64,000 nt of DNA, taken from NCBI RefSeq assembly GCF_031585635.1, contig NZ_CP134195.1, positions 3,100,001 to 3,164,000 of the forward strand. The letters run 5' to 3'. The translations under genes were made by a program, and so were the position numbers. Under the pieces are notes generated by a model. That model searched no databases. It was not told the origin of the DNA and was given only the letters and a program-made list of their open reading frames with translations. Every line of letters begins with the position of its first letter. Within the stretch, counting starts at the first letter, position 1. The stretch comes from Paraburkholderia sp. FT54. GTDB taxonomy: Bacteria > Pseudomonadota > Gammaproteobacteria > Burkholderiales > Burkholderiaceae. Below are positions 1 to 64,000 of the stretch, piece by piece.

Positions 1-284
1 GCACTGAAACGCTCATACGCGCCGACGTTGCCGAAGCCGAGCGACAGGCGCCCCGCGATCGGGCGCAGACCGGCGGCCAGGAGCGCGTCGACCGCGATCG
101 CGCCGCTCACTTCATTGCCGTGGGTCAGCGCGAGGATCATCACGTGCGTGCCTGGCTTGCCGCTGTCGAACGTGTGCAGATAGTCGATGCCGGCATTACC
201 GGCGCGCCAGCGCGAGATGTCGGGGAAGGTGACTTCGATCGGATAGGCCGGCAGCGCGGCGCGGATGGCTTCAAGCGTAGTCAT
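1..284 (-). CDS. AstE/AspA-like succinylglutamate desuccinylase/aspartoacylase family protein (partial)
   Basis: The first 94 residues are present; the C-terminus lies beyond the left edge. Residues 52-60 read 'ALTHGNEVS', the HxxE zinc-binding motif (His55, Glu58) of the M14-related desuccinylase/aspartoacylase family, which hydrolyses N-acyl amino acids. It starts at ATG 284 (MTTLEAIRAAL), with only a weak ribosome binding site. It lies downstream of the broken MFS gene and the LysR gene on the same strand, so the three may once have formed one catabolic unit for an acylated or carboxylic substrate. The exact substrate cannot be told from the fragment. Confidence 0.75.
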   Translation of the reverse strand, partial: MTTLEAIRAALPAYPIEVTFPDISRWRAGNAGIDYLHTFDSGKPGTHVMILALTHGNEVSGAIAVDALLAAGLRPIAGRLSLGFGNVGAYERFS

Positions 285-350
285 GTCGGGATAGCTCAAC
301 AGGGTGTTCGGAAAAGACGGCGCCAGCATGCGCCGCCGCCGGAATCGGGT

Positions 351-1618
351 TCAGGCCTCGGTTACGCGCGTGGCCGTCGCGGTCGTCGCGACAGCGCCCC
401 GCATCCGGCGCCCGAGCCAGATCACTGACGTGATGCCGAGGACGGCCGTCGCCATCACGTAGAAACTCGGCGCGAGCTTGCTGTGGGCCGCGTCGATCAG
501 CCAGGTCACGATCAACGGAGCGAAGCCGTCGAACAGCGTCACCGAGAAGTTGTAAGACAGCGCGAGGCTCGCCGCGATAAGCAGGCCGACGAACGCTTGC
601 ACCGCGAGCAGCGTCTCCACTGTCGGATAGCGGTTCAACAGCACGAACAGCGGCCACGTCGTCCCGCAACGAGAATCAGCGCGCATAGCATCACACGAAT
701 GCGACCGAAACGGTCTGACAGATGCCCGACGACCGGCGCCTCGACCATCAGCGTCACGCCGGTGACGACCGCACCGAGGAACGACGACGTCGCCGGGATA
801 TTCAGCTGCTTGACCGCGTAGGTCGGCATATAGAGCTTGTGCACGTAGTTGAAGGCCGTGGCGGCCGCGACCACGCCTGCGCCGAGCAGCATGTTCGCGC
901 GATCGCGGACGAATACATCGCGCAGCGGCGATTTCGCACGCCCTTTCTCGCCGAGGCGCCGGAAATCGGCCGGCTCGGCAACGTTGCGGCGGATGTACAG
1001 TCCGACCGAGCCGATCAGCAGCCCGACCGAGAATGCGACGCCTCAGCCCCACGAGTGCAGCTGGTCGGGTGTCAGCAACAGGCTCAGCAGCGCGGACACG
1101 CCAGCCGCGAGCACGGTCGCGAGACCCTGCGTCGACATCTGCCAGCTCGCGAAGAAGCCGCGATGCTTTGCATCGGACTGCTCGACCATGAACGCGGTCG
1201 CGGCGCCAAACTCGCCGCCCGTCGAGAAACCCTGCAGCATCCGCGCGACGATGATCACGAGTGGCGACGCGATGCCGATCTGCGCGTACGTCGGCGCGAA
1301 CGCGATCATCGCGGTGCCGAGCATCATCAGCCCAATCGACACGGTGAGCGACGCTTTGCGGCCCGCGCGATCCGCATAGTTGCCGAGCACGATCGAACCG
1401 AGCGGACGCGTGACGAACGAGATGCCGAACGTACCGACCGACAGCAGCAACGACGTCGCCGCATCTTGTGTTGGGAAAAACAGCTGGCCGATCACGATCG
1501 CGAAGTAGCCGTAGATCAGCAGGTCGTAGAATTCGAGCGCGTTGCCGATGCTCGCGGCGCATATCTCGCGCCACGGGTTGTGGGAGGCCGGCGTCCCGGC
1601 GCGCGTGTTGCGAGTCAT
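351..1618 (-). pseudogene. Broken MFS transporter of the metabolite:H+ symporter (MHS) type
   Basis: Reading from ATG 1618 gives a typical MHS-family N-terminus ('SIGNALEFYDLLIYGYFA', later 'DRAGRKASLTVSIG' and 'ARMLQGFSTGGEFGA'). The frame meets a TGA at about 1043-1045, straight after 'QLHSWG', where relatives continue with a tryptophan. Beyond this stop the same frame keeps family sequence ('GLYIRRNVAEPADFRRLGEKG', 'VVGHLSDRFGR') down to about 660. There it loses one base and the C-terminal helices continue in another frame ('PLFVLLNRYPTVETLL' to the stop at 351). One nonsense change and one frameshift make a full-length 12-helix carrier unlikely. Homologues carry shikimate, citrate, proline/betaine or similar organic acids. 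Sequencing error could explain one lesion, less easily both. Confidence 0.85.
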
Positions 1619-1801
1619 GCCCTGGTTCCTCTGTTAGCGTTGTTGTAAATATTTTGAAGGACGGCAGATACCGAACGGACGCCCGTTCGACCCAGTCCAG
1701 CGCGGAGTGTAGGCAACGCAAAATGTCCGTTCGTGCCATTTCGGCACCGAAACGTGCCGATTGGCGTTCGGGTGGATCGAAGGCGGAGCGTCACTTACGC
1801 T

Positions 1802-2719
1802 TCAGGCCGCCGGCGCGCCGCGGTCGACGCGAGCGGGTGCTGTACGCCAGATCGCATCCAGCACGGGACGCGGATCGTTCCGACGCCGATACAGCGCGAT
1901 GTCGAAGCCGATCTGCCAGTCGGGGCCACCGACGATCGCGAGCTCGCCGCGCCGCACTTCGTCGGCGACGAGCCGCTTCGGCAGCCATGCGAGCCCGAGC
2001 CCACGCCGCGCCATCGCGAGGATCGCCTCGTACGAATCGGCCTGGTATACGGGCCGCAACACCGGACGGTTCTGCATTTCAGCGAGGTGCCGCGCGAGGA
2101 CCGCCCGCAATGCCAGCGTGCGCGCGAACGCGAGCCACGGCACGGGCTCCTGGCCGGCCGGCAGCCGGTAGCGCAAACTGCCGCGGCCATCGAACGCGCT
2201 GACGGGCACGAGCACCTCACGCGCGACGGACAGCCAGTCGAAGCGATCGCGATCGATCAGGAGCCGCGTATGAGGACTCGAATAGACTATCAGCATGTCG
2301 GCGTCGCCGGCGGTCAGCTGCAGGATCGCTTCCTCCGCGCCGCCCGTCGACAGCGTCGCCGAGAAGAAGCCCGCGCGCGCGACCATCTCGTCGTACCAGT
2401 TGGGAAAAAACGTCGCCGCGAGCGTTCGGCCGGTCGCGATCCGGAGATTGTTCTCGCGCACCGGAGCCGTTTCCTGCAACTGGGTGCGCGCGCCGTGCAG
2501 CATGTCGAGCGCGTTCGAGGCCGTGTCGAGCAATACTGCGCCGGCTGCCGTCAGTTCGAACGGCTTTGTGCACGCAATCAGCCGCGTGCCGACCCATTCC
2601 TCGAGCGACCGGATGCGGCGGCCGAATGCAGGGTGCGTGACGAAGCGGTTCTCCGCCGCGCGCGTGAAGCTGCGCGTGCGCGCGAGTTCAACGAAGTCTT
2701 CGAGCCATTTCAGTTGCAT
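1802..2719 (-). CDS. LysR-family transcriptional regulator
   Basis: This 305-residue protein has an N-terminal winged helix-turn-helix (about residues 1-60: 'FVELARTRSFTRAAENRFV', then 'RRIRSLEEWVGTRL') and a C-terminal effector-binding domain (about 90-300). Its length is normal for the family. It starts at ATG 2719. It lies upstream of and parallel to the broken MFS carrier and the AstE-like hydrolase, so it probably controlled that transport/catabolism set. The cognate ligand is unknown. It appears intact although its neighbour is broken. Confidence 0.9.
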   Translation of the reverse strand: MQLKWLEDFVELARTRSFTRAAENRFVTHPAFGRRIRSLEEWVGTRLIACTKPFELTAAGAVLLDTASNALDMLHGARTQLQETAPVRENNLRIATGRTLAATFFPNWYDEMVARAGFFSATLSTGGAEEAILQLTAGDADMLIVYSSPHTRLLIDRDRFDWLSVAREVLVPVSAFDGRGSLRYRLPAGQEPVPWLAFARTLALRAVLARHLAEMQNRPVLRPVYQADSYEAILAMARRGLGLAWLPKRLVADEVRRGELAIVGGPDWQIGFDIALYRRRNDPRPVLDAIWRTAPARVDRGAPAA

Positions 2720-2937
2720 GGCTTTGCTCCTGGGTAGGATGGGCAGCGAAACCGTGGTTCGCTTGTTAGGATGTTTGGACGCGCCCGTCGGCCAACTTGG
2801 CGTAAGCGTTGCGCCGATGCGGATTTTCGCGAACTTACATTTCTCCGCAGCCGTTTGACGTCCGGTAGGTAGAAGTGCTGCGTTTGCGGCACGTCAATCA
2901 CATAGCTCCGCATCGACGTGATGCCCGGCCCAGCACG

Positions 2938-3298
2938 TCAGATCGTGCACTTCTTCGCTTTCAGGGCGCTCGCGCGCGCCCCGGTGACAATATAAGCGCA
3001 GCCGTCGGGTTTGGCCGTGATGACGGCGACTTTTCTCGACAACGATGTCGTGCTCCCAGCAGTGACCAAAGTCGTACTCCGCACCGCGCGCGTTCGACTT
3101 GCACCAGACGTCTGGAATTCCCGGAGGTACATTTCTGGCAACCACGCGCGTGTCGTCGTGCGCGCGAGGAGCTGCGACGCTGACCAGGTAGGTCAGCAGT
3201 TCGGCGCGCGCCTTCCACAGACGGTCGAAATGTGCGCCGCGACACGGATCAGGGTTCCCCACCTGTGACCGGAAGACTCGAAGGAGGCTCAGCGGCAC
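2938..3298 (-). pseudogene. Frameshifted remnant of a plasmid pRiA4b ORF-3-like protein
   Basis: One minus frame contains 'YDFGHCWEHDIVVEK' (about 3076-3032), the hallmark of the PRiA4b ORF-3-like family (usually YDFGDxWEHxIxxEK). That frame then turns into unrelated sequence. The expected continuation, including a 'C-x-x-G-A-R-A' segment ('GCAYIVTGARASAL'), is found directly downstream in a neighbouring frame (about 3033-2962). The N-terminal and C-terminal parts of the family are not recognisable. It is therefore a decayed fragment. It sits just beyond the 3' end of the integrase gene, which fits an old mobile element. Family assignment is by motif memory. Confidence 0.6.
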
Positions 3299-3384
3299 TG
3301 TTTCGCTGGCGACGTGATGGACTGGACTCGCAGCACGGCCGGCACGAATCCGGCGGCCCGGCCAGGGTGCCGCCGCAGGGCGAC

Positions 3385-4395
3385 CTAATCAAGGCGCGCC
3401 GCCAGTTCAGCGGCCGTTTCGTCGTAGTAGATCATGAGCGACTGAATGTCGCGATGGCCGATCATCTTCGCCAACGCCAGTACGTTAAGCTTGCGCGACA
3501 GCCGTGTCATAGCCTCGTGTCGGGAGTCGTGGAAATTCAAATCGGCGAATTGAGGCTTCTCCTTCATCACCTTCGCGCGAACCTTCCGCCAGAGCGCATC
3601 GACGCTAGCCTGCGCGATCGGGAAGCAGCGCGGCTCGTCTTTCACGTGCGGTAACCGTTCGAACAGCGCCATTGCACGGGCGGAGAGCGGTACGTCGCGC
3701 GCGTCGCCGTTCTTCGACTTCGGGATGTGGACATAGCGATCCGCCAGATGCAGATTCGCGCGCGTCGTGGCGACAATCTCACCCTGACGCATCCCCGTCT
3801 CGATCGCAATCAGGAACGCGATCGCAGCGTATTGCTGCGTCGTCCTGATCTCGCCATCGTCCGTCAAGCCGAGCGCCGCCGTCATCACCGTTGCCTCTTC
3901 ATCGGATACACGCCGCCGTCGGGGCGGTGGATCCTTCGGGCGCTTCACCTCATGCATGGGGTTTGTGTGGATCCACTTCCACTCATTGCGCGCTGCCTCG
4001 AAGACGGCGGAGAGCAGATTCAGGTCTCGGTTGACGGTTGAATTCTTGACGACCTTCAGTCGCGCGTCCCGCCACTCGGCGATCTGTTCGGGCTTCACAT
4101 TGCGCACCAACACGCCGACGAAATCCATCTCCTCTTTGAAAAAGGCGATGCGCGTCTTGTTCCACTCGTGCTTACTCATCGTCGGCGAGACCTTATCCAG
4201 GTATTCGTCCATGGTATCGGCCAGGGTCTTCTGAACCTTCGAGTATGAGCGACGTCGACCCGCGTCGATTTCAGCCTCGAGCTGGGTTGCCCAGGACACG
4301 GCTTCAGCTTTGGTGTCGAACGTGCGCGATTCGCGGATCCCCGCCTTTGCTACTTCTACGCGCCATGTCGCGCCTCGCTTCCTGTAACTTGCCAT
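3385..4395 (-). CDS. Tyrosine recombinase (phage-type integrase)
   Basis: This 336-residue protein catalyses site-specific recombination through a covalent tyrosine intermediate. The catalytic set is visible: Arg203 ('ETGMRQGE'), His289-x-x-Arg292 ('FHDSRHE'), His314 ('MIGHRD') and Tyr323/324 ('IYYDE'). Residues 1-50 form an arm-binding-like N-terminus ('MASYRKRGATWRVEV') and residues 55-150 a core-binding SAM-like domain. ATG 4395 is preferred over a longer reading to 4506, because a GGGGAA ribosome site precedes it and the family motif starts there. No excisionase or phage genes accompany it. A tandem TTGGCGTAAA repeat lies just upstream. It is probably a leftover integrase of a small, degraded island. 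Confidence 0.92.
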   Translation of the reverse strand: MASYRKRGATWRVEVAKAGIRESRTFDTKAEAVSWATQLEAEIDAGRRRSYSKVQKTLADTMDEYLDKVSPTMSKHEWNKTRIAFFKEEMDFVGVLVRNVKPEQIAEWRDARLKVVKNSTVNRDLNLLSAVFEAARNEWKWIHTNPMHEVKRPKDPPPRRRRVSDEEATVMTAALGLTDDGEIRTTQQYAAIAFLIAIETGMRQGEIVATTRANLHLADRYVHIPKSKNGDARDVPLSARAMALFERLPHVKDEPRCFPIAQASVDALWRKVRAKVMKEKPQFADLNFHDSRHEAMTRLSRKLNVLALAKMIGHRDIQSLMIYYDETAAELAARLD

Positions 4396-4406
4396 GCCAT
4401 TCCCCG

Positions 4407-4427
4407 TTGGCGTAAATTTGGCGTAAA
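4407..4427. repeat. Tandem TTGGCGTAAA repeat upstream of the integrase
   Basis: TTGGCGTAAA occurs at 4407-4416 and again at 4418-4427, one helical turn (11 bp) apart, directly before the integrase start. A third near-copy, TTGGCGTAA, is at 2797-2805 on the other side of the gene. Such iterons could be integrase arm-binding sites or an autoregulatory operator. This role is an inference. Confidence 0.5.
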
Positions 4428-4551
4428 GGATACAGGAAAGTTGGTGAATTCCGGAGGATGTTGGAATCGAATCCGTATCACACGACCACCGTGAAATGCC
4501 TGTCATTAAAGGCTTTGGAGACCTTTTATATTTTTTGATGTGGTTTGGCGA

Positions 4552-4582
4552 GCGCGGCGTCGATTCCTGTCAGGGGGACCAA
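4552..4582 (+). other. tRNA-3'-end-like sequence, possible attachment-site relic
   Basis: The stretch contains 'GTCGATTCC' followed 8-10 bases later by 'GGGGGACCA', resembling a T-loop and a CCA-ended acceptor strand. It is closely followed by an intrinsic terminator (4619-4649). No 5' acceptor partner, D-arm or anticodon arm is found upstream, and the T-stem is poor. It is not a functional tRNA. It may be the attB-type 3' end of a tRNA left by integration. The assignment is weak. Confidence 0.25.
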
Positions 4583-4618
4583 GTAGATTCCCAGCAGCAC
4601 CCAAGTTTGCGTAGATAA

Positions 4619-4649
4619 GCCCCGTAAGCCTAGCGCTGCGGGGCTTTTT
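4619..4649 (+). terminator. Intrinsic terminator
   Basis: GCCCCG (4619-4624) pairs with CGGGGC (4639-4644) and is followed by five T residues. No plus-strand gene precedes it except the tRNA-like relic. Confidence 0.65.
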
Positions 4650-4759
4650 GTTGCCCGTCAATCGTCTACCGCTGCCAAGCGATTCATCCGCTCACGGCGG
4701 ACCCGAGATGACAGGTGCCCCCCCCGCGCCGGGCGCGTCGCCCTAGCAGACGTCACCCT

Positions 4760-5068
4760 TCAGGGACGAGGCGATTCTTCGCGACCTCCTTCAACATCAG
4801 GAAGGGAATAAACGGCGGTGTTGCCCGAGTGCATGCAGTCGATAAACGTGTGCGCTCGCTTCTCAGCGTATCTGAAGGCATCTTGCTCAGATATGAATTC
4901 CAGTTGCTCTGGAAAACTGGCCACCTTTTGTGCAGGTTGATTCGATGCACAGATAGTCCAGGACACCCTGTATCGGCGTCCGACATTGTGCAAACACAAA
5001 GTCTTCCCGGTCGTAACCTGAACGTCGATTCTGAACCCGCGATACGGAGCATAAGACTGGCAAGGCAT
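4760..5068 (-). CDS. Small conserved-type hypothetical protein
   Basis: A protein of about 102 residues starts at ATG 5068 ('MPCQSYAPYRGFRIDVQV') behind a strong AGGGGAG site. It contains a 'YRVSWTI' strand and an 'EQDAFRYAEKRAHTFIDC' helix. The alternating strand/helix pattern suggests a single alpha/beta domain. I recall similar small proteins in Burkholderia but cannot name a function. The tail after 'FIDC' looks non-homologous, so the 3' end may be altered. It stands alone on its strand, upstream of the integrase. Confidence 0.6.
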   Translation of the reverse strand: MPCQSYAPYRGFRIDVQVTTGKTLCLHNVGRRYRVSWTICASNQPAQKVASFPEQLEFISEQDAFRYAEKRAHTFIDCMHSGNTAVYSLPDVEGGREESPRP

Positions 5069-5583
5069 GATCACTCCCCTGACGCGATGGGTTCGCGTGC
5101 GCAGCCAATACGCGCAACCGCCATGCCCCAGTGCGAATCGCCAGGGAAACTACCATCCCGGCTCAGAAAAGCTGAGCAAAAAAAAGCCGCAGGCAATGCT
5201 GCGGCTCAAAACACACACACCGCGCACGGGGCGCTGGCGTGAAACGCTATCTTACATATGCCTGTCGACAAATATAACCAGGGATTTCGTATGATGTATT
5301 CACCAGCTGGCGACGAGACCTCGCTCTGCCCTGCGGTCAAGACCGGCAATCGTGCTCCACTGTCAAAGCCATGCACGAACGCATTGAAAGATGTACTCGG
5401 CGCCGTGGCATCGTTTCAGTCCCCCACACACGTCTGGGCGAATTCGGCGGTTGATATCCAATGCGGTGAGGAGAAAAACTGACATCTGCACGTTGCCAGC
5501 CGATTACCAACGGGACATTGCTACTCCGGACCAAGCGCAGAGCGATGTCTGATCGCGATCTCGACGCATCGAGCGGGGATTCG
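5069..5583. other. Intergenic stretch with one terminator, no convincing gene
   Basis: Short open frames here lack ribosome sites and family features. The only clear element is the minus-strand terminator at 5178-5206. Confidence 0.5.
5178..5206 (-). terminator. Intrinsic terminator for the 5584-5802 gene
   Basis: AGCCGCAG (5185-5192) pairs with CTGCGGCT (5199-5206). Read on the minus strand, the hairpin is followed by a run of eight T residues. Confidence 0.75.
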
Positions 5584-5802
5584 CTACTGCTCGATATACA
5601 TCCGCCATTCCGGGAACTGTTCGAAGAAACTTTGGCTTACGTAGATCTGGTACAGGACCGGTGAGTCACTGTTAGCCATGGCCCCGACCTCGCTCAATAC
5701 GGTCAGTCCCGGATCAATGCCGGTGACGCTCGCCCACGCCGTCAGATCGTCCGGCAGGTCGGCAGCTTCCTCACGCGGCACACGCAATTTGATCGGTTTC
5801 AT
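5584..5802 (-). CDS. Small acidic hypothetical protein
   Basis: This 72-residue protein starts at ATG 5802 with a GGAGAG site seven bases upstream. The sequence begins 'MKPIKLRVPREEAADLP' and ends 'FFEQFPEWRMYIEQ'. No recognised domain, signal peptide or membrane segment is seen. It is followed on its strand by a terminator at 5178-5206. It lies in the accessory tract next to the integrase. Function is unknown. Confidence 0.55.
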   Translation of the reverse strand: MKPIKLRVPREEAADLPDDLTAWASVTGIDPGLTVLSEVGAMANSDSPVLYQIYVSQSFFEQFPEWRMYIEQ

Positions 5803-6002
5803 GGGCTCTCCGACAAATGGTGAAGGGCATCTGACGAAATATCATAAAGAAGCGGTGTGGCCGTGTCAGCAGCGCTTGCGTGCCGGTGTTTTTTCACGAG
5901 GTGACCTGTTCACGCTGCCGCCTTGAACCCAAAGCGGCTATCTGGGTCGATTGCGACGCGACGGTCAGATACAGGGGCAAGTGGCCTCTTCGATGCGCGC
6001 AT

Positions 6003-7040
6003 TCAATAGGATATGTTTCGTCCCTTCGAGCCGAGCCCTCGAAGCTTTGTCACCGCGGCACGCAGCGGCGCGGTGATTCGCCAGGATGTCGACGACTCGA
6101 GCGCCCTGATCGTCGAATTCCTTGATGCGATTTCCTCTTGCATCACTGCAACCTTGTTTCGCATCTCCGCGAGGGCCTTCTCAGCCTCAGCGAGTCGCTC
6201 AGCGGTTTCAGCCGTGTCGGCCGACTCTGTAGTCTCGGTCGTGCTCGCCGCCTTCGTCGTATCCACCGGCGCACTGTAGAACTCTTCGGTCGTGAGTTCC
6301 ACCCGAGGAGGTTCCTTGCGTAGAACAATGATCATTTCTCCGCCGGTTTCTCCGCGCGCAGGCACAAAATCGACGAGATTGAATTCCACGAAACCCATCT
6401 TCAGAATCGGCTTCAGGACCTTGGACACGATCGTGCCGCTCTCAAAAACGTGGCTGTGAATGCCCACATGCGGAGGCGCCTTGAGCTTCTGCCGGATACG
6501 GTTCATATCCAGCTTGTCGGCCACGTGCATCGGCTTGTTGACGAATGCTTCGTCGTAATAGATCTCGCATTCGATTTGATGTTCGCGCGGGATTTCCTCG
6601 ACACCCGCAAGATACTCGGCCACGAAATGGCTCAGCGCCGTGTCCTGTCTATATTTGTCGAAACTGAACTTCTTGTCGGGCAGGGCAAGAAACAGAATTC
6701 CGCCGGGCTGCATCATGTCGCACAGATCGGACAGCCATTGAATCATGTTGGGCGCGTGTTCCATCACATGATTCGCGATAAGGTAGTCGAACTTATCGCT
6801 GACGTAGTCTCCGTATCGATTCGAATGAACCACGTAATCGATTTCCGGTATGTCGATGATCATGTCCGGGTGCGTGCACTCCCGAATCAGTTGCTCCTTG
6901 TCTTTCCAATCCAGATACCGCACGTCCGCTTCCGACTTGAAGACGGTCGGCTGATCGTACGGCCCTATCTCGAGGCCGACTCCCGATAGATCGGTGTGTT
7001 TCAGAAGATGTCCACGGCGCAGCGTCGTAACCAGATTCAT
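6003..7040 (-). CDS. SAM-dependent methyltransferase with C-terminal coiled coil (surface-glycan type)
   Basis: This 345-residue protein carries a class I methyltransferase fold: 'GVGLEIGPYDQPTVF' (about 20-35, SAM site), 'FDYLIANHVMEHAPN' (about 83-97) and 'MQPGGILFLALPDKK' (about 110-124). After about residue 255 comes a Thr/Glu/Ala-rich linker, then a coiled coil. It ends with 'SSTSWRITAPLR', a tail often seen on O-antigen and capsule glycosyltransferases and methyltransferases. It probably O-methylates a polysaccharide at the inner membrane. The acyltransferase gene lies 106 bases upstream on the same strand, so the two may modify the same glycan. Confidence 0.85.
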   Translation of the reverse strand: MNLVTTLRRGHLLKHTDLSGVGLEIGPYDQPTVFKSEADVRYLDWKDKEQLIRECTHPDMIIDIPEIDYVVHSNRYGDYVSDKFDYLIANHVMEHAPNMIQWLSDLCDMMQPGGILFLALPDKKFSFDKYRQDTALSHFVAEYLAGVEEIPREHQIECEIYYDEAFVNKPMHVADKLDMNRIRQKLKAPPHVGIHSHVFESGTIVSKVLKPILKMGFVEFNLVDFVPARGETGGEMIIVLRKEPPRVELTTEEFYSAPVDTTKAASTTETTESADTAETAERLAEAEKALAEMRNKVAVMQEEIASRNSTIRALESSTSWRITAPLRAAVTKLRGLGSKGRNISY

Positions 7041-7146
7041 GAACTACCCCTCGGCGTTAGGACCGGCAACAGTGCAAATTAGCACGTCTTGCACGGCCGC
7101 CGGACAAATCAATTGGCTGCTGACTCTCTCTTGCCGCGGCTCCGCC

Positions 7147-8220
7147 TCAGGCTATCGCCGCGTTTCGCCGCCACGGAACCCGCAATCGCATCGCCGGCTT
7201 TTCGATGACAAACCAAGAGAACAAGGTCAGCGCCATTGATGTGACAAATGTGATCGTCACCATGGCGATATGCGGGTGAGAGAATCCACCGAAATATGCG
7301 CCCATCGTTTCATGCCCGCCGTAAAGCATCGACTGCACGACGACGTAGTGCCATAAGTAAAAGCCATACGAAACGCGACCCAGCCCGGCCAGCGGGGCGA
7401 TATTGAGCAGCCGCGCCAACGTGGAGTGCTGATCGGTCACGACCTTCGCAATAATGAGCGCTGCCGCCAACGGCGTAAGCGGGTAACCCAACGCCCGCAT
7501 CGAAAACTCGAGGCCGGTTTCGCTCAGCATCCCGAAACACAGATAGGCGGCGGCAACCGGCCAGAGCTTGCCGGCCCAAGCCGTCCGCTGGCGAGGCATC
7601 ACCGCCAGCAACGCACCCATCAGGAGACCGTCGGAGTGGGTATCGAAGCCACAATAAATACGGGCCGCCGGAAGGTGATGCGACATGAGAAACGAACGCC
7701 AGCCGATCACCGCAACTGCAAGAAGTGCGACCGCGAGCAAAACGCGACGTGGCCAAAATTTCAACATCCCCAACAGGATCAGCGGCCAGACGAGGTAAAA
7801 CTGTTCCTCGATCGCGAGCGTCCACGTATGTCCCGTGAGATGCGCATCGTAGATGCCAAACGCGCGCACCCAGTTCATCACGTAGAAGAAAGCTGGCCAC
7901 ACTTCGAACCCCGCTCTCAAAGGAGAGGGAAATATCTGACAATAGAGCGTCACGCCGGCGAGCATCAGCAATAAGGCCGGGTAAAGTCGCCGCGCGCGCC
8001 GCCAATAAAACGCCGGCAAATCGATCCGGCCGGTACGCAGGCGCTCCGCGACCAGCAGGCTCGTGATCAGGTAGCCGCTCAAAACGAAAAATACATCCAC
8101 GCCCACATACCCGCCCCCGACGACGCCTGCCAGACCGGTATGCGCAAGAAATACCGCTATGACGGAGAGCGCGCGTAAGCCGTCGAGGCCGGCAATTCGA
8201 GTGTGCTGAGGTTGATTCAT
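7147..8220 (-). CDS. Acyltransferase 3 (OafA/YrhL-like) family membrane protein
   Basis: This 357-residue polytopic inner-membrane protein begins with the family signature 'GLDGLRALSVIAVFLAHTG' (about residues 11-29) and continues with 'FFVLSGYLITSLL' and 'FYWRRARRLYPALL'. About ten hydrophobic helices follow, ending in 'VIEKPAMRLRVPWRR'. Family members move acetyl or other acyl groups onto periplasmic glycans such as O-antigen, capsule or oligosaccharides. No periplasmic SGNH domain is fused here. It lies directly upstream of the glycan-type methyltransferase on the same strand. Confidence 0.88.
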   Translation of the reverse strand: MNQPQHTRIAGLDGLRALSVIAVFLAHTGLAGVVGGGYVGVDVFFVLSGYLITSLLVAERLRTGRIDLPAFYWRRARRLYPALLLMLAGVTLYCQIFPSPLRAGFEVWPAFFYVMNWVRAFGIYDAHLTGHTWTLAIEEQFYLVWPLILLGMLKFWPRRVLLAVALLAVAVIGWRSFLMSHHLPAARIYCGFDTHSDGLLMGALLAVMPRQRTAWAGKLWPVAAAYLCFGMLSETGLEFSMRALGYPLTPLAAALIIAKVVTDQHSTLARLLNIAPLAGLGRVSYGFYLWHYVVVQSMLYGGHETMGAYFGGFSHPHIAMVTITFVTSMALTLFSWFVIEKPAMRLRVPWRRNAAIA

Positions 8221-8341
8221 GCCTATTTCGAGGACGCGTGGCGAATATGCCCCTACGCGGACACGTAGCCGACAAGTTCTGGAGATGTTTGGTACGGATC
8301 AGGCTGCAACAAGTTCAACAATCTCGCTCACGGAAAAACGA

Positions 8342-9049
8342 TTACGACGGACGCTTCGGAATGTCCAGTCCCTTCGCCACGGCCGGACGCGCGACGAACG
8401 CGGCCAACGCACGCGTTACGTTCGGGAAGTCCTGAATGCCGACGAGGTCGCCTGCCTCATAGAAGCCGATCAGATTACGCACCCAAGGAAAGGTGGCGAT
8501 ATCGGCGATCGAATACGTATCGCCCAGAATCCAGTCGCGTCCTTCGAGTTGCCGATCCAACACGCCGAGCAGCCGCTTCGATTCGCCGATATAACGATCG
8601 CGCGGACGCTTGTCTTCATACTCCTTGCCGGCGAACTTGTGGAAGAAACCCACCTGGCCAAACATCGGTCCGATGCCGCCCATCTGGAACATCACCCACT
8701 GGATCGCGTCATAGCGGCCGGCGCCGTCCCGCGGAATGAACTGGCCGCTCTTGTCCGCGAGATAAATCAGGATCGCACCGGATTCGAACAGCGGCAGTGG
8801 TTTCCCGTCAGGCCCGTTCGGATCGATGATCGCCGGAATCTTGTTGTTCGGATTGAGCGACAGAAACTCCGGGGTCATCTGATCGTTGATATCGAAGCGC
8901 ACCAGATGCGGCTCGTACGGCAAGCCCGTTTCCTCGAGCATGATCGACACCTTCACGCCATTGGGCGTGGGCAGCGAGTAGAGCTGAATCCGGTCCGGAT
9001 GTTCGGCAGGCCATTTCTTCGTGATCGGAAAAGCGGATAGATCGGTCAT
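8342..9049 (-). CDS. Glutathione S-transferase family protein, YghU/Ure2-like (nu class)
   Basis: This 235-residue protein has an N-terminal thioredoxin-like domain with 'YSLPTPNGVKVSIMLEE' (about 24-40), the Thr-Pro-Asn signature of nu-class enzymes (YghU, YfcG), and 'LFESGAILIYLADK' (about 106-119). The C-terminal all-helical domain contains 'SIADIATFPWVRNL'. Nu-class GSTs have disulfide-bond reductase and peroxidase activity with glutathione in the cytoplasm. It starts at ATG 9049. It seems to be a single-gene unit. Confidence 0.9.
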   Translation of the reverse strand: MTDLSAFPITKKWPAEHPDRIQLYSLPTPNGVKVSIMLEETGLPYEPHLVRFDINDQMTPEFLSLNPNNKIPAIIDPNGPDGKPLPLFESGAILIYLADKSGQFIPRDGAGRYDAIQWVMFQMGGIGPMFGQVGFFHKFAGKEYEDKRPRDRYIGESKRLLGVLDRQLEGRDWILGDTYSIADIATFPWVRNLIGFYEAGDLVGIQDFPNVTRALAAFVARPAVAKGLDIPKRPS

Positions 9050-9290
9050 GTGGCGGTGTCACCCTTGTGCGAGAGTTGCGGCTTGAAAGAGAATCGGGCC
9101 CGGGCAGCCGGGCGGACGACCGGCAGCGAAAAGCCCAACGCAAGACCGCCAAATATAAACCGACTCGGCGCAACACGTGCGAACTCACCTCAGCGCGGCT
9201 CGACGCTCATATGGGCGCGCAAGAACTTGCCGTCGACATCAACTTTCAGGCAGCGGTCCGTGAACGCAAAAGCGCGTGTCAGGCCGGCAC

Positions 9291-9512
9291 TCACCACAAA
9301 TCCTTGGTCGCCGTGCCGGCGCGCAAGTTATAACCCTCTCTCCACAAGGACGCGCCGACCGTCAGTAACAGCGTCTTCTGCTCGCCGTCGAACAGCTCCC
9401 AAGCCGCCGCCAGCCAGTTGGCGAAACTCGCGCAGGTCTGTTCCAGATCGACAGGCGTTTTGCCCTCGAGGTATTGCCGTTCGAACATCGAAAGAATTTT
9501 TTCGGGTGTCAT
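9291..9512 (-). CDS. Small hypothetical protein
   Basis: A 73-residue helical protein starts at ATG 9512 ('MTPEKILSMFERQYLEGK') and ends 'REGYNLRAGTATKDLW'. The reading can be extended to a TTG at 9605 but without a ribosome site, so the ATG is preferred. No signal peptide or known domain is seen. It lies between the GST gene and the first insertion sequence, both on the minus strand. Function is unknown. Confidence 0.55.
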   Translation of the reverse strand: MTPEKILSMFERQYLEGKTPVDLEQTCASFANWLAAAWELFDGEQKTLLLTVGASLWREGYNLRAGTATKDLW

Positions 9513-9715
9513 GGGCGTGCTCTCCGTGTTGGATGCGCCAAGTCTAAAGGCGGCGCAACGCGTGCGGAATGCTCCCGATGCCAACCCCGGGTTACTCCCA
9601 GGCAAAATCCGCTATCTGTCGGAAAATCCTCTGCCGCATGAAAGAACCACGCGCGAGTGTCGATCAGGAAAAAGGCGCCGAATGAACTGACCCCGCAAAG
9701 TTGGACAGTTTGAGT

Positions 9716-10552
9716 TCAGGTTTGAGCGGGCTGGGTTCTGTACATCACAGGACTCAGCCCGTTCAGTTTGAGCTTGATGCGTTTGTGGTTGTAGTAGTGA
9801 ATGTATTGTCTGATGCCAGCCTTCAACTCGTCGATACTTTCAAACCTGCTCAGCCGGAAGAACTCCGCCTTGAGCGTGCCAAAGAAGCTTTCCATTGCCG
9901 CATTGTCGTAGCAGTTTGCCTTGCGCGACATGCTCTGCGTCAGGCCGTGTTGATCCAGCAGCCTCCGGTAAGCAGGCATCTGGTACTGCCAGCCCTGGTC
10001 TGAATGCAGCAGCGGGGTCTCCTGGGGACCAAGCTTTGCCAGCGCTTTTTTTAGCATGCTGCTGACCAGATCGAAGACCGGTCGGGTGTTCATCTGATAA
10101 GCCACGATCTCGCCGTTATACAGATCCATGATCGGCGAGAGATACAGCTTCTGACCCAGCACGTTGAACTCCGTCACGTCCGTCACCCACTTCTGATTGG
10201 GCTGCTGTGCGCTGAACTCGCGGTTTAACAGGTTCGGCGCAATACGGCCGACTTCGCCGCGCCATGAGCGGTATTTCTTCGCGCGCACCAGCGATTTCAG
10301 TTTCAGTTCTCCCATCAGACGTTGCACCGTCTTGTGGTTCACGCTCGGGCCTGCCTGCCGGATCGCCGCCGTGATGCGCCGGTAGCCATAACGGCCCTTG
10401 TGGCGTTCATACACAGTCTTGATGCGGGTTTTGAGGTCCTTGTGCCGCTCACCGGCATCCGGCACGCTCAACTGGTAATAGAACGTGCTGCGCGCCAGAC
10501 CCGCTGCCTTCAGCAAAGCGGGCATCGGGTGGTGCTGCCGGAGCTCCTGCAC
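9716..10552 (-). CDS. IS150-group transposase OrfB (copy 1)
   Basis: This 278-residue DDE integrase-type catalytic subunit has Asp125 ('VTDVTEF'), Asp185 ('HSDQGWQY') and Glu221 ('NAAMESFFG'), a DD(35)E spacing typical of IS3-family rve domains. An HTH_21-like segment with 'GYRRITAAIRQ' lies at about residues 57-67. It overlaps orfA by one base (TAGTG). A lysine-rich A-run at the end of orfA allows a -1 frameshift to make an OrfAB fusion, as known in the family. It is identical in protein sequence to the copy at 24677-25513. Confidence 0.95.
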   Translation of the reverse strand: MQELRQHHPMPALLKAAGLARSTFYYQLSVPDAGERHKDLKTRIKTVYERHKGRYGYRRITAAIRQAGPSVNHKTVQRLMGELKLKSLVRAKKYRSWRGEVGRIAPNLLNREFSAQQPNQKWVTDVTEFNVLGQKLYLSPIMDLYNGEIVAYQMNTRPVFDLVSSMLKKALAKLGPQETPLLHSDQGWQYQMPAYRRLLDQHGLTQSMSRKANCYDNAAMESFFGTLKAEFFRLSRFESIDELKAGIRQYIHYYNHKRIKLKLNGLSPVMYRTQPAQT

Positions 10553-11079
10553 TATTTGCGCTTTTTCTTCTGCACGCCCTGCTTCTTTGCCTGAAGCAGG
10601 GCATCGAGCTTTTTTAGATAGGCCACCTCCGCGCGCAGGTACTCGTTTTCCTTGAGCAACTGCTCACGCGTGCGCTTATCTGGCGCACTGTCTTCGGTCG
10701 GCTTTTCAGGAACTGGCTGGGTCATGGTTTTGCGGCGCCATCGTGGACGAGGCGCCAGTGCGTCGATACCGCCTTCATGATACCGGCGTTCCCATTGCGC
10801 TATGCAGCCCGGACTGCGGATGTCGAACACCGCAGCCACCTGCCGGTATGGCAAATCCTTCTGCCACATGTGCATGAGTACCGACATCCTGAACTGCGCG
10901 TCATAGTGACTGAATTTCTTGCGCAGTCCGTCCCGTCCATGTTGCTCGTAGGCCGAAATCCACAGCTGTAAAACCGAGCGACTCACTCCATACCGCTTTG
11001 CAAGTACCTCGACACCAGCCGAACCGGCCACGTACTGCTTCACCAGCTTCAGCTTTAACTGCTCACTGTACTTCGTCAT
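10552..11079 (-). CDS. IS150-group transposase OrfA, helix-turn-helix (copy 1)
   Basis: About 175 residues. Two helix-turn-helix modules are visible: 'GVEVLAKRYGVSRSVLQLW' near the N-terminus and 'PYRQVAAVFDIRSPGCIAQW' at about 90-110. A C-terminal leucine-zipper-like coil follows ('EQLLKENEYLRAEVAYLKK'). It binds the IS ends. ATG 11079 (MTKYSEQ) is preferred; a GTG nine bases upstream is possible. This copy has Arg in 'EQHGRDGL' where copy 2 has Gln, a single G/A difference. Confidence 0.93.
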   Translation of the reverse strand: MTKYSEQLKLKLVKQYVAGSAGVEVLAKRYGVSRSVLQLWISAYEQHGRDGLRKKFSHYDAQFRMSVLMHMWQKDLPYRQVAAVFDIRSPGCIAQWERRYHEGGIDALAPRPRWRRKTMTQPVPEKPTEDSAPDKRTREQLLKENEYLRAEVAYLKKLDALLQAKKQGVQKKKRK

Positions 11080-11170
11080 GAAAAACACCCCAAAAGGTTG
11101 GATCGGTGTCCAACTTTTGGGGTGCAGTTCACGAAGCGCCTTTTTCCGTCAAGCTGCATTGCAAGCCGAA

Positions 11171-11362
11171 TTACGGCGCGTTGCGCTTTGCATTGTCCTT
11201 GGCGTCTTCCTTAGCGTCGCCATAGGCCTTCTGCACTTTGCCCGCGCCTTGTTGCAGATCGCCCTTGATTTCCTTGCCCGGGTTGTTCGTAGCCTTGCCG
11301 ACTGCTTCGTTGACCTTGCCCTTAACCTGCTCGGTCACACCCTTCACCTGGTCCTTGTTCAT
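11171..11362 (-). CDS. CsbD-family stress-response protein
   Basis: This 63-residue hydrophilic protein starts at ATG 11362 (MNKDQVKGVTEQ) with GGAG eight bases upstream. The repeated Lys-Gly/Glu pattern 'GKVNEAVGKATNN' ... 'EIKGDLQQGAGKVQKAYGD' is the CsbD signature. Relatives are general-stress proteins of unknown biochemical role. Its presumed terminator, about 24-39 bases past the stop, is the hairpin split by IS copy 1. Confidence 0.9.
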   Translation of the reverse strand: MNKDQVKGVTEQVKGKVNEAVGKATNNPGKEIKGDLQQGAGKVQKAYGDAKEDAKDNAKRNAP

Positions 11363-11537
11363 GTTCGGCTCCACTATTTGGAATGCCGGCGCGACATTAC
11401 GCCAGTATCCGTATTCAGCAACGGGTGTGCCCGCGCCGGCGTGCGCCCCGTTGTTCTCCGCCGCGCGCCGCAAAAAAATTTCTTGAAAAGGCCTAAAGTT
11501 CCGCCTGGGCCTGCCGTAAAGCTGCCATGGAGGAGCC

Positions 11538-11864
11538 ATGGACCGAACACCCATCACGCTTTCAGGATCATCCCAGACCGCACTGATCGATCGGGACGTC
11601 GCGCATATCGCGCGTGTCATGCGGCCGTCTTTACGCGGCGATCTGGGAGGGCCGATCCTGCCGGCCGCGTACTGGCGCAAGCGTCTGTACGAGTTGCTCG
11701 ACGCCGGCAATTTGTCCCACGCGCAGCTGTGTACGGTCGACAGCCTCCTGCTCCAGATCGATCAATACGAAGCCGAACCTCAACTGGCCTGGGACGCCTT
11801 GGCCCCAGCCTCCGCCGCCCTGTTTCCGCCGCCGTATCCGGTCAGCGCCAGCCACTCTGCCTGA
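11538..11864 (+). CDS. Hypothetical protein
   Basis: This 108-residue protein starts at ATG 11538 behind a GGAGGAG site. The sequence begins 'MDRTPITLSGSSQTALIDRD' and has a helical middle ('YWRKRLYELLDAGNLSHAQL') and a proline-rich end. No membrane segment or known domain is seen. It stands between CsbD (divergent) and dcm (same strand, 286 bases downstream). I recall similar orphans in Burkholderia, but no function is known. Confidence 0.6.
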   Translation: MDRTPITLSGSSQTALIDRDVAHIARVMRPSLRGDLGGPILPAAYWRKRLYELLDAGNLSHAQLCTVDSLLLQIDQYEAEPQLAWDALAPASAALFPPPYPVSASHSA

Positions 11865-11922
11865 GACGCCGCGAGCCTGAGACTCGGCCTTCCCAGACCG
11901 ACCGCATCCCATTTGCACGAGT

Positions 11923-11954
11923 CAAAAAAAAGGCCGCGAACCATGTCGCGGCCT
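11923..11954 (-). terminator. Strong hairpin with T-run on the minus strand
   Basis: AGGCCGCGA (11931-11939) pairs with TCGCGGCCT (11946-11954). The run of eight A residues before it becomes the T-run on the minus strand. No minus-strand gene is seen upstream of it, so it may only block readthrough, or serve the plus-strand gene without a T-run. Confidence 0.6.
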
Positions 11955-12150
11955 CAACACGTCGCAACGCGGGGAATTCGCGTCACGCCACAAGCGTACA
12001 CACGCAACTGTGACAGCCACATTTAGGCGTGCACTGCCCTGTTTCGGACAGTCCGATTGCTGGAAATTTTCTGCCCAAGTCGAGCAAAAAATAGGGAAAT
12101 GGGACGAGGTTAGGTCATAATGTCCGCAAAAATTCCCAGCAAGGACACCC

Positions 12151-13431
12151 GTGACCCTCGCCGCACCGCTCGCACTGCTCAGGCAAGCGCGCGCCCGCTT
12201 CACTCAACGCGAAATCGCCGCGCATGTCGGCAAGGACATCAAGACGGTGCGCCGCTGGGAGAAAGGCGAAACCCCCTGCCCGGCCATGCTGGAACCGGCC
12301 TTGCGCGATCTGCTGCAAGACAGCGCGCGAGTCAAAGGCAGCGCGGGTGGCAATGCCCAGTTCCGCTTCATCGATCTGTTCGCCGGAATCGGCGGGATTC
12401 GCATGGGCTTCGAGGCGCACGGCGGCGACTGCGTCTTCACGAGCGAATGGAACGATTTTTCGACCAGGACCTATCGCGAGAATTACCCCGGCGGCGGCGA
12501 GCATGCGCTGATCGGCGACATCGTCTCGTTTCCGGCTGAAGACGTGCCGAGCCACGACGTGCTGCTCGGTGGCTTCCCGTGCCAACCGTTCTCGATCGCC
12601 GGCGTAAGCAAGAAGAACGCGCTGGGTCGGCCGCACGGTTTCGAGTGCACGACCCAGGGCACGCTCTTTTTCGACGTCGCGCGGATCATCGCGGCGAAAC
12701 GCCCCGCCGCGTTTCTGCTGGAGAACGTGAAGAACCTGCTCTCGCACGACAAGGGCCGCACTTTCGACGTGATCCTGCAGACCTTGCGCGACGAACTCGG
12801 CTACGAAGTGCACTATCGCGTGGTCGACGGCCAGCATTTCACGCCGCAGCATCGGGAGCGGATCATCATTGTCGGCTTTCGCGGCAAGACCTCGTTCTGC
12901 TGGGACGATCTGCGTCTGCCGGAAGACGGACCACGCCTCGGCTCGATCCTGCATCGCCCGGACGGCAGCGAACCGGTGCTGCCGTGGGACCACGACCGTT
13001 TCTTCGACCACACCAGCCGACGCGTGCAACCCAAGTACACGCTCACGCCGAACCTCTGGACCTATCTGCAAAACTACGCGGAGAAACACCGCGCGGCGGG
13101 CAACGGCTTCGGCTTCGGCATGGCCTATCCGAACAGCGTGACGCGCACGCTGTCGGCGCGTTATCACAAGGACGGTTCGGAGATCCTGGTCTATCAGGGC
13201 GAGGCGTTGCGGCCACGCCGCCTCACGCCACGTGAATGCGCGCGGCTGATGGGCTTTCCCGACACCTTCAGGATCCCGGTGAGCGACACGCAGGCGTACC
13301 GGCAGTTCGGCAACAGCGTCGTGATGCCGGTGATGCGCGAAGTGGCGCGCATCATGCTGCCGCATGTGCAAACCCTGCTCGCCGAGGAGACGCGCCATGG
13401 TTCGAAGCAAACGCTCTCGCTGTATGCCTGA
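12151..13431 (+). CDS. dcm: DNA cytosine-5 methyltransferase, Dcm-like
   Basis: This 426-residue enzyme has all core C5-methyltransferase motifs: '[10 protein letters not shown]' (about 73-82, SAM), 'GGFPCQPFS' with catalytic Cys144, 'LLENVKNL' (about 190), '[12 protein letters not shown]' and the C-terminal 'YRQFGNSVV'. The stretches '[16 protein letters not shown]', '[11 protein letters not shown]' and '[16 protein letters not shown]' match E. coli Dcm as I remember it, so CCWGG methylation is predicted. The N-terminal 60 residues form an extra helix-turn-helix ('[20 protein letters not shown]') that may regulate its own promoter. GTG 12151 follows AAGGA. Partnered with vsr 54 bases downstream; no restriction enzyme gene is adjacent. 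Confidence 0.92.
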
Positions 13432-13485
13432 GCGGTCAGTTGGCGTGCGTGGCCGTCGCATCGACGCATCAGCCCGGCGTTGACG

Positions 13486-13932
13486 ATGGTCGATATCGTC
13501 GATAGCGCGACGCGCAGCCGGATGATGTCCGGCATCCGCGGCCGCAATACCAAACCGGAAATTCTGATTCGCAGCCTGCTGCACCGGCAGGGCTTTCGCT
13601 TCCGTCTGGATGCGCGCGATCTGCCGGGACGCCCGGACATCGTCTTGCCGCGTTATCGCGCTATCGTGCTGGTGCACGGCTGTTTCTGGCACGGTCACGA
13701 CTGTCGTCTTTTCAAGTGGCCGCAGACGCGGCCGGAGTTCTGGCGCGACAAGATCGGCCGCAATCGCAGCAACGACGACAAGGTTCGCGCGGCGCTGCTC
13801 GCCAGCGGCTGGCGCGTCGCGGTGGTATGGGAATGCGCTTTGCGTGGCGCCAATCGCGATATCGAGGGGGTCTTGCAGCGGCTCGTCGAGTGGCTCAAGA
13901 GCGACGCGCCGAGCTTTGAGGAACGTGGCTGA
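13486..13932 (+). CDS. vsr: Very-short-patch mismatch-repair endonuclease Vsr
   Basis: This 148-residue nuclease nicks 5' of T in T:G mismatches that arise from deamination of Dcm-methylated cytosine. Starting at ATG 13486, the expected catalytic residues fall exactly at the E. coli numbers: Glu25 ('TKPE'), Asp51 ('GRPDIVLP'), His64 and His69 ('VHGCFWHGHDC'). A TTG two codons upstream is possible but less likely. It is a clear functional pair with dcm, whose gene ends 54 bases before it on the same strand. Confidence 0.95.
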   Translation: MVDIVDSATRSRMMSGIRGRNTKPEILIRSLLHRQGFRFRLDARDLPGRPDIVLPRYRAIVLVHGCFWHGHDCRLFKWPQTRPEFWRDKIGRNRSNDDKVRAALLASGWRVAVVWECALRGANRDIEGVLQRLVEWLKSDAPSFEERG

Positions 13933-14094
13933 AAGCCGGCTGCGGCCTACCCGGCTCGCACGAATCTTCAGGCCGCTGGTGATACACTCGATTGGCTAAC
14001 TCGGGGTCTTTCTGCGTGGCGCCCTGCCCTGCAAACCGGTTGCAAAACCGCACGCCCCGACCATCCCAGAACCACTCAAGAAGGGAGGCACACC

Positions 14095-14598
14095 ATGGCA
14101 GATTTCCGTCTCTGGTCCGACGAATTTCCCACCAACGGCTTCATGCCGAAAGCCCACGAATACCACGACAAGGCCTTCGGCGTGGACGGCGAGAACATCT
14201 CGCCCGCGTTGCAATGGGAGGCGCCGCCGCCCGACACGCAAAGCTTCGCGCTCACCGTTCATGATCCCGATGCGCCCACCGGCAGCGGCTTCTGGCACTG
14301 GGTCGTGGTGAACATTCCGGGTGACGCCCGCTCGCTGCCGCGCAACGCCGGCAAGGCGGACGGCTCGTTGCTGCCGCAAGGCGCGCTGCAGGTGCGCAAC
14401 GACTACGGCACGGTCGGCTTCGGCGGCGCCGCGCCGCCGCGTGGCGACAAGGCGCACCGCTACATCTTTCGTCTGCATGCGCTGCGGGTACCGCATCTGC
14501 CGATCAACGCGGACACCACCAACGCGGTGGCGCGTTTCATGACCCATCTGAACGAACTCGACTCGACCACGCACACCGGCCTGTACGAACTCAAATAA
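14095..14598 (+). CDS. YbhB/YbcL family Raf-kinase-inhibitor-like (PEBP) protein
   Basis: This 167-residue soluble protein starts at ATG 14095 after GAGGCAC. Family motifs are 'NISPALQW' (about 35-42), 'TVHDPDAPTGSGFWHWVV' (about 54-71) and 'PPRGDKAHRYIFRLHAL' (about 109-125). Bacterial PEBP homologues bind phospholipid-type ligands; their role is uncertain. No signal peptide is seen. It is a single gene between vsr and the MFS pump on the same strand. Confidence 0.9.
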   Translation: MADFRLWSDEFPTNGFMPKAHEYHDKAFGVDGENISPALQWEAPPPDTQSFALTVHDPDAPTGSGFWHWVVVNIPGDARSLPRNAGKADGSLLPQGALQVRNDYGTVGFGGAAPPRGDKAHRYIFRLHALRVPHLPINADTTNAVARFMTHLNELDSTTHTGLYELK

Positions 14599-14733
14599 CA
14601 CGGGAGACGCGATGACCGGCGCGCAAACGGCGCCGGCTTCATCGCTGCGGCTGCCGGGTTCCTGACGACAGCGCGCAGCACGCGTGACTCGCAGCACGAC
14701 CGGCGAGCGGCCCCACTACAACTCGAACAATCG

Positions 14734-16182
14734 ATGCACGCACAACCACCGCGCGAGAACAGCGCCGTACCCGCCGAAGCGGGCGACACACTCGCCTCCG
14801 GCACCTCGCTCTCGGACAACACCGAACAAGGCTTGCCGATTCCGCAGCGCTACTGGGCGATGCTGGTCATCGCGCTCGCCCTCACGCTGGCGGTGCTCGA
14901 CAGCGCGATTGCCAACGTGGCGCTGCCGACTATCGCGCGCAACCTGCACGCGAGCGCGGCCGGCTCAATCTGGGTCGTCAACGCCTATCAGCTTGCGATC
15001 ACCATCTCGTTGCTGCCGCTCGCCTCGCTCGGCGACCGCATCGGCTACCGGCGCATCTATCTGTCCGGGCTGATCCTGTTCACGGTGGCGTCGTTCGGTT
15101 GCGCACTGTCGACTTCGCTGCCGACCCTCGCGCTCGCGCGCGTGGTTCAAGGCTTCGGCGCGGCGGGCATCATGAGCGTGAATACCGCGCTGGTGCGCAT
15201 GATCTATCCGCCGGCACAGCTTGGGCGTGGCGTCTCGATCAACGCGATGGTGGTCGCGGTGTCATCGGCGGTCGGGCCGACCGTCGCCTCCGGCGTGCTC
15301 GCCGTCGCCTCGTGGCCGTGGCTGTTCGCGATCAATGTGCCGATCGGCATCGCGGCCATCGTCGGCGGCTTCAAGGCGCTGCCGATGAACCCCGGCCACG
15401 AATCGCCCTACGACTATCTGAGCGCGGTGATGAACGCGTTCGTCTTCGGCCTGCTGATTTTTGCCGTCGATGGCCTCGGCCATGGTGAGGGATTCGGCTA
15501 CGTCGCGCTCGAAGCGATCGGCGCGGTGGTGATCGGCTATTTCTTCGTGCGCCGTCAGTTGACGCAGCCCGCGCCCTTGCTGCCGATCGATTTGCTCAGG
15601 ATTCCCATCTTCGCGCTTTCCATCGGCACCTCGGTCTGTTCGTTCTGCGCGCAGATGCTCGCCTTCGTGTCGCTGCCCTTTCTGTTGCAGGAAACACTGG
15701 GATTATCGCAAGTGGAAACCGGGCTGCTCATGACACCCTGGCCCGCCGTGATCATCATCGCGGCGCCGATTGCGGGCGTGCTGTCGGACAAGGTGTCGTC
15801 GGGATGGCTGGGCGGCGTCGGACTTGCGGCGATGACGGCCGGGCTGTTGCTGCTCGCCACGCTCGGCGCGCATCCGGACGCCATGCAGATCGCGTGGCGC
15901 ATGGCCTTGTGCGGCGCCGGCTTCGGCATCTTCCAGTCGCCGAACAATCGCACCATGCTATCCGCGGCGCCGCGCGAGCGCAGCGGCGGCGCGAGCGGCA
16001 TGCTCGGCACCGCGCGCCTGACCGGTCAGACGCTCGGCGCGGCGCTGGTCGCACTGATCTTCGGCATCGCGCCGCAACACGGACCGACCATCGCGCTCTA
16101 TGTAGCCGCGTGCTTCTCGGCGCTCGCCGCGATGATCAGCACGATGCGCGTCATGCAACGGGCTAACGTGCAACCGGCCTGA
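14734..16182 (+). CDS. MFS drug-type efflux transporter (DHA2/EmrB-like)
   Basis: This 482-residue inner-membrane protein has a 45-residue polar N-terminus, then motif C-like 'ALTLAVLDSAIANVALPTI' in the first helix and motif A 'LASLGDRIGYRRIYLSGL' in the loop after helix 2. 'VLSDKVSSGWLGG' marks the second half. The first-helix pattern 'LDxxIxNVALPTI' is the DHA2 (14-helix) signature; relatives export drugs or organic compounds by proton antiport. It is converged upon by otsA, with a shared bidirectional terminator at 16221-16255. No adjacent membrane-fusion protein or regulator is seen. Confidence 0.88.
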   Translation: MHAQPPRENSAVPAEAGDTLASGTSLSDNTEQGLPIPQRYWAMLVIALALTLAVLDSAIANVALPTIARNLHASAAGSIWVVNAYQLAITISLLPLASLGDRIGYRRIYLSGLILFTVASFGCALSTSLPTLALARVVQGFGAAGIMSVNTALVRMIYPPAQLGRGVSINAMVVAVSSAVGPTVASGVLAVASWPWLFAINVPIGIAAIVGGFKALPMNPGHESPYDYLSAVMNAFVFGLLIFAVDGLGHGEGFGYVALEAIGAVVIGYFFVRRQLTQPAPLLPIDLLRIPIFALSIGTSVCSFCAQMLAFVSLPFLLQETLGLSQVETGLLMTPWPAVIIIAAPIAGVLSDKVSSGWLGGVGLAAMTAGLLLLATLGAHPDAMQIAWRMALCGAGFGIFQSPNNRTMLSAAPRERSGGASGMLGTARLTGQTLGAALVALIFGIAPQHGPTIALYVAACFSALAAMISTMRVMQRANVQPA

Positions 16183-16217
16183 GTCTCGCAAGAGATTTTA
16201 TTCGGCCACGCGAATAC

Positions 16218-16255
16218 AAAAAGGGCGTGGATCGCGTTGTGCGATCCACGCCCTT
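16218..16255. terminator. Bidirectional terminator between the MFS gene and otsA
   Basis: AAGGGCGTGGATCGC (16221-16235) pairs perfectly with GCGATCCACGCCCTT (16241-16255) around a 5-base loop. A-rich sequence on the left gives the T-run for otsA. Confidence 0.85.
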
Positions 16256-16336
16256 CTCTTCGACTTTCCACCCGCCATTCAGACGACGTGACCAGCACGC
16301 GCGGCTGCAATGTCAGCCGCGCGACCGTTGATCCGG

Positions 16337-17764
16337 CTACGACGACGCGGTCACGTCAGCGAGCTTTACCGCTTTGGCCGTCACCGAAGACGCCGTCGCC
16401 ACGTTGCGCAGATCGGCAAGGAAGGTATCGCGCCAGACCGACAGATTGTTCTCGCGCATCGGCGCCATCATGTCGGCATGCCGCGCCTGACGCTCGGCGA
16501 GCGGCATCGACAGTGCGCGCTCCAGCGCTTCGGCCATCTGCGACAGATCGAACGGATTGACGACCAGCGCGCCCGGCAGTTGCTCGGCGGCGCCGGCGAA
16601 TTGCGACAGCACCAGCACGCCCGGATCGGCCGGATCCTGCGACGCGACGTATTCCTTCGCGACGAGATTCATGCCGTCGCGCAGCGGCGTCACGTAGCCA
16701 ACCTGCGATTGACGGAACAGCGCCATCAGCAGATTGCGCTCGTATTTGCGGTTCAGGTACTGGATCGGCGTCCAGTCGAGCTGCGCGAACCGGCCGTTGA
16801 TGCGGCCCGCTTCGCCCTCGAGCGTCTGACGAATCCGCTGGTACGTCGTCACGTCCGCGCGCGTCGGCGGCGCGATCTGCACCAGCGATACGCGTCCGTG
16901 CCATCCCGGTGCGTTCAGCAGAAGCCGCTCGAATGCCTGAAAGCGCTCCACCAGACCCTTCGAATAATCGAGGCGGTCGACGCTCATGATCAGCTTGCGT
17001 CCGCGCATACCGTCACGCAGGCTGCGCACCGGCTTGCGGTCGGTGAACTGCTCGGCGGCTTTGGCGATCGCGTCCGGATAGATCCCGATCGGATACGCGC
17101 CCACCTTCAGGAAGCGGTTATAGGCGTGCATCATGCCGTCCTCGCTCGAGGTGCCGTGCTGGCCGCGCTCGATAAAGTCGACAAATGACTGTCGATCCGC
17201 GTCGGTCTGGAAGCCGATCACGTCGTAACTGCACATAGCCTTGACCAGCTCTTCGTGCGGCGGAATGGTGCGCAGCACTTCGGGCACCGGAAACGGAATA
17301 TGCAGGAAGAAGCCGATCGGATTCTTCACGCCGAGTTCGCGCAGGCAGCGCGCGAACGGCAGCAGGTGATAGTCGTGGACCCAGATGATGTCGTCGGGCT
17401 TGAGCAACGCCTTGAGCTGCTTCGCCAGCGTCGCGTTGACGCGCTGATAGCCCGCATATTCCTGCCGGTCGTAGCGCGACAGGTCGTTGCGGTAGTGGAA
17501 CGTCGGCCACAGCGTCGCATTGGAAAAACCGCGGTAATACTGGTCATAGTCGCGCTTGGTGAGGCCCACCGTCGCGTACGTCACGTTGCCTTGTTTCTCG
17601 ATCACCGGAGCGCTCGGCTCACTCACCGTCTCGCCGCTCCAGCCGAACCAGACCCCGCCGCTTTCCTTCAGCGCGTCCAGCACGCCGATAGCGAGGCCAC
17701 CCGCTGCGGGACGGCCTTCCTGAGTCGGCGCGACACGATTCGATACCACGATCAGTCTGCTCAT
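16337..17764 (-). CDS. otsA: Alpha,alpha-trehalose-phosphate synthase (UDP-forming)
   Basis: This 475-residue GT20 enzyme makes trehalose-6-phosphate from UDP-glucose and glucose-6-phosphate. It starts at ATG 17764 ('MSRLIVVSNRVAPTQEGRPA') with GGTGGAGC upstream; the reading upstream of this ATG is not family-like. Typical segments are 'GGLAIGVLDALKESGGVWFGW', 'IWVHDYHLLPFARCLRELG' (catalytic His/Asp region), 'SVDRLDYSKGLVERFQAFE' and 'LRDGMNLVAKEYVA'. No otsB phosphatase gene is adjacent. Trehalose made this way protects against osmotic and drying stress. It ends at a terminator shared with the convergent MFS gene. Confidence 0.95.
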   Translation of the reverse strand: MSRLIVVSNRVAPTQEGRPAAGGLAIGVLDALKESGGVWFGWSGETVSEPSAPVIEKQGNVTYATVGLTKRDYDQYYRGFSNATLWPTFHYRNDLSRYDRQEYAGYQRVNATLAKQLKALLKPDDIIWVHDYHLLPFARCLRELGVKNPIGFFLHIPFPVPEVLRTIPPHEELVKAMCSYDVIGFQTDADRQSFVDFIERGQHGTSSEDGMMHAYNRFLKVGAYPIGIYPDAIAKAAEQFTDRKPVRSLRDGMRGRKLIMSVDRLDYSKGLVERFQAFERLLLNAPGWHGRVSLVQIAPPTRADVTTYQRIRQTLEGEAGRINGRFAQLDWTPIQYLNRKYERNLLMALFRQSQVGYVTPLRDGMNLVAKEYVASQDPADPGVLVLSQFAGAAEQLPGALVVNPFDLSQMAEALERALSMPLAERQARHADMMAPMRENNLSVWRDTFLADLRNVATASSVTAKAVKLADVTASS

Positions 17765-17976
17765 TGGTGCTCCACCTAGTTCAGTTGTTTCGTTGCATAC
17801 GGATATGTGCCAGGAAGGTGCATGCAAGTCGCGTGCCGTTCTTTGAGATGCTGAAAATAAAAAATGTATGCAAATGTGACGGGCAAGCAGAAACGCGCGA
17901 CGTTACTTCGCCACGAAGAATTTTTTTCTGCTTTGTATGACGAAATCGGAACGCCTCTTACCGACCGTCAATCGGC

Positions 17977-18189
17977 TCACGCATCCTGTTCCGAGCCGAG
18001 GTCGCGCTGGTATTCCAGCCCTTCCGGACGCACGCCGCCCTGATTGTGCTCGCCGTCTGGCGGCGCATCGGGCGCGACGCGGTTCTGTCCTGCCGGATCG
18101 CTCGACGCTGGCGGACCGTCCTTACTGCCGCCCGGCCGGGAATCGCGCTTCGAATGGCGCGCTGAACGTCGCAGTGCTGGGTGTCTCAT
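17977..18189 (-). CDS. Small hydrophilic hypothetical protein
   Basis: About 70 residues, starting at ATG 18189 (MRHPALRRSARHSK) with GGAGG seven bases upstream. It is rich in Pro, Gly, Asp and Arg ('KDGPPASSDPAGQNRVAPD'), probably disordered. No domain is recognised. It lies upstream of and parallel to otsA. The good ribosome site is the main support. Confidence 0.5.
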   Translation of the reverse strand: MRHPALRRSARHSKRDSRPGGSKDGPPASSDPAGQNRVAPDAPPDGEHNQGGVRPEGLEYQRDLGSEQDA

Positions 18190-18341
18190 GATCCATGCCT
18201 CCAAGGGAAGCCCGCCGTCAGATGCGCGGCGTCAGTACAGTCTAGGGGTCAGCGAGGGAAATTGCCGGTAAAAGATGCGGCGGCTTTGTAACAAGTACAT
18301 AAATTCGCTACACCGGACTGTGGCGCACCGCACAGAACGCG

Positions 18342-18611
18342 TCAGAGTTGCATGCGTAGTGGCTGGGACGGCAGACGCTGACTGGCTTGTGGCGTTTGCG
18401 TGGGCTGCGGCGGCGGATCGCCGATCGGCGGAGCAACGGGTTCGATCGGTTCGATCGGCTGCGGACTCGGATCGGGACTCGGAGCGGGAACGGTGTCAGG
18501 CTCGCCGGGGCTCGGCGGCGCAACCGGCGGCGGTGATGGGGGTTCGATCGGCTCGGGGCGGTGAGCGCGCTTCGACAAGGGAAGCGCGGGAGCGGCAGCG
18601 TAGTCCGGCAT
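18342..18611 (-). CDS. Proline-rich hypothetical protein
   Basis: An 89-residue protein starts at ATG 18611 ('MPDYAAAPALPLSKRAHRPE'), with GAGGA eight bases upstream. The centre is a low-complexity run of Pro-Glu/Pro-Ser/Pro-Ile units ('PIEPPSPPPVAPPSPGEPD', 'PQPIEPIEPVAPPIGDP'), which would form an extended, disordered chain. No signal peptide is seen. Similar composition occurs in TonB-like spacers and small Burkholderia orphans, but no function can be given. Confidence 0.5.
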   Translation of the reverse strand: MPDYAAAPALPLSKRAHRPEPIEPPSPPPVAPPSPGEPDTVPAPSPDPSPQPIEPIEPVAPPIGDPPPQPTQTPQASQRLPSQPLRMQL

Positions 18612-18778
18612 GTTATTTATCCTCGATTGCGTTCCTTGGGATCGCAGCAAGGCCTGTGCCGTTACGCATGCGTCGGGCTCCATGGCGAGCATGACCCACC
18701 GTCGAACGGCGAAGCACGGGCGGCGAGCCGCGCGGGCGATCGCGCGAGTGCGCAGCCGCGCTACACCCGCGCGAGCCG

Positions 18779-20179
18779 TTAAGCGTCCGCGCCGCCCAGT
18801 GCGCGCGATTCGCCGGCGGCGTCGCCGTCTTCACGCGCGTCGTTGCCGTACTCGACCAGACGGTTGTAAAGCGTCTTCAGGCTGATGCCGAGAATCTCGG
18901 CGGCTCGCGTCTTCACGCCGCCGCACTGCTCGAGCGTAGCCAGAATCAGCTGACGGTCCGCTTCGGCAAGCGACGTGCCGAACGGAATCGTGATCGCCGT
19001 GCCGGCGGCGGGCTTCGACAACGTGATCTGCAACGGCACCGTCGCCGTGCTGTCCGAATCCGTACCCGACATGATGTGGGCGCGCTGCACGTAGTTCTTC
19101 AGTTCGCGCACATTGCCCGGCCACGGATACGACATCAGCATGTCCTTCACGGCCGGGGGGAAATGCTTCTTCGTGCTGTGTCGTTCGTTCAGTTCGTCGA
19201 GGAACGCCTGAGCCAGCAGTTCGACGTCCTTGCCGCGGTCGCGCAACGGCGGCAGGCTGATCGGAAACACGTTCAACCGATGGTACAGGTCGAGCCGCAG
19301 CTTGCCTTCCAGCACGGCCTGCTCGGGATCGCGGTTGGTGGCCGCAATCAGGCGCACATCCGTTTCAATTTCCCTGGTCGTGCCGACCCGCATGAACATG
19401 CCGGTTTCCAGCACGCGCAACAGCTTCACCTGCAACTCGATCGGCATCTCGGTGATTTCGTCGAGGAACAGCGTGCCGCCGTTCGCGCGCTCGAAATAGC
19501 CCTTGTGCTGACGGTCCGCGCCGGTAAACGAGCCGCGCTCGTGGCCGAACATCTCCGATTCGATCAGGTTCGGTGAGATCGCGCCGCAGTTCACCGCAAG
19601 AAACGCGTGTTTGCGACGCAAGCTGAGTTGGTGCAGCGTCTGCGCGGCGACTTCCTTGCCGGTGCCCGACTCGCCCACCAGCATGACCGAGGCCGCCGTC
19701 GGCGCGACCCGGCCGATCTGGTCGTAGACCTCCTGCATGGCCGGCGAATTGCCGAGCATCAGGCCGAAGCGGCCCATGCGGCGCAACTCGCCGCGCAACG
19801 TGCCGATTTCCGCCTTCAGGTCGCCGGCGCGCGGCAGGCGCGAAAGGATCGCCTTCACGCGCTGCATGTTGATCGGCTTCACCAGATAGTCGGTGGCGCC
19901 CATTTTCAGCGCGTTGACGGCCGACTCTACTGTGGCATGGCCGGTGATCACGATCACTTCCACGCCGGAGCGCGGATCCAGATCTTCGAACAGATCGACC
20001 CCGCTGCCGTCGGGCAGCTTCAGGTCCGTAAAGACAACGTCCGGCATCTGCCGGACCAGTTGAATGCGCGCTTCGCGCAAATCGCCCGCGGTGGCGGTAG
20101 TCAGGCCGTCTTCCCCGATGATGGCGGAAAGCGCCTCGCGGGTACCGGCATCGTCATCGACAATCAGTACATGTGGCAT
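18779..20179 (-). CDS. NtrC-family sigma54-dependent response regulator
   Basis: This 466-residue protein has three domains. The receiver has the phospho-acceptor Asp52 ('VVFTDLKLP', residues 1-115). The AAA+ domain has Walker A 'GESGTGKE' at 169-176, the sigma54-contact loop 'GSFTGA' at 216-221 (Ser in place of the usual Ala) and 'GTLFLDEITEMP'. A Fis-type HTH lies at the end ('CGGVKTRAAEILGISLKTLYNRL'). ATG 20179 is chosen because the receiver begins right there. No histidine kinase gene is next to it. The AAA+/HTH parts are clearly related to the activator at 21508-22566. Confidence 0.93.
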   Translation of the reverse strand: MPHVLIVDDDAGTREALSAIIGEDGLTTATAGDLREARIQLVRQMPDVVFTDLKLPDGSGVDLFEDLDPRSGVEVIVITGHATVESAVNALKMGATDYLVKPINMQRVKAILSRLPRAGDLKAEIGTLRGELRRMGRFGLMLGNSPAMQEVYDQIGRVAPTAASVMLVGESGTGKEVAAQTLHQLSLRRKHAFLAVNCGAISPNLIESEMFGHERGSFTGADRQHKGYFERANGGTLFLDEITEMPIELQVKLLRVLETGMFMRVGTTREIETDVRLIAATNRDPEQAVLEGKLRLDLYHRLNVFPISLPPLRDRGKDVELLAQAFLDELNERHSTKKHFPPAVKDMLMSYPWPGNVRELKNYVQRAHIMSGTDSDSTATVPLQITLSKPAAGTAITIPFGTSLAEADRQLILATLEQCGGVKTRAAEILGISLKTLYNRLVEYGNDAREDGDAAGESRALGGADA

Positions 20180-20485
20180 CGCGTCTCGAAAGCCTGCAAG
20201 CGTGAGTATGGGGAAACATGCGAAGACGCATGCTGGAAAGCGTGCCGTCGACCGGCGTTTCGCCGTTGTTGAGCTGTCTAATGTGAGCACCCACCAACTT
20301 CAAGCGAATGCACCAAGCCACCAACTTGATTCAATATTGCAACAATACGGGGGCAAACCCACCCGACCAAACCGTCATTGTTGTTTATTTACCTATTATA
20401 AGGCCTTATCGAGATAAATTAGCAAGGCGCACCGGGCGCCGCACTTGAAAGCGGCGCGCCGGCGACGCCGGATATCCAGGCGCGT
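20180..20485. other. Intergenic region with palindromes upstream of the NtrC-like gene
   Basis: This AT-richer stretch holds an inverted repeat TATTG-CAA-CAATA (about 20333-20346) and a perfect palindrome ATAAGGCCTTAT (20398-20409). A GC hairpin without T-run follows near 20438-20465. These may be operators and the terminator of 20486-20761. No gene is seen. Confidence 0.45.
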
Positions 20486-20761
20486 TTAACTGCGCGGAAA
20501 CGGCCATGCGCCGCCATTGCCGTTCGGATGCGCGGAGCCGTTGGCCCCGTGCGAGCTTGGGCTGGCGTCGCCCGCCGCGGTCGCCTGATGGGCCGTCGGC
20601 GCAGTTGGCGCCCCGACCGTGCCGCCCTCGTTCTCCCAACGGCTCAACTCGCGCGCCGCAGGGACTTGTGCGGCGCGGTTGCGCTGCTGCACGTAGCGCA
20701 CCGCCAGAAAGCCGCCGAGCGCCATCAACGCGCCGAAGATGCCGATTTTGGGTCGTGCCAT
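20486..20761 (-). CDS. Small membrane-anchored hypothetical protein
   Basis: This 91-residue protein starts at ATG 20761 with GGAG upstream. The N-terminus 'PKIGIFGALMALGGFLAVRYV' is one transmembrane segment, followed by a basic stop and a polar, Ala/Gly/Asn/His-rich tail likely to be disordered. It lies directly downstream of the DUF883 gene (45-base gap) on the same strand, so the two inner-membrane proteins probably form an operon linked to envelope stress. Confidence 0.65.
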   Translation of the reverse strand: MARPKIGIFGALMALGGFLAVRYVQQRNRAAQVPAARELSRWENEGGTVGAPTAPTAHQATAAGDASPSSHGANGSAHPNGNGGAWPFPRS

Positions 20762-20806
20762 CGTGAACTCCTTGTCGTCATGAAGCGGATAGGTGCGGAT
20801 TGCATC

Positions 20807-21124
20807 TCAGCGCGCAGTCAGTACGCCGAGCAGAAAGCCGACGCCCGCTGCGATGCCGATCGACTGCCACGGGTTGTGGCGCACATAGCGTTCGGTATTG
20901 ACGGTGGCGGCCCGATAACGCCGCTGCGCGTTCTGTTGCGCGTCGCCGAGCGCCGATTGCAGGGTTTCGACGTGCGTGCCCAGTTTGTCGCGCAGCGCGC
21001 CGACGCCCTCGCCCGGCACGTTGGCGGCAAGCCGCAGCATTTCTTCCGAGTCCTTCAGCAGCACCCGCAGATCGTCGACAATCTTCTGGCCGCCGAGTGC
21101 AAGCTGTTGCGTGGTGTCAGTCAT
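20807..21124 (-). CDS. DUF883 (ElaB/YqjD-like) inner-membrane protein
   Basis: About 105 residues: a long amphipathic helix ('IVDDLRVLLKDSEEMLRLAA') followed by a C-terminal glycine-rich membrane segment 'NPWQSIGIAAGVGFLLGVLTAR', the DUF883 hallmark. E. coli homologues (ElaB, YqjD) are stationary-phase, ribosome-binding membrane proteins. Two ATGs are adjacent; 21124 has better spacing from AGGAGG than 21127. It lies between two divergent sigma54 activator genes. Confidence 0.9.
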   Translation of the reverse strand: MTDTTQQLALGGQKIVDDLRVLLKDSEEMLRLAANVPGEGVGALRDKLGTHVETLQSALGDAQQNAQRRYRAATVNTERYVRHNPWQSIGIAAGVGFLLGVLTAR

Positions 21125-21507
21125 CATTCCCTCCTGTTCTGAGTTCGGCGTTCGCGTGCGCGTTCCGGCGAATGCGCATCTCGCTGCAAATTGGCGAATG
21201 GTGATCTCCGCCGTCGCGCAAAATGCCGATAGGCAAGACGGCCATCACGCACGAAAAGCACACGCGTGTCGGGTGGAATCCGCAAACGCCGTGCCCGGTA
21301 AGTTTGCCTCGCGCGCATCAACCGATCACTGGCCAGGCACTTTCGACCGACCGTGCGCAAATGTCTTTCCCGGATCCTCACATCGTTTGCCGAAAACGGT
21401 GTCAAAGTGGTTAAATCGATCCTTGAGAGATAGCCGCATCGCTGGTTTATCTCGTTCCCAGGCCTGCGCGCCGCAACAACGAACTCATTTGCACAGGACC
21501 CCCGTTT
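21125..21507. other. Divergent intergenic region between DUF883 and the second sigma54 activator
   Basis: No gene is seen in these 383 bases. It must hold promoters for both directions; I did not find a convincing -24/-12 (TGGC-N8-TTGC-like) element. Confidence 0.4.
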
Positions 21508-22566
21508 ATGGCGTCAATCGACCTGGCCTCGCCCACCGTCTCCGCTGGCGGCAATGCTTCGGCACTGGCGAAGCAGCGTGTCGCGGACGGCATCGCGGGA
21601 CTGAAATCGTACGGGCTGCTGTACGGCTCGTCGCCGGTGATGCTGGATCTGTACCAGCAGATCGAGCGCGTCGCCGGCACCGACGCGACCGCGCTGATCA
21701 TCGGCGAATCCGGCACGGGCAAGGAGTTGATCGCCCGCACGATTCACGATCAAAGCAACCGCAAGGACGCACCGTTCGTCGCCGTGAACTGCGGTGCGAT
21801 TCCTGACGAACTCATCGAAGCCGAACTGTTCGGCCACGAGAAAGGCAGCTTCACAGGCGCGGTCCAGGGGCGCGTCGGCTACTTCGAACACGCGAACGGC
21901 GGCACGCTGTTCCTCGACGAAATCACCGAAATGGCGCCGGTGCGCCAGGTGAAGCTGCTGCGCGCGCTCGAAACCGGCACGTTCTACCGGGTCGGCGGCA
22001 ATGACCTGATCAGCGGCAACGTGCGCGTGATCGCCGCGACCAATCGCGACCCCGCGGTAGCGGTCAAGGAAAACGGTCTGCGTGAAGACCTCATGTACCG
22101 GCTCGCGGTTTTCCCGCTGCGCGCGCCGCCGCTGCGCGAGCGCGAGAGCGATCGCGAACTGCTGGCGCAGCACTTCCTCGCGCTGCTGAATCAGCAGGAA
22201 GGCACGAGCAAAAGCTTCAGCAAACGCTCGATCGAAACACTGCGCACCTGGTCGTGGCCGGGCAACGTGCGCGAGTTGAAGAACGCGGTGTATCGCGCTT
22301 TCATTCTCGCGGAGAAGATCGTGGAGTTGCCGCATCCACATCTCGCATCGCGCGTGAAAAAACCCATGACACAGGGCGACGCAATGAGCGTATGGATCGG
22401 CACGCCACTCGCCGACGCGCAAAAACAGATCATTCTCGGCACGCTCAAATATTGCGGTGGCGACAAACGGCGCGCGGCCAAAGCCCTCGGCGTGAGCCTC
22501 AAAACCCTGTACAACCGCTTGAGCGCATATGGCGATGAAGGCGCGGAAGAAGACGCGGAGCAATAA
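21508..22566 (+). CDS. Sigma54-dependent activator without receiver domain
   Basis: This 352-residue protein is an AAA+ activator: Walker A 'GESGTGKE' (66-73), 'GSFTGA' (113-118), 'GGTLFLDEITEM' and 'WPGNVRELKNAVYRA'. It ends in a Fis-like HTH 'CGGDKRRAAKALGVSLKTLYNRL'. Only about 35 residues precede the AAA+ core, so it lacks a receiver or other sensor domain and may be constitutively active or held by an unknown partner. It closely parallels the C-terminal two-thirds of the 18779-20179 regulator, suggesting duplication. ATG 21508 has no strong ribosome site. Confidence 0.9.
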   Translation: MASIDLASPTVSAGGNASALAKQRVADGIAGLKSYGLLYGSSPVMLDLYQQIERVAGTDATALIIGESGTGKELIARTIHDQSNRKDAPFVAVNCGAIPDELIEAELFGHEKGSFTGAVQGRVGYFEHANGGTLFLDEITEMAPVRQVKLLRALETGTFYRVGGNDLISGNVRVIAATNRDPAVAVKENGLREDLMYRLAVFPLRAPPLRERESDRELLAQHFLALLNQQEGTSKSFSKRSIETLRTWSWPGNVRELKNAVYRAFILAEKIVELPHPHLASRVKKPMTQGDAMSVWIGTPLADAQKQIILGTLKYCGGDKRRAAKALGVSLKTLYNRLSAYGDEGAEEDAEQ

Positions 22567-22923
22567 CGTCATGACGCAGCACTCAGGCGACAAAGCCGCG
22601 TGAATGCCTGCGACGCGCGCCTGAATGTCCTGGCGCATGCGTGCGTTGGCGTCTAACTGCCAGTTGCAAAAAGCCTGTTTCGCGCGCCTTGAATCCCAAA
22701 CTAAATCGGTTCGCACCACCAATCAAAATCGGCCGCGGCCCAGCAGAAACCAATTTGTCTCGCACCATCTTTTGCAATTGCTTGCATTTTCCCTCTGCCA
22801 ATTACAAATAGCATCCTGCAAAATGCGGCACACGCATTGCTAGGTGGGGAACGCGTGTTACTCGTTCGCCTGATTCGTTATCGAGCGCGATCGAAAGGCA
22901 CTTGCAGGAACAGAGACAGGGAA
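22567..22923. other. Intergenic region, no gene seen
   Basis: The left part is GC-rich. The right part (about 22740-22850) is AT-richer, with TTGCAATTGC-type repeats that may belong to the promoter of the lipoprotein pair. Confidence 0.4.
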
Positions 22924-23502
22924 ATGCAAAAAAGTATGGTGTGGGCTGAATGGGTAAAACAAACAGCCGGGCGTGGACGTCTCAATACAGCGGCACTAGC
23001 TGCTCTCGCCGTGGCGATCGCATCGGCGTTGAGCGGCTGTAGTTCGCTTTATTCGGAAGGCGCGACCGCCGGCGCCGGTATCGCAGGCGCCGCACTCGCG
23101 GCGAAAGTCACCAACAACGCGGCCGTCGCCACCGGCATCGGCCTCGGCGCAGTGGCCGCGGCGCGTGCCGGCGTGCAGTACTCTGAGCGCGTGGTCCACA
23201 CGAACACGCAGGACGGCATCGCCAAGATCGCCGGGCCGCTCGACGTTGGCGCAGTCGCGCCGTGGAGCGTGACCCATTCGATGCCGATCGAAGATGACGA
23301 GCACGGCCGCGTCACCGTCAGCCGCACGATCAGCGCGGGCGTGCTCGACTGCAAGGAAATCGTCTTCTCCGTCGACCAGACGGCCACCAAGAACGTGCCG
23401 GCGAGCAGCGCGTTTTACGTCGCGTCGATCTGCCGTGACGGCGACAACTGGAAGTGGGCGTCGGCCGAACCGGCTACCGAACGCTGGGGCGCGTTGCAAT
23501 GA
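22924..23502 (+). CDS. Lipoprotein of a tandem paralogous pair (first)
   Basis: A 192-residue protein starts at ATG 22924 (MQKSMVWAEW) after AGGGAA. A hydrophobic stretch ends in the lipobox 'ALSGC' (about 39-43). A Gly/Ala-rich helix-like segment follows ('GAGIAGAALAAKVTNN', 'AVATGIGLGAVAAARAG'), then a beta-rich domain with Cys residues and the ending 'WKWASAEPATERWGALQ'. It should be a membrane-anchored envelope protein. Its stop overlaps the start of the next gene (ATGA), and both share the same architecture. Function is unknown. Confidence 0.8.
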   Translation: MQKSMVWAEWVKQTAGRGRLNTAALAALAVAIASALSGCSSLYSEGATAGAGIAGAALAAKVTNNAAVATGIGLGAVAAARAGVQYSERVVHTNTQDGIAKIAGPLDVGAVAPWSVTHSMPIEDDEHGRVTVSRTISAGVLDCKEIVFSVDQTATKNVPASSAFYVASICRDGDNWKWASAEPATERWGALQ

Positions 23503-24068
23503 CGGCGCACTCCCATACGGCTGCCCCCGCGGCGCGCCGCCCTCGCCTCGCCGCCTGGTCCGGCAACCGGCTGCGGCTCGTGCTGGCCGGCGCGCTGTGC
23601 GTCGGCGCAAGCGTCCTGACGAGCGGCTGCTCGTCGGTCGGCGCGGCGAGCGGTGCGGCAGCGGCCGTCGCATCCGGGCTCGTGACCTCCAATCCGGCCA
23701 TCGGCATCGGCGTCGGCATCGCCGTGCAGGCCGCGACCGACGAGGCCGTCGGCCACTATATGCGCACCATGCACACCGATCAGCAGAACATGATCGCCGC
23801 GTTGGCGGGCGCCATGCCGGTCGGCGAGACTCGCCCTTGGGTGGTCAAGCACACGTTGCCGATCGAGAACGGCCACGGCCAGGTGCGCGTGACGCGCGCG
23901 TTCGGTTCGGCGCTCGCGCTCTGCAAGGAATTCGTGTTCTCGGTACAGGACGGCGACGGCACCGACGCACATGAGGACTGGTACACGGCGAGCGCGTGTC
24001 AGCAGGACAAGGGCTGGAAATGGGCGTCCGCGGAACCGGCCGTCGGGCGCTGGGGCAATCTGCAATAA
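23499..24068 (+). CDS. Lipoprotein of a tandem paralogous pair (second)
   Basis: This 189-residue protein starts at ATG 23499, overlapping the previous stop by ATGA, so translation is probably coupled. The signal peptide ends in the lipobox 'LTSGC' (about 41-45). A Gly/Ala-rich segment ('GVGIAVQAATDEAVGHYM') is followed by a domain with the same landmarks as its neighbour: 'PWVVKHTLPIE', 'LCKEFVFSVQDGD', and the end 'WKWASAEPAVGRWGNLQ'. The pair arose by duplication. Its terminator, about 10 bases past the stop, is split by IS copy 2. Confidence 0.8.
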   Translation: MTAHSHTAAPAARRPRLAAWSGNRLRLVLAGALCVGASVLTSGCSSVGAASGAAAAVASGLVTSNPAIGIGVGIAVQAATDEAVGHYMRTMHTDQQNMIAALAGAMPVGETRPWVVKHTLPIENGHGQVRVTRAFGSALALCKEFVFSVQDGDGTDAHEDWYTASACQQDKGWKWASAEPAVGRWGNLQ

Positions 24069-24149
24069 CTGCGCTGCAATGAAAAAACGGCAGGGTCTGA
24101 ACTGCACCCCAAAAGTTGGACACCGATCCAACCTTTTGGGGTGTTTTTC

Positions 24150-24677
24150 ATGACGAAGTACAGTGAGCAGTTAAAGCTGAAGCTGGTGAAGCAGTACGTG
24201 GCCGGTTCGGCTGGTGTCGAGGTACTTGCAAAGCGGTATGGAGTGAGTCGCTCGGTTTTACAGCTGTGGATTTCGGCCTACGAGCAACATGGACAGGACG
24301 GACTGCGCAAGAAATTCAGTCACTATGACGCGCAGTTCAGGATGTCGGTACTCATGCACATGTGGCAGAAGGATTTGCCATACCGGCAGGTGGCTGCGGT
24401 GTTCGACATCCGCAGTCCGGGCTGCATAGCGCAATGGGAACGCCGGTATCATGAAGGCGGTATCGACGCACTGGCGCCTCGTCCACGATGGCGCCGCAAA
24501 ACCATGACCCAGCCAGTTCCTGAAAAGCCGACCGAAGACAGTGCGCCAGATAAGCGCACGCGTGAGCAGTTGCTCAAGGAAAACGAGTACCTGCGCGCGG
24601 AGGTGGCCTATCTAAAAAAGCTCGATGCCCTGCTTCAGGCAAAGAAGCAGGGCGTGCAGAAGAAAAAGCGCAAATAG
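24150..24677 (+). CDS. IS150-group transposase OrfA, helix-turn-helix (copy 2)
   Basis: Same as the copy 1 protein except Gln instead of Arg in 'EQHGQDGL'. Two HTH modules and a C-terminal coil are present. The start at ATG 24150 lies immediately after a hairpin plus T-run, so expression from outside should be weak. The 3' end has the A-rich 'AAG AAA AAG' run suited to -1 slippage, and the stop overlaps the GTG of orfB (TAGTG). Confidence 0.93.
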   Translation: MTKYSEQLKLKLVKQYVAGSAGVEVLAKRYGVSRSVLQLWISAYEQHGQDGLRKKFSHYDAQFRMSVLMHMWQKDLPYRQVAAVFDIRSPGCIAQWERRYHEGGIDALAPRPRWRRKTMTQPVPEKPTEDSAPDKRTREQLLKENEYLRAEVAYLKKLDALLQAKKQGVQKKKRK

Positions 24678-25513
24678 TGCAGGAGCTCCGGCAGCACCAC
24701 CCGATGCCCGCTTTGCTGAAGGCAGCGGGTCTGGCGCGCAGCACGTTCTATTACCAGTTGAGCGTGCCGGATGCCGGTGAGCGGCACAAGGACCTCAAAA
24801 CCCGCATCAAGACTGTGTATGAACGCCACAAGGGCCGTTATGGCTACCGGCGCATCACGGCGGCGATCCGGCAGGCAGGCCCGAGCGTGAACCACAAGAC
24901 GGTGCAACGTCTGATGGGAGAACTGAAACTGAAATCGCTGGTGCGCGCGAAGAAATACCGCTCATGGCGCGGCGAAGTCGGCCGTATTGCGCCGAACCTG
25001 TTAAACCGCGAGTTCAGCGCACAGCAGCCCAATCAGAAGTGGGTGACGGACGTGACGGAGTTCAACGTGCTGGGTCAGAAGCTGTATCTCTCGCCGATCA
25101 TGGATCTGTATAACGGCGAGATCGTGGCTTATCAGATGAACACCCGACCGGTCTTCGATCTGGTCAGCAGCATGCTAAAAAAAGCGCTGGCAAAGCTTGG
25201 TCCCCAGGAGACCCCGCTGCTGCATTCAGACCAGGGCTGGCAGTACCAGATGCCTGCTTACCGGAGGCTGCTGGATCAACACGGCCTGACGCAGAGCATG
25301 TCGCGCAAGGCAAACTGCTACGACAATGCGGCAATGGAAAGCTTCTTTGGCACGCTCAAGGCGGAGTTCTTCCGGCTGAGCAGGTTTGAAAGTATCGACG
25401 AGTTGAAGGCTGGCATCAGACAATACATTCACTACTACAACCACAAACGCATCAAGCTCAAACTGAACGGGCTGAGTCCTGTGATGTACAGAACCCAGCC
25501 CGCTCAAACCTGA
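24677..25513 (+). CDS. IS150-group transposase OrfB (copy 2)
   Basis: A 278-residue rve-type catalytic subunit, identical to that of copy 1: Asp125, Asp185, Glu221 with DD(35)E spacing. It begins at a GTG overlapping the orfA stop by one base. The upstream frame stays open over the A-run, allowing an OrfAB fusion by -1 frameshift, as in other IS3-family elements. The two near-identical copies argue for recent transposition. Confidence 0.95.
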   Translation: MQELRQHHPMPALLKAAGLARSTFYYQLSVPDAGERHKDLKTRIKTVYERHKGRYGYRRITAAIRQAGPSVNHKTVQRLMGELKLKSLVRAKKYRSWRGEVGRIAPNLLNREFSAQQPNQKWVTDVTEFNVLGQKLYLSPIMDLYNGEIVAYQMNTRPVFDLVSSMLKKALAKLGPQETPLLHSDQGWQYQMPAYRRLLDQHGLTQSMSRKANCYDNAAMESFFGTLKAEFFRLSRFESIDELKAGIRQYIHYYNHKRIKLKLNGLSPVMYRTQPAQT

Positions 25514-25606
25514 ACTCAAACTGTCCAACTTTGCGGGGTCAGTTCAGGTCTCCCCTGCCGTTTTTGCTTCGCGTCGGTTCGCGCCTCTTAATCATCTCGC
25601 ACGCGC

Positions 25607-26953
25607 TTACGACTCCACGTCTTCCAGACTGAAGATTTCGGTCTGGTCGTTGTACGAGAAGATCTCGCCATAACGGCCCCAGTTGATGACCGCGTCGAGC
25701 GTCTCTTCCGCGGCGCTGTCCGACAGAAAATCCTCCAGCTCCTGCTCGAAGCGCACGCGCGGCGCGCGATGCCCCGGCCGTTCGTTGAGCACTTTCTTGA
25801 TTCGCGCGGCGAGCGGCACGTGCCGCAGCAAATGCTCGGCGAACATCATCTTGCGTTCCTGGGTGCCGAACTCGGAGAACACGCGCGCCGGCGGCGTCAG
25901 GAAAATGTCGCCTTCGCGCACGTCGGCGAAACCGAGATGCTGCAGCACTTCAGCGACGGGAAACAGATCGTCCACCTCCAGATGCAGCGAACGGGCGATT
26001 TCCGGCATGTCGGCACGACCGTGGTACGGCGCCGCAGCCAGCGTTTCGATCAGACCGGCCATCAGGTTGGTCGACACATGCGGCAGCCAGCTATGCAGTT
26101 CGAGGCCCTTCTTAGTCTTTTCGTCGGTCTGGCGCGCGGTCATCTTCGCGTAGATTTCGTCCACCAGCCGGCGGAACGCCGGGTCCAGACGATTGCGCGG
26201 ATGCTTGAACGGCACCTTGATTTCGGCGATCACGCGGCCCGGATTCGACGACAGCACCAGAATGCGGTCACACATGAACACCGCTTCCTCGATATTGTGC
26301 GTGACGATCAGCACGGCCTTGATCGGCATGCGGCCTTGCGTCCACAGATCGAGCAGGTCGGTACGCAACGTTTCGGCGGTCAGCACGTCGAGCGCGGAAA
26401 ACGGCTCGTCCATCAGCAGCAGCGTGGGATCGACCACCAGCGCGCGCGCAAAGCCGACGCGCTGGCGCATGCCGCCCGACAACTCACGCGGATAAGCGTT
26501 TTCGAAACCGTCCAGACCGATCAGGTCGATTGCCGCGAGCGCGCGCGTGCGCCGCTCGCTCGCGCCGAGGCCTTGCGCTTCGAGGCCCGCTTCCACGTTT
26601 TGCAGCACGGTCAGCCACGGAAACAGCGCGAACGTCTGGAACACCATCGCGACGCCCTTGGCGGGACCGTCGAGCGGCTTGCCCATATAGGTGACTTCGC
26701 CGTCGGTCGGCTCGATCAGACCGGCGATGATGCGCAACAGCGTCGACTTGCCCGAGCCCGAACGGCCCAGCAGTCCGACGATCTCGCCTTCGCGCAGCGA
26801 CAGGTTCGCGTCGTCGAGAACGAGCAGTTCGCCCTGCGACTTGTTGAACCCGCGGCACACGTCCTTGACGAGCAGGATCTCTTCGCCGAGGCGCGGCGGC
26901 TTCGGCGGGGTCTGGATCGGCGCGGCGGTCATAGCAGCTTTAGGATTTTGCAT
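25607..26953 (-). CDS. NitT/TauT-type ABC transporter ATPase with C-terminal AAA-associated domain
   Basis: This 448-residue cytoplasmic subunit has an N-terminal ABC domain with Walker A 'GRSGSGKST' (63-71), Q-loop 'VFQTFALFPW', signature 'LSGGMRQR' (about 159-166), Walker B 'LLLMDEP' and 'VTHNIEEAVFM'. The C-terminal about 180 residues ('HSWLPHVSTNLMAGLIETLA' ... 'FEQELEDFLSDS') match the AAA-associated C-terminal domain found in nitrate/sulfonate-type ATPases, probably regulatory. ATG 26953 is used. It lies downstream of the double permease on the same strand. The substrate is unknown because no binding protein is present. Confidence 0.9.
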   Translation of the reverse strand: MQNPKAAMTAAPIQTPPKPPRLGEEILLVKDVCRGFNKSQGELLVLDDANLSLREGEIVGLLGRSGSGKSTLLRIIAGLIEPTDGEVTYMGKPLDGPAKGVAMVFQTFALFPWLTVLQNVEAGLEAQGLGASERRTRALAAIDLIGLDGFENAYPRELSGGMRQRVGFARALVVDPTLLLMDEPFSALDVLTAETLRTDLLDLWTQGRMPIKAVLIVTHNIEEAVFMCDRILVLSSNPGRVIAEIKVPFKHPRNRLDPAFRRLVDEIYAKMTARQTDEKTKKGLELHSWLPHVSTNLMAGLIETLAAAPYHGRADMPEIARSLHLEVDDLFPVAEVLQHLGFADVREGDIFLTPPARVFSEFGTQERKMMFAEHLLRHVPLAARIKKVLNERPGHRAPRVRFEQELEDFLSDSAAEETLDAVINWGRYGEIFSYNDQTEIFSLEDVES

Positions 26954-27009
26954 CGCGTTTTGCCTTCATTACTCAAGAAAACGCCGGGCCGCCCCCAGGT
27001 TTTCCGCTC

Positions 27010-27052
27010 CGGAGGAAGTCCCCTTGGGGGATTACCCCCTCGGGGGGCCTGG
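27010..27052. repeat. Palindromic intergenic hairpin
   Basis: Interleaved CCCCTTGGGGG and CCCCCTCGGGG around ATTA between the permease and ATPase genes form strong alternative hairpins. It resembles Burkholderia intergenic palindromes I recall. It may attenuate or stabilise the mRNA; genome copy number is unknown. Confidence 0.45.
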
Positions 27053-27077
27053 CGCCAAGCGACAGGTTCGGGGGCAC

Positions 27078-28829
27078 TCAGTCAAGCCGGAGCTTGGCTT
27101 CGGCGTAGGCGTACATCGGACGCCACAGCAGACGGTTGAACAGCGTCACGAACAGGGACATCACGGCGATGCCCACAATGATCTTCGGATAGTCACCCGC
27201 GGCGGTGGACTGCGCGATATAGGCGCCGAGTCCGTGCGCCGCCACCTTGGTGTCGCCCCACTGCACGAATTCCGCGACGATGCTCGCGTTCCACGCACCG
27301 CCCGACGCGGTGATCGCGCCCGTGACGTAATACGGGAAAATGCCCGGCAGAATCGCCTGGCGCCACCACTGCCAGCCGCGGATGTGGAAGTTCTTGGCCG
27401 CCTCGCGATAGTCGTTCGGATACGACGTCGCGCCGGCAATCACGTTGAACAGGATATACCACTGCGTGCCGAGCACGATCAGCGGCGACAGCCAGATGTC
27501 CGGGTTCAGATGGAAACGCACGATCGCGATCACGAATACCGGGAACAGCAGATTGGCCGGGAACGCGGCGAGAAACTGCGCGACCGGCTGAATCTTCTCG
27601 GCGAGCGCCGGGCGCAAGCCAATCAGCACACCGGCCGGCACCCAGATCACGGAGGCGATCGCGATCAGCACCACCACACGCAGCAGCGTGATCAGCCCGA
27701 GCACGAACACATGCCAGACTTCATCCAGCGTAACGCCGGTGCGCACATAGATCACCACGCGATACACCACGTAGACGGTCGTGAGCAGCACCAGCGTCGC
27801 CCACACGATATCGCCGACGCGTGAACTCTTCTGCCTCTGCGGGATATGGAAGCGCGGCCCCTGGAACGCCGGCAGCCGCAACGGCACACGCGCGGCTCTC
27901 GCGAACATCCAGCCGAGCGGCACCAGCAGCCGGTGTATCAGGCGGGTGCGGCGAATCAGATCGAGCAGCCACGATTCCGGCGCGTCGCCCGAACTGGTGT
28001 TTTCCATGCGGAATTTGTCGGCCCACGCGACGAGCGGACGGAACAGGAACTGGTCGTAGGCGAGAATCACGACCGTCATCGCGAGGATCACCCAGCCGAT
28101 CGCGTGCAGGTTCTTGTCCGAGATCGCCTGTGCGAGATAGGCGCCGATCCCCGGCAGCGTGATCGTTCGGTTGCCGACGGTGATCGCCTCGGAGGCGACC
28201 ACGAAGAACCAGCCGCCCGACATCGACATCATCATGTTCCAGATGAGGCCCGGCATCGAGAACGGGACTTCCAGCTTCCAGAAGCGCTGCCATGAGGTCA
28301 GGTGAAAGCCGCGCGAGACTTCGTCCAGATCGCGCGGCACGGTGCGCAGCGACTGATAGAAGCTGAACGTCATGTTCCACGCCTGGCTCGTGAAGATCGC
28401 GAAGATCGCCGCCAGCTCGGCGCCGAGTACGCGGCCCGGAAACAGCGCGAGGAAGAAGGTGACCGTAAACGAAATGTAGCCCAGCACCGGCACCGACTGC
28501 AGGATGTCGAGAATCGGCACCAGCACGAGGCCGGCGCGGCGGCTCTTGGCCGCCAGCGTGCCGTACACGAGCGTGAAGGTCAGCGAGGCGACCATGGCCG
28601 CCAGCATGCGCAGCGTGGTGCGCATTGCATATTCAGGCAGGTTCGCCGGATCGAGCGAGATGGCTTGAGTCTTGAGCGTCGACATGGGCGCCAAGGTCTC
28701 GTGAAAGCCGATCGCCGCCATGGCGATCACACAGATGATCAGCGGAAAGGCGACGAAGTCCCAGCGGTTGGGCAGCACCCGCCATGCCGATGCATTGGCG
28801 GTGCGCTTCAGGTTGAAGCTGAAATCCAT
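27078..28829 (-). CDS. Fused double-permease ABC transporter subunit (NitT/TauT type)
   Basis: This 583-residue inner-membrane protein contains two BPD_transp_1 permease domains in one chain. The first (about 70-270) has the EAA-like loop 'DEVSRGFHLTSWQRFWKLEVP'. The second (about 365-575) has 'YREAAKNFHIRGWQWWRQAILP'. Both end in typical ABC permease helices. One chain thus replaces the usual permease pair. It is followed after 124 bases by the matching ATPase. No periplasmic binding protein gene is nearby, so import substrate, or even direction, is open. Confidence 0.9.
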   Translation of the reverse strand: MDFSFNLKRTANASAWRVLPNRWDFVAFPLIICVIAMAAIGFHETLAPMSTLKTQAISLDPANLPEYAMRTTLRMLAAMVASLTFTLVYGTLAAKSRRAGLVLVPILDILQSVPVLGYISFTVTFFLALFPGRVLGAELAAIFAIFTSQAWNMTFSFYQSLRTVPRDLDEVSRGFHLTSWQRFWKLEVPFSMPGLIWNMMMSMSGGWFFVVASEAITVGNRTITLPGIGAYLAQAISDKNLHAIGWVILAMTVVILAYDQFLFRPLVAWADKFRMENTSSGDAPESWLLDLIRRTRLIHRLLVPLGWMFARAARVPLRLPAFQGPRFHIPQRQKSSRVGDIVWATLVLLTTVYVVYRVVIYVRTGVTLDEVWHVFVLGLITLLRVVVLIAIASVIWVPAGVLIGLRPALAEKIQPVAQFLAAFPANLLFPVFVIAIVRFHLNPDIWLSPLIVLGTQWYILFNVIAGATSYPNDYREAAKNFHIRGWQWWRQAILPGIFPYYVTGAITASGGAWNASIVAEFVQWGDTKVAAHGLGAYIAQSTAAGDYPKIIVGIAVMSLFVTLFNRLLWRPMYAYAEAKLRLD

Positions 28830-29541
28830 CAGATGCCCTCCTCGTCGAACCAGGCGTTCAAGAACAGCAAGGAGGCCGCGGCTTCGGCGCGGCGGTCTGA
28901 AGATCGGTCCGGAAAGCGGAAATCAGGCATGGCAAAACGCGTGTGCGCGGTAAATCGTTAGCGTTGGAGACACGTGAACCGGTGACCGATGCGTGCGTGG
29001 ACGAACCCGCCCAGGACCGCAACCATCAAGCCAGACTCCTGTCGCCGCAGGCGCCGCCCGTAGGGCTGGCGAGCTTTCCTCGTTTTGGACGGCACGACAC
29101 TACACCATCCTATGTTTCAGGCACAACCTTTCGCGGCAATTAGCAATAAATAGCGTTAAACGCCCGGCTGCCGTCCTCGGGCCAGCGTGCGCCAGTCGCG
29201 CTGCTGACTATTTATCGTGGCGCGCCGGCCACATCTTCGACCTTCGTGCCGACTGCCGCGATGGGCCAGGTACCCACCTCGAAAAACCCGAACAGCCGTC
29301 AAGAATCCGGCCGGGCTGCCGTTAAGAACCGGATGGGCGCGGTCGATGCACTTCGCATTCCCGCAATAACGGTGGCGTCTGGCCCCATGACGGTTAAAAT
29401 CAGGAGACGACGCCTGTTATCGGTTTACCCCGGGCCACAGCGGCGGCGTATTGCCGACCGCTTCCACAGCGGCGAAACTGCGCGAGCGCGCTGCCACGAT
29501 TGAGCTAGTTGCATGTCACAGCCAGACGGATCAGAGGGTCG
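28830..29541. other. Long intergenic region, no gene recognised
   Basis: About 710 bases between divergent transporter and diguanylate cyclase genes. Short open frames lack ribosome sites or homology. An AT-richer patch (about 29100-29160) is a likely promoter area. I see no RNA gene. Confidence 0.4.
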
Positions 29542-31233
29542 ATGAACAGGACAACCTTGCGCCAGGCAACCGGGCCGGTCAGCTTTATGCTGATCGTACT
29601 GGTTTGCTGGTTCGTGGCCGGCATGGTTGCGGACCGGATGGTACAGCAAGAGCTGGACGCGGCCCTGCGTGCGCAGCGGCAAATGTCCGCGTCGATCGTG
29701 GACAACATGGCGGAGGTGATCGCCAGCGACCTTGCGATGTCTCGCGCCATCCCCGCAACCATGGCCGAGATGGACGTGGTCCAGCGCGCTCTGGTGCAAT
29801 CCCAGAATTATGCCGTGAACGGCGAAGCGACGGAACCCGTCCTGCGCGCCGCGTTGCTGAAAGACAAGCAGATGAGCGCCGTGAGCAACTTCCTGCACGA
29901 CGCGCAAGGCTTCTCCGGGCTCGACCAGATCTGGCTTGTCAACGCCAACGGCGTCTGCGTCGCCTCGAGCAACTCCATCAACAATCCGCTCGCGGCCGAG
30001 CGCTCCTTCGTCGGCACCGACATGCGCGTGCGCGGCTACCTGACGAACGCGCTGCTCGGCGCGTTCTCCGAAGCCTACGGCGTCGGCCGCTCGAGCGGCG
30101 AGCCCGGCATCTTCATCGCCGCGCCCGCTTACGCGGACGGCCTGCTGGTCGGCGTGGTCGTCGCCAAGGTCGGGATCGCGCGGCTGCGCCACTGGGTTGC
30201 GCACGCCGGCACCTTCGTCGCCGACGACAACGGCGTGATCATCATGGCGCACAACAGCGAACTCGAAGGCCGCGCGCTGCCCAACTCGCGCGTCACGCAG
30301 ATGACGCCCGCCGAGCGCAAGACCATCTATTTGCGCGACGCGATTCCCGACATCCACATCAGCGTGGACTCGCAAGTGCGCGAACAGGCGCCGTGGGTGC
30401 CGTCCGCCGTGGCCGGGCAACTGTTCGGCATGTCCGAGCGACCCGTGCCGTCGCTCTATCAGACCCGCGGCGGCCTGAACTCGGGGCTGTCCGCGCATCT
30501 GGTCGATCCGCTCGTGGCCTGGCCGGAACTGCTGCGCAATCACAAGCGCGATCATTTGCTGGTGTTTCTGACGCTGGCCGGCACGGTCGCGCTGGCGTGG
30601 GTGATCACGGTGTCGTATGTGCGCGAGCGGCGCCATCATCGCGCCACGCGCGATCTGGCTGAACAACTGCAATCCGCCAACACGCTGCTGTCGGCCGAGG
30701 CGCGCCACGACGCGCTGACCGGCGCGCTGTCGCGGCGCTACTTTCTCGACTTGCTGCGCCATGAGATCGAACGCGCGCATGCGGGCAACGAACCGTTGTG
30801 CATGGCGATCGCCGACCTCGATCACTTCAAGCAGATCAACGACCGCTTCGGCCACGCCGCCGGCGACCGCGCGCTCGAACATTTCGTCGACACCTGCCGC
30901 GCCGAACTGCGCGGCGCCGATGCGATCGGCCGGCTCGGCGGCGAAGAGTTCGGCCTGCTGCTGCCGGCCACGGATCTGGCCGGCGGCCGCGAAGTCGTCG
31001 AACGCTTGCGGCTGCGTCTGAAAGCGAATCCTTCGCCGAAGCTGCCCGCTTCGGTGGGCTTGAGCGTGAGCATCGGCATCACCGAACTCTCGCCCGACGA
31101 TCTGCCCGAGCGGATCATGAGCCGCGCCGACACGGCCCTCTACGCGGCAAAATCGGGCGGCCGCGACCGCACCGAAGCCTTGCCGCCCGACGACACCGCG
31201 CCGCCCACCCGCACGGTGGCCAACGTCTGGTGA
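29542..31233 (+). CDS. Membrane-bound diguanylate cyclase with periplasmic sensor
   Basis: This 563-residue protein starts at ATG 29542 after GAGGG. One N-terminal helix ('FMLIVLVCWFVAGMVADRM') and a second at about 350 ('LLVFLTLAGTVALAWVITV') enclose a dCache-like periplasmic sensor ('FSGLDQIWLVNANGVCVASS', 'GIFIAAPAYADGLLVGVVVAK'). The cytoplasmic GGDEF domain has the active-site 'GGEEF' at about 466-470 and an inhibitory RxxD site ('RGAD', about 457-460). It should make cyclic di-GMP with product inhibition. It is a single-gene unit. Confidence 0.93.
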   Translation: MNRTTLRQATGPVSFMLIVLVCWFVAGMVADRMVQQELDAALRAQRQMSASIVDNMAEVIASDLAMSRAIPATMAEMDVVQRALVQSQNYAVNGEATEPVLRAALLKDKQMSAVSNFLHDAQGFSGLDQIWLVNANGVCVASSNSINNPLAAERSFVGTDMRVRGYLTNALLGAFSEAYGVGRSSGEPGIFIAAPAYADGLLVGVVVAKVGIARLRHWVAHAGTFVADDNGVIIMAHNSELEGRALPNSRVTQMTPAERKTIYLRDAIPDIHISVDSQVREQAPWVPSAVAGQLFGMSERPVPSLYQTRGGLNSGLSAHLVDPLVAWPELLRNHKRDHLLVFLTLAGTVALAWVITVSYVRERRHHRATRDLAEQLQSANTLLSAEARHDALTGALSRRYFLDLLRHEIERAHAGNEPLCMAIADLDHFKQINDRFGHAAGDRALEHFVDTCRAELRGADAIGRLGGEEFGLLLPATDLAGGREVVERLRLRLKANPSPKLPASVGLSVSIGITELSPDDLPERIMSRADTALYAAKSGGRDRTEALPPDDTAPPTRTVANVW

Positions 31234-31379
31234 CGCGGTTGGCAGACACCGGCCGCCCGCGCGCCAAACAGTCCGCAAGCTGACGCAAGACACGACCCGT
31301 CCTCGGGCATCCCTTAATGAAGCAGGTATGATCGACCCTGATATCGAGGTTGCCGCTACCGCTTTAATGGGAGATTCGC

Positions 31380-31646
31380 ATGAAGGGAAATTTGGTGATC
31401 GTCTGTCGCGATCAGGATGCTGACGCGTTTGACCATCTGCTGGCTGAATACGGCGCTTTCCAGACGCGCCTGTCGTCTACCGCGTGGTATCTGAAACTGG
31501 ACGTGGCGCCGGAACTGATTCAGGAGGAGATCCTGGCGCGTCTCGGCAAATACACCACGCACTATATTTTCGAAGCCGAAACGGTTACGTGGAATACGGT
31601 GGACAGCGACGCGGCGAATGCGCTGAATACGTTGTTCTCGGATTAG
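31380..31646 (+). CDS. Small hypothetical protein
   Basis: This 88-residue protein starts at ATG 31380 ('MKGNLVIVCRDQDADAF') with GGGAG upstream. Strand-helix-strand alternation ('TAWYLKLDVAPELIQEEILA', 'YTTHYIFEAETVTW') suggests a small ferredoxin-like fold, vaguely like SinR/Cas2-like proteins. There is no CRISPR nearby and I do not claim a nuclease. Position after the diguanylate cyclase is probably coincidental (146-base gap). Confidence 0.6.
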   Translation: MKGNLVIVCRDQDADAFDHLLAEYGAFQTRLSSTAWYLKLDVAPELIQEEILARLGKYTTHYIFEAETVTWNTVDSDAANALNTLFSD

Positions 31647-31724
31647 CGCACCGCCGTCCGCACCTCGCGCGCGGATCTCGATGCGCCGCACAGGCTGAGG
31701 AAGCCGCGCCGCGCACCTACCTGA

Positions 31725-33041
31725 CTACCAGGCGCTTTCCGACGCTGCCGTGACCCGCGGCAATACTTCGAACGGAAAACTCATCAAGACTCGCAAACCA
31801 CGGCCGCCGTGGTTGCCGATCTCCCACTCCCCGCCTGCACGCCGCACCAGCCGCTCGACGATGGCGAGCCCGAGCCCGCTATGGCCGTTGCCGCCGCGCG
31901 CCGGATCGAGCCGCACGAACGGCCGGCTGGCGTTGATCAGATCCTGGGCCGCGATACCGCTGCCGCTGTCGCTCACCGACAAGGTAAAACCCTGCGAGGT
32001 ACGCGCCGTGGCGACGACGATCGGCGGCGCACCGTACGCGTGTGCGTTGTCGAGCAGGTTCGACAGAATCCGGTCGAGCGTGGCGGCGGGCAACAGGAAT
32101 GCCGGCCCGGCATTGAGTTCGGTCTGCACGGTGGGCACACCGGAAGCCACCGCGCGATAGCTGCGCACGATCCGCTCGCACTGCGCGTCGACTTCGACCG
32201 CCTCGCTGCGATCGGCGCCGTCGTGGGCGAACACCAGAAACTGTTCGACGATATGCGTCATGGAATCGACGTCGCGCACCACGCCGTCGCGCATCTTCGC
32301 TTCGTCCATCATTTCGGCGCGCAGCCGCAAACGCGCGAGCGGCGTTTTCAGATCATGCGCCACACCCGCCAGCATCACGGCGCGGTCGTTCTCCGTGCGC
32401 GCCACTTCCTGGACCATCTGGTTGAAACCGTGTGTCAGTTGGCGCAACTCGCGCGGCCCGCGCTCCGGCACCGGCGGCACCGGCAAGCCGCGGCCGAAGC
32501 GCGCCACCGCCTGGGCGAGCGAGCGCAACGGCTGCTGCAGCGCCCACGCGGCGAAGAGCGCCGCCATCACCGCGAACGAGAAAATAATCGCAAGCCACAG
32601 CACCGTGCGGTCGAGCGAACGCGGCGTGCGCAACGGCTGCACCGGCACGACGATCCAGCTTCGGTCGGAGGCGGCGCGCACCCACAGCGTGGGCGGACGG
32701 CCCGGCTGGCCGACGCGCACCTGCGTGCCGGACGGCATGCGGTCGCGCACGTCTTCGACGAACCGTTCGAGCGGCGGCGGCATGTCGGCACTTTCCGGCG
32801 GCACTTCAGGGCTCGCCGGATCGACCAGTTTGACGCGCGACGGCAAGGGCTGATCCGGCGTTCGGGCGACGTGCTGACGCACCGCGTCGACGAGGAAGGT
32901 GGCTTCCTCGACCGCGTAGCGCGTTTGCAGTTGACTGCGCTCGAGGCGCATCAGCGCGTACCACGCGAAATGCGACAGCAGCAGCACCGCGACGACTAGC
33001 AGCGCCAGCCGCCCGAACAGCGAATCAATGGGCCGGCGCAT
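31725..33041 (-). CDS. EnvZ-like sensor histidine kinase
   Basis: This 438-residue protein has TM helices at about 10-30 and 147-168 around a periplasmic domain rich in Pro. A HAMP linker (about 170-220) precedes the phospho-acceptor His229 in 'GVAHDLKTPLARLRLR', close to the EnvZ H-box. N ('ILSNLLDNAHAYG') and G boxes ('DSGSGI', 'GHSGLGLAIVERL') complete the ATPase. It overlaps the response-regulator gene upstream by 17 bases, so they are co-translated. The Spy/CpxP-like gene divergent from the operon suggests an envelope-stress signal. Confidence 0.93.
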   Translation of the reverse strand: MRRPIDSLFGRLALLVVAVLLLSHFAWYALMRLERSQLQTRYAVEEATFLVDAVRQHVARTPDQPLPSRVKLVDPASPEVPPESADMPPPLERFVEDVRDRMPSGTQVRVGQPGRPPTLWVRAASDRSWIVVPVQPLRTPRSLDRTVLWLAIIFSFAVMAALFAAWALQQPLRSLAQAVARFGRGLPVPPVPERGPRELRQLTHGFNQMVQEVARTENDRAVMLAGVAHDLKTPLARLRLRAEMMDEAKMRDGVVRDVDSMTHIVEQFLVFAHDGADRSEAVEVDAQCERIVRSYRAVASGVPTVQTELNAGPAFLLPAATLDRILSNLLDNAHAYGAPPIVVATARTSQGFTLSVSDSGSGIAAQDLINASRPFVRLDPARGGNGHSGLGLAIVERLVRRAGGEWEIGNHGGRGLRVLMSFPFEVLPRVTAASESAW

Positions 33042-33750
33042 GCTGTTCGCCGTCGGGCACGAACACGTAGCCGCGGCCGCGCACCGTTTGAATGAAGCGC
33101 GGCGTGGACGGGTCGGTTTCGAGAATGCGGCGCAGACGCCAGACCTGGACGTCGATGCCGCGGTCGGTGCCGTCGTATTCCGGACCGTGCAGCAGTTCGA
33201 GCAGGCGCTCGCGCGTGAGCGTGCGCATGGGGTGATTGACGAAAATCTTCAGCAACGCGAATTCGCTGCCCGACAGCGTGAGCGGCTTGTCTTCAAGGTG
33301 CAGCGTGCGCGACTGGAAATCCAGCGTGAAGCGGCCGAAGTTGAACGGCTCGCGCTGTTCCGGCGCCGCCGCCGACGGCAGCGTGCGGCGGCGCCGCAGC
33401 ACGGCTTGCACGCGCGCCAGCAACTCCCGTGGATTGAACGGTTTGCCGAGATAGTCGTCCGCGCCGAGTTCCAGACCGACGATGCGGTCGACGTCGTCCG
33501 CCCGCGCCGTGAGCATGATCACGGGGATATCGTCGCCCGACGCGCGCAGCTTGCGCAGCGCGGTGAGCCCGTCGACGCCCGGCATCATCAGGTCGAGCAC
33601 GATCAGATCCGGACGCTCGCGTTCGAGCCGGCGCTCGAGCGAGCCCGCGTCGTGCAGCACCGAAACCTCGATGCCCTGGCGGGCCAGATAGTCGCGGAGC
33701 AGATCGCGCAATTCGACGTCGTCGTCGACAACAAGTATTTGAGTAGCCAT
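33025..33750 (-). CDS. OmpR-family response regulator
   Basis: A 241-residue protein starts at ATG 33750 ('MATQILVVDDDVELRDLL'). The receiver domain has Asp10/Asp11 and phospho-acceptor Asp53 ('IVLDLMMPGVDG'). The C-terminal winged helix is the OmpR type ('LSGSEFALLKIFVNHPMRTL', 'GTDRGIDVQVWRLRRIL'). It is the first gene of an operon with the kinase. The 220-base divergent region to the Spy-like gene has GTAAY-N5-GTAAC boxes it may bind. Confidence 0.93.
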   Translation of the reverse strand: MATQILVVDDDVELRDLLRDYLARQGIEVSVLHDAGSLERRLERERPDLIVLDLMMPGVDGLTALRKLRASGDDIPVIMLTARADDVDRIVGLELGADDYLGKPFNPRELLARVQAVLRRRRTLPSAAAPEQREPFNFGRFTLDFQSRTLHLEDKPLTLSGSEFALLKIFVNHPMRTLTRERLLELLHGPEYDGTDRGIDVQVWRLRRILETDPSTPRFIQTVRGRGYVFVPDGEQHAPAH

Positions 33751-33806
33751 GGGATGAAGTTTAACGCGCAGCAAGAAGGGTTTCCGATTTCAAACCGGCC
33801 CCAAGG

Positions 33807-33871
33807 GTTACCGGGTGTTACGGTGAAAGGCTTGCGTAATCCCCCGTAACAGCCGCATCCAGCCACGTAAC
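33807..33871. promoter_or_regulatory. Candidate response-regulator boxes (GTAAY-N5-GTAAC, both orientations)
   Basis: Between the divergent regulator and Spy-like genes, GTTAC occurs at 33807-33811 and 33817-33821 (10-bp period, i.e. GTAAC-N5-GTAAC on the minus strand). GTAAT/GTAAC occurs at 33836-33840 and 33846-33850 on the plus strand, with a further GTAAC at 33867-33871 (21 bp on). CpxR of E. coli binds GTAAA-N5-GTAAA, so the form and spacing fit an OmpR-family site for each gene. Binding by the adjacent regulator is inferred. Confidence 0.65.
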
Positions 33872-33970
33872 ACAGCGAACTGCGCAGTTCTCTACGCTGT
33901 GTCTTACCGAATGCATGCCGTCCACTTTAACCGGTTGCATCGTCGGCTATTCCATTACAGGGAGTCTCAC

Positions 33971-34510
33971 ATGTCTACCAAAAAGATGTCGCGCGTTCTC
34001 GCCGTTGCCGCTACTGCTCTCGCCATCGGCGCGGGCGCTGCCTATGCCGCACAACCCGCCGAACACGGCGGCCCCGGCGGCTGGCACGGCCACTTCATGA
34101 AGCAATTGACGCAACTGCACGATCAGCTGAAGCTGAACGCGGATCAGGAAAAGCAGTGGCAAGCCGCGCTCGACACCATGAAGCAGAACCACGAGGCCAT
34201 GCGCGCCAATCATGAGCAGATCAAGAACCAGTTCAAGGCCGCGCAGCAACAGCCGATCCTGGATCTGAACGCCATGGCGGCCGCGCATCAGCAGGTCGAG
34301 CAGAAAGACGCGCAACTGCGTCAGCAAACTTCGGATGCGTGGCTCAAGTTCTACAACGGCCTGAACGACCAGCAGAAGACCACCGTCAGCACGGCGCTCA
34401 AGCAGCGCTTTGCGAAGATGGAGTCGCGTCACGAGAAGATGCATGAACGCTGGGAGCATCGCAAGGGCACGGCGTCGGCGCCGGCGCCGGCGCCGGCGGC
34501 CAATCAGTAA
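33971..34510 (+). CDS. Spy/CpxP-like periplasmic protein
   Basis: A 179-residue protein starts at ATG 33971 (MSTKKMSRVLAVAATALAIG) with GGAG seven bases upstream. The signal peptide is cleaved near 'GAAYAAQ' (about 27). The mature part is His-rich at first ('EHGGPGGWHGHFMKQL') and then all-helical with an LTxxQ-like pattern ('LKLNADQEKQWQAALDTM'), as in the Spy/CpxP chaperone family. An Ala/Pro tail ends it. Divergent from a two-component operon, as cpxP is from cpxRA. It probably senses or buffers misfolded envelope proteins, or binds metal. Confidence 0.85.
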   Translation: MSTKKMSRVLAVAATALAIGAGAAYAAQPAEHGGPGGWHGHFMKQLTQLHDQLKLNADQEKQWQAALDTMKQNHEAMRANHEQIKNQFKAAQQQPILDLNAMAAAHQQVEQKDAQLRQQTSDAWLKFYNGLNDQQKTTVSTALKQRFAKMESRHEKMHERWEHRKGTASAPAPAPAANQ

Positions 34511-34565
34511 GCGGCCCGGTGTGGATGAGCAGGCGGCCGGCGCGGCCGTCTGCGTTGCCGGATGC

Positions 34566-34604
34566 AAAAACGCCACGGAGGTTGGCCTTCCGTGGCGTTT
34601 TTTT
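34566..34604 (+). terminator. Intrinsic terminator of the Spy-like gene
   Basis: AAAAACGCCACGGA (34566-34579) pairs with TCCGTGGCGTTTTT from 34589, ending in seven T residues. The A-rich left arm makes it bidirectional, so it may also serve the pirin gene. Confidence 0.85.
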
Positions 34605-34705
34605 GACTGCGCGGCGCGGCGTGCGGACTGCAATGCATGCACGCGCAGTGCGCCCGTTGCGACTTCAACCATCCTTCAATGAAGCCGCGGCCGCGCGCCA
34701 GAGGC

Positions 34706-35416
34706 TTAGCCGTTGAGCTGCCCCAGATCGAACAGCAGCACTTCGGCGTTCTCGCCCTTCTCCAGCGTCACCGTATCCGTGTCGCTGAGCTTGGCGGCGT
34801 CGCCCGCACGGAGCGCCTCGCCGTTCACCGTCAACGCGCCGCGCGCCACATGCACATAGGCCAGGCGTCCTTTGGGCAGCGCGAACGTCGCCGTTTCTTC
34901 GCCGTCGATCAGCGCCGCGTAGATCGACGCGTCCGCATGGATCGTCACCGAGCCGTCGCGGCCGTCGGGCGAAGCGACCACGCGCAGGCGGCCGCGCTTG
35001 TCGGCGGCGTCGAAGCGCTTTTCCTCGTAGCCCGGCTGATCGCCCGCGCGTTGCGGAATCACCCAGATCTGCAGCAGGTGCGCAGGTTCGTCCTGCGATG
35101 CGTTGAACTCGCTGTGCTGCACGCCCGTGCCGGCGCTCATGCGCTGCACGTCGCCGGGACGGATGGTCGAGCCGTTGCCCATGCTGTCGCGGTGGGCCAG
35201 CGCGCCTTCGAGCACATACGTGACGATTTCCATGTCGCGATGGCCGTGCGTGCCGAAGCCCTCGCCGCCGGCGATACGGTCTTCGTTGATGACCCGCAGC
35301 GGGCCGAAATGCACGTGCTGGGGATCGCGATAGTCGGCAAACGAGAAGCTGTGATACGAGTCGAGCCAGCCGTGGTTGGCGTGACCGCGTTCTTCGGAGC
35401 GGCGAATCTCGAACAT
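34706..35416 (-). CDS. Pirin family protein (YhhW-like)
   Basis: A 236-residue bicupin starts at ATG 35416 ('[20 protein letters not shown]') with AGGAG upstream; the reading upstream is not family-like. The N-terminal cupin holds the metal ligands in '[18 protein letters not shown]' and '[14 protein letters not shown]'. E. coli YhhW has quercetin 2,3-dioxygenase activity; the physiological role is uncertain. Cytoplasmic, single gene. Confidence 0.92.
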
Positions 35417-36011
35417 GGGGTACTCCTGGTGAGTAAATAGCGATGCCGAGAATGTATGGGCAGGGCCCGCACTAAACAATCGGCGCGCGTGCACCGGATC
35501 GTTTCATAAATCGGCGCAATCGGGCGTTGGCGCCGGCCCCGCGCTGCTTCGCCCGTGCGTGCATGGCGCGGGTGTGACTCCGAGCCAGCCATGGGGTCGA
35601 CAAACGCTCGGCACACGAGTCGCACATTCGCCTCAAGCGTGACCGACTCTGCACGGCCTGGAAACATCACAACAGCGTCGCGCTCGCACAACGCCTGCGC
35701 ACATCAGTTTGCCGCCACCGACGTCCCGGACTGGCACCTCGTCCCTGTTCGGGTAAAATACCGCGCTTTTCGAGGCCGCGTGAGCGCCGAAAGCGCGCCA
35801 GCGGGCCCGGCATGGCAGGCCGCGATGGGTTGGCAGCAGGTTCCAGACCCGCGCAGGACTGCCCCGATGCAGCAAATGAACGCGCCCCGCGCTGAAGCGG
35901 GAAGCCCGGGCGGCGCGTCAATTTTGACCGCCTAGAATAGCGACGGCCGGCCACAAGCCGGCGGTCGTCGAGATCGAAGCATCACGACGATCAGTTTGAC
36001 CCAGGAGAAAC
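35417..36011. other. Intergenic region without recognisable gene
   Basis: No open frame here has both a ribosome site and family-like sequence. A promoter-like segment GGTAAAATACC lies at about 35754-35764. The right end contains the leader of the gutted binding-protein gene (AGGAGAAAC before ATG 36012). Confidence 0.4.
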
Positions 36012-36188
36012 ATGAAGAAGTTCGCACTGTGCGTGGCGCTCGCGGTCATGGCCATGGGCTCGCCCGCATGGGCTTTCGCGAGGCTTCGTAATACAGTCGG
36101 CAGTAGATTCAAAAGTAGATTCACCCGCAGTTTCACAACCAGAGTCGAAAAGCGCGCTGCAAGACCGGCAACGGCCATGCAGTCATGA
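36012..36188 (+). pseudogene. Gutted periplasmic amino-acid-binding protein (signal peptide only)
   Basis: After CAGGAGAAAC comes ATG 36012 and a perfect signal peptide ('MKKFALCVALAVMAMGSPAW'), as found on lysine/arginine/ornithine-binding proteins. The frame then enters about 35 residues of Arg/Thr-rich sequence without family similarity and stops at 36188. A mature protein of about 235 residues should follow. A near-duplicate AGTAGATTCA (about 36105-36125) marks the scar. The permease-permease-ATPase genes follow at once, so the transporter has lost its own binding protein here, probably by internal deletion. The 58-residue peptide may still be translated. Confidence 0.7.
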
Positions 36189-36308
36189 TTTGCACAGCGG
36201 TGCGCTGTGCGCCGCAGGTCACAGCGAGCCCCAGGCTCGCGGCAAACGCGGCGCAGAGTTGGCCGCGTCTTTCGCGGTGTGTCGCAAACACATCGTCAAG
36301 GACCCCCT

Positions 36309-36998
36309 ATGTTCCTTCAAGGCTACGGCCCGCTGCTCCTCAACGGCACCTGGCAAACCGTCAAACTGGCGGTGTTGTCGCTGGTGTTCGCTTTCGTGCT
36401 GGGCCTGCTCGGCGCGGCGGCGAAACTGTCGAAAAACCGTTTCTCCTACGGCGTCGGCACGGTCTACACCACGCTCGTGCGCGGCGTGCCCGATCTCGTG
36501 CTGATGCTGCTGCTGTTCTATAGCATCCAGATCTGGCTGAACAACCTGACCGATCTGCTCGGCTGGGACCAGATCGACATCGATCCCTTCGTGGCCGGTG
36601 TCGCGGTGCTCGGCTTCATTTACGGCGCGTACTTCACCGAGACCTTCCGCGGCGCGTTTCTCGCGGTGCCGCGCGGCCAGCTCGAAGCCGGCGCCGCTTA
36701 CGGCATGACCGGCTGGCAGGTGTTCTCCCGCGTGATGTTCCCGCAAATGATGCGCTTCGCGCTGCCCGGCATCGGCAACAACTGGCAGGTGATGGTGAAG
36801 GCCACCGCGCTGGTGTCGATCATCGGCCTCGCGGACGTGGTCAAGGCTTCGCAGGACGCGGGCAAGGGCACGCTGCGGTTCTTCTTCTTCACCCTGTTCG
36901 CAGGGGCGATCTATCTCGTCATCACCACAGTGTCCAACTTCGTGCTGATGTACCTCGAAAAGCGTTACTCGACCGGCGTGCGAAAGGCGGATCTATGA
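36309..36998 (+). CDS. HisQ-like amino-acid ABC transporter permease
   Basis: This 229-residue inner-membrane permease of the polar/basic amino acid family starts at ATG 36309 ('MFLQGYGPLLLNGTWQTVKL') after AAGGA. About five helices; 'RGVPDLVLMLLLFY' and the EAA-type loop 'QLEAGAAYGMTGWQVFSRVM' identify the HisMQ branch. The stop overlaps the next permease (ATGA). Its binding-protein partner upstream is truncated, so it may use another periplasmic protein. Confidence 0.92.
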   Translation: MFLQGYGPLLLNGTWQTVKLAVLSLVFAFVLGLLGAAAKLSKNRFSYGVGTVYTTLVRGVPDLVLMLLLFYSIQIWLNNLTDLLGWDQIDIDPFVAGVAVLGFIYGAYFTETFRGAFLAVPRGQLEAGAAYGMTGWQVFSRVMFPQMMRFALPGIGNNWQVMVKATALVSIIGLADVVKASQDAGKGTLRFFFFTLFAGAIYLVITTVSNFVLMYLEKRYSTGVRKADL

Positions 36999-37708
36999 TC
37001 GAGATCATTCAGGAATACTGGCGCAACTATCTCTATAGCGACGGCTACCGCATCACCGGCGTCGCGATCACGCTGTGGCTGCTGGTGGTGTCGATCGGCC
37101 TGGGCTTCTGCCTGTCGATTCCGCTCGCGGTGGCACGCGTGTCGAAGAAGAAGTGGCTCTCCCGCCTCGTCTGGCTGTATACGTACATCTTCCGCGGCAC
37201 GCCGTTGTACGTGCAACTGCTGCTCTGCTACACCGGCTTGTACAGCCTCGAGATCGTTCGCAATCACGAACTCACCAATGCTTTCTTCCGCGACGGCATG
37301 CATTGCACGCTGCTCGCTTTCACGCTGAACACTTGCGCGTACACCACCGAGATTTTCGCCGGCGCGATCAAGGCGACGCCCTACGGCGAAATCGAAGCGG
37401 CGCGCGCGTATGGCATGTCGTCGTTCACGCTGTACCGGCGCGTGATTCTGCCGTCGGCACTGCGCCGCGCATTGCCCTACTACAGCAACGAAGTGATCCT
37501 GATGCTGCACGCCACCACCGTCGCGTTTACCGCGACCGTGCCGGACATCCTCAAGATCGCGCGCGATGTGAACTCCGCGACATATCAGTCGTTCAATGCG
37601 TTCGGCATCGCCGCCCTGCTCTATCTGTGTATTTCTTTCGCGCTCGTGTGGCTGTTCCGCCGCGCCGAGCGCCGCTGGCTCGCTTACCTGCGGCCGCAAG
37701 GCAAGTAA
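36995..37708 (+). CDS. HisM-like amino-acid ABC transporter permease
   Basis: A 237-residue partner permease starts at ATG 36995, overlapping the previous stop by four bases. It has 'TYIFRGTPLYVQLLLCYTGLY' (HisM hallmark FRGTPLxVQ) and the EAA loop 'EIEAARAYGMSSFTLYRRVI'. With the HisQ-like protein it forms the membrane channel for a basic amino acid such as arginine, lysine, ornithine or histidine. The ATPase follows after 46 bases. Confidence 0.93.
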   Translation: MIEIIQEYWRNYLYSDGYRITGVAITLWLLVVSIGLGFCLSIPLAVARVSKKKWLSRLVWLYTYIFRGTPLYVQLLLCYTGLYSLEIVRNHELTNAFFRDGMHCTLLAFTLNTCAYTTEIFAGAIKATPYGEIEAARAYGMSSFTLYRRVILPSALRRALPYYSNEVILMLHATTVAFTATVPDILKIARDVNSATYQSFNAFGIAALLYLCISFALVWLFRRAERRWLAYLRPQGK

Positions 37709-37754
37709 CCGGGGGCACCGCGCCCACAGCAAGTAAGCATGCCCAAGGATCCTG

Positions 37755-38534
37755 ATGACCACCAAGAAGCAAAAGCTCTTCGTCGACGAGCTTCACAAAC
37801 AGTACGGCGATAACGAAGTTCTCAAGGGCGTGTCGCTCAAGGCCAACGCCGGCGACGTGATCAGCGTGATCGGCTCGTCCGGTTCGGGCAAGAGCACGAT
37901 GCTCCGCTGTATCAACTTTCTCGAGCAGCCGAACGCCGGGCGCATCTTCGTCGACGGTGAGGAAGTGCGCACGCAAACCGGCAAGCACGGCGCATTGCGC
38001 GTGTCGGACCCGAAGCAGTTGCAGCGCGTGCGCACGAAGCTGTCGATGGTGTTCCAGCACTTCAACCTGTGGTCGCACATGAACGTGCTGGAGAACATCA
38101 TCGAGGCGCCCGTCAATGTGCTGGGTCTGAAGCGCAAGGACGCCGAAGAACGCGCGCGTGAATATCTGGAAAAGGTGGGGCTCGCGCCGCGCCTGGAGAA
38201 ACAGTATCCGTCGCATCTGTCGGGCGGCCAGCAGCAGCGTGTGGCCATCGCCCGTGCACTGGCCATGCATCCCGATGTGATGCTGTTCGACGAACCGACT
38301 TCCGCGCTCGACCCCGAACTGGTCGGCGAAGTGCTCAAGGTCATGCAGACGCTCGCCGAAGAAGGCCGCACCATGATCGTCGTCACGCATGAAATGGCAT
38401 TCGCACGCAACGTGTCGAATCACGTGATGTTTTTGCATCAAGGCCGCGTGGAAGAAGAAGGCCATCCCGACGAAGTATTCAGGAACACGAAAAGCGACCG
38501 GCTCAAGCAGTTTCTCTCCGGAAGCCTTAAATAG
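37755..38534 (+). CDS. HisP-like amino-acid ABC transporter ATPase
   Basis: A 259-residue ATPase has Walker A 'GSSGSGKST' (about 40-48), Q-loop '[11 protein letters not shown]', signature 'LSGGQQQR' (about 156-163), Walker B '[14 protein letters not shown]' and H-loop 'VVTHEM'. '[17 protein letters not shown]' matches the HisP/ArgT branch. Last gene of the operon; a terminator follows at 38583-38606. Confidence 0.94.
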
Positions 38535-38582
38535 ACACTCAGACGCAACCCGCTATTTGGGCTGTAGTCAAAGTAGTATTAC

Positions 38583-38606
38583 AAGGCGCTTACGAGCGCC
38601 TTTTTT
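38583..38606 (+). terminator. Intrinsic terminator of the amino-acid transporter operon
   Basis: AAGGCGCT - TACG - AGCGCCTT followed by further T residues. Confidence 0.9.
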
Positions 38607-39124
38607 GTTTCGCTCACCTGTGCATTCCGGCGATTTCCGCCGCGAAAACCGCTCCCCGCAAGCCTCCAACCCCCGGCCATTCGCCCTACTCTGCCGCATT
38701 TGAAGCGTCAATAGTGGCAATCCTTAACGTTACCCGCGCCGATCCGTGATTCCCTTGTCGCATAAGGGTTTCCGCGTTTTTCGAAGGTGCCCAAACGGGT
38801 CGTGTCGCACATTCTTATTGCAATTTGGAGACATCGATCAAGGCGGGTACTAATTTCTTCTCCCAGTGAAGGGTATTTTTGATAAATTAGTAACCAAAGT
38901 AGCAAAACAAAGTTCATTAAAAGTAGTTTCACTTCAAAGCACAGAGGAGAACCGGTCGGCGAGGGATCGGCATGACGACCAGATAGCCCCAAGGCTACAC
39001 GTCACGGCAGGAGACCCAATCCACCCGCTAATCTCCCTGGTACCGATTCCTGTTCGGCGCAATTCGCGGCCGAGCACCATTCGCAGTACTGGGTTTCACT
39101 TTTTGACAGGGTATGGAGGAGAAG
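38607..39124. other. AT-rich leader of the porin gene
   Basis: No gene is seen. From about 38800 the sequence is clearly AT-rich (for instance 'TTTTTGATAAATTAGTAACC' near 38875), a likely strong promoter with upstream element and a long 5' leader. A GGAGGAG site precedes ATG 39125. Confidence 0.45.
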
Positions 39125-40276
39125 ATGAAGAAAGCTTTGCTCGCCGCTGCGCTGATGACAGCCGGTGTTGTTGCGCACGCCCAAAGCAGCGTGACGCTGT
39201 ACGGCCGCCTTGACGCTGGCATTGAGTACATGACGGGCGTTCCGCAAGGCGGCGGTCCGAATGGCCCGGCTACCGGCAGCACGAACCGCTGGCGCGCGGA
39301 AAGCGGCGACTGGGGTACCAGCCTGTGGGGCATGAAGGGCGTTGAGGACATCGGTGGCGGCAACAAGGTCCTGTTCCAGTTGGAAGGCTCCTTCAACACC
39401 ATGACGGGTGCAGGTCCTGGCGGCGGCGGTCTCTTCAATCGTTGGGCAACTGTCGGCATGTCGAACGACGCATACGGTACGTTCACGATGGGCCGCATGC
39501 TGTACATCTCGAACGGCGTGTGGGACTTCGACCCGTTCGGTCAATCGAACTGGTCGTCGGCGTCGCTGGTGCGTGGCCGCAACTGGCCGCAATCGAGCAA
39601 CAACTTCGCCTACCAGTCGCCGAAGATCGCGGGCTTTGACTTCTACGGTCAATATGCGCTGTCGAACGCAACGAGCTGGAACGGCAACGGCACGACCCCG
39701 CAAGGTCGCGAAGCCGGCGCGCAGGTTACCTACACGAGCTCGCTGTTCCAGATTCGCGGTATTTACGACGAAATCCGCAACCCGGCTAACGGCGTGCTGT
39801 ACGGCCCGAACCCGAGCGCGATCAACCCGGGCAACGTGGCCAACGGCGTATTCGCGGCATCGCGTGAATACTCGGCTCTCGTGAACGTCTTCCTCGGCCA
39901 GTTCAAGGTTCAGGCTGCTTACCAGGCTGTCCGTTCGGCAGGTGCACAGAACGTTCTGCCGGGCCAGCCGACCACTCTGGATCACGAATGGGGCGGTGTG
40001 ACGTGGCAAGCAACGCCGGCTGCGGCGCTGATCGCAGCGGTCTACCACGTGAACGGCAACAATGGCGCAGGCAATGCGACGATCTACACGATCGGCGGCT
40101 CGTACAACCTGTCCAAGCGCACGCTGCTGGACATCCAGATCGCAACGACGCAAAACAGCAAGACGGCTAACTACGGCCTGAATGCAAACAACGCCGGTAC
40201 GTCAACCAGCACGGACAATCCGCTGCCGGGTCACAGCCAGTCGGGCGTGTACGCAGGTATTCAACACTCGTTCTAA
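39125..40276 (+). CDS. Outer-membrane porin (Gram-negative Porin_4 / OmpC-like)
   Basis: This 383-residue protein starts at ATG 39125 (MKKALLAAALMTAGVVAHAQ); an in-frame ATG 12 bases earlier lies on the ribosome site itself and is rejected. The signal peptide is cleaved after 'AHA'. The mature barrel begins 'QSSVTLYGRLDAGIEY', and repeated Gly/aromatic strands lead to the C-terminal 'GVYAGIQHSF', whose final Phe is the BAM assembly signal. Family members are trimeric 16-strand general-diffusion porins. Burkholderiales carry many paralogues. Confidence 0.95.
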   Translation: MKKALLAAALMTAGVVAHAQSSVTLYGRLDAGIEYMTGVPQGGGPNGPATGSTNRWRAESGDWGTSLWGMKGVEDIGGGNKVLFQLEGSFNTMTGAGPGGGGLFNRWATVGMSNDAYGTFTMGRMLYISNGVWDFDPFGQSNWSSASLVRGRNWPQSSNNFAYQSPKIAGFDFYGQYALSNATSWNGNGTTPQGREAGAQVTYTSSLFQIRGIYDEIRNPANGVLYGPNPSAINPGNVANGVFAASREYSALVNVFLGQFKVQAAYQAVRSAGAQNVLPGQPTTLDHEWGGVTWQATPAAALIAAVYHVNGNNGAGNATIYTIGGSYNLSKRTLLDIQIATTQNSKTANYGLNANNAGTSTSTDNPLPGHSQSGVYAGIQHSF

Positions 40277-40288
40277 TCGAACGGTGTT

Positions 40289-40311
40289 CCCCGAAGGAAC
40301 TTCCTTCGGGG
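40289..40311 (+). terminator. Hairpin just after the porin gene
   Basis: CCCCGAAGG (40289-40297) pairs with CCTTCGGGG (40303-40311). There is no good T-run; it may act as an mRNA-stabilising 3' hairpin or be backed by the next terminator. Confidence 0.6.
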
Positions 40312-40367
40312 TGTAGTCAGGAGTTCTTCAAGAGAATCTTTTTCACGCTGCTGCGAGAGGCGCGTAT

Positions 40368-40403
40368 CGGTGCGATGTCCGCAAGGGTATCGCACCGTTT
40401 TTT
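40368..40403 (+). terminator. Intrinsic terminator downstream of the porin gene
   Basis: CGGTGCGAT (40368-40376) pairs with ATCGCACCG (40389-40397), followed by six T residues. Confidence 0.85.
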
Positions 40404-40523
40404 ATTTGAGCGCACGGTTTTGCCACCGCCTGAGCGCACCGGCGCGGTGCATTCATGACCCGCGTTGTGCGGGTGGCGCTACCGGCGCTTGAGTTTCTGC
40501 TTTAAAAACCGAACTCAGATGCT

Positions 40524-40916
<393 letters not shown>

Positions 40917-40988
40917 CTACGCCGCGCCGGATGCGTTGCGGCAATCCGGCGCGCGCTTCGGGTTAGTCCGCAGCGGTTCGCTTAACGC

Positions 40989-42689
40989 TCACTCCACCGG
41001 TTCGGTGTAGCGCGACGTGATCGGATAACGCCAGTCGCGCCCGAACGCGCGATGCGTGACGCGAATGCCGATCGGCGCCTGACGCCGCTTGTATTCGTTG
41101 ATCTTGATGAGGCGCGTGACGCGTTTGACGTCTTCAACCGCATAACCCGCAGCGATGATTTCGGCAAGCGAGCGGTCCTCTTCCATGTACATGCGCATGA
41201 TCGCGTCGAGCACGTCGTATTCCGGCAAGCTGTCCTGATCGGTCTGGTTCTCGCGCAGTTCCGCCGACGGCGCGCGCGTCAGGATGCGCTCGGGAATGAC
41301 GTCCTGCTTGTCGAAGGTCGTAGCCTGGTTGCGGTAATGGCACAGCCGGTAGACGAGCGTCTTCGCAATGTCCTTGATGACCGCGAAACCGCCGGCCATG
41401 TCGCCGTACAACGTGCAGTAGCCCACGGCCATCTCGCTCTTGTTGCCCGTGGTCAGCACGATCGAGCCGAACTTGTTCGACAGCGCCATCAGCAAGGTGC
41501 CGCGAATGCGCGCCTGAATGTTTTCTTCGGTGGCGTCTTCGGCGCGGCCCGCGAACTCCTGCGCGAGCGAGCCGCGGAACGCGTCGAACATCGGCGCGAT
41601 CGCGATTTCGTCGTAGCGTACGCCGACGCGGCGTGCCATCTCGGCGGCATCCGTGGTGGAAATGTCGGCCGTGTAGCGCGACGGCATCATCACCGCGCGC
41701 ACGCGGTCCGCGCCGAGCGCGTCGCACGCGACGGCCAGCACCAACGCCGAATCCACGCCGCCCGACAGGCCGATCAGCGCGCCCGGGAAGCCGTTCTTGT
41801 TGATATAGTCGCGCACGCCCATCACGAGCGCGGCATAGACCTGCGCCTCGATGGACAGCTCCGGCGCAATCGGCGCGGGCAACGGCTCGCCGTTTTCGAA
41901 TTCGACGATCGCGGTCGCTTCCTCGAACTGCGCCATCTTCGCGACCAGTTCGCCTTGCGCGTCGAGGACGAACGAGCCGCCGTCGAACACCAGTTCGTCC
42001 TGCGCGCCCACCATGTTCACGTAGACCATCGGCAGTCCGGTCTCACGAATCCGCGCGCGCAGAATGTCGAAACGCACCGCTTCCTTGTTCAGGTGATACG
42101 GCGAGCCATTCGGAATCAGCACCACTTGCGCGCCCGCCGCCTTCGCCATTTGCGCAGCCGACGCATGCCATGCGTCCTCGCAAATCACTACGCCGTACTT
42201 CACGCCGTCGAGTTCGAACACGAACGGCTGCGGGTCGGACGCGAAGTAGCGCTTCTCGTCGAACACCTCGGTGTTGGGCAGATCCTGCTTGCGATACGTG
42301 CCGCGCACTTCGCCGTCGACGATCAGCGAGGCCGCGTTGAAAGTATCGACCGGCGGCACGCCGCGCTCGATCGGCGCGTTTGCATTACCATGGCCGTGCG
42401 CTGCGCTGTGCGTGACGTCGCGCAACGGATGGCCGACGATCACGTGCAGGCCGGCGAACGGCTTGAGTTGCGTGGCGAGGTCGGCCAGGGCCGCCGCGCT
42501 CGCGGCATAGAACGCGGGACGCAGCAGCAGATCTTCGGGCGGATAGCCGGACAGCGCGAGTTCAGGCGCGATCAGCAGCTTCGCACCATCGTTGTGCGCG
42601 GCGCGCGCGGCAGCGACAATCTTCGCGACGTTGCCGGCGAAGTCGCCGACGGTGACATTGATTTGAGCAAGAGCGATTCGGGTCTTCAT
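40989..42689 (-). CDS. nadE: Glutamine-dependent NAD+ synthetase
   Basis: This 566-residue enzyme amidates nicotinic acid adenine dinucleotide, the last step of NAD+ synthesis. The N-terminal nitrilase-like glutaminase domain (about 1-270) has the Glu-Lys-Cys triad ('APELALSGYPPEDLL', 'YRKQDLPN', 'GVVICEDAWH'). The C-terminal synthetase has the P-loop 'LSGGVDSALVLAVA' (about 305-318) and 'TTGNKSEMAVGYCTLYGDM'. ATG 42689 is taken (MKTRIALAQINVTVGDF); the reading upstream begins only at TTG. The PII gene lies 126 bases downstream, an arrangement common in betaproteobacteria. Confidence 0.95.
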   Translation of the reverse strand: MKTRIALAQINVTVGDFAGNVAKIVAAARAAHNDGAKLLIAPELALSGYPPEDLLLRPAFYAASAAALADLATQLKPFAGLHVIVGHPLRDVTHSAAHGHGNANAPIERGVPPVDTFNAASLIVDGEVRGTYRKQDLPNTEVFDEKRYFASDPQPFVFELDGVKYGVVICEDAWHASAAQMAKAAGAQVVLIPNGSPYHLNKEAVRFDILRARIRETGLPMVYVNMVGAQDELVFDGGSFVLDAQGELVAKMAQFEEATAIVEFENGEPLPAPIAPELSIEAQVYAALVMGVRDYINKNGFPGALIGLSGGVDSALVLAVACDALGADRVRAVMMPSRYTADISTTDAAEMARRVGVRYDEIAIAPMFDAFRGSLAQEFAGRAEDATEENIQARIRGTLLMALSNKFGSIVLTTGNKSEMAVGYCTLYGDMAGGFAVIKDIAKTLVYRLCHYRNQATTFDKQDVIPERILTRAPSAELRENQTDQDSLPEYDVLDAIMRMYMEEDRSLAEIIAAGYAVEDVKRVTRLIKINEYKRRQAPIGIRVTHRAFGRDWRYPITSRYTEPVE

Positions 42690-42822
42690 GGCAGGATCGA
42701 CAGGCAAGCCGACGTGGCTTGCGAGTACCGCGGCTGGTTAGCTCGACGGAATGGACAAATCGGATAAACGAACGGCGTAGCGCTCAACGCGCCGCGCCGC
42801 TCATTGGGAACAGTCACACAGA

Positions 42823-43992
42823 TTGAACCAGGAACGCTTTGATTATCGCACGGGCATTCTGGCGTCGCCTTCCGAGGTGGACGCCGCCGAATGGAATGCC
42901 CTTCTCGCGCAGCAGTCGCAGCCCACGCCGTTTCTGCGGCATGAGTTCTTGAGCGCCCTGCATGCGACGCGCTGCGCGGTCGCGGATACCGGCTGGGCGC
43001 CGCAATTCGTCACGCTGAGCGACCCGCGCACGGACAAGCTCGTGGCCGCCGCGCCCGTGTATCTGAAGGGGCACTCGTACGGCGAGTACGTGTTCGACTG
43101 GGCCTGGGCCGACGCCTACAAGCGCAACGGTCTACCGTATTACCCGAAGCTGCTGTGCGCGGTGCCGTTCACGCCGGTGCAAGGCAACCGGTTGTTGTCG
43201 GCGGATACGCATGCGCTCAGGCACCTGGCCGCGACGCTGATGGCGTTCGCCGAACAGGCCGACGTGTCGTCGCTGCATGTGCTGTTTCCCACCGAAACGG
43301 AAGCGGACGCGCTCACCGAGATGGGCATGATGCAACGCGAAGGCGTGCAGTTTCATTGGCTGAACGACGGCTATCGCGACTTCGACGATTTCCTCTCCAC
43401 GCTCGAACAGAAGAAGCGTAAGAACATTCGCGCCGAGCGCCGCAAAGTGCACGAGGCCGGCGTGACGATGCGCCGGATTCGCGGCGAGGACATTCAGGAC
43501 GCGGACTGGCGCTTCTTCAGCAAGTGCTATCGGCAGACGTACCGCGAGCACTTTTCGAGTCCGTATCTGAACCTCGATTTCTTCCGCATGATCGGCGCGT
43601 CGATGCCCGAGAACCTGCTGCTCGTGATCGCCGAATACGAAGGCAAGCCGATCGCGAGTTCGCTGGTGGTGTACCAGCGCGACGCGCAAACCGGCGGCAC
43701 GCTGTACGGCCGCTATTGGGGCGCGCTGGAACACGTGCCATGCCTGCACTTCGAAACGGCCTACTACCAGCCGCTCGAATTCTGCATCGAGGAAAAGCTC
43801 GGCGCGTTCGAAGGCGGCGCGCAGGGCGAGCACAAGATGGCCCGCGGCTTCCTGCCCACGGTCACGCGTTCCGCGCACTGGCTCGCGCATCCCGCTTTCG
43901 CCGATGCGGTCGGCCACTTTCTCGACAACGAAAAGAACAGCATCCACGCGTATGTGGATGAGCTGCGCGAACACAATCCGTTCAAAGGCTGA
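42823..43992 (+). CDS. FemAB/GNAT-like N-acyltransferase family protein (COG3146-type)
   Basis: This 389-residue soluble protein has the layout of the DUF482/COG3146 family: N-terminal 'PTPFLRHEFLSALHATRC' (about 34-51), 'AAPVYLKGHSYGEYVFDWAWADAY' in the middle (split as an alpha/beta GNAT-like fold), 'LEQKKRKNIRAERRKV' (about 190-205), and the second GNAT-like half with 'YGRYWGALEHVPCLHFETAYYQ'. Members are predicted peptidoglycan- or peptide-modifying acyltransferases; the substrate is not known. The only upstream start is TTG 42823, with weak ribosome site. Divergent from nadE. Confidence 0.85.
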   Translation: MNQERFDYRTGILASPSEVDAAEWNALLAQQSQPTPFLRHEFLSALHATRCAVADTGWAPQFVTLSDPRTDKLVAAAPVYLKGHSYGEYVFDWAWADAYKRNGLPYYPKLLCAVPFTPVQGNRLLSADTHALRHLAATLMAFAEQADVSSLHVLFPTETEADALTEMGMMQREGVQFHWLNDGYRDFDDFLSTLEQKKRKNIRAERRKVHEAGVTMRRIRGEDIQDADWRFFSKCYRQTYREHFSSPYLNLDFFRMIGASMPENLLLVIAEYEGKPIASSLVVYQRDAQTGGTLYGRYWGALEHVPCLHFETAYYQPLEFCIEEKLGAFEGGAQGEHKMARGFLPTVTRSAHWLAHPAFADAVGHFLDNEKNSIHAYVDELREHNPFKG

Positions 43993-44001
43993 AGCGCATC
44001 C

Positions 44002-44331
44002 ATGGCGTGGTTTCTCTATCTGCTCGAATGCTCGGACGGCAGCGTCTATACCGGCATCGCTGTCGACGTGCAGGCGCGCTTCGAGAAACACGTCAGCGGC
44101 GAGGGCGCGCGTTATACGCGTTCGCGCAAGCCGGTGCAGGTGCTGGCGTCGTTCGAATTGACGGATCGGTCCACTGCGTCGCGCGCGGAGTATTGGGTCA
44201 AGCGGCTGTCGCCGTCCGAGAAGCGTGCGCTTGCAGCAGGTCTGCGCACGCTCGAGTCGGTGATGCCTTTGCCTGAGCCCGAAGCCGTTGTCGACGAAGA
44301 ACAAGCCGAGGAAAAAACCGGCGCGTCCTGA
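44002..44331 (+). CDS. GIY-YIG nuclease superfamily protein (UPF0213/YhbQ-like)
   Basis: A 109-residue single-domain protein starts at ATG 44002: 'WFLYLLECSDGSVYTGIA' holds the GIY-YIG variant (LYLL...VYTGI), then 'RFEKHVSGEGARYTRSRKP' and a terminal acidic tail. Stand-alone members such as YhbQ are small DNA endonucleases implicated in repair. It lies 9 bases after the acyltransferase gene and is probably co-transcribed, though the functions look unrelated. Confidence 0.9.
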   Translation: MAWFLYLLECSDGSVYTGIAVDVQARFEKHVSGEGARYTRSRKPVQVLASFELTDRSTASRAEYWVKRLSPSEKRALAAGLRTLESVMPLPEPEAVVDEEQAEEKTGAS

Positions 44332-44369
44332 AAGCGCTTGAGCTTCGTCCCTCTTGGCACCGCCGCAGG

Positions 44370-46469
44370 CTATCCCCTCGCCTCGCGCATCCGCTCATTG
44401 AGCAACCGATGCATCAGCGCCAGCTCGCCCACCGCATCGGCTTCCAGTGAGGTCAGCCCGTCTCGCGCGGGAAGCGCAAGACGCACCGGCCTCAAGGTTC
44501 GAGTCAACGCGGCGTCGATATCCGTGCTTACCGTCGCGACCCACGCGCCGAGTTCATCGTGCATGTCACGCCGGTTCGTACTCAGGCGCAGTTGCGTCGC
44601 GGTGCCGGCCATTCTTCGCAACAGGCTCAGCACGGTGAGCGTCACGGTGTCGACCATCGTGTCCTCGAGCTTTTCGAGGCGAATCCGGCCGATGGCCTCC
44701 TCCGCGTTATTGCTGCCCAGGCCCGCGGCCCGGCGCAAGCGCTCCATGTCCTTCTCGCTGCGGCGAGGCGACTCCAGCGCGGCTCTCAGATAGGCGAGAT
44801 TGGCGCGCACCGCCTCGCCCAGATACGCGCGATAGTCGATCTTTTCGCGCGTCGGCCAGAGATAGAACGTGGCCAGCAGCGCCAATACGCAGCCGAGCAC
44901 GTTGTTGCCGAGCCGCGTGAGCGCATAGGCGAATTCGCTCGCGCCCGGCGTCGCGAAGTCGGCGACCAGCACGAAGGTCGGCGTGAGGAACAGCACGAAC
45001 AGGCTGTAGCTGACGGGACGCAGCGCCATGGTCGCCATCACCAGCGGAAACACCGCAAGCGAAATGCCGAGCGGCGAATGGATCGCGTAACCGATACCCG
45101 CCGCCAGCACGCCGCCGACAATGCTGCCCGCCGCCCGCTCGATACTGCGCGGCCAGGTCGCGGCAATCGACGGTTGCAGGATCAGCAGCGTCGCCATGGT
45201 GGCCCAATAGCCGAACGGCAAGCCGAGCGCGTGGATCACGAGAAAGCCCGTGGTGGTGGTCACGCCGACGCGGGCCGCATGCCGCAACCCAACGGACTCG
45301 AGCGACAGGTTGGCCTTGAGCGTGGACCAGGTTCGCGCGAAGAAGCGTGTGGCGCTGTCCCGCCAGCCTTCGGGCTGCGCATACAGCGGCGTGAAGTCGA
45401 CCAGTTCGAAGTCGGACTTCAGTGTCACGGGCTCCATCAAGGCGGATTCGAGCCGCCGTGCAAAGCGCCGCAAGCGCAATTGCAAGTCGGCGAGACGTGC
45501 CCATTGCGCGTCGTTGGTGGCTGCGCCGATGCCACGCAGCACGTCGCCGATGACCGTCAGCAGCCGGGCCGCGCGTTTCGCGCGCCATGCGTCATCGGGG
45601 ACTCTTTCACATGCGCCGGAGACGGCGATCAGATAAGCGAACAACGCTTCGCTGTCGGTCAGCAAGCCGAGCAATGTGTCGTAGGTTTCGCGGCCGCCGG
45701 TTCTCGACGCGGGCACGCGCGCCAGCACCTTGCGCGAACGTTCGAGCGCGGCTCGGGTATCGGCGCGAAATTTTGCGGCATGCGTGGCCCACTCGCCGCG
45801 TACCGCGCGCCGCTCGAGCAACCGTGCGCTGTCCACCGCAATATCGGCGAGACGCAGGTACACGGCGCGCAGCGTCGAGCGGCTCGTGGCGAACGGATGA
45901 ATGCGCCAGACCGTCAGACTCAGCACCACGGCAAACAGGCAGCCGACCAGGTAAATGCCGAGAAACGCCATGCCTTGCCGAACATCGTGCATCGGCCGGT
46001 CGACCATCACGACGCACGCGGTCGCCGCGAGAATCGTCACCTGTGACGTGGCCGCGCCCCAGATCCGACCGAACGCGCCGAGCGTCGTGAAGGCCAGCAC
46101 CGCGAGCGCGGCGAATACGGCGCCGGTTCCGGAGGCGAACGCCGTCAACCCGCCGCACAGCGTGGACAGCACCGCGAAGCCCATCATCGACGCAAAGCGG
46201 GCGCGGTTGGAACCGGCCGCGTCGGCGAGGCAGGTCCAGAAGGCGCCAATCGCGGCCCACGCGAAGGCCGGTTCGTGCAACAGATTGCCGAGCGCGAGCA
46301 TGGCCGTCGACGCACAGGCCGCCCTCAAGCCTTCCGACAGACTGGCCTCACTCGTCGAAAACGACACCATCCATACCGGCCGCTTGCGGTAGATCGCGCT
46401 GGCGATGGCGTACAGCCAGTTCGACCAGCGTTGCGACGAAGACGACGGGTTGGACTTGCGATTCAGCAT
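44370..46469 (-). CDS. FUSC family inner-membrane protein (YccS/AaeB-like)
   Basis: This 699-residue protein has two blocks of helices: the N-terminal set (about 40-175, 'LGTFGRIWGAATSQVTILAAT'-like region) and the C-terminal FUSC_2-type set (about 400-540, 'FLVIHALGLPFGYWATMATLLIL' region), separated by a soluble helical domain, with a further cytoplasmic helical tail. Fusaric-acid-resistance family members export aromatic carboxylates or act with membrane-fusion proteins, but none is adjacent. It starts at ATG 46469 with AGGAG further upstream than ideal. Its 3' end faces the convergent GIY-YIG gene. Confidence 0.88.
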   Translation of the reverse strand: MLNRKSNPSSSSQRWSNWLYAIASAIYRKRPVWMVSFSTSEASLSEGLRAACASTAMLALGNLLHEPAFAWAAIGAFWTCLADAAGSNRARFASMMGFAVLSTLCGGLTAFASGTGAVFAALAVLAFTTLGAFGRIWGAATSQVTILAATACVVMVDRPMHDVRQGMAFLGIYLVGCLFAVVLSLTVWRIHPFATSRSTLRAVYLRLADIAVDSARLLERRAVRGEWATHAAKFRADTRAALERSRKVLARVPASRTGGRETYDTLLGLLTDSEALFAYLIAVSGACERVPDDAWRAKRAARLLTVIGDVLRGIGAATNDAQWARLADLQLRLRRFARRLESALMEPVTLKSDFELVDFTPLYAQPEGWRDSATRFFARTWSTLKANLSLESVGLRHAARVGVTTTTGFLVIHALGLPFGYWATMATLLILQPSIAATWPRSIERAAGSIVGGVLAAGIGYAIHSPLGISLAVFPLVMATMALRPVSYSLFVLFLTPTFVLVADFATPGASEFAYALTRLGNNVLGCVLALLATFYLWPTREKIDYRAYLGEAVRANLAYLRAALESPRRSEKDMERLRRAAGLGSNNAEEAIGRIRLEKLEDTMVDTVTLTVLSLLRRMAGTATQLRLSTNRRDMHDELGAWVATVSTDIDAALTRTLRPVRLALPARDGLTSLEADAVGELALMHRLLNERMREARG

Positions 46470-46682
46470 CCGGACGGTGTGCTCCTGGGAACGCGGATTG
46501 GCGCTGCGTCAGCGCATCGTGCTAGCCAGCGACAGGCAGGCGCATGCAGACGCATATAGGTGGCCAATCATAAGGGTTTACGCCTAGATAAAAAAATGGC
46601 TTCGGTTCATCCTCTCGATGCACTGCGTCTATGTGTCCGCACTCAAAGGCTATGTGACGTGCTCGTGTTTCGACAATCCATG

Positions 46683-46720
46683 AAAAAACCGCGCGGCCTT
46701 TGCAGGCTCGCGCGGTTTTT
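46683..46720. terminator. Terminator downstream of ppa
   Basis: AACCGCGCG (46687-46695) pairs with CGCGCGGTT (46709-46717), with A- and T-runs on both sides. On the minus strand it ends ppa. Confidence 0.85.
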
Positions 46721-46748
46721 CTATCAGGCAAATCAAACGTGACGCGGC

Positions 46749-47276
46749 TTACTTCTTGTAGTTCGCCACGCCTTCGGTGATTTCCTTGTGCGCGGCTTCG
46801 ATGCCCGCCCAGCCGTCGACCTTCACCCACTTGCCCTTCTCGAGCGCCTTGTATTGCTCGAAGAAGTGCTTGATCTGGTCTTTCAGGTACGCCGGGACGT
46901 CGTCGATCGACTTCAGGTCGGCGGTCATCGGGCAGACCTTGTCGTGCGCGACGGCGACCAGCTTCGCGTCCACGCCGGATTCGTCGGTCATTTGCAGCAT
47001 GCCGAGCGCGCGCGCACGCACCACCGAGCCGGCCAGCAGCGGGAACGGCGTGATGACCAGCACGTCGACCGGGTCGCCGTCGCCCGACAGCGTTTGCGGA
47101 ATGTAGCCGTAATTCGCCGGATAGCGCATGCCCGTGCTGATGAAACGGTCGACGTGGAGCAGGCCCGTTTCCTTATCGGCTTCGTACTTCACCGGATCGC
47201 TTTGCGCCGGGATTTCGATGATGACATTGAAATCTTGCGGAAGGTCTTTGCCTGCGGGGACGTGATTGAAGCTCAT
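46749..47276 (-). CDS. ppa: Inorganic pyrophosphatase
   Basis: This 175-residue family I enzyme hydrolyses PPi to drive biosynthesis. It starts at ATG 47276 ('[20 protein letters not shown]'). Signature 'DGDPVDVLV' binds the metal ions (D-x-D-P-x-D), with '[19 protein letters not shown]' and '[12 protein letters not shown]'. Length matches E. coli Ppa. Single gene, divergent from the aldehyde dehydrogenase gene. Confidence 0.97.
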
Positions 47277-47528
47277 GAGCGCTCTCTGATCAGGATGGAA
47301 TTCGGAACACGGCGTGCGGCGCGTGGGCTCGACGGCATGCGTCGTGAAACACGCCTCGAGCACTGGCGCTGCAGCCGGACAGTGCGGAATACGCCATTAT
47401 AGCCAATCGGCCGATGGCATCCCTCGTTGGATCGGCGCGATAATCGTCTGGCGTCCCTCGATTGTGCCTCTCGTTTGTGAACACCACGTAACCGCGCCGC
47501 GGCTCGCGTGATACCTCAAGGAGCATGC

Positions 47529-48968
47529 ATGGAAGAAGCTCGACACTTCATCGGCGGCGAGTGGTCCGCCGGCTCAGGCGGCGAAACGATCGCCGTGCTC
47601 GATCCCTCGGACGGCCAGCCCTTCACCCAGTTGGCACGCGGCACCGCGGCGGATATCGACGCCGCCGTGCACGCCGCGCGCCGCGCCTTCGAAGGCGCGT
47701 GGGGCCAGGCGAGCGCCGCGGAACGTGGCCGCGTGCTGTACCGGCTGTCCATGCTGGTCGCCGCGCGCCAGGAAGAACTCGCCCTGCTCGAAGCGCGCGA
47801 CACCGGCAAACCGCTCAAGCAGGCGCGCGCCGATTCGGCCGCTCTCGTCCGCTATTTCGAGTTCTACGCCGGCGCGGCGGACAAGCTGCACGGCGAAACG
47901 CTGCCTTATCAAACCGGCTACACGGTGCTCACGATCCGCGAGCCGCACGGCGTGACCGGCCATATCGTGCCGTGGAATTACCCCATGCAGATTTTCGGCC
48001 GCAGCGTGGGCGCAGCGCTCGCCACCGGCAATGCATGCGTCGTCAAACCGGCCGAGGATGCCTGTCTGTCCGTGCTGCGCGTCGCCGAACTGGCCGCCGA
48101 GGCGGGCTTGCCCGCTGGCGCGCTGAATATCGTCACCGGCTATGGGCATGAAGCGGGTGCGGCGCTCGCGCGTCATCCGGGCATCGACCACATTTCGTTC
48201 ACCGGGTCGCCGGAAACCGGCAAGCTCGTCACGCAGATGGCCGCCGAAAATCAGGTGCCGGTCACGCTGGAACTCGGCGGTAAATCGCCGCAAATCGTTT
48301 TCTCCGACGCGGACCTCGACGCGGCGCTGCCCGTGCTGGTGTCGGCAATCGTGCAGAACGCGGGACAAACCTGCTCGGCGGGCAGCCGGGTGCTGATCGA
48401 TCGGGCCATTTACGAACCCTTGCTCGACCGGCTGAGCGGCGCGTTTCAGGCCTTGCGCGTCGGGCCTTCGCATGCCGACCTCGACTGCGGGCCGCTGATC
48501 AGCGCGAAACAGCAGCGGCGCGTGTGGGATTTCCTCTCTGACGCGCAACACGACGGCATCGCCATGGCGGCGCACGGCGAGGTGATTCCCGAAGCGCCGG
48601 AAAGCGGCTTCTATCAGGCGCCGACGCTCTTGCGCGACGTGCCCGCCAGCCACCGCCTCGCACGCGACGAAGTGTTCGGCCCCGTGCTCGCCGCCATGTC
48701 CTTCAGCGACGAAGACGAAGCGCTCGCGCTTGCCAACGGCACGCTATTCGGCCTGGTCGCCGGCATCTGGACACGTGACGGCGCGCGACAGATGCGGCTC
48801 GCCCGCCGTCTGCGCTCCGGCCAGGTATTCATCAACAACTATGGCGCGGGCGGCGGCGTCGAATTGCCGTTCGGCGGCGTCAAGCATTCCGGGCACGGGC
48901 GTGAAAAGGGATTCGAGGCGCTTTACGGCTTCACGGTGTTGAAAACCATCGCGATCAAGCACGGTTAG
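47529..48968 (+). CDS. NAD(P)+-dependent aldehyde dehydrogenase
   Basis: This 479-residue enzyme starts at ATG 47529 ('MEEARHFIGGEWSAGSGGET') after AAGGAG. It has 'GHIVPWNYPMQIFGRSVGAALATG' in the nucleotide-binding region, 'SFTGSPETGKL', the catalytic Glu in 'VTLELGGKSP' (about 248) and the nucleophile Cys282 in 'NAGQTCSAGS'. It oxidises an aldehyde to the acid; betaine-aldehyde-like or gamma-aminobutyraldehyde-like relatives are close by feel, but the substrate is undetermined. It is first of an ALDH-SDR-MFS set on the plus strand. Confidence 0.93.
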   Translation: MEEARHFIGGEWSAGSGGETIAVLDPSDGQPFTQLARGTAADIDAAVHAARRAFEGAWGQASAAERGRVLYRLSMLVAARQEELALLEARDTGKPLKQARADSAALVRYFEFYAGAADKLHGETLPYQTGYTVLTIREPHGVTGHIVPWNYPMQIFGRSVGAALATGNACVVKPAEDACLSVLRVAELAAEAGLPAGALNIVTGYGHEAGAALARHPGIDHISFTGSPETGKLVTQMAAENQVPVTLELGGKSPQIVFSDADLDAALPVLVSAIVQNAGQTCSAGSRVLIDRAIYEPLLDRLSGAFQALRVGPSHADLDCGPLISAKQQRRVWDFLSDAQHDGIAMAAHGEVIPEAPESGFYQAPTLLRDVPASHRLARDEVFGPVLAAMSFSDEDEALALANGTLFGLVAGIWTRDGARQMRLARRLRSGQVFINNYGAGGGVELPFGGVKHSGHGREKGFEALYGFTVLKTIAIKHG

Positions 48969-49011
48969 TCGGGCACATGCATCACCATCCACAACAAACA
49001 GCGGAGACATT

Positions 49012-49770
49012 ATGCGGTTGACAGGTAAAACAGCCATCGTCACGGGTGGCGGCTCGGGTTTCGGCGAAGGCATTGCGAAAACCTACGCGCGCGAAGGCGC
49101 GAACGTGGTGGTCAACGATCTGAACGGCCCGGCCGCCGAGCGCGTGGCGAGTGAAATCGCGCTGGCCGGCGGCAAGGCCATCGCAGTGGCAGGCAACGTC
49201 GCCCAACGCGACGACTGGCAAAAGCTGCGCGAGGCCGCGCTCGAAGACTTCGGCAGCGTGCAGATCGTCGTCAACAACGCCGGCACCACGCATCGCAACA
49301 AGGCCGTGCTGGAAGTCACGGAAGCCGAATTCGACCGCGTCTACGCGGTGAACGTGAAAAGCATCTACTGGAGCGTGCAGGAGTTCGTGCCGTATTTCCG
49401 CGAGCAAGGCGGCGGCTGCTTCATCAATATCGCATCCACGGCCGGCGTGCGGCCGCGGCCTGGGCTCGTCTGGTACAACAGCAGCAAAGGCGCGGTGATT
49501 ATCGCGAGCAAGTCGCTGGCGGTTGAACTCGGTCCGGACCGCATTCGGGTGAACTGTGTGAATCCGGTGATGGGCGAGACGGCGCTGCTGTCCGAGTTCA
49601 TGGGCGTCGAAGATACGCCGGAGAATCGCCGGCGCTTTCTGGCGGGCATTCCGCTCGGGCGTTTCTCGACACCGCAGGACATTGCCAACGCCGCGCTTTA
49701 TCTGGCTTCGGACGAGGCCGAGTTCATCACCGGCGTGTGTCTCGAAGTAGACGGCGGGCGCTGCGTGTAG
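49012..49770 (+). CDS. Short-chain dehydrogenase/reductase
   Basis: This 252-residue classical SDR oxidoreductase has the cofactor motif 'TGGGSGFGEG' (about 11-20), Asp37-type NAD preference ('VVVNDLNGP'), 'NNAGTTHRN', and the catalytic Ser142/Tyr155/Lys159 ('IASTAGVRP', 'WYNSSKG'). The end 'GVCLEVDGGRCV' is typical. The gene is 43 bases behind the aldehyde dehydrogenase and upstream of an MFS carrier, suggesting import of a hydroxy compound, then oxidation to an aldehyde or ketone and an acid. Confidence 0.93.
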   Translation: MRLTGKTAIVTGGGSGFGEGIAKTYAREGANVVVNDLNGPAAERVASEIALAGGKAIAVAGNVAQRDDWQKLREAALEDFGSVQIVVNNAGTTHRNKAVLEVTEAEFDRVYAVNVKSIYWSVQEFVPYFREQGGGCFINIASTAGVRPRPGLVWYNSSKGAVIIASKSLAVELGPDRIRVNCVNPVMGETALLSEFMGVEDTPENRRRFLAGIPLGRFSTPQDIANAALYLASDEAEFITGVCLEVDGGRCV

Positions 49771-49918
49771 CGCCATGCCCGGCGCGCGAGGGCTGTCCAT
49801 GCGGCGGCCTTCGCCAGAGTCAGTGTTTTCCCCCGGTATCGATTCGTCATGCAAACCACCCAGCACGGATAGAATCGATTGGCGGCGGTACTTCAATTCC
49901 AAGAAAAGAGGAGACACC

Positions 49919-51238
49919 ATGGCTAGTCCTGCAAATCCGCTTCACCATCCCGGCGCGGGTGCGCCGCCTTCCACCTTTGAAGAGGCGACCTACCGCAAGG
50001 TCACCTGGCGGCTCGCGCCGCTGTTGATGCTCTGTTACGTGGTCGCGTATCTGGATCGCGTCAACGTCGGCTTCGCCAAGCTGCAAATGACCAGCGATCT
50101 TGGGCTGAGCGATGCGGTGTATGGTTTCGGCGCAGGGATTTTCTTTGTCGGCTATTTCATCTTTGAGATTCCGAGCAATGTGATTTTGCATAAGGTTGGC
50201 GCACGCGTGTGGATCGCGCGGATCATGGTGTCGTGGGGCGTGATCTCCATGCTGACCATGTTCGTCACCACGCCGACCATGTTCTATGTGATGCGCTTTC
50301 TGCTCGGTCTCGCTGAAGCGGGTTTCTTTCCTGGGATCATTCTTTATCTCACGTACTGGTATCCGTCGCATCGGCGTGGGCGCATGACTACGTGGTTCAT
50401 GACGGCGATCGCGTTGTCGGGTGTGATCGGCGGGCCGGTGTCGGGTTATATCCTCAAGAGCTTCAACGGCGTGAACGGCTGGCATGGCTGGCAGTGGCTG
50501 TTTCTGCTCGAAGGGATTCCGTCGGTGGTTGTCGGGATCATGGTTTTTGCCATGTTGGATGATCGGATTTCGAAGGCGAAATGGCTTACTAAGGAAGAGC
50601 AGCAGTTGCTTGAGCGGCATGTTTCTGCGGAGGAAGCGACTAAGCACGATATGCCGATTCGCGAGGTGCTCACGAGTGGGCGGGTGTTGATGCTGAGCCT
50701 TACGTACTTCTCGTTTGTGATGGGGCTTTATGGCGTGAGCTTCTGGCTGCCGACCATTATTAAGGCGACTGGGGTGACGGATGCGTTCATGATCGGCTTG
50801 CTTTCGGCGGTGCCGTTCGCGGCGGCTGTGGTGGCGATGGTGTTCGTGTCGCGTAGTGCGGACCGGAAGCGGGAGCGGCGCTGGCATATCGCGTTGCCGG
50901 CGTTTGCGGGGGCGATTGGGTTGGTGCTCTCCGTCGTGTGGACGCATAACACTGTGCTGGCGATGGCTTCACTGACGCTGGCGACGATGGGTATTCTTAC
51001 TACCCTGCCGCTGTTTTGGAGTTTGCCTACGGCGATTTTGGCGGGTACGGGTGCGGCTGCCGGGATTGCGATGATTAATTCGATTGGGAATCTGGCGGGG
51101 TTTTTGAGTCCCTATGCGGTGGGGTGGTTGAAGCAGGCTACGGCGGCTAATGATTCGGGGATGTATATGTTGGCGGCGTTTATGGTACTTGGGGGTTTGC
51201 TGGCTATTAGTGTGCCGGCGAAGATGGTTAATAAGTAA
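49919..51238 (+). CDS. MFS transporter of the anion:cation symporter (ACS) type
   Basis: This 439-residue 12-helix carrier starts at ATG 49919 (MASPANPLHHPGAGAPP) after GAGGAGA. The first helix 'RLAPLLMLCYVVAYLDRVNVGFAKLQM' region is the tartrate/phthalate/hydroxy-acid (ACS) hallmark (here split: 'AYLDRVNVGFA'), followed by 'FEIPSNVILHKVGARVWIARI' and 'LLGLAEAGFFPGIILYLTYW'. It probably imports an organic acid for the ALDH/SDR enzymes upstream. Third codon positions become richer in T and G towards the 3' end, unlike the neighbours. Confidence 0.92.
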   Translation: MASPANPLHHPGAGAPPSTFEEATYRKVTWRLAPLLMLCYVVAYLDRVNVGFAKLQMTSDLGLSDAVYGFGAGIFFVGYFIFEIPSNVILHKVGARVWIARIMVSWGVISMLTMFVTTPTMFYVMRFLLGLAEAGFFPGIILYLTYWYPSHRRGRMTTWFMTAIALSGVIGGPVSGYILKSFNGVNGWHGWQWLFLLEGIPSVVVGIMVFAMLDDRISKAKWLTKEEQQLLERHVSAEEATKHDMPIREVLTSGRVLMLSLTYFSFVMGLYGVSFWLPTIIKATGVTDAFMIGLLSAVPFAAAVVAMVFVSRSADRKRERRWHIALPAFAGAIGLVLSVVWTHNTVLAMASLTLATMGILTTLPLFWSLPTAILAGTGAAAGIAMINSIGNLAGFLSPYAVGWLKQATAANDSGMYMLAAFMVLGGLLAISVPAKMVNK

Positions 51239-51348
51239 AGAGCGACGCGCGAGCCTCGGCAATCATGCAGTGCTGAGGCTTTTCGCATGTTTGCCAAGAA
51301 GCGACTTGTGCGCTGCCGAGCATGTTGATTTCGAGGGATGCTGGCTGA

Positions 51349-51486
51349 CTACTGCCGGGGGCGAGCGGCTGTAATCAGCCAGTCGAATGCCGCCCGTACA
51401 GACTTCGCCAGCACGTTGCGCAATGCCAGGCACAGCAGCTTGATGGCGGCCTCGTCGTTGGGGAGGTGGCCGCGGGCCAGATTACC
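51349..51486 (-). pseudogene. IS256-family (Mutator-type) transposase C-terminal remnant
   Basis: Reading the minus strand from about 51486 gives 'RGHLPNDEAAIKLLCLALRN', the conserved C-terminal stretch of IS256-type transposases (GHFPNDEAAxKLxxLALRN). It continues about 20 residues and stops at 51349-51351. No N-terminal or catalytic part is left. It marks an old insertion at the edge of the lower-GC islet that follows. Family assignment is by motif memory. Confidence 0.65.
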
Positions 51487-51538
51487 CTGCGAAGTCCCCC
51501 GCCGAAGCGGGGAACATTCCCGACACCGTTGTGCGTCG

Positions 51539-52042
51539 TCAGTCTTTCACGCTGCCCAGATCATCTAACCTTTCTTTAGTGATACGCGCCATGCAATCCC
51601 AAAACGTCATATAACGCATTGACGCCTCCCCTAACGAGTACGTTTCGGCGTAGCACTGGTTGTCACGAAACTCGATCCATGCGTTTTGGCCTTTCTCGAA
51701 ATATGACGATGCGATAGGGTCGTCCTCGGCTTTCAGTTCGGCATCATCCTTTTTAAAACCATCTTCCAATGATTTAATTTTCGACCTTAGTTTCGCAAAA
51801 ATTATTTCGTAGTCTCTTTGGCTGCACGCAGCAATGTCAGCGGTTGATGCGTGCTCACCCGTCTCGCAAAGGTGATCAACCTCTTTGTGCGATTTTCCAG
51901 CAAAATACACCGACGATGGCATAGCCTTTCTATAATCAAACTCGACGGAGTAGATCGTTTTTCCAGATGCAGTGGAATGAAAAAACAAAGGGACCAGAAC
52001 CATCAAAACTGACGCAGCAGATTTTTTAATGTGTCGCATCAT
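51539..52042 (-). CDS. LprI/DUF1311-like periplasmic lysozyme-inhibitor-type protein (putative immunity)
   Basis: About 167 residues from ATG 52042 (or 52039). A signal peptide ('MRHIKKSAASVLMVLVPLFF', cleaved near 'TASG') is followed by a Cys-containing helical domain. 'STADIAACSQRDYE' and 'QNAWIEFRDNQCYAET' with a late 'FWDCMARITKERLDDL' match the DUF1311/LprI pattern (C...W..YRD..C...C...LT..R), whose founders inhibit lysozyme. The start lies inside the end of the muramidase gene (17-base overlap), so the two are coupled. I infer that it protects the cell's own wall from the neighbouring muramidase. GC is lower than the window average. Confidence 0.75.
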   Translation of the reverse strand: MMRHIKKSAASVLMVLVPLFFHSTASGKTIYSVEFDYRKAMPSSVYFAGKSHKEVDHLCETGEHASTADIAACSQRDYEIIFAKLRSKIKSLEDGFKKDDAELKAEDDPIASSYFEKGQNAWIEFRDNQCYAETYSLGEASMRYMTFWDCMARITKERLDDLGSVKD

Positions 52043-52622
52043 ATACACCCTCAGAAAATATTCTGGCCTCCGACCTACGGCGCGGGCGCAGCCTCGTACC
52101 ACAACGGAAGTCCTTTATGGAATCAGGTACATTTTCATAGTCGCCTTGGTTCACTATCCTCGCCAGTTCGTCAGCGGCTTGACCCGGCCCGGAATTAAAG
52201 ATAACGCTCACTAGCGCATCGTATTCACGTTGATACAATGGTACGTGTATCTTTGCATTCAACGCGCCCTCCATTCTCCGCAAATCTTTCTTCAGAAATT
52301 CCCGTGCGCGCTCATCGGTTATTGTCTGGCCGACCTGCAGGTGATCCCCCGGCAGAACAAGGTGGCCGCATCCCACCGTGGGATTGCCAGCACTATCGGC
52401 GTAAACCAACACAATAAAACCTTCGGATACCGGCACGTCTATATGTGAATGATCTTGAAAAAAAATCCGCGTCATACCATTCATTCTGCCACTTTCCCAC
52501 TCGGCAATGAAACTTAATATTTGATTTGACGCTGCCCAAGGCTTGCAGAGTCTATCCGTTTGTACCTGTACGCAGGAATTCGGATTCGTGTTTGTTGTTG
52601 CAGTTGCAAGTGGTTGCGCCAT
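52026..52622 (-). CDS. GH24 phage-type muramidase, putative type VI secretion effector
   Basis: This 198-residue protein has a T4-lysozyme-like catalytic domain. Glu67-Gly-x7-Asp76-x5-Thr82 ('SEGFIVLVYADSAGNPTVGCGH' region) reproduces the exact E-8-D-5-T spacing of T4 lysozyme (Glu11, Asp20, Thr26). 'DERAREFLKKDLRRMEGALN', 'ALVSVIFNSGPG' and the end 'RRRSEARIFSEGVYDATH' also fit. The first 60 residues are an extra domain without a signal peptide or SAR helix, so it does not look like a self-exported endolysin. It sits between a PAAR gene and a lysozyme-inhibitor-like gene. It should cut the glycan strands of peptidoglycan in target cells. Confidence 0.82.
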   Translation of the reverse strand: MAQPLATATTNTNPNSCVQVQTDRLCKPWAASNQILSFIAEWESGRMNGMTRIFFQDHSHIDVPVSEGFIVLVYADSAGNPTVGCGHLVLPGDHLQVGQTITDERAREFLKKDLRRMEGALNAKIHVPLYQREYDALVSVIFNSGPGQAADELARIVNQGDYENVPDSIKDFRCGTRLRPRRRSEARIFSEGVYDATH

Positions 52623-52731
52623 TAAGCCTCCTGCATATGTCCAAGATAAATATGGATCGAGCGCGCATTGTTAGTCGGATAGCTCTCAATTGTTGTATCG
52701 CCGTCCCTGAGAGCAAGTCTCTTAGACATCC

Positions 52732-53274
52732 TCAACCCTTGTGTCCGAGATAGAGCAAGATGTTTTGTACCCCGTCTGTTTTGTATCGCATCGTGCGTCC
52801 CGTGCTGTCCGTTACACCGTGCGCTACCGAGCCGGACGGAAAGCGAATGGTGTAATAGCTGTCTGCAAGCGCACGCCCGCGCGCGTCGCGCAGCGTGAAC
52901 TGTTCATCATGCCGTGAAGCGTGGTTCGACCCTGCGGCGAGTAACGCGGCGGCATTTGCATTGGCGGCGTGGTGTTCGGCTTCGTCATCGCACCATGATT
53001 CACCCGCGAGCTTCGCGACTATCCGTGGTGGCGTTGCACAGTTGCACAGAACGATGTCGCCGTCGGCGGCTGTCTCGCCCATGAAGTTGATGCGGCGTGG
53101 CCCTCCGGTCTTAGCAATAATGCCGATGCTTTTACACAACTCGCAGTACGCGGCACCTCCTATAAGTGCAACTTGATGGCCTCCGTCGCCCCATGTACAT
53201 ATCGAGCCTTCGTAATACAGGATTTGCCCGCCCGTACTAAGTTGATCGCCAACCACCGCGATTCGGCGCATCAT
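52732..53274 (-). CDS. PAAR-domain protein with C-terminal extension
   Basis: This 180-residue protein's N-terminal about 90 residues show the PAAR type 'RRIAVVGDQLSTGGQIL' ... 'GDIVLCNCATPPRIVAKLAG', which caps the VgrG spike of type VI secretion systems. A hinge ('HAANANAAALLAAGSNHASR') joins a C-terminal beta domain ('QFTLRDARGRALADSYYTIR', 'SGSVAHGVTDSTGRTMRY') of the kind that links cargo to PAAR or VgrG in Burkholderia. Two ATGs, 53274 and 53271, follow AGGAAGAG. The muramidase gene is 109 bases downstream. No vgrG or structural T6SS gene is in the window. Confidence 0.85.
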   Translation of the reverse strand: MMRRIAVVGDQLSTGGQILYYEGSICTWGDGGHQVALIGGAAYCELCKSIGIIAKTGGPRRINFMGETAADGDIVLCNCATPPRIVAKLAGESWCDDEAEHHAANANAAALLAAGSNHASRHDEQFTLRDARGRALADSYYTIRFPSGSVAHGVTDSTGRTMRYKTDGVQNILLYLGHKG

Positions 53275-53780
53275 GTCGCGCTCTTCCTGTGGCCGAGATA
53301 GATTGCGAATGGGTACAACCTGCCGTTACATTCCTGCTGATCCGACATTTGAAAGTCCTTACTTTTATACGAACGCAGCCGGCTGCGACGCAACCGGCAC
53401 TCGGCGACAATTACGGCTTAAGATCGCCAACCATATTTAGTCGACACTCGAAGAAACCAGTATCGGATTGCTCCGAAAAATGAATGGCCTATGCCATGCG
53501 CATAAACTCTCTACTTCAAGTTAATTCCGGGCGTTACATACCAGTCGCCGGATGATTAATCCGCGAGACTTTCATCTTTTGCGTTGCCACGCTCCCGCAG
53601 ATCGGCTAGGTCAGCTGTTTACGAAAATCCGACGGGTGTAAGCAGCGGACCGACCAATCACCTGCCGCCCCACTCACCCTTATCCTTTCGTCCAATCGCA
53701 ACATTTAGCCTCCAAGACCAAATCCGAGATAGCCCCGCTCCTTTATAATTAACAAGTCGTCGGGAAACACCCAGCGACCA
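53275..53780. other. Low-GC intergenic region between PAAR gene and C4-like RNA
   Basis: No supported gene. It must contain the divergent promoters for the PAAR operon (minus) and the RNA/small-protein unit (plus). An open minus frame reaching 53705 only mirrors the RNA region. Confidence 0.4.
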
Positions 53781-53922
53781 GGTTTGACAGCCTGTGGCAT
53801 AAACCGCACACCCGCCCAGGCGGGTCGTGCGTCTACCTCTGCACGTCTATATTTCAATGGGCGGGCCTTGGTAGGGGAGCCGCAAGGCTCGCCGGTTTGT
53901 TTATGCCCCGGTCTGTCAACCC
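53781..53922 (+). ncRNA. Candidate structured RNA related to C4 antisense / P4 immunity RNA
   Basis: Long-range arms GGTTTGACAG...GGCATAAA (53781-53803) and TTTATGCCCCGGTCTGTCAA (from 53900) can close a domain. Inside is a strong hairpin GCACACCCGCC-CA-GGCGGGTCGTGC and another, GGGGAGCC-GCAA-GGCTCGCC. 'GGGCGGGCCTTGG' can alternatively pair with the earlier 'CCCGCCC'. This layout and the 'GCCTTGGTAGGGGAGCCGCA' core resemble, from memory, C4 RNAs that control phage P1/P4 antirepressor or Ash/Icd regions. Promoter and exact ends are not determined. Confidence 0.5.
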
Positions 53923-53997
53923 TACTTCGTGCCCGCTCACCCTCCCCCAAAAGATGCGTGTCCGGGCGATCCAAAGAAGCAACAGGGAGATCGCACC

Positions 53998-54465
53998 ATG
54001 ACCAGGTCCGTCAAAAATCAACCAGCTTCGCGTCCGCCTGTCGACGCACTCCAGTACGAAAAACTTGCCCTTTCCGCATTCGACTTATGCGACCGGCAGG
54101 TGGGTCATCTGGAAACCTTGATCACACTTGCGTCCTCAATAGTTAGAAATCCTGCGATTACCCACGACGAAAGAAAGCGTCACCGGACGCTGCTCGAATT
54201 GCTGGTGGACACGGCCGAGCAGTATCACCAAGAACTCCAATCCGACCGCGAGTTATTCCAGGTGATTGCACTCGACGCGAAGGGAGTCCCGCGCAGCCGA
54301 ATCACAGCGCAGCACGCGACGAACTTGCTGGCTGAAGCATCGCAAAGAGCAAAAGCGCCCATCGAAGAAGCGAACGCTTCGCGCCGCAAAAAACCGTCCA
54401 CGAAAAGCGCGATGATCAAGTTGTCCTCTACCACCGTGCAACAACCATCCACCGCAACGCATTGA
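53998..54465 (+). CDS. Small helical hypothetical protein downstream of the C4-like RNA
   Basis: A 155-residue protein starts at ATG 53998 ('MTRSVKNQPASRPPVDALQY') behind AGGGAGA. The centre is all-helical ('LALSAFDLCDRQVGHLETL', 'HRTLLELLVDTAEQYHQEL'), and the tail is Lys/Ser/Thr-rich and probably disordered. No DNA-binding or membrane motif is certain. Its position about 75 bases after a C4-like RNA parallels prophage genes controlled by such RNAs. Codon use is less GC-biased than that of its heme-gene neighbours. Confidence 0.65.
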   Translation: MTRSVKNQPASRPPVDALQYEKLALSAFDLCDRQVGHLETLITLASSIVRNPAITHDERKRHRTLLELLVDTAEQYHQELQSDRELFQVIALDAKGVPRSRITAQHATNLLAEASQRAKAPIEEANASRRKKPSTKSAMIKLSSTTVQQPSTATH

Positions 54466-54512
54466 GCGATCGAATCAAGCACCACAGAACAGGCGCAGCG
54501 TGAAGGATGAAT

Positions 54513-54543
54513 AAAAAATGGCCGCAGCATCCGCTGCGGCCAT
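54513..54543 (-). terminator. Intrinsic terminator of the heme operon
   Basis: ATGGCCGCAG (54518-54527) pairs with CTGCGGCCAT (54534-54543). Read on the minus strand it is followed by TTTTTT, about 70 bases after the hemY stop. Confidence 0.85.
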
Positions 54544-54612
54544 CAACTCATCAACCAGCAATTTCAAGGCCTCAAAGCAACGCACCAAGAACAGACGCGC
54601 CGCTCAGAAACC

Positions 54613-55803
54613 TCAAACGATATTCATTGCCAACGCACTTTCACGATAGTGCTGACTCGCCTTGTCCGCGTCACCGAGTTGCTCATGCAAACGCGCTAAC
54701 GCACGATGCGAGCGAATCCTCAGCGTCTCGTTATCCGCGAGTTTCAGCGCACGCTCAAGGAACGATTGCGCCTTGCCCCACAACTGCTGATGCAGACACA
54801 AGCGGCCCAGCGCAAACATCAAGTCCGCATCTTCCGGACGATCCTTCTGCCACGCTTCCGCCTTCTGGATCAGCGGCAACGCGTCGCCACCAGTCGTATC
54901 CGGGTAACGGCGCAACAACCGCGCGTCCCAGTTTTGCGCCAGCGCTTCCTCGACGATCTTGCGCGCTTCCTGCGGACGGTTCAGCGTCACCAGCAACTCA
55001 GCCGCGAGATCCGCGAGACGCGGCGAATGACGCTCCGTCGGCGACAGCGAATTCCACAACTCCAGCAGCGCATCGGCATTGTGCCGCCGGTCACGCAGCA
55101 GGTTTTCCGCCGCGAGCTGACGCAAACGCACCGCCACCGCCGGATGAATCGCTTCACGCTTTTCGAGCGTCTTGACGAGCTTGAGCACTTCGCCCCAGTT
55201 CTTCAACTGCTGCTGCGCGCGCAACATGATCTGCTGCGCGTGAATCCGCCGCGCGCCCTGCGACTGCATTTCGGTCAACGCGGTCAGCGCGCCGTCCGCG
55301 TCACGGCCGTCGGCGCGCATGTCGGCGGTGGCCATCAGGCGCGCGTCCTGCCAGTCGGCCTCGTTGATCTGCGAAAGCCATTCGTCGCGCCGCGCATATT
55401 CATGCATACGATGCGCCGCGGTGGCCGCGATCAAACCGGCCGCGCCCTTGTTATCGCCATTCGCGAGCGCGTCTTTGGCGGCTTTCTCGGCACGCGAAAA
55501 ACGCCCGGCGTACAGATTGCCGATCGCGTCGCGCAGCGCGGCATGCGCTTTCGCGACCCGCGAGCGCGCGCGATAAGCGGCCACGCGTTGCGGCATGCGC
55601 CAGATGTTGCGGAAGATGCGCAAGAGCGCGTACATCAGGATGAACAGCACCACCAGCCCGACCACGAACAGATTCAACGACATGTCGACGCGGTACGGCG
55701 GATAGATCAGCAGCACCTGTCCCATGTCGAAGCGTCCCACCACCGCCAGCACCACCGCGATGGCGAACAGCAACGCAAGCCATAGAAGTCCCCGGATCGC
55801 CAT
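54613..55803 (-). CDS. hemY: HemY-type heme-biosynthesis-associated TPR membrane protein
   Basis: This 396-residue protein has two N-terminal membrane helices ('GLLWLALLFAIAVVLAVVG' at about 4-22, 'LNLFVVGLVVLFILMYALL' at about 43-61) and a cytoplasmic helical-repeat region ('RSRVAKAHAALRDAIGNLYAG', 'DLMFALGRLCLHQQLWGKA'), the HemY_N plus TPR layout. It is not protoporphyrinogen oxidase despite the shared name; its role in heme synthesis is indirect. It is last gene of hemC-hemDX-hemY, 2 bases after hemDX. Confidence 0.93.
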   Translation of the reverse strand: MAIRGLLWLALLFAIAVVLAVVGRFDMGQVLLIYPPYRVDMSLNLFVVGLVVLFILMYALLRIFRNIWRMPQRVAAYRARSRVAKAHAALRDAIGNLYAGRFSRAEKAAKDALANGDNKGAAGLIAATAAHRMHEYARRDEWLSQINEADWQDARLMATADMRADGRDADGALTALTEMQSQGARRIHAQQIMLRAQQQLKNWGEVLKLVKTLEKREAIHPAVAVRLRQLAAENLLRDRRHNADALLELWNSLSPTERHSPRLADLAAELLVTLNRPQEARKIVEEALAQNWDARLLRRYPDTTGGDALPLIQKAEAWQKDRPEDADLMFALGRLCLHQQLWGKAQSFLERALKLADNETLRIRSHRALARLHEQLGDADKASQHYRESALAMNIV

Positions 55804-55805
55804 GA

Positions 55806-57824
55806 TTAACCTCGGCTCCGGTATTGATTGACGGCTTGCAGGCTCGTGTTCAGATTCGGCAGTTCAACCGCGGCCGAGCCCGCTTGCACCTGTTTGACGA
55901 GATCCGCGACGGTCTGCGTTTTCTTCGACGTGTTGTCGAAGTAACGCGTCAGCGCGTTATCCGCTGCCTGCAGGTCGGACTTCAGCGTGGTCTCGTTGCG
56001 CGAAAGCAAGGCGAGACGCGCCGACAGCAAACGCAGCTTGAGATTCTCGCGCACGAAATAGCCTTCGTCGGGCGTGACCAGCATCGCGTCGGCGTTGTCG
56101 ATACGGCGCACCTGCACGAGGCTCGTCAGTTGCTGACCGATGCCGGTGCTCACTTCACGCCACCACACTTTCCAGCGCGGCTCGCCGGTGGCCGCGGCCA
56201 CCTTGGCCGTATCGGCCCACGTCGCGGCTTGCGGCGTGGCATGGGCGATCGGCGCTTCGCCCGAGAGCGGCAGGCTGTCGACCTGGTCGATTGCGTTGTC
56301 GAGCTTGATGGCCATGCCCGTGAGATCGGTGGAAGGCGCCGCCTTCAGCTTGTCGATGTCCTGCGCGATGGCCTTGCGCACGGTGACCGCTTGCGGGCTG
56401 TCCGAGGCGGCGAGACGCGTGTCGGCGCTTTGCAGCGCGAACAGCGCGAGCTGCGTGTTGCCGGTGAGCTGCAACTGCTGGCTGGCGGCGGAGAGCATCT
56501 GACCGACTTCGGCGAGCGTCCAGTCGTCGCGATTGCGCGCGAGATCCGCGTACTGCTGTTGCAGCGCCTGCTGTCCGGCTTGTGCATCGGCGAGCTTGCC
56601 TTCGAGTTGCGCGACCTGCGAGTCCGACTGATGCACCGTAGCGAGCGCCTGATCCGTCTTGATGCGCAGCTCGTTGGTCTGCGTGTCGTTGGCGTGCTGG
56701 CGCTGCACCAGTTGCTGCTCCATGCGCTCCACCTTGCGATTGAGCGCATAGCCGCCCACGCCCGCGGCACAAGCAATGATCACGACGACAAACCACAGCA
56801 GCGGTCCGCTCGCGCTATGGCGCTTTTGCGCTTCGTAGGGCGTGAAGGGTTGATTCGGCGGCAACGCAGTGGTCGCGGCCGGCTGGGGTGAAGCGTTCGT
56901 GGATGCGGTCGTTTCAGTCATGCGTGATTTAGCCGGTGAATGAGCCGGGTTAGACGGTACCGGTTGAACTACGGTCGGGACGGCGGCAATCAGCGCGTGG
57001 GCAATGCGCTCGTCGCCCGCGCCGGACACCGTAATGCTATCAAAACCCAATGCCCGCGCGGTCTGCGCGATACGGGGATGCGGCGTGACTAGCGCGGCGC
57101 GTTTGAGTTGCGCGATCTCATCGGCGGTGAGGTGGTCTTGCGCGAGTTCGTGCAGATTGCGCACGCCTTCGGAACTGGTGAGCAGCCACGCGTGCGGCGC
57201 ACCTGCGAGCAGCGCATGCACGCGTGCCCAGCCGCCGATCGACGGTTCCGGCACGAGGCGCCGGTACGCCGCGACCGTCTCGACTTCGGCGCCGGCTTCA
57301 CGCAGACGCTCGGCGAGCCACTCGCGGCCGCCGTCGCCGCGCACGATCAGCACGCGTTTGCCTTCGAGACCGGTTGCGCCGAGCGCGGTTTCGATCGCCG
57401 CGAAGAGGCCTTCGGAATCGAAGCGAGCGGTTTCTTCATCCGCGCCGGACGGCGGACTGATCACGTTGTACGCCGTCGCAGTGACGCCGTGGCGCGCCAG
57501 CGCCTGCACGCTGCCCGGTCCCACCACGCCGATCGGCAACGCATGCGGCCAGATCGCATCGCTCCTCGCGAAGGCGTGATCGACGGCATTCGGCGACACG
57601 AACACGACGAGCGCGTAGCGCTCCAGCGAGGCCAATGCCACGCGCAACGGCGCGTCGTCGGTGACGGGCGCGATGTCGATCAGCGGGAAGTCGAGCGTGG
57701 CGATGCCGGCCGCGGCGAGTCGTGCCATCAGTTCGTTCGACTGACCGGCCGGTCGCGTAATCACGACCGTGAACGCCGCCTTGCCGACGGGTGGGGATGT
57801 GTTGCCGGGGATATCGACCGCCAT
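55806..57824 (-). CDS. hemDX: Fused uroporphyrinogen-III synthase / HemX protein
   Basis: A 672-residue fusion. Residues 1-270 are HemD, which closes and inverts ring D of hydroxymethylbilane ('VVITRPAGQSNELMARLAAAG', 'VFVSPNAVDHAF', 'VLTSSEGVRN'-like 'WLLTSSEGVRNL'). A Pro/Ala/Thr linker follows. From about 335 comes HemX: one membrane helix ('PLLWFVVVIIACAAGVGGYAL'), a long coiled coil and a periplasmic domain. ATG 57824 overlaps the hemC stop (TGATG), so translation is coupled. The fusion is known in Burkholderia. Confidence 0.93.
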   Translation of the reverse strand: MAVDIPGNTSPPVGKAAFTVVITRPAGQSNELMARLAAAGIATLDFPLIDIAPVTDDAPLRVALASLERYALVVFVSPNAVDHAFARSDAIWPHALPIGVVGPGSVQALARHGVTATAYNVISPPSGADEETARFDSEGLFAAIETALGATGLEGKRVLIVRGDGGREWLAERLREAGAEVETVAAYRRLVPEPSIGGWARVHALLAGAPHAWLLTSSEGVRNLHELAQDHLTADEIAQLKRAALVTPHPRIAQTARALGFDSITVSGAGDERIAHALIAAVPTVVQPVPSNPAHSPAKSRMTETTASTNASPQPAATTALPPNQPFTPYEAQKRHSASGPLLWFVVVIIACAAGVGGYALNRKVERMEQQLVQRQHANDTQTNELRIKTDQALATVHQSDSQVAQLEGKLADAQAGQQALQQQYADLARNRDDWTLAEVGQMLSAASQQLQLTGNTQLALFALQSADTRLAASDSPQAVTVRKAIAQDIDKLKAAPSTDLTGMAIKLDNAIDQVDSLPLSGEAPIAHATPQAATWADTAKVAAATGEPRWKVWWREVSTGIGQQLTSLVQVRRIDNADAMLVTPDEGYFVRENLKLRLLSARLALLSRNETTLKSDLQAADNALTRYFDNTSKKTQTVADLVKQVQAGSAAVELPNLNTSLQAVNQYRSRG

Positions 57825-58852
57825 CACTCGCCGGTCGCCGCGCTGTCAGCCGCGCCGTCTTCCGCCGTGCCCTGCTTCGCAGCGGCGGGACCACCGGCGG
57901 TGCTGAGCGCGCGAACGATCTCCATCGCGCCCTGCTGCGCGAGCGCACTCGCCACTTCCTCGCCGAGCGCGATGGCACTTTCGACGCTGGGCGCGGGCGC
58001 CGACGCCTGCGCGCTCAGCACGCGCTGCCCATCGGGCGTAGCGACGATGCCGCGCAGATGCAGCGCACCGTCATGCCACGTGGCATATGCGGCGAGCGGC
58101 ACTTCGCAACTGCCGCCGAGCGCGCGCGACACCATGCGCTCCGCTTCGACGGCGGCGGCCGTGTGGTCGTGATGCAACGGCGCAAGCCATGCCGCGAGGT
58201 CCGCGCGGTCGGCGCGAATCTCGATGCCGAGCGCGCCCTGGCCCGCCGCGGGCAGACTGTCTTCGGGATCGAGCAGCGCGCGGATGCGCTCGCCGAGACC
58301 CAGACGTTTCAGCCCGGCTGCGGCCAGAATGATCGCCGCGTAATCGCCGCGATCGAGTTTCGACAGACGCGTGTCGAGATTGCCGCGCAACGGCCGCACT
58401 TCGAGATGCGGATAACGCATGCGCAGCATGGCCTCGCGGCGCAGGCTGGAGGTGCCCACGACGGCGCCGGCCGGCAACGCGGCGAGCGAGTCGTATTGGT
58501 TGGAGACCAGCGCGTCGCGCGGATCTTCGCGCTCCATGATGGTGGACAGCGCAAAGCCTTCGGGCAATTCCATCGGCACGTCTTTGAGCGAGTGCACGGC
58601 GAGGTCGGCGCGGCCGTCGGCGAGCGCGGCTTCCAGTTCCTTCACGAAGAGGCCCTTACCACCCACCTTAGACAGAGTGCGATCGAGAATTTGATCGCCG
58701 CGTGTCGTCATTCCGAGGATCCTGACGTCACAAGATGGATATAATTTGTGCAGCGCACATCGCACATGCTCCGCTTGCCACATAGCCAGGCGGCTTTCTC
58801 GCGACGCAATCACAAGCGTGTGGGGTGGCGTGGAAAACGTCTCGGTGTTCAT
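57824..58852 (-). CDS. hemC: Porphobilinogen deaminase (hydroxymethylbilane synthase)
   Basis: This 342-residue enzyme joins four porphobilinogens into hydroxymethylbilane. It starts at ATG 58852 ('[20 protein letters not shown]'); the frame upstream is not family-like. The substrate-binding residues lie in '[15 protein letters not shown]' and '[11 protein letters not shown]', and the dipyrromethane cofactor Cys in '[14 protein letters not shown]' (about 260). First gene of the heme operon, divergent from ppc. The C-terminus has an extra Ala/Gly-rich tail of about 20 residues. Confidence 0.96.
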
Positions 58853-59244
58853 TAGCTTGCTGATCGAATGACGGGATGTAATAACAAACAATGTTAGCAC
58901 GCGCCCCGGTGTCTCAAGACGCAGCGGAGCGCCGTGCTGATGCGGTATCGATGGAGGAGACGGGCTTGGCGCGGCGCGCGCCTGCCCCATCCCAGCCTGT
59001 TCACGCACGGTCGTTCGCGCACCGGGCGGCAGCATGCGGGATGATGCGATGCGGCGCAACCTACCGTAGGTGCCTCAATTGAGTGTCGTGCAAACGCGCG
59101 ACACCGTTCAGGCGCGCAGTCTCCTCTCAGGCGTATCGCCATCGGCGCATACCGTGTCGCGCAGTTCACTTTGCAGTTCCTAGTGCAGTCCCGCAGTAGC
59201 AGTTCATCACTCAACAGACCCTGGCTTCCCTGAGGAAACCCATC
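58853..59244. other. Divergent promoter region hemC / ppc
   Basis: 392 bases with no supported gene. It carries promoters for the heme operon (minus) and ppc (plus); no specific operator was recognised. Confidence 0.45.
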
Positions 59245-62200
59245 GTGACGTCTTCCGGATCGGCGCGCCCTGCCCGCCGCAACACTGCATCGCCCAACGC
59301 TCGCCCGGCCGACGCCGCCGCGCCCGCTGCTTCTTCCGCTGCCTCTGCCGCCGCGTCTTCCACAACCGCTGCTGAGCCGGCATCGGCCAGGCGCAGCGGC
59401 AAAAGCGCTCAGGCCGCGCACGCCGCCAAAGCCAGCAAGGCCGCTAAAAGCTCCACGCCCGTCAAGACGAAGGCTGTAAAGGCAGTCAAAACGGATAAGA
59501 CGACGCAAGCCGCCTCCGCCAAGGCGCAAAAACCCGCCAAGGCAGCCTCCCCGAAGATCAAGGTCGTGGCCGGTGCCCCGCAGGCGTCCACGCTGCAAGC
59601 GGTGCCGGCCGAATCGGCCACGGCCGTGTCCGACTCCGCGTCTTCTTCCACGTCCGCGCCGAAGAGTAGCGGCCGTACGCGCGAGGACAAGGACCATCCG
59701 CTGTTTCAGGACATCCGCTATCTGGGGCGCCTGCTCGGCGACGTGCTGCGCGAGCAGGAAGGCGACGCGGTGTTCGACGTCGTCGAAACGATCCGGCAGA
59801 CCGCCGTGCGTTTTCGCCGCGAAGACGACAGCGCCGCCGCGCAAACGCTCGACAAGAAACTGCGCTCGCTGAGCCCGGAGCAAACGGTCAGCGTGGTGCG
59901 CGCGTTCAGCTACTTTTCGCACCTCGCGAACATTGCTGAAGACCGCCATCGCAATCGCCGTCACCGGATTCACGCGCTGGCCGGCTCGACCTCGCAACCG
60001 GGCACGATTGCCCATGCGCTCGAACGGCTCGTCGAAGCCGGCGCGGCCGCCACGCCGGTGCTGCAACAGTTCTTCAACGACGCGCTGATCGTGCCGGTGC
60101 TCACCGCGCACCCGACCGAAGTGCAGCGCAAGAGCATTCTCGACGCGCAGCACGACGTTGCGCGCCTGCTCGCCGAACGCGACCAGCAGTTGACCGACCG
60201 CGAACGCGCGCACAACGAAGCGATGCTGCGCGCCCGCGTCACGTCGCTGTGGCAAACGCGCATGCTGCGCGATTCGCGCCTCTCCGTGGCCGACGAAATC
60301 GAAAACGCGCTGTCCTATTACCGCGCCACCTTCCTCGAGGAAATCCCGGCGCTCTACGCCGATATCGAAGAAGCGCTCACCGAGCATGGCCTCGAAGCGC
60401 GCCTGCCGCCGTTCTTCCAGATGGGCAGCTGGATCGGCGGCGACCGCGACGGCAATCCGAACGTCACGGCCGAAACGCTCGAAAACGCCATCACCCGCCA
60501 GGCCGCGGTGATCTTCGAGCATTACATGGAGCAGGTGCACAAGCTCGGCGCCGAGCTGTCGGTGTCGAACCTGCTGGCCGGCGCCAGCGACGCCCTGAAG
60601 GAACTCGCTGCCGCCTCGCCCGACCAGTCGCCGCATCGCACCGACGAGCCGTATCGCCGCGCCCTGATCGGCATGTACACGCGGCTCGCGGCAAGCGCGC
60701 GCGTGCGCCTCGGCGAAGGCAGCGTGCCGGTGCGCAGTGCCGGCCGCGGCGCGGCCCCGGTGCGTGCCGAACCCTACGGCGACTCGTCCGAATTCGAGCG
60801 CGATCTGCACGTGCTGATCGATTCGCTCGCCGAACATCACGGCGCGCCGCTTGCCGCACCGCGTCTGTCGCCGCTCGCGCGCGCCGCCGAAGTGTTCGGC
60901 TTCCATCTGGCCAGCATCGACTTGCGCCAGAGCTCCGACATTCACGAAGCGGTGATCGCCGAACTGCTCAAACGCGCGGGCGTCGAAGACAACTACGCGG
61001 CGCTCACGGAAGAAGACAAGCTCAAGGTGCTGCTCGCCGAACTGGCGCAGCCGCGTCCGCTGCGTCTGCCGTACGCGGAGTACTCCGATCTCGTGAAGAG
61101 CGAGCTCGGCGTGCTCGAAGAAGCGCGCATCACGCGCGAGAAATTCGGCGCGCGCGCGGTGCGCAACTACATCATCTCGCACACGGAGACCGTGAGCGAT
61201 CTGGTCGAAGTGATGCTGCTGCAAAAGGAAACCGGCCTGCTGCGCGGACGTCTGGGCGACGCGAACGATCCGGCGCAGGCGGCCCTGATGGTGATCCCGC
61301 TGTTCGAGACGATCCCCGACCTGCGCAATGCGCCGCACATCATGCGCGATCTGATCGCGCTGCCGGGCGTCGATGCGCTGATCGAACATCAGGGCAACGA
61401 GCAGGAAGTGATGCTCGGCTATTCGGACAGCAACAAGGACGGCGGCTTCCTCACGTCGAGCTGGGAGTTGTACCGCGCCGAACTCGCGCTGGTGTCGCTC
61501 TTCAACGAACGCGGCGTGACGCTGCGGCTGTTCCATGGGCGCGGAGGCACCGTCGGCCGTGGCGGCGGTCCGACCTATCAGGCGATCCTGTCGCAGCCGC
61601 CGGGCACCGTCGACGGCCAGATCCGCTTGACCGAGCAAGGCGAAGTGATCGCGAGCAAGTTCGGCAATCCGGAAATCGGCCGGCGCAATCTGGAGACGGT
61701 GGTCGCCGCCACGCTCGAAGCGTCGTTGCTGCCGCACGGCAATGCGCCGGCCCAACTGCCCGCCTTCGAAGAAACCATGCAGCAGTTGTCCGACGCGGCG
61801 ATGGCGTCCTACCGTGCGCTGGTCTATGAAACGCCGGGCTTCAAGGAGTACTTCTTCGAATCGACGCCGATTGCGGAGATCGCCGAATTGAACATCGGCA
61901 GCCGGCCGGCTTCGCGCAAGCTGCAGGATCCGAAGCAACGCAAGATCGAAGATCTGCGCGCGATTCCGTGGGGTTTCTCATGGGGCCAATGCCGTTTGCT
62001 GCTGACCGGCTGGTACGGTTTCGGCAGCGCCGTGGCCGCGCATCTGGACGGCGCGCCGAGCGAGGCCGAGCGCGCGCGCCGTCTCGCGCTGCTGAAGAAA
62101 ATGCACAAGACGTGGCCGTTCTTCTCGAACCTGCTGTCGAACATGGACATGGTGCTGGCGAAGACCGACCTCGCGGTCGCCTCGCGCTATGCCGCCCTCG

Positions 62201-62484
62201 TATCCGACAAGAAACTGCGCAAGCATGTGTTCGAGCGCATTGTCGCGGAATGGGAGCGCACGTCGAAGGTGTTGTCGGAGATCACGGGCAAGAGCGAACG
62301 GCTCGCGGAGAACCCGCTGCTCGCGCGTTCGATCAAGAACCGCTTCCCGTATCTCGATCCGCTGAATCACTTGCAGGTGGAACTGCTCAAGCGTCACCGC
62401 GCGGGCGACACCAACGCGCGCGTGCGGCGCGGGATTCATTTGAGCATCAACGGGATTGCGGCGGGCTTGCGCAATACGGGCTAA
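59245..62484 (+). CDS. ppc: Phosphoenolpyruvate carboxylase with long Ala/Lys-rich N-terminal extension
   Basis: This 1,079-residue enzyme makes oxaloacetate from PEP and bicarbonate, refilling the TCA cycle. Catalytic motifs: '[13 protein letters not shown]' (about 284-296), '[14 protein letters not shown]' (about 395-408), '[17 protein letters not shown]' and '[14 protein letters not shown]'; the C-terminus '[11 protein letters not shown]' is intact. The first about 145 residues are low-complexity (Ala, Ser, Lys, Thr; '[20 protein letters not shown]'), absent from the 883-residue E. coli enzyme. GTG 59245 is the start used; the folded domain begins near '[16 protein letters not shown]', so a later start cannot be excluded. 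Confidence 0.94.
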
Positions 62485-62520
62485 GCACGTACGCGGTTAT
62501 CCGCACGCATTGAGCGCACC

Positions 62521-62558
62521 AGCCGGGCGCGACGCTGTTCGTCGCGCCCGGCTTTTTT
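62521..62558 (+). terminator. Intrinsic terminator of ppc
   Basis: AGCCGGGCGCGAC (62521-62533) pairs with GTCGCGCCCGGCT (62541-62553), followed by T residues that run into the stop codon of the convergent methyltransferase gene. Confidence 0.92.
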
Positions 62559-63309
62559 ATTGCGCTTCGATCATCAACGCGTCGAGCTTGAACGAGCCGT
62601 CGTCCTGCACGTCGAAATACTGGCGGACTTCATCCGGCGAATTCGCCCACATCGAGCGGATCGCCACCACGCGCGGCTCCGGCGTGCGCATCCGCGCCAC
62701 CCACGAACTGAACTCGATGTCGATACGCCAACGCTCGCGAATCGATGCGCTGAACCCGGCCGTGGCGAATAACGCGAGCCACTCGTCGGCGCGGTAATCG
62801 CGAATATGCGAGCCGTCGCGCAACAACTCGATGGCCTGAATATGCGTGTCGAGCAACGGATGATCGCTCCCGGCGATGTCGATGAACAACACCTTGCCGC
62901 CCGGCTTCAACACGCGCCGCACTTCGGCGAGCGCGAGCGGCACGTCGTGCCAGTGATGCGCGCTCATCCGGCTGATCACCCAGTCGAACGAATGATCGGC
63001 GAACGGCAGCACTTCGGCCGCGCCCTGTTGCGTGCGAATGTTGGCGAGACCGCGCTCCTGCGCAGCGCCTTCCACCGTCGCCAGCATTTGCGGCGCGATG
63101 TCGTAGGCGACTACCGCTTTGGCGTGCGGCGCAACCGCGAAACTCGCGTGGCCCGCGCCGCAACCCATGTCGAGCACCGTGGTATCCGGCGTCGCCGCGA
63201 TCGCTTCGGCCAGCGTGCGCAGATCGGCGCCGGTGGCATGGGTCTGGCTCGTCAAATAGGCGGCGGCGGTCGAGCCAAAGGCGTCGGCGACCTGATCGTG
63301 ATGCTTCAT
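62557..63309 (-). CDS. Class I SAM-dependent methyltransferase (UbiE-like small-molecule type)
   Basis: This 250-residue protein starts at ATG 63309 ('MKHHDQVADAFGSTAAAYLT') with GGAG upstream. Motif I 'VLDMGCGAGHASFAVAP' (about 44-60), 'AAEVLPFADHSFDWVISRMS' (motif II region) and 'VLKPGGKVLFIDIAGSDHPL' (motif III) are classic for Methyltransf_11. The substrate is unknown. It is divergent from a MmyB-like regulator gene 154 bases away that may control it. Confidence 0.92.
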   Translation of the reverse strand: MKHHDQVADAFGSTAAAYLTSQTHATGADLRTLAEAIAATPDTTVLDMGCGAGHASFAVAPHAKAVVAYDIAPQMLATVEGAAQERGLANIRTQQGAAEVLPFADHSFDWVISRMSAHHWHDVPLALAEVRRVLKPGGKVLFIDIAGSDHPLLDTHIQAIELLRDGSHIRDYRADEWLALFATAGFSASIRERWRIDIEFSSWVARMRTPEPRVVAIRSMWANSPDEVRQYFDVQDDGSFKLDALMIEAQ

Positions 63310-63463
63310 GGGGAGGCTCCGGTTATGTATTTGGGGTGGCGCTGGAAGGCGTGGTGCCGTTCCAGCCGCTACAATAGAGACCGTTGTGTACCAGTACAAG
63401 TTGAGCAATTATTCTGGTATCTCCATTACCTCCCTCCACGTTCTCCACGCGCCGCCGATCAGA

Positions 63464-64000
63464 ATGACCACGCCGTCTTCCGCCGACAACCCGCCGCCGC
63501 TCGACCCCACTCCGGCCCGCGCGCTCGGCGACTTCATCCGCGCTCACCGTGAGCGGCTCTCGCCGCAAGCGGTCGGCCTGCCGCCGGGTCCGCGCCGCCG
63601 CACGCCCGGATTGCGGCGCGAGGAAGTGGCGCAACTGTGCGGCGTGAGTCCGACCTGGTACACGTGGATCGAACAGGGGCGCCCGGTCTCCGCTTCCGCC
63701 GACGCGCTCGCGCGCATCGCGGTCGCGTTGCAACTGTCGCGCGCCGAGCGGGCGTATCTGTTCGAACTGGCCGCCCAGCGCGACCCGGCGGAACCCGATC
63801 CGGCCGCCGCCGACGCGCCCGCCACCCTGCTGGAAACCGTACAGCTCGTGAGCGCGCCGGCCTACGTGCTCGACCGCCAGTGGAATGCGCTCGCATGGAA
63901 CGAGCGCGCCACGGGCCTGTTCGTCGGCTGGCTGGACGGCGCGCACGACCGCAATCTGCTGCGCTACACCTTCACCGAGCCGGCCGCGCGCGAGCTGATC
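63464..64000 (+). CDS. MmyB-like helix-turn-helix transcriptional regulator (partial)
   Basis: 179 residues are present from ATG 63464 (MTTPSSADNPPPLDPTPARA) to the window end; the frame stays open. Residues 20-90 form an XRE-type HTH with the MmyB hallmark 'RRRTPGLRREEVAQLCGVS' and 'WYTWIEQGRPV'. The PAS-like ligand domain starts at about 115 ('SAPAYVLDRQWNALAWNERA'). It is divergent from the SAM methyltransferase gene, which suggests local control. Confidence 0.88.
   Translation, partial: MTTPSSADNPPPLDPTPARALGDFIRAHRERLSPQAVGLPPGPRRRTPGLRREEVAQLCGVSPTWYTWIEQGRPVSASADALARIAVALQLSRAERAYLFELAAQRDPAEPDPAAADAPATLLETVQLVSAPAYVLDRQWNALAWNERATGLFVGWLDGAHDRNLLRYTFTEPAARELI

Follow-up and report, generated by a model that had tools for sequence, protein, structure and literature searches.

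An IS150-group insertion sequence in a terminator loop, and a preference for terminator apices among its relatives

Introduction

Within the window (the whole 64,000-nucleotide stretch of Paraburkholderia sp. FT54 DNA analyzed here), a 1,449-bp element of the IS3 family, IS150 group, interrupts a perfect 12-bp terminator stem behind csbD, and a second copy lies further along. An earlier note, made from the sequence, had proposed that such elements follow a target rule, namely insertion at the hairpin apices of terminators. The locus thus raises the question of whether the position of this copy is a coincidence or reflects target choice and, if the latter, how far this choice extends among related elements and what property of the DNA would be read.

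Results

The element and its insertion site

Deleting the element along with one copy of CGAA rebuilds a dyad of 12 Watson-Crick pairs with CGAA as its loop and with its apex exactly at the center of the duplication (offset 0.0), which bears out the earlier proposals that copy 1 sits in the loop of an intrinsic terminator and that the 4-bp duplication is the whole loop. The split stem lies 23 bases from the 3' end of csbD (PF05532), and was assigned as the terminator of this gene because of that position. Among 56,580 positions drawn from 400 kb of this genome, 0.13% have an equally strong dyad whose apex is no more than 8 bp away, and 0.019% combine it with an A/T run of 5 or more; the dyad at site 1 is not a product of chance. 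Folding the 60 bases around the junction, as had been suggested, proved too blunt a measure and was set aside as non-discriminating: at site 1 the energy ranks no better than the lowest 10% among 3,000 randomly chosen positions, since most 60-mers picked from this GC-rich genome fold well and folding energy is blind to the effect. The centered-dyad measure does discriminate.

The element displays the two overlapping frames of the IS3 family, with a helix-turn-helix OrfA and an rve/DDE OrfB. The NCBI profile NF033516 (“IS3 family transposase”) matched OrfB with 350 bits (cut-off 160) and OrfA alone with 47.5, alongside PF00665 and helix-turn-helix domains. Copy 1 begins TGAACTGACCCC and finishes GGGGTGCAGTTCA; the ends form TGAACTG..CAGTTCA inverted repeats, and duplications of 3 or 4 bp flank 11 of 11 copies in this genome, in keeping with the TG..CA ends and 3-5 bp duplications typical of the IS3 family. 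Members of the IS150 group have an OrfB that clusters with that of IS150, and in our tree OrfB groups with IS150, apart from other IS3-family elements. IS3-family elements use a -1 frameshift on A6G and a circle intermediate; the A6G run found here we take to be the likely programmed frameshift motif. The database record of the relative ISEcB1 carries the annotation “programmed frameshift”. Separately, the last codons of OrfB (9726-9762) include a hairpin-forming stretch, GCGGGCTGGGTTCTGT-loop-ACAGGACTCAGCCCGT, without a T run, and the window holds an inverted repeat of 224 nt (19382-19605 versus 21773-21996; 76% complementary, 2.2 kb apart).

Table 1. Coordinates of the element copies, their target sites and the IS150 copies beside hok genes. 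Positions are those of the window, except in the last row.
Feature	Position	Strand	Basis
Left half of split stem at site 1, GGAAAAAGGCGC	9667-9678	+	Joined-site dyad
CGAA target duplication, left copy (entire loop)	9679-9682	+	
IS3-family (IS150-group) element, copy 1; transposase genes on minus strand	9683-11131	-	
OrfB, rve integrase (DDE) domain	9716-10552	-	ORF list; NF033516, PF00665
OrfA, helix-turn-helix domains; likely ATG 11077-11079	10552-11088	-	ORF list; domain search
A6G run, likely programmed frameshift site	10609-10615	-	Read from sequence
Transposase-side end: terminator-like hairpin CACCCCAAAAGTTGG..CAACCTTTTGGGGTG, then TTTTTC, directly before ATG	11080-11124	-	
CGAA target duplication, right copy	11132-11135	+	
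Right half of split stem at site 1, GCGCCTTTTTCC	11136-11147	+	Joined-site dyad
csbD, gene whose terminator was hit	11171-11362	-	PF05532, E 2.8e-17
Left stem half of copy-2 terminator, AAAAACGGCAGGG	24083-24095	+	Derived from L010 flanks
Element copy 2 (L010), 100% identical to copy 1, inverted, in loop of another terminator	24098-25546	+	
Right stem half of copy-2 terminator, CCCTGCCGTTTTT	25553-25565	+	Derived from L010 flanks
IS150 copies beside hok genes (L265, L267, L268, L269, L270, L271, L273)	401-1843		

Other copies in the genome and empty alleles

The genome contains 12 matches to the element, of which 11 are full-length copies, all with a rounded identity of 100%. Sites were scored with a detector that calls a Watson-Crick dyad of score 18 or more whose apex is at most 8 bp from the duplication center. 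Six of the 11 copies (L002, L004, L006, L008, L009 and L010) were found in strong dyads accompanied by at least five consecutive A or T, L010 being copy 2, which the earlier note had counted toward the same rule. The genomic background for a strong dyad with an A/T run is 0.1-0.2% of positions (0.095% for a run of 5 or more). This strict DNA-palindrome detector undercounts terminators that are imperfect or have long loops, and cases judged by eye were tallied apart: L001 falls in one arm of a terminator whose loop is longer, raising the tally of this check to 7 of 11; L005 and L011 lie in imperfect hairpins with an A-rich side; and at two of the 11 copies, L003 and L007, no hairpin was found by detector or by eye. 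Chance coincidence at one or two copies would draw on the fact that hairpins near junctions are common in a GC-rich genome, a score of 18 without the run criterion being reached at 4.9% of positions. This explanation has a negligible probability, given a binomial P of 3e-14 for 6 of 11 copies with a run of 4 or more, and is refuted by the counts over the 101 pooled sites described below (55 of them from the best 80 of 580 matches).

Empty alleles retained the terminator. The joined site 1 returned matches in 126 of 144 genomes of the genus, many of them to csbD alone, and 30 loci were examined, one of which is the copy described here. The same hairpin or a close variant is present at 27 of the other 29, a result in line with the proposed rule, with a score of 18 or more at 23 and a lower score at L186, L193, L197 and L200; it is not present at two of the 29 (L201 and L203). 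Both flanks align without the element at 11 of the site-1 loci. For ISEcB1, Escherichia coli K-12 MG1655 has empty fum and sseA sites with a single copy of the duplicated bases and an intact terminator (99.2% and 100% identity over 120 bp, respectively), and at the nuoN site the hairpin and right flank are intact while the left flank is set apart by extra genes. The orthologous nuoN terminator of Klebsiella aerogenes is occupied by the element too, in a record labeled as a plasmid that includes nuoN along with other chromosomal genes; its duplication is a different one (AAAA versus CATG), and this insertion is therefore probably independent. Further E. coli loci that share the nuoN site were excluded from the counts.

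Target sites across the clade

Among 144 genomes of the same genus, 94 matched the element, often through short end fragments; an 85% identical element with five copies in one genome (G008) lies in terminators at 4 of 4 scored sites. An OrfB scan of genome contigs, in which at least 593 stretches matched and the best 80 of 580 confirmed ones were used, extended the range from Burkholderiaceae to Halomonas, Acinetobacter, Mesorhizobium, Bacillota and Chitinophaga. Element ends were picked from the repeat score and the duplication, never from hairpins. This yielded 83 distinct sites, 55 from the best 80 of 580 matches and 28 from this genome and genus. Sampling 299 genomes evenly across the phylum, and scoring part of the clade places listed there, added 13 further sites, 12 of which have a hairpin of score 18 or more. 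With five ISEcB1-type sites, the pooled set amounts to 101 distinct sites; those of ISKpn1, ISPsy9 (L168, for which ends were not found) and IS150 were kept outside it.

Loci were dropped when ends could not be confidently placed (L062, L076, L077, L087, L088, L097, L102, L103, L111, L114, L116, L120, L126, L129, L131 and L137; L062, with good repeats and no duplication, was removed by hand), when the junction contained an N (L067), or when a contig ended within 40 bases of the element (L080, L083, L086, L095, L121, L122, L124 and L125). Genus loci were excluded for a contig end (L017 and L029), a missing end, or flanks duplicating those of another locus (L052 and L055, which repeat L016 and L022). 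From the phylum sample, L253, L210, L211 and L213 were dropped as ends were not found, and L215, L216 and L260 as lying outside the clade (37-39% identity). The ends of L101, L104, L107, L127 and L135 were shifted by 5 bp, TAATC/GATCA being part of the repeats, upon which duplications appeared in 5 of 5.

Across the pooled set, which includes 55 sites from the best 80 of 580 matches, counts sites of related elements as independent insertions and consists of standing copies throughout, a hairpin with a score of at least 18 and its apex within 8 bp was detected at 80 of 101 sites. An A/T run of 4 or more accompanies 60 of these 80 hairpins, and a duplication is present at 85 of the 101 sites (55 again from the best 80 of 580); the hairpin score stays below the threshold at 21 sites, and a run of 4 is missing from 20 of the 80 hairpins. 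In the flanks of the 83-site loci (55 from the same best 80 of 580), a score of 18 is reached at 4.5% of 18,724 positions, and at 0.33% with a run. The proposed rule is thus supported, with 60 of 101 sites terminator-like. Scored sites are nearly all from Pseudomonadota; outside this phylum (best 80 of 580 matches), where evidence is thin, a hairpin was found at 2 of 5, namely L130 (Paenibacillus) and L127 (a contig labeled Streptomyces), and L117, L119 and L128 are below the hairpin threshold. Four half-junctions from Chitinophaga eiseniae contig ends (L121 with L122, L124 with L125; excluded from the counts) resemble by eye two A-run/T-run hairpins, if, as we infer, the halves of each pair belong together.

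Four multi-copy IS3-family elements with 31-36% OrfB identity served as controls, with ends set by comparison of their copies. None of their 20 sites reaches a score of 18 (best 17), in a set where 9 of 20 sites have no called duplication and ends may be a base off, a deviation tolerated because of the 8-bp apex window. In an OrfB tree of 73 rows, with a midpoint root for drawing only and without L015, L016, L036, L169 and L259 (OrfB read too short), a 68-row clade (100/100) holds the element described here together with ISEcB1, ISKpn1 and IS150, apart from the five control rows, and terminator sites are scattered across this clade.

Several sub-lineages use other palindromes: L251, L252 and L254 (genome G437) insert at the center of a GTCCCCGC-GCGGGGAC palindrome, L036 and L047 at the center of a TGAACCGCCCCGG palindrome (their relatives L033 and L035 score low), and L025, L032 and L073 at the center of a GTGTCCACCT palindrome. 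Such targets could represent REP-like repeats or the termini of other mobile elements. ISKpn1 has a centered hairpin at 1 of 2 sites (L169), without an A/T run. Alongside these, relatives in Acinetobacter pittii/lactucae (L132, L133 and L136) lie in GGGGACG-rich repeats, possibly a REP-like family, with a hairpin detected at 1 of 3, and the target of L257 (genome G253) is a dyad of AAAAGTGCGGT, which resembles the Haemophilus uptake-sequence terminator.

IS150 itself is a clear outlier within the clade, with a centered hairpin at 0 of 10 copies examined (7 distinct places). Seven of the nine copies sampled in E. coli are found 70-120 bp upstream of a hok-family gene (hokA, hokB, hokE or plasmid hok), and the remaining two in rbsR and in an unnamed place; the K-12 copy (L158, 3134-4576) is 32 bases upstream of hokA. 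At 3 of 5 sites checked, the antisense strand folds as a hairpin with 2-5 G-U pairs, which looks like the terminator region of the Sok antisense RNA, and the K-12 annotation has a sokA pseudogene at the hokA locus. As most of its copies are at hok loci, IS150 was rejected as a negative control, being neither a clean negative nor a positive. The reach of the proposed rule is hence qualified: it stands as a family trait across the clade, with exceptions in L003, L007, the other-palindrome sub-lineages and the IS150 copies, and with a loose fit for L005 and L011.

Centering and symmetry of the target

Among the 70 pooled sites with both a duplication and a called hairpin (part from the best 80 of 580 matches), the apex lies at most 1 bp from the duplication center in 54, compared to 13% of 837 control hairpins, and the duplication falls inside the loop, within 1 bp, in 62. 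When the test point was displaced by 12-140 bp within these joined sites, a centered hairpin was found in 0.9-1.5%, against 63 of 85 at the true position. This drop disfavors mere survival, i.e., random insertion from which intergenic copies alone persist: since terminators are intergenic, survivors would indeed be enriched for intergenic positions, but this predicts no centering, and the four other IS3-family elements show 0 of 20. We consider survival very improbable as the source of the pattern.

The joined sites share a symmetric profile, with an A tract at -10 to -14 (A 0.59-0.74), GC-rich arms and a T tract at +11 to +14 (T 0.56-0.73). Left arms comprise 79 distinct 7-mers among 85 sites (part from the best 80 of 580), and 7 or more of 8 arm positions are complementary at 42 of the 85 sites, compared to 6% after right arms were swapped between sites. 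Such a clear symmetric consensus is also what would be expected if a symmetric dimer read A-tract and GC-rich half-sites independently, hairpins merely following from the makeup of terminators. At the highest profile scores, the data are compatible with this alternative: 71-79% of background positions with a PWM score of at least 12 are hairpins anyway, and at PWM 10-14 sites and neighboring positions are alike (11 of 12 versus 4 of 6, P 0.25), so that sequence and structure are inseparable there. Hairpin enrichment nonetheless persists at PWM scores of at least 8: of 53 such sites, 50 have a hairpin, compared with 66 of 180 and 60 of 241 positions in the background, and with 10 of 17 neighboring positions (P 1e-3). 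Likewise, where A4 on the left and T4 on the right are both present, a hairpin is found at 41 of 42 sites versus 12 of 119 controls (pooled, part from the best 80 of 580), and tracts without a hairpin are therefore almost unused (1 of 42 sites versus 107 of 119 controls). Where neither tract is present, 16 of 25 pooled sites still have a hairpin, versus 777 of 16,778 controls, and some sub-lineages use palindromes without tracts. In a test of pure A/T-tract geometry, most tract distances were 6.5-15 bp, with tails to 24. Independent half-site reading is unlikely, if the most serious competitor; in our reading, structure counts beyond the mononucleotide consensus, and the two are confounded at the best sites.

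The preference for terminators could also arise through transcription, with a paused polymerase or nascent RNA hairpin drawing in the transposase, an idea that the targets themselves and the G-U-containing antisense folds at 3 of 5 IS150 sites would suit. However, insertion occurs at the apex and not at the T run where polymerase stops, relatives also use palindromes that are not terminators, and orientation relative to the terminator shows no bias (15 versus 17, with 28 undirected; pooled, part from the best 80 of 580). In addition, a G-T pair or mismatch occurs within the first 8 stem pairs of 14 of 71 targeted stems versus 65 of 95 terminators of this genome, a comparison, counted per strand, of targets from many genomes with one background genome; within this genome alone the count is 0 of 5 targeted stems. 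Targeted stems are thus purer Watson-Crick palindromes than average terminators, which favors DNA over RNA as the probable object of recognition, and makes transcription-coupled targeting improbable.

A terminator-like hairpin at the element end

Of 58 distinct elements, 29 have a hairpin of score 18 or more in the end repeat on the transposase side, followed by at least 4 T and close before the OrfA start, as in the element described here. Its stems vary among elements yet remain paired (e.g., CACCCCAAAAGTTGGA, ACCCCCGAAAGTTG and CCAATTGTTAGAC). In our reading, the hairpin may act as a putative guard against transcription entering from outside, or as a putative replacement for the split terminator. 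In the same comparison of end repeats it was absent from ISEcB1, ISKpn1 and IS150, and is therefore not needed for the target rule.

Discussion

Taken together, we consider it likely that the transposase of this IS150-group element favors about 28 bp of twofold-symmetric, base-paired DNA with A/T tracts, which in practice means mainly intrinsic terminators. The bias itself, the centering on the apex, its distribution across the Pseudomonadota members of the clade, the lack of it in the four tested IS3-family elements and the intact terminators of empty alleles are observed directly. The preferred target would have two GC-rich self-complementary arms around a short loop, flanked by an A tract 10-14 bp to the left of the center and a T tract 11-14 bp to its right, and the main bacterial match to such a target would be an intrinsic terminator, above all a bidirectional one. 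A symmetric transposase complex would then read symmetric base-paired DNA, and not an RNA hairpin or a paused polymerase, either through paired, cruciform-like arms or through two half-sites and the shape of the A/T tracts. The duplication would arise as the element is joined to each strand at points staggered by 3-5 bp across the loop. Insertion into terminators would presumably spare genes, and the end hairpin of about half of the elements may replace the split terminator for transcription entering from that side.

A broader reading, which we offer tentatively and hold for doubtful as it stands, is that the IS150 group possesses a general structure-reading target module capturing extruded or extrudable dyads of any sequence, with terminators as its basic niche, REP, IS-end and other palindromes as derived ones, and with many elements bringing their own end-repeat terminator to mend the transcription unit they enter.

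By tending to land at terminator apices, these elements would spare genes and split the stop signals between them, which implies that they may rewire readthrough between neighboring genes. A clade-wide landing rule would help explain the low-harm spread of a common transposon group and the presence of IS copies between genes, and would offer a natural tool for intergenic insertion.

Palindrome-targeting insertion sequences are already known. Targeting of REP sequences has been described for IS3-family elements including ISKpn1, and a table in the same paper places 1 of 2 IS150 and 1 of 1 ISPsy9 insertions at REP; experiments are said there to implicate the transposase in site choice (PMC1525189). 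IS1397, ISKpn1 and ISPsy8, which target REP/PU palindromes, share a palindromic target with the element described here, and ISKpn1, of the same clade, has one copy (L169) whose duplication is centered on a hairpin apex. Unlike these three, which use one repeated sequence family, our element and its nearer relatives use unrelated stems, mostly with A/T tracts, as reflected in the 79 distinct left arms among 85 sites (part from the best 80 of 580 matches).

IS1272/TnSha1, of the IS1182 family, target hairpins without a sequence consensus and in both orientations, including several terminators confirmed by RNA-seq (PMC4923244), and are described as producing no target duplication, part of the stem being removed or an inverted repeat replaced (PMC4923244, PMC5678879). 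Judged by these accounts, they differ from the present element in transposase family and outcome: our element duplicates the loop and removes no sequence, with duplications in 11 of 11 copies of this genome and 85 of 101 pooled sites (55 from the best 80 of 580). Group IIC introns often have terminators as their stem-loop targets. As RNA-based retroelements, they recognize a stem-loop DNA motif (PMC10190682) that lies 5' of the insertion, and is not split at the apex as it is by our element. For ISSau2, called a member of the IS150 subgroup, the account of insertion sites in one paper reports no nucleotide sequence specificity and genes among the targets (PMC4433286), and the corresponding passage of a second says merely that sites were analyzed elsewhere (PMC5771124).

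The passage on ISEcB1 consulted in the literature makes no mention of target choice, and in the open literature, to which our search was confined, we found no earlier report of a terminator rule for the IS150 group. ISEcB1 itself (IS3 family, IS150 group; E. coli B and BL21, with close relatives in Kluyvera and Klebsiella aerogenes) belongs to the same clade and has similar ends. It differs from the element described here in having no terminator-like hairpin at its transposase-side end, and resembles it in its targets, 4 of 5 distinct sites examined being terminator hairpins (fum, sseA, and nuoN twice). Since E. coli B and BL21 harbor ISEcB1, laboratory strains can be used to test whether DNA structure or sequence is what a DDE transposase reads.
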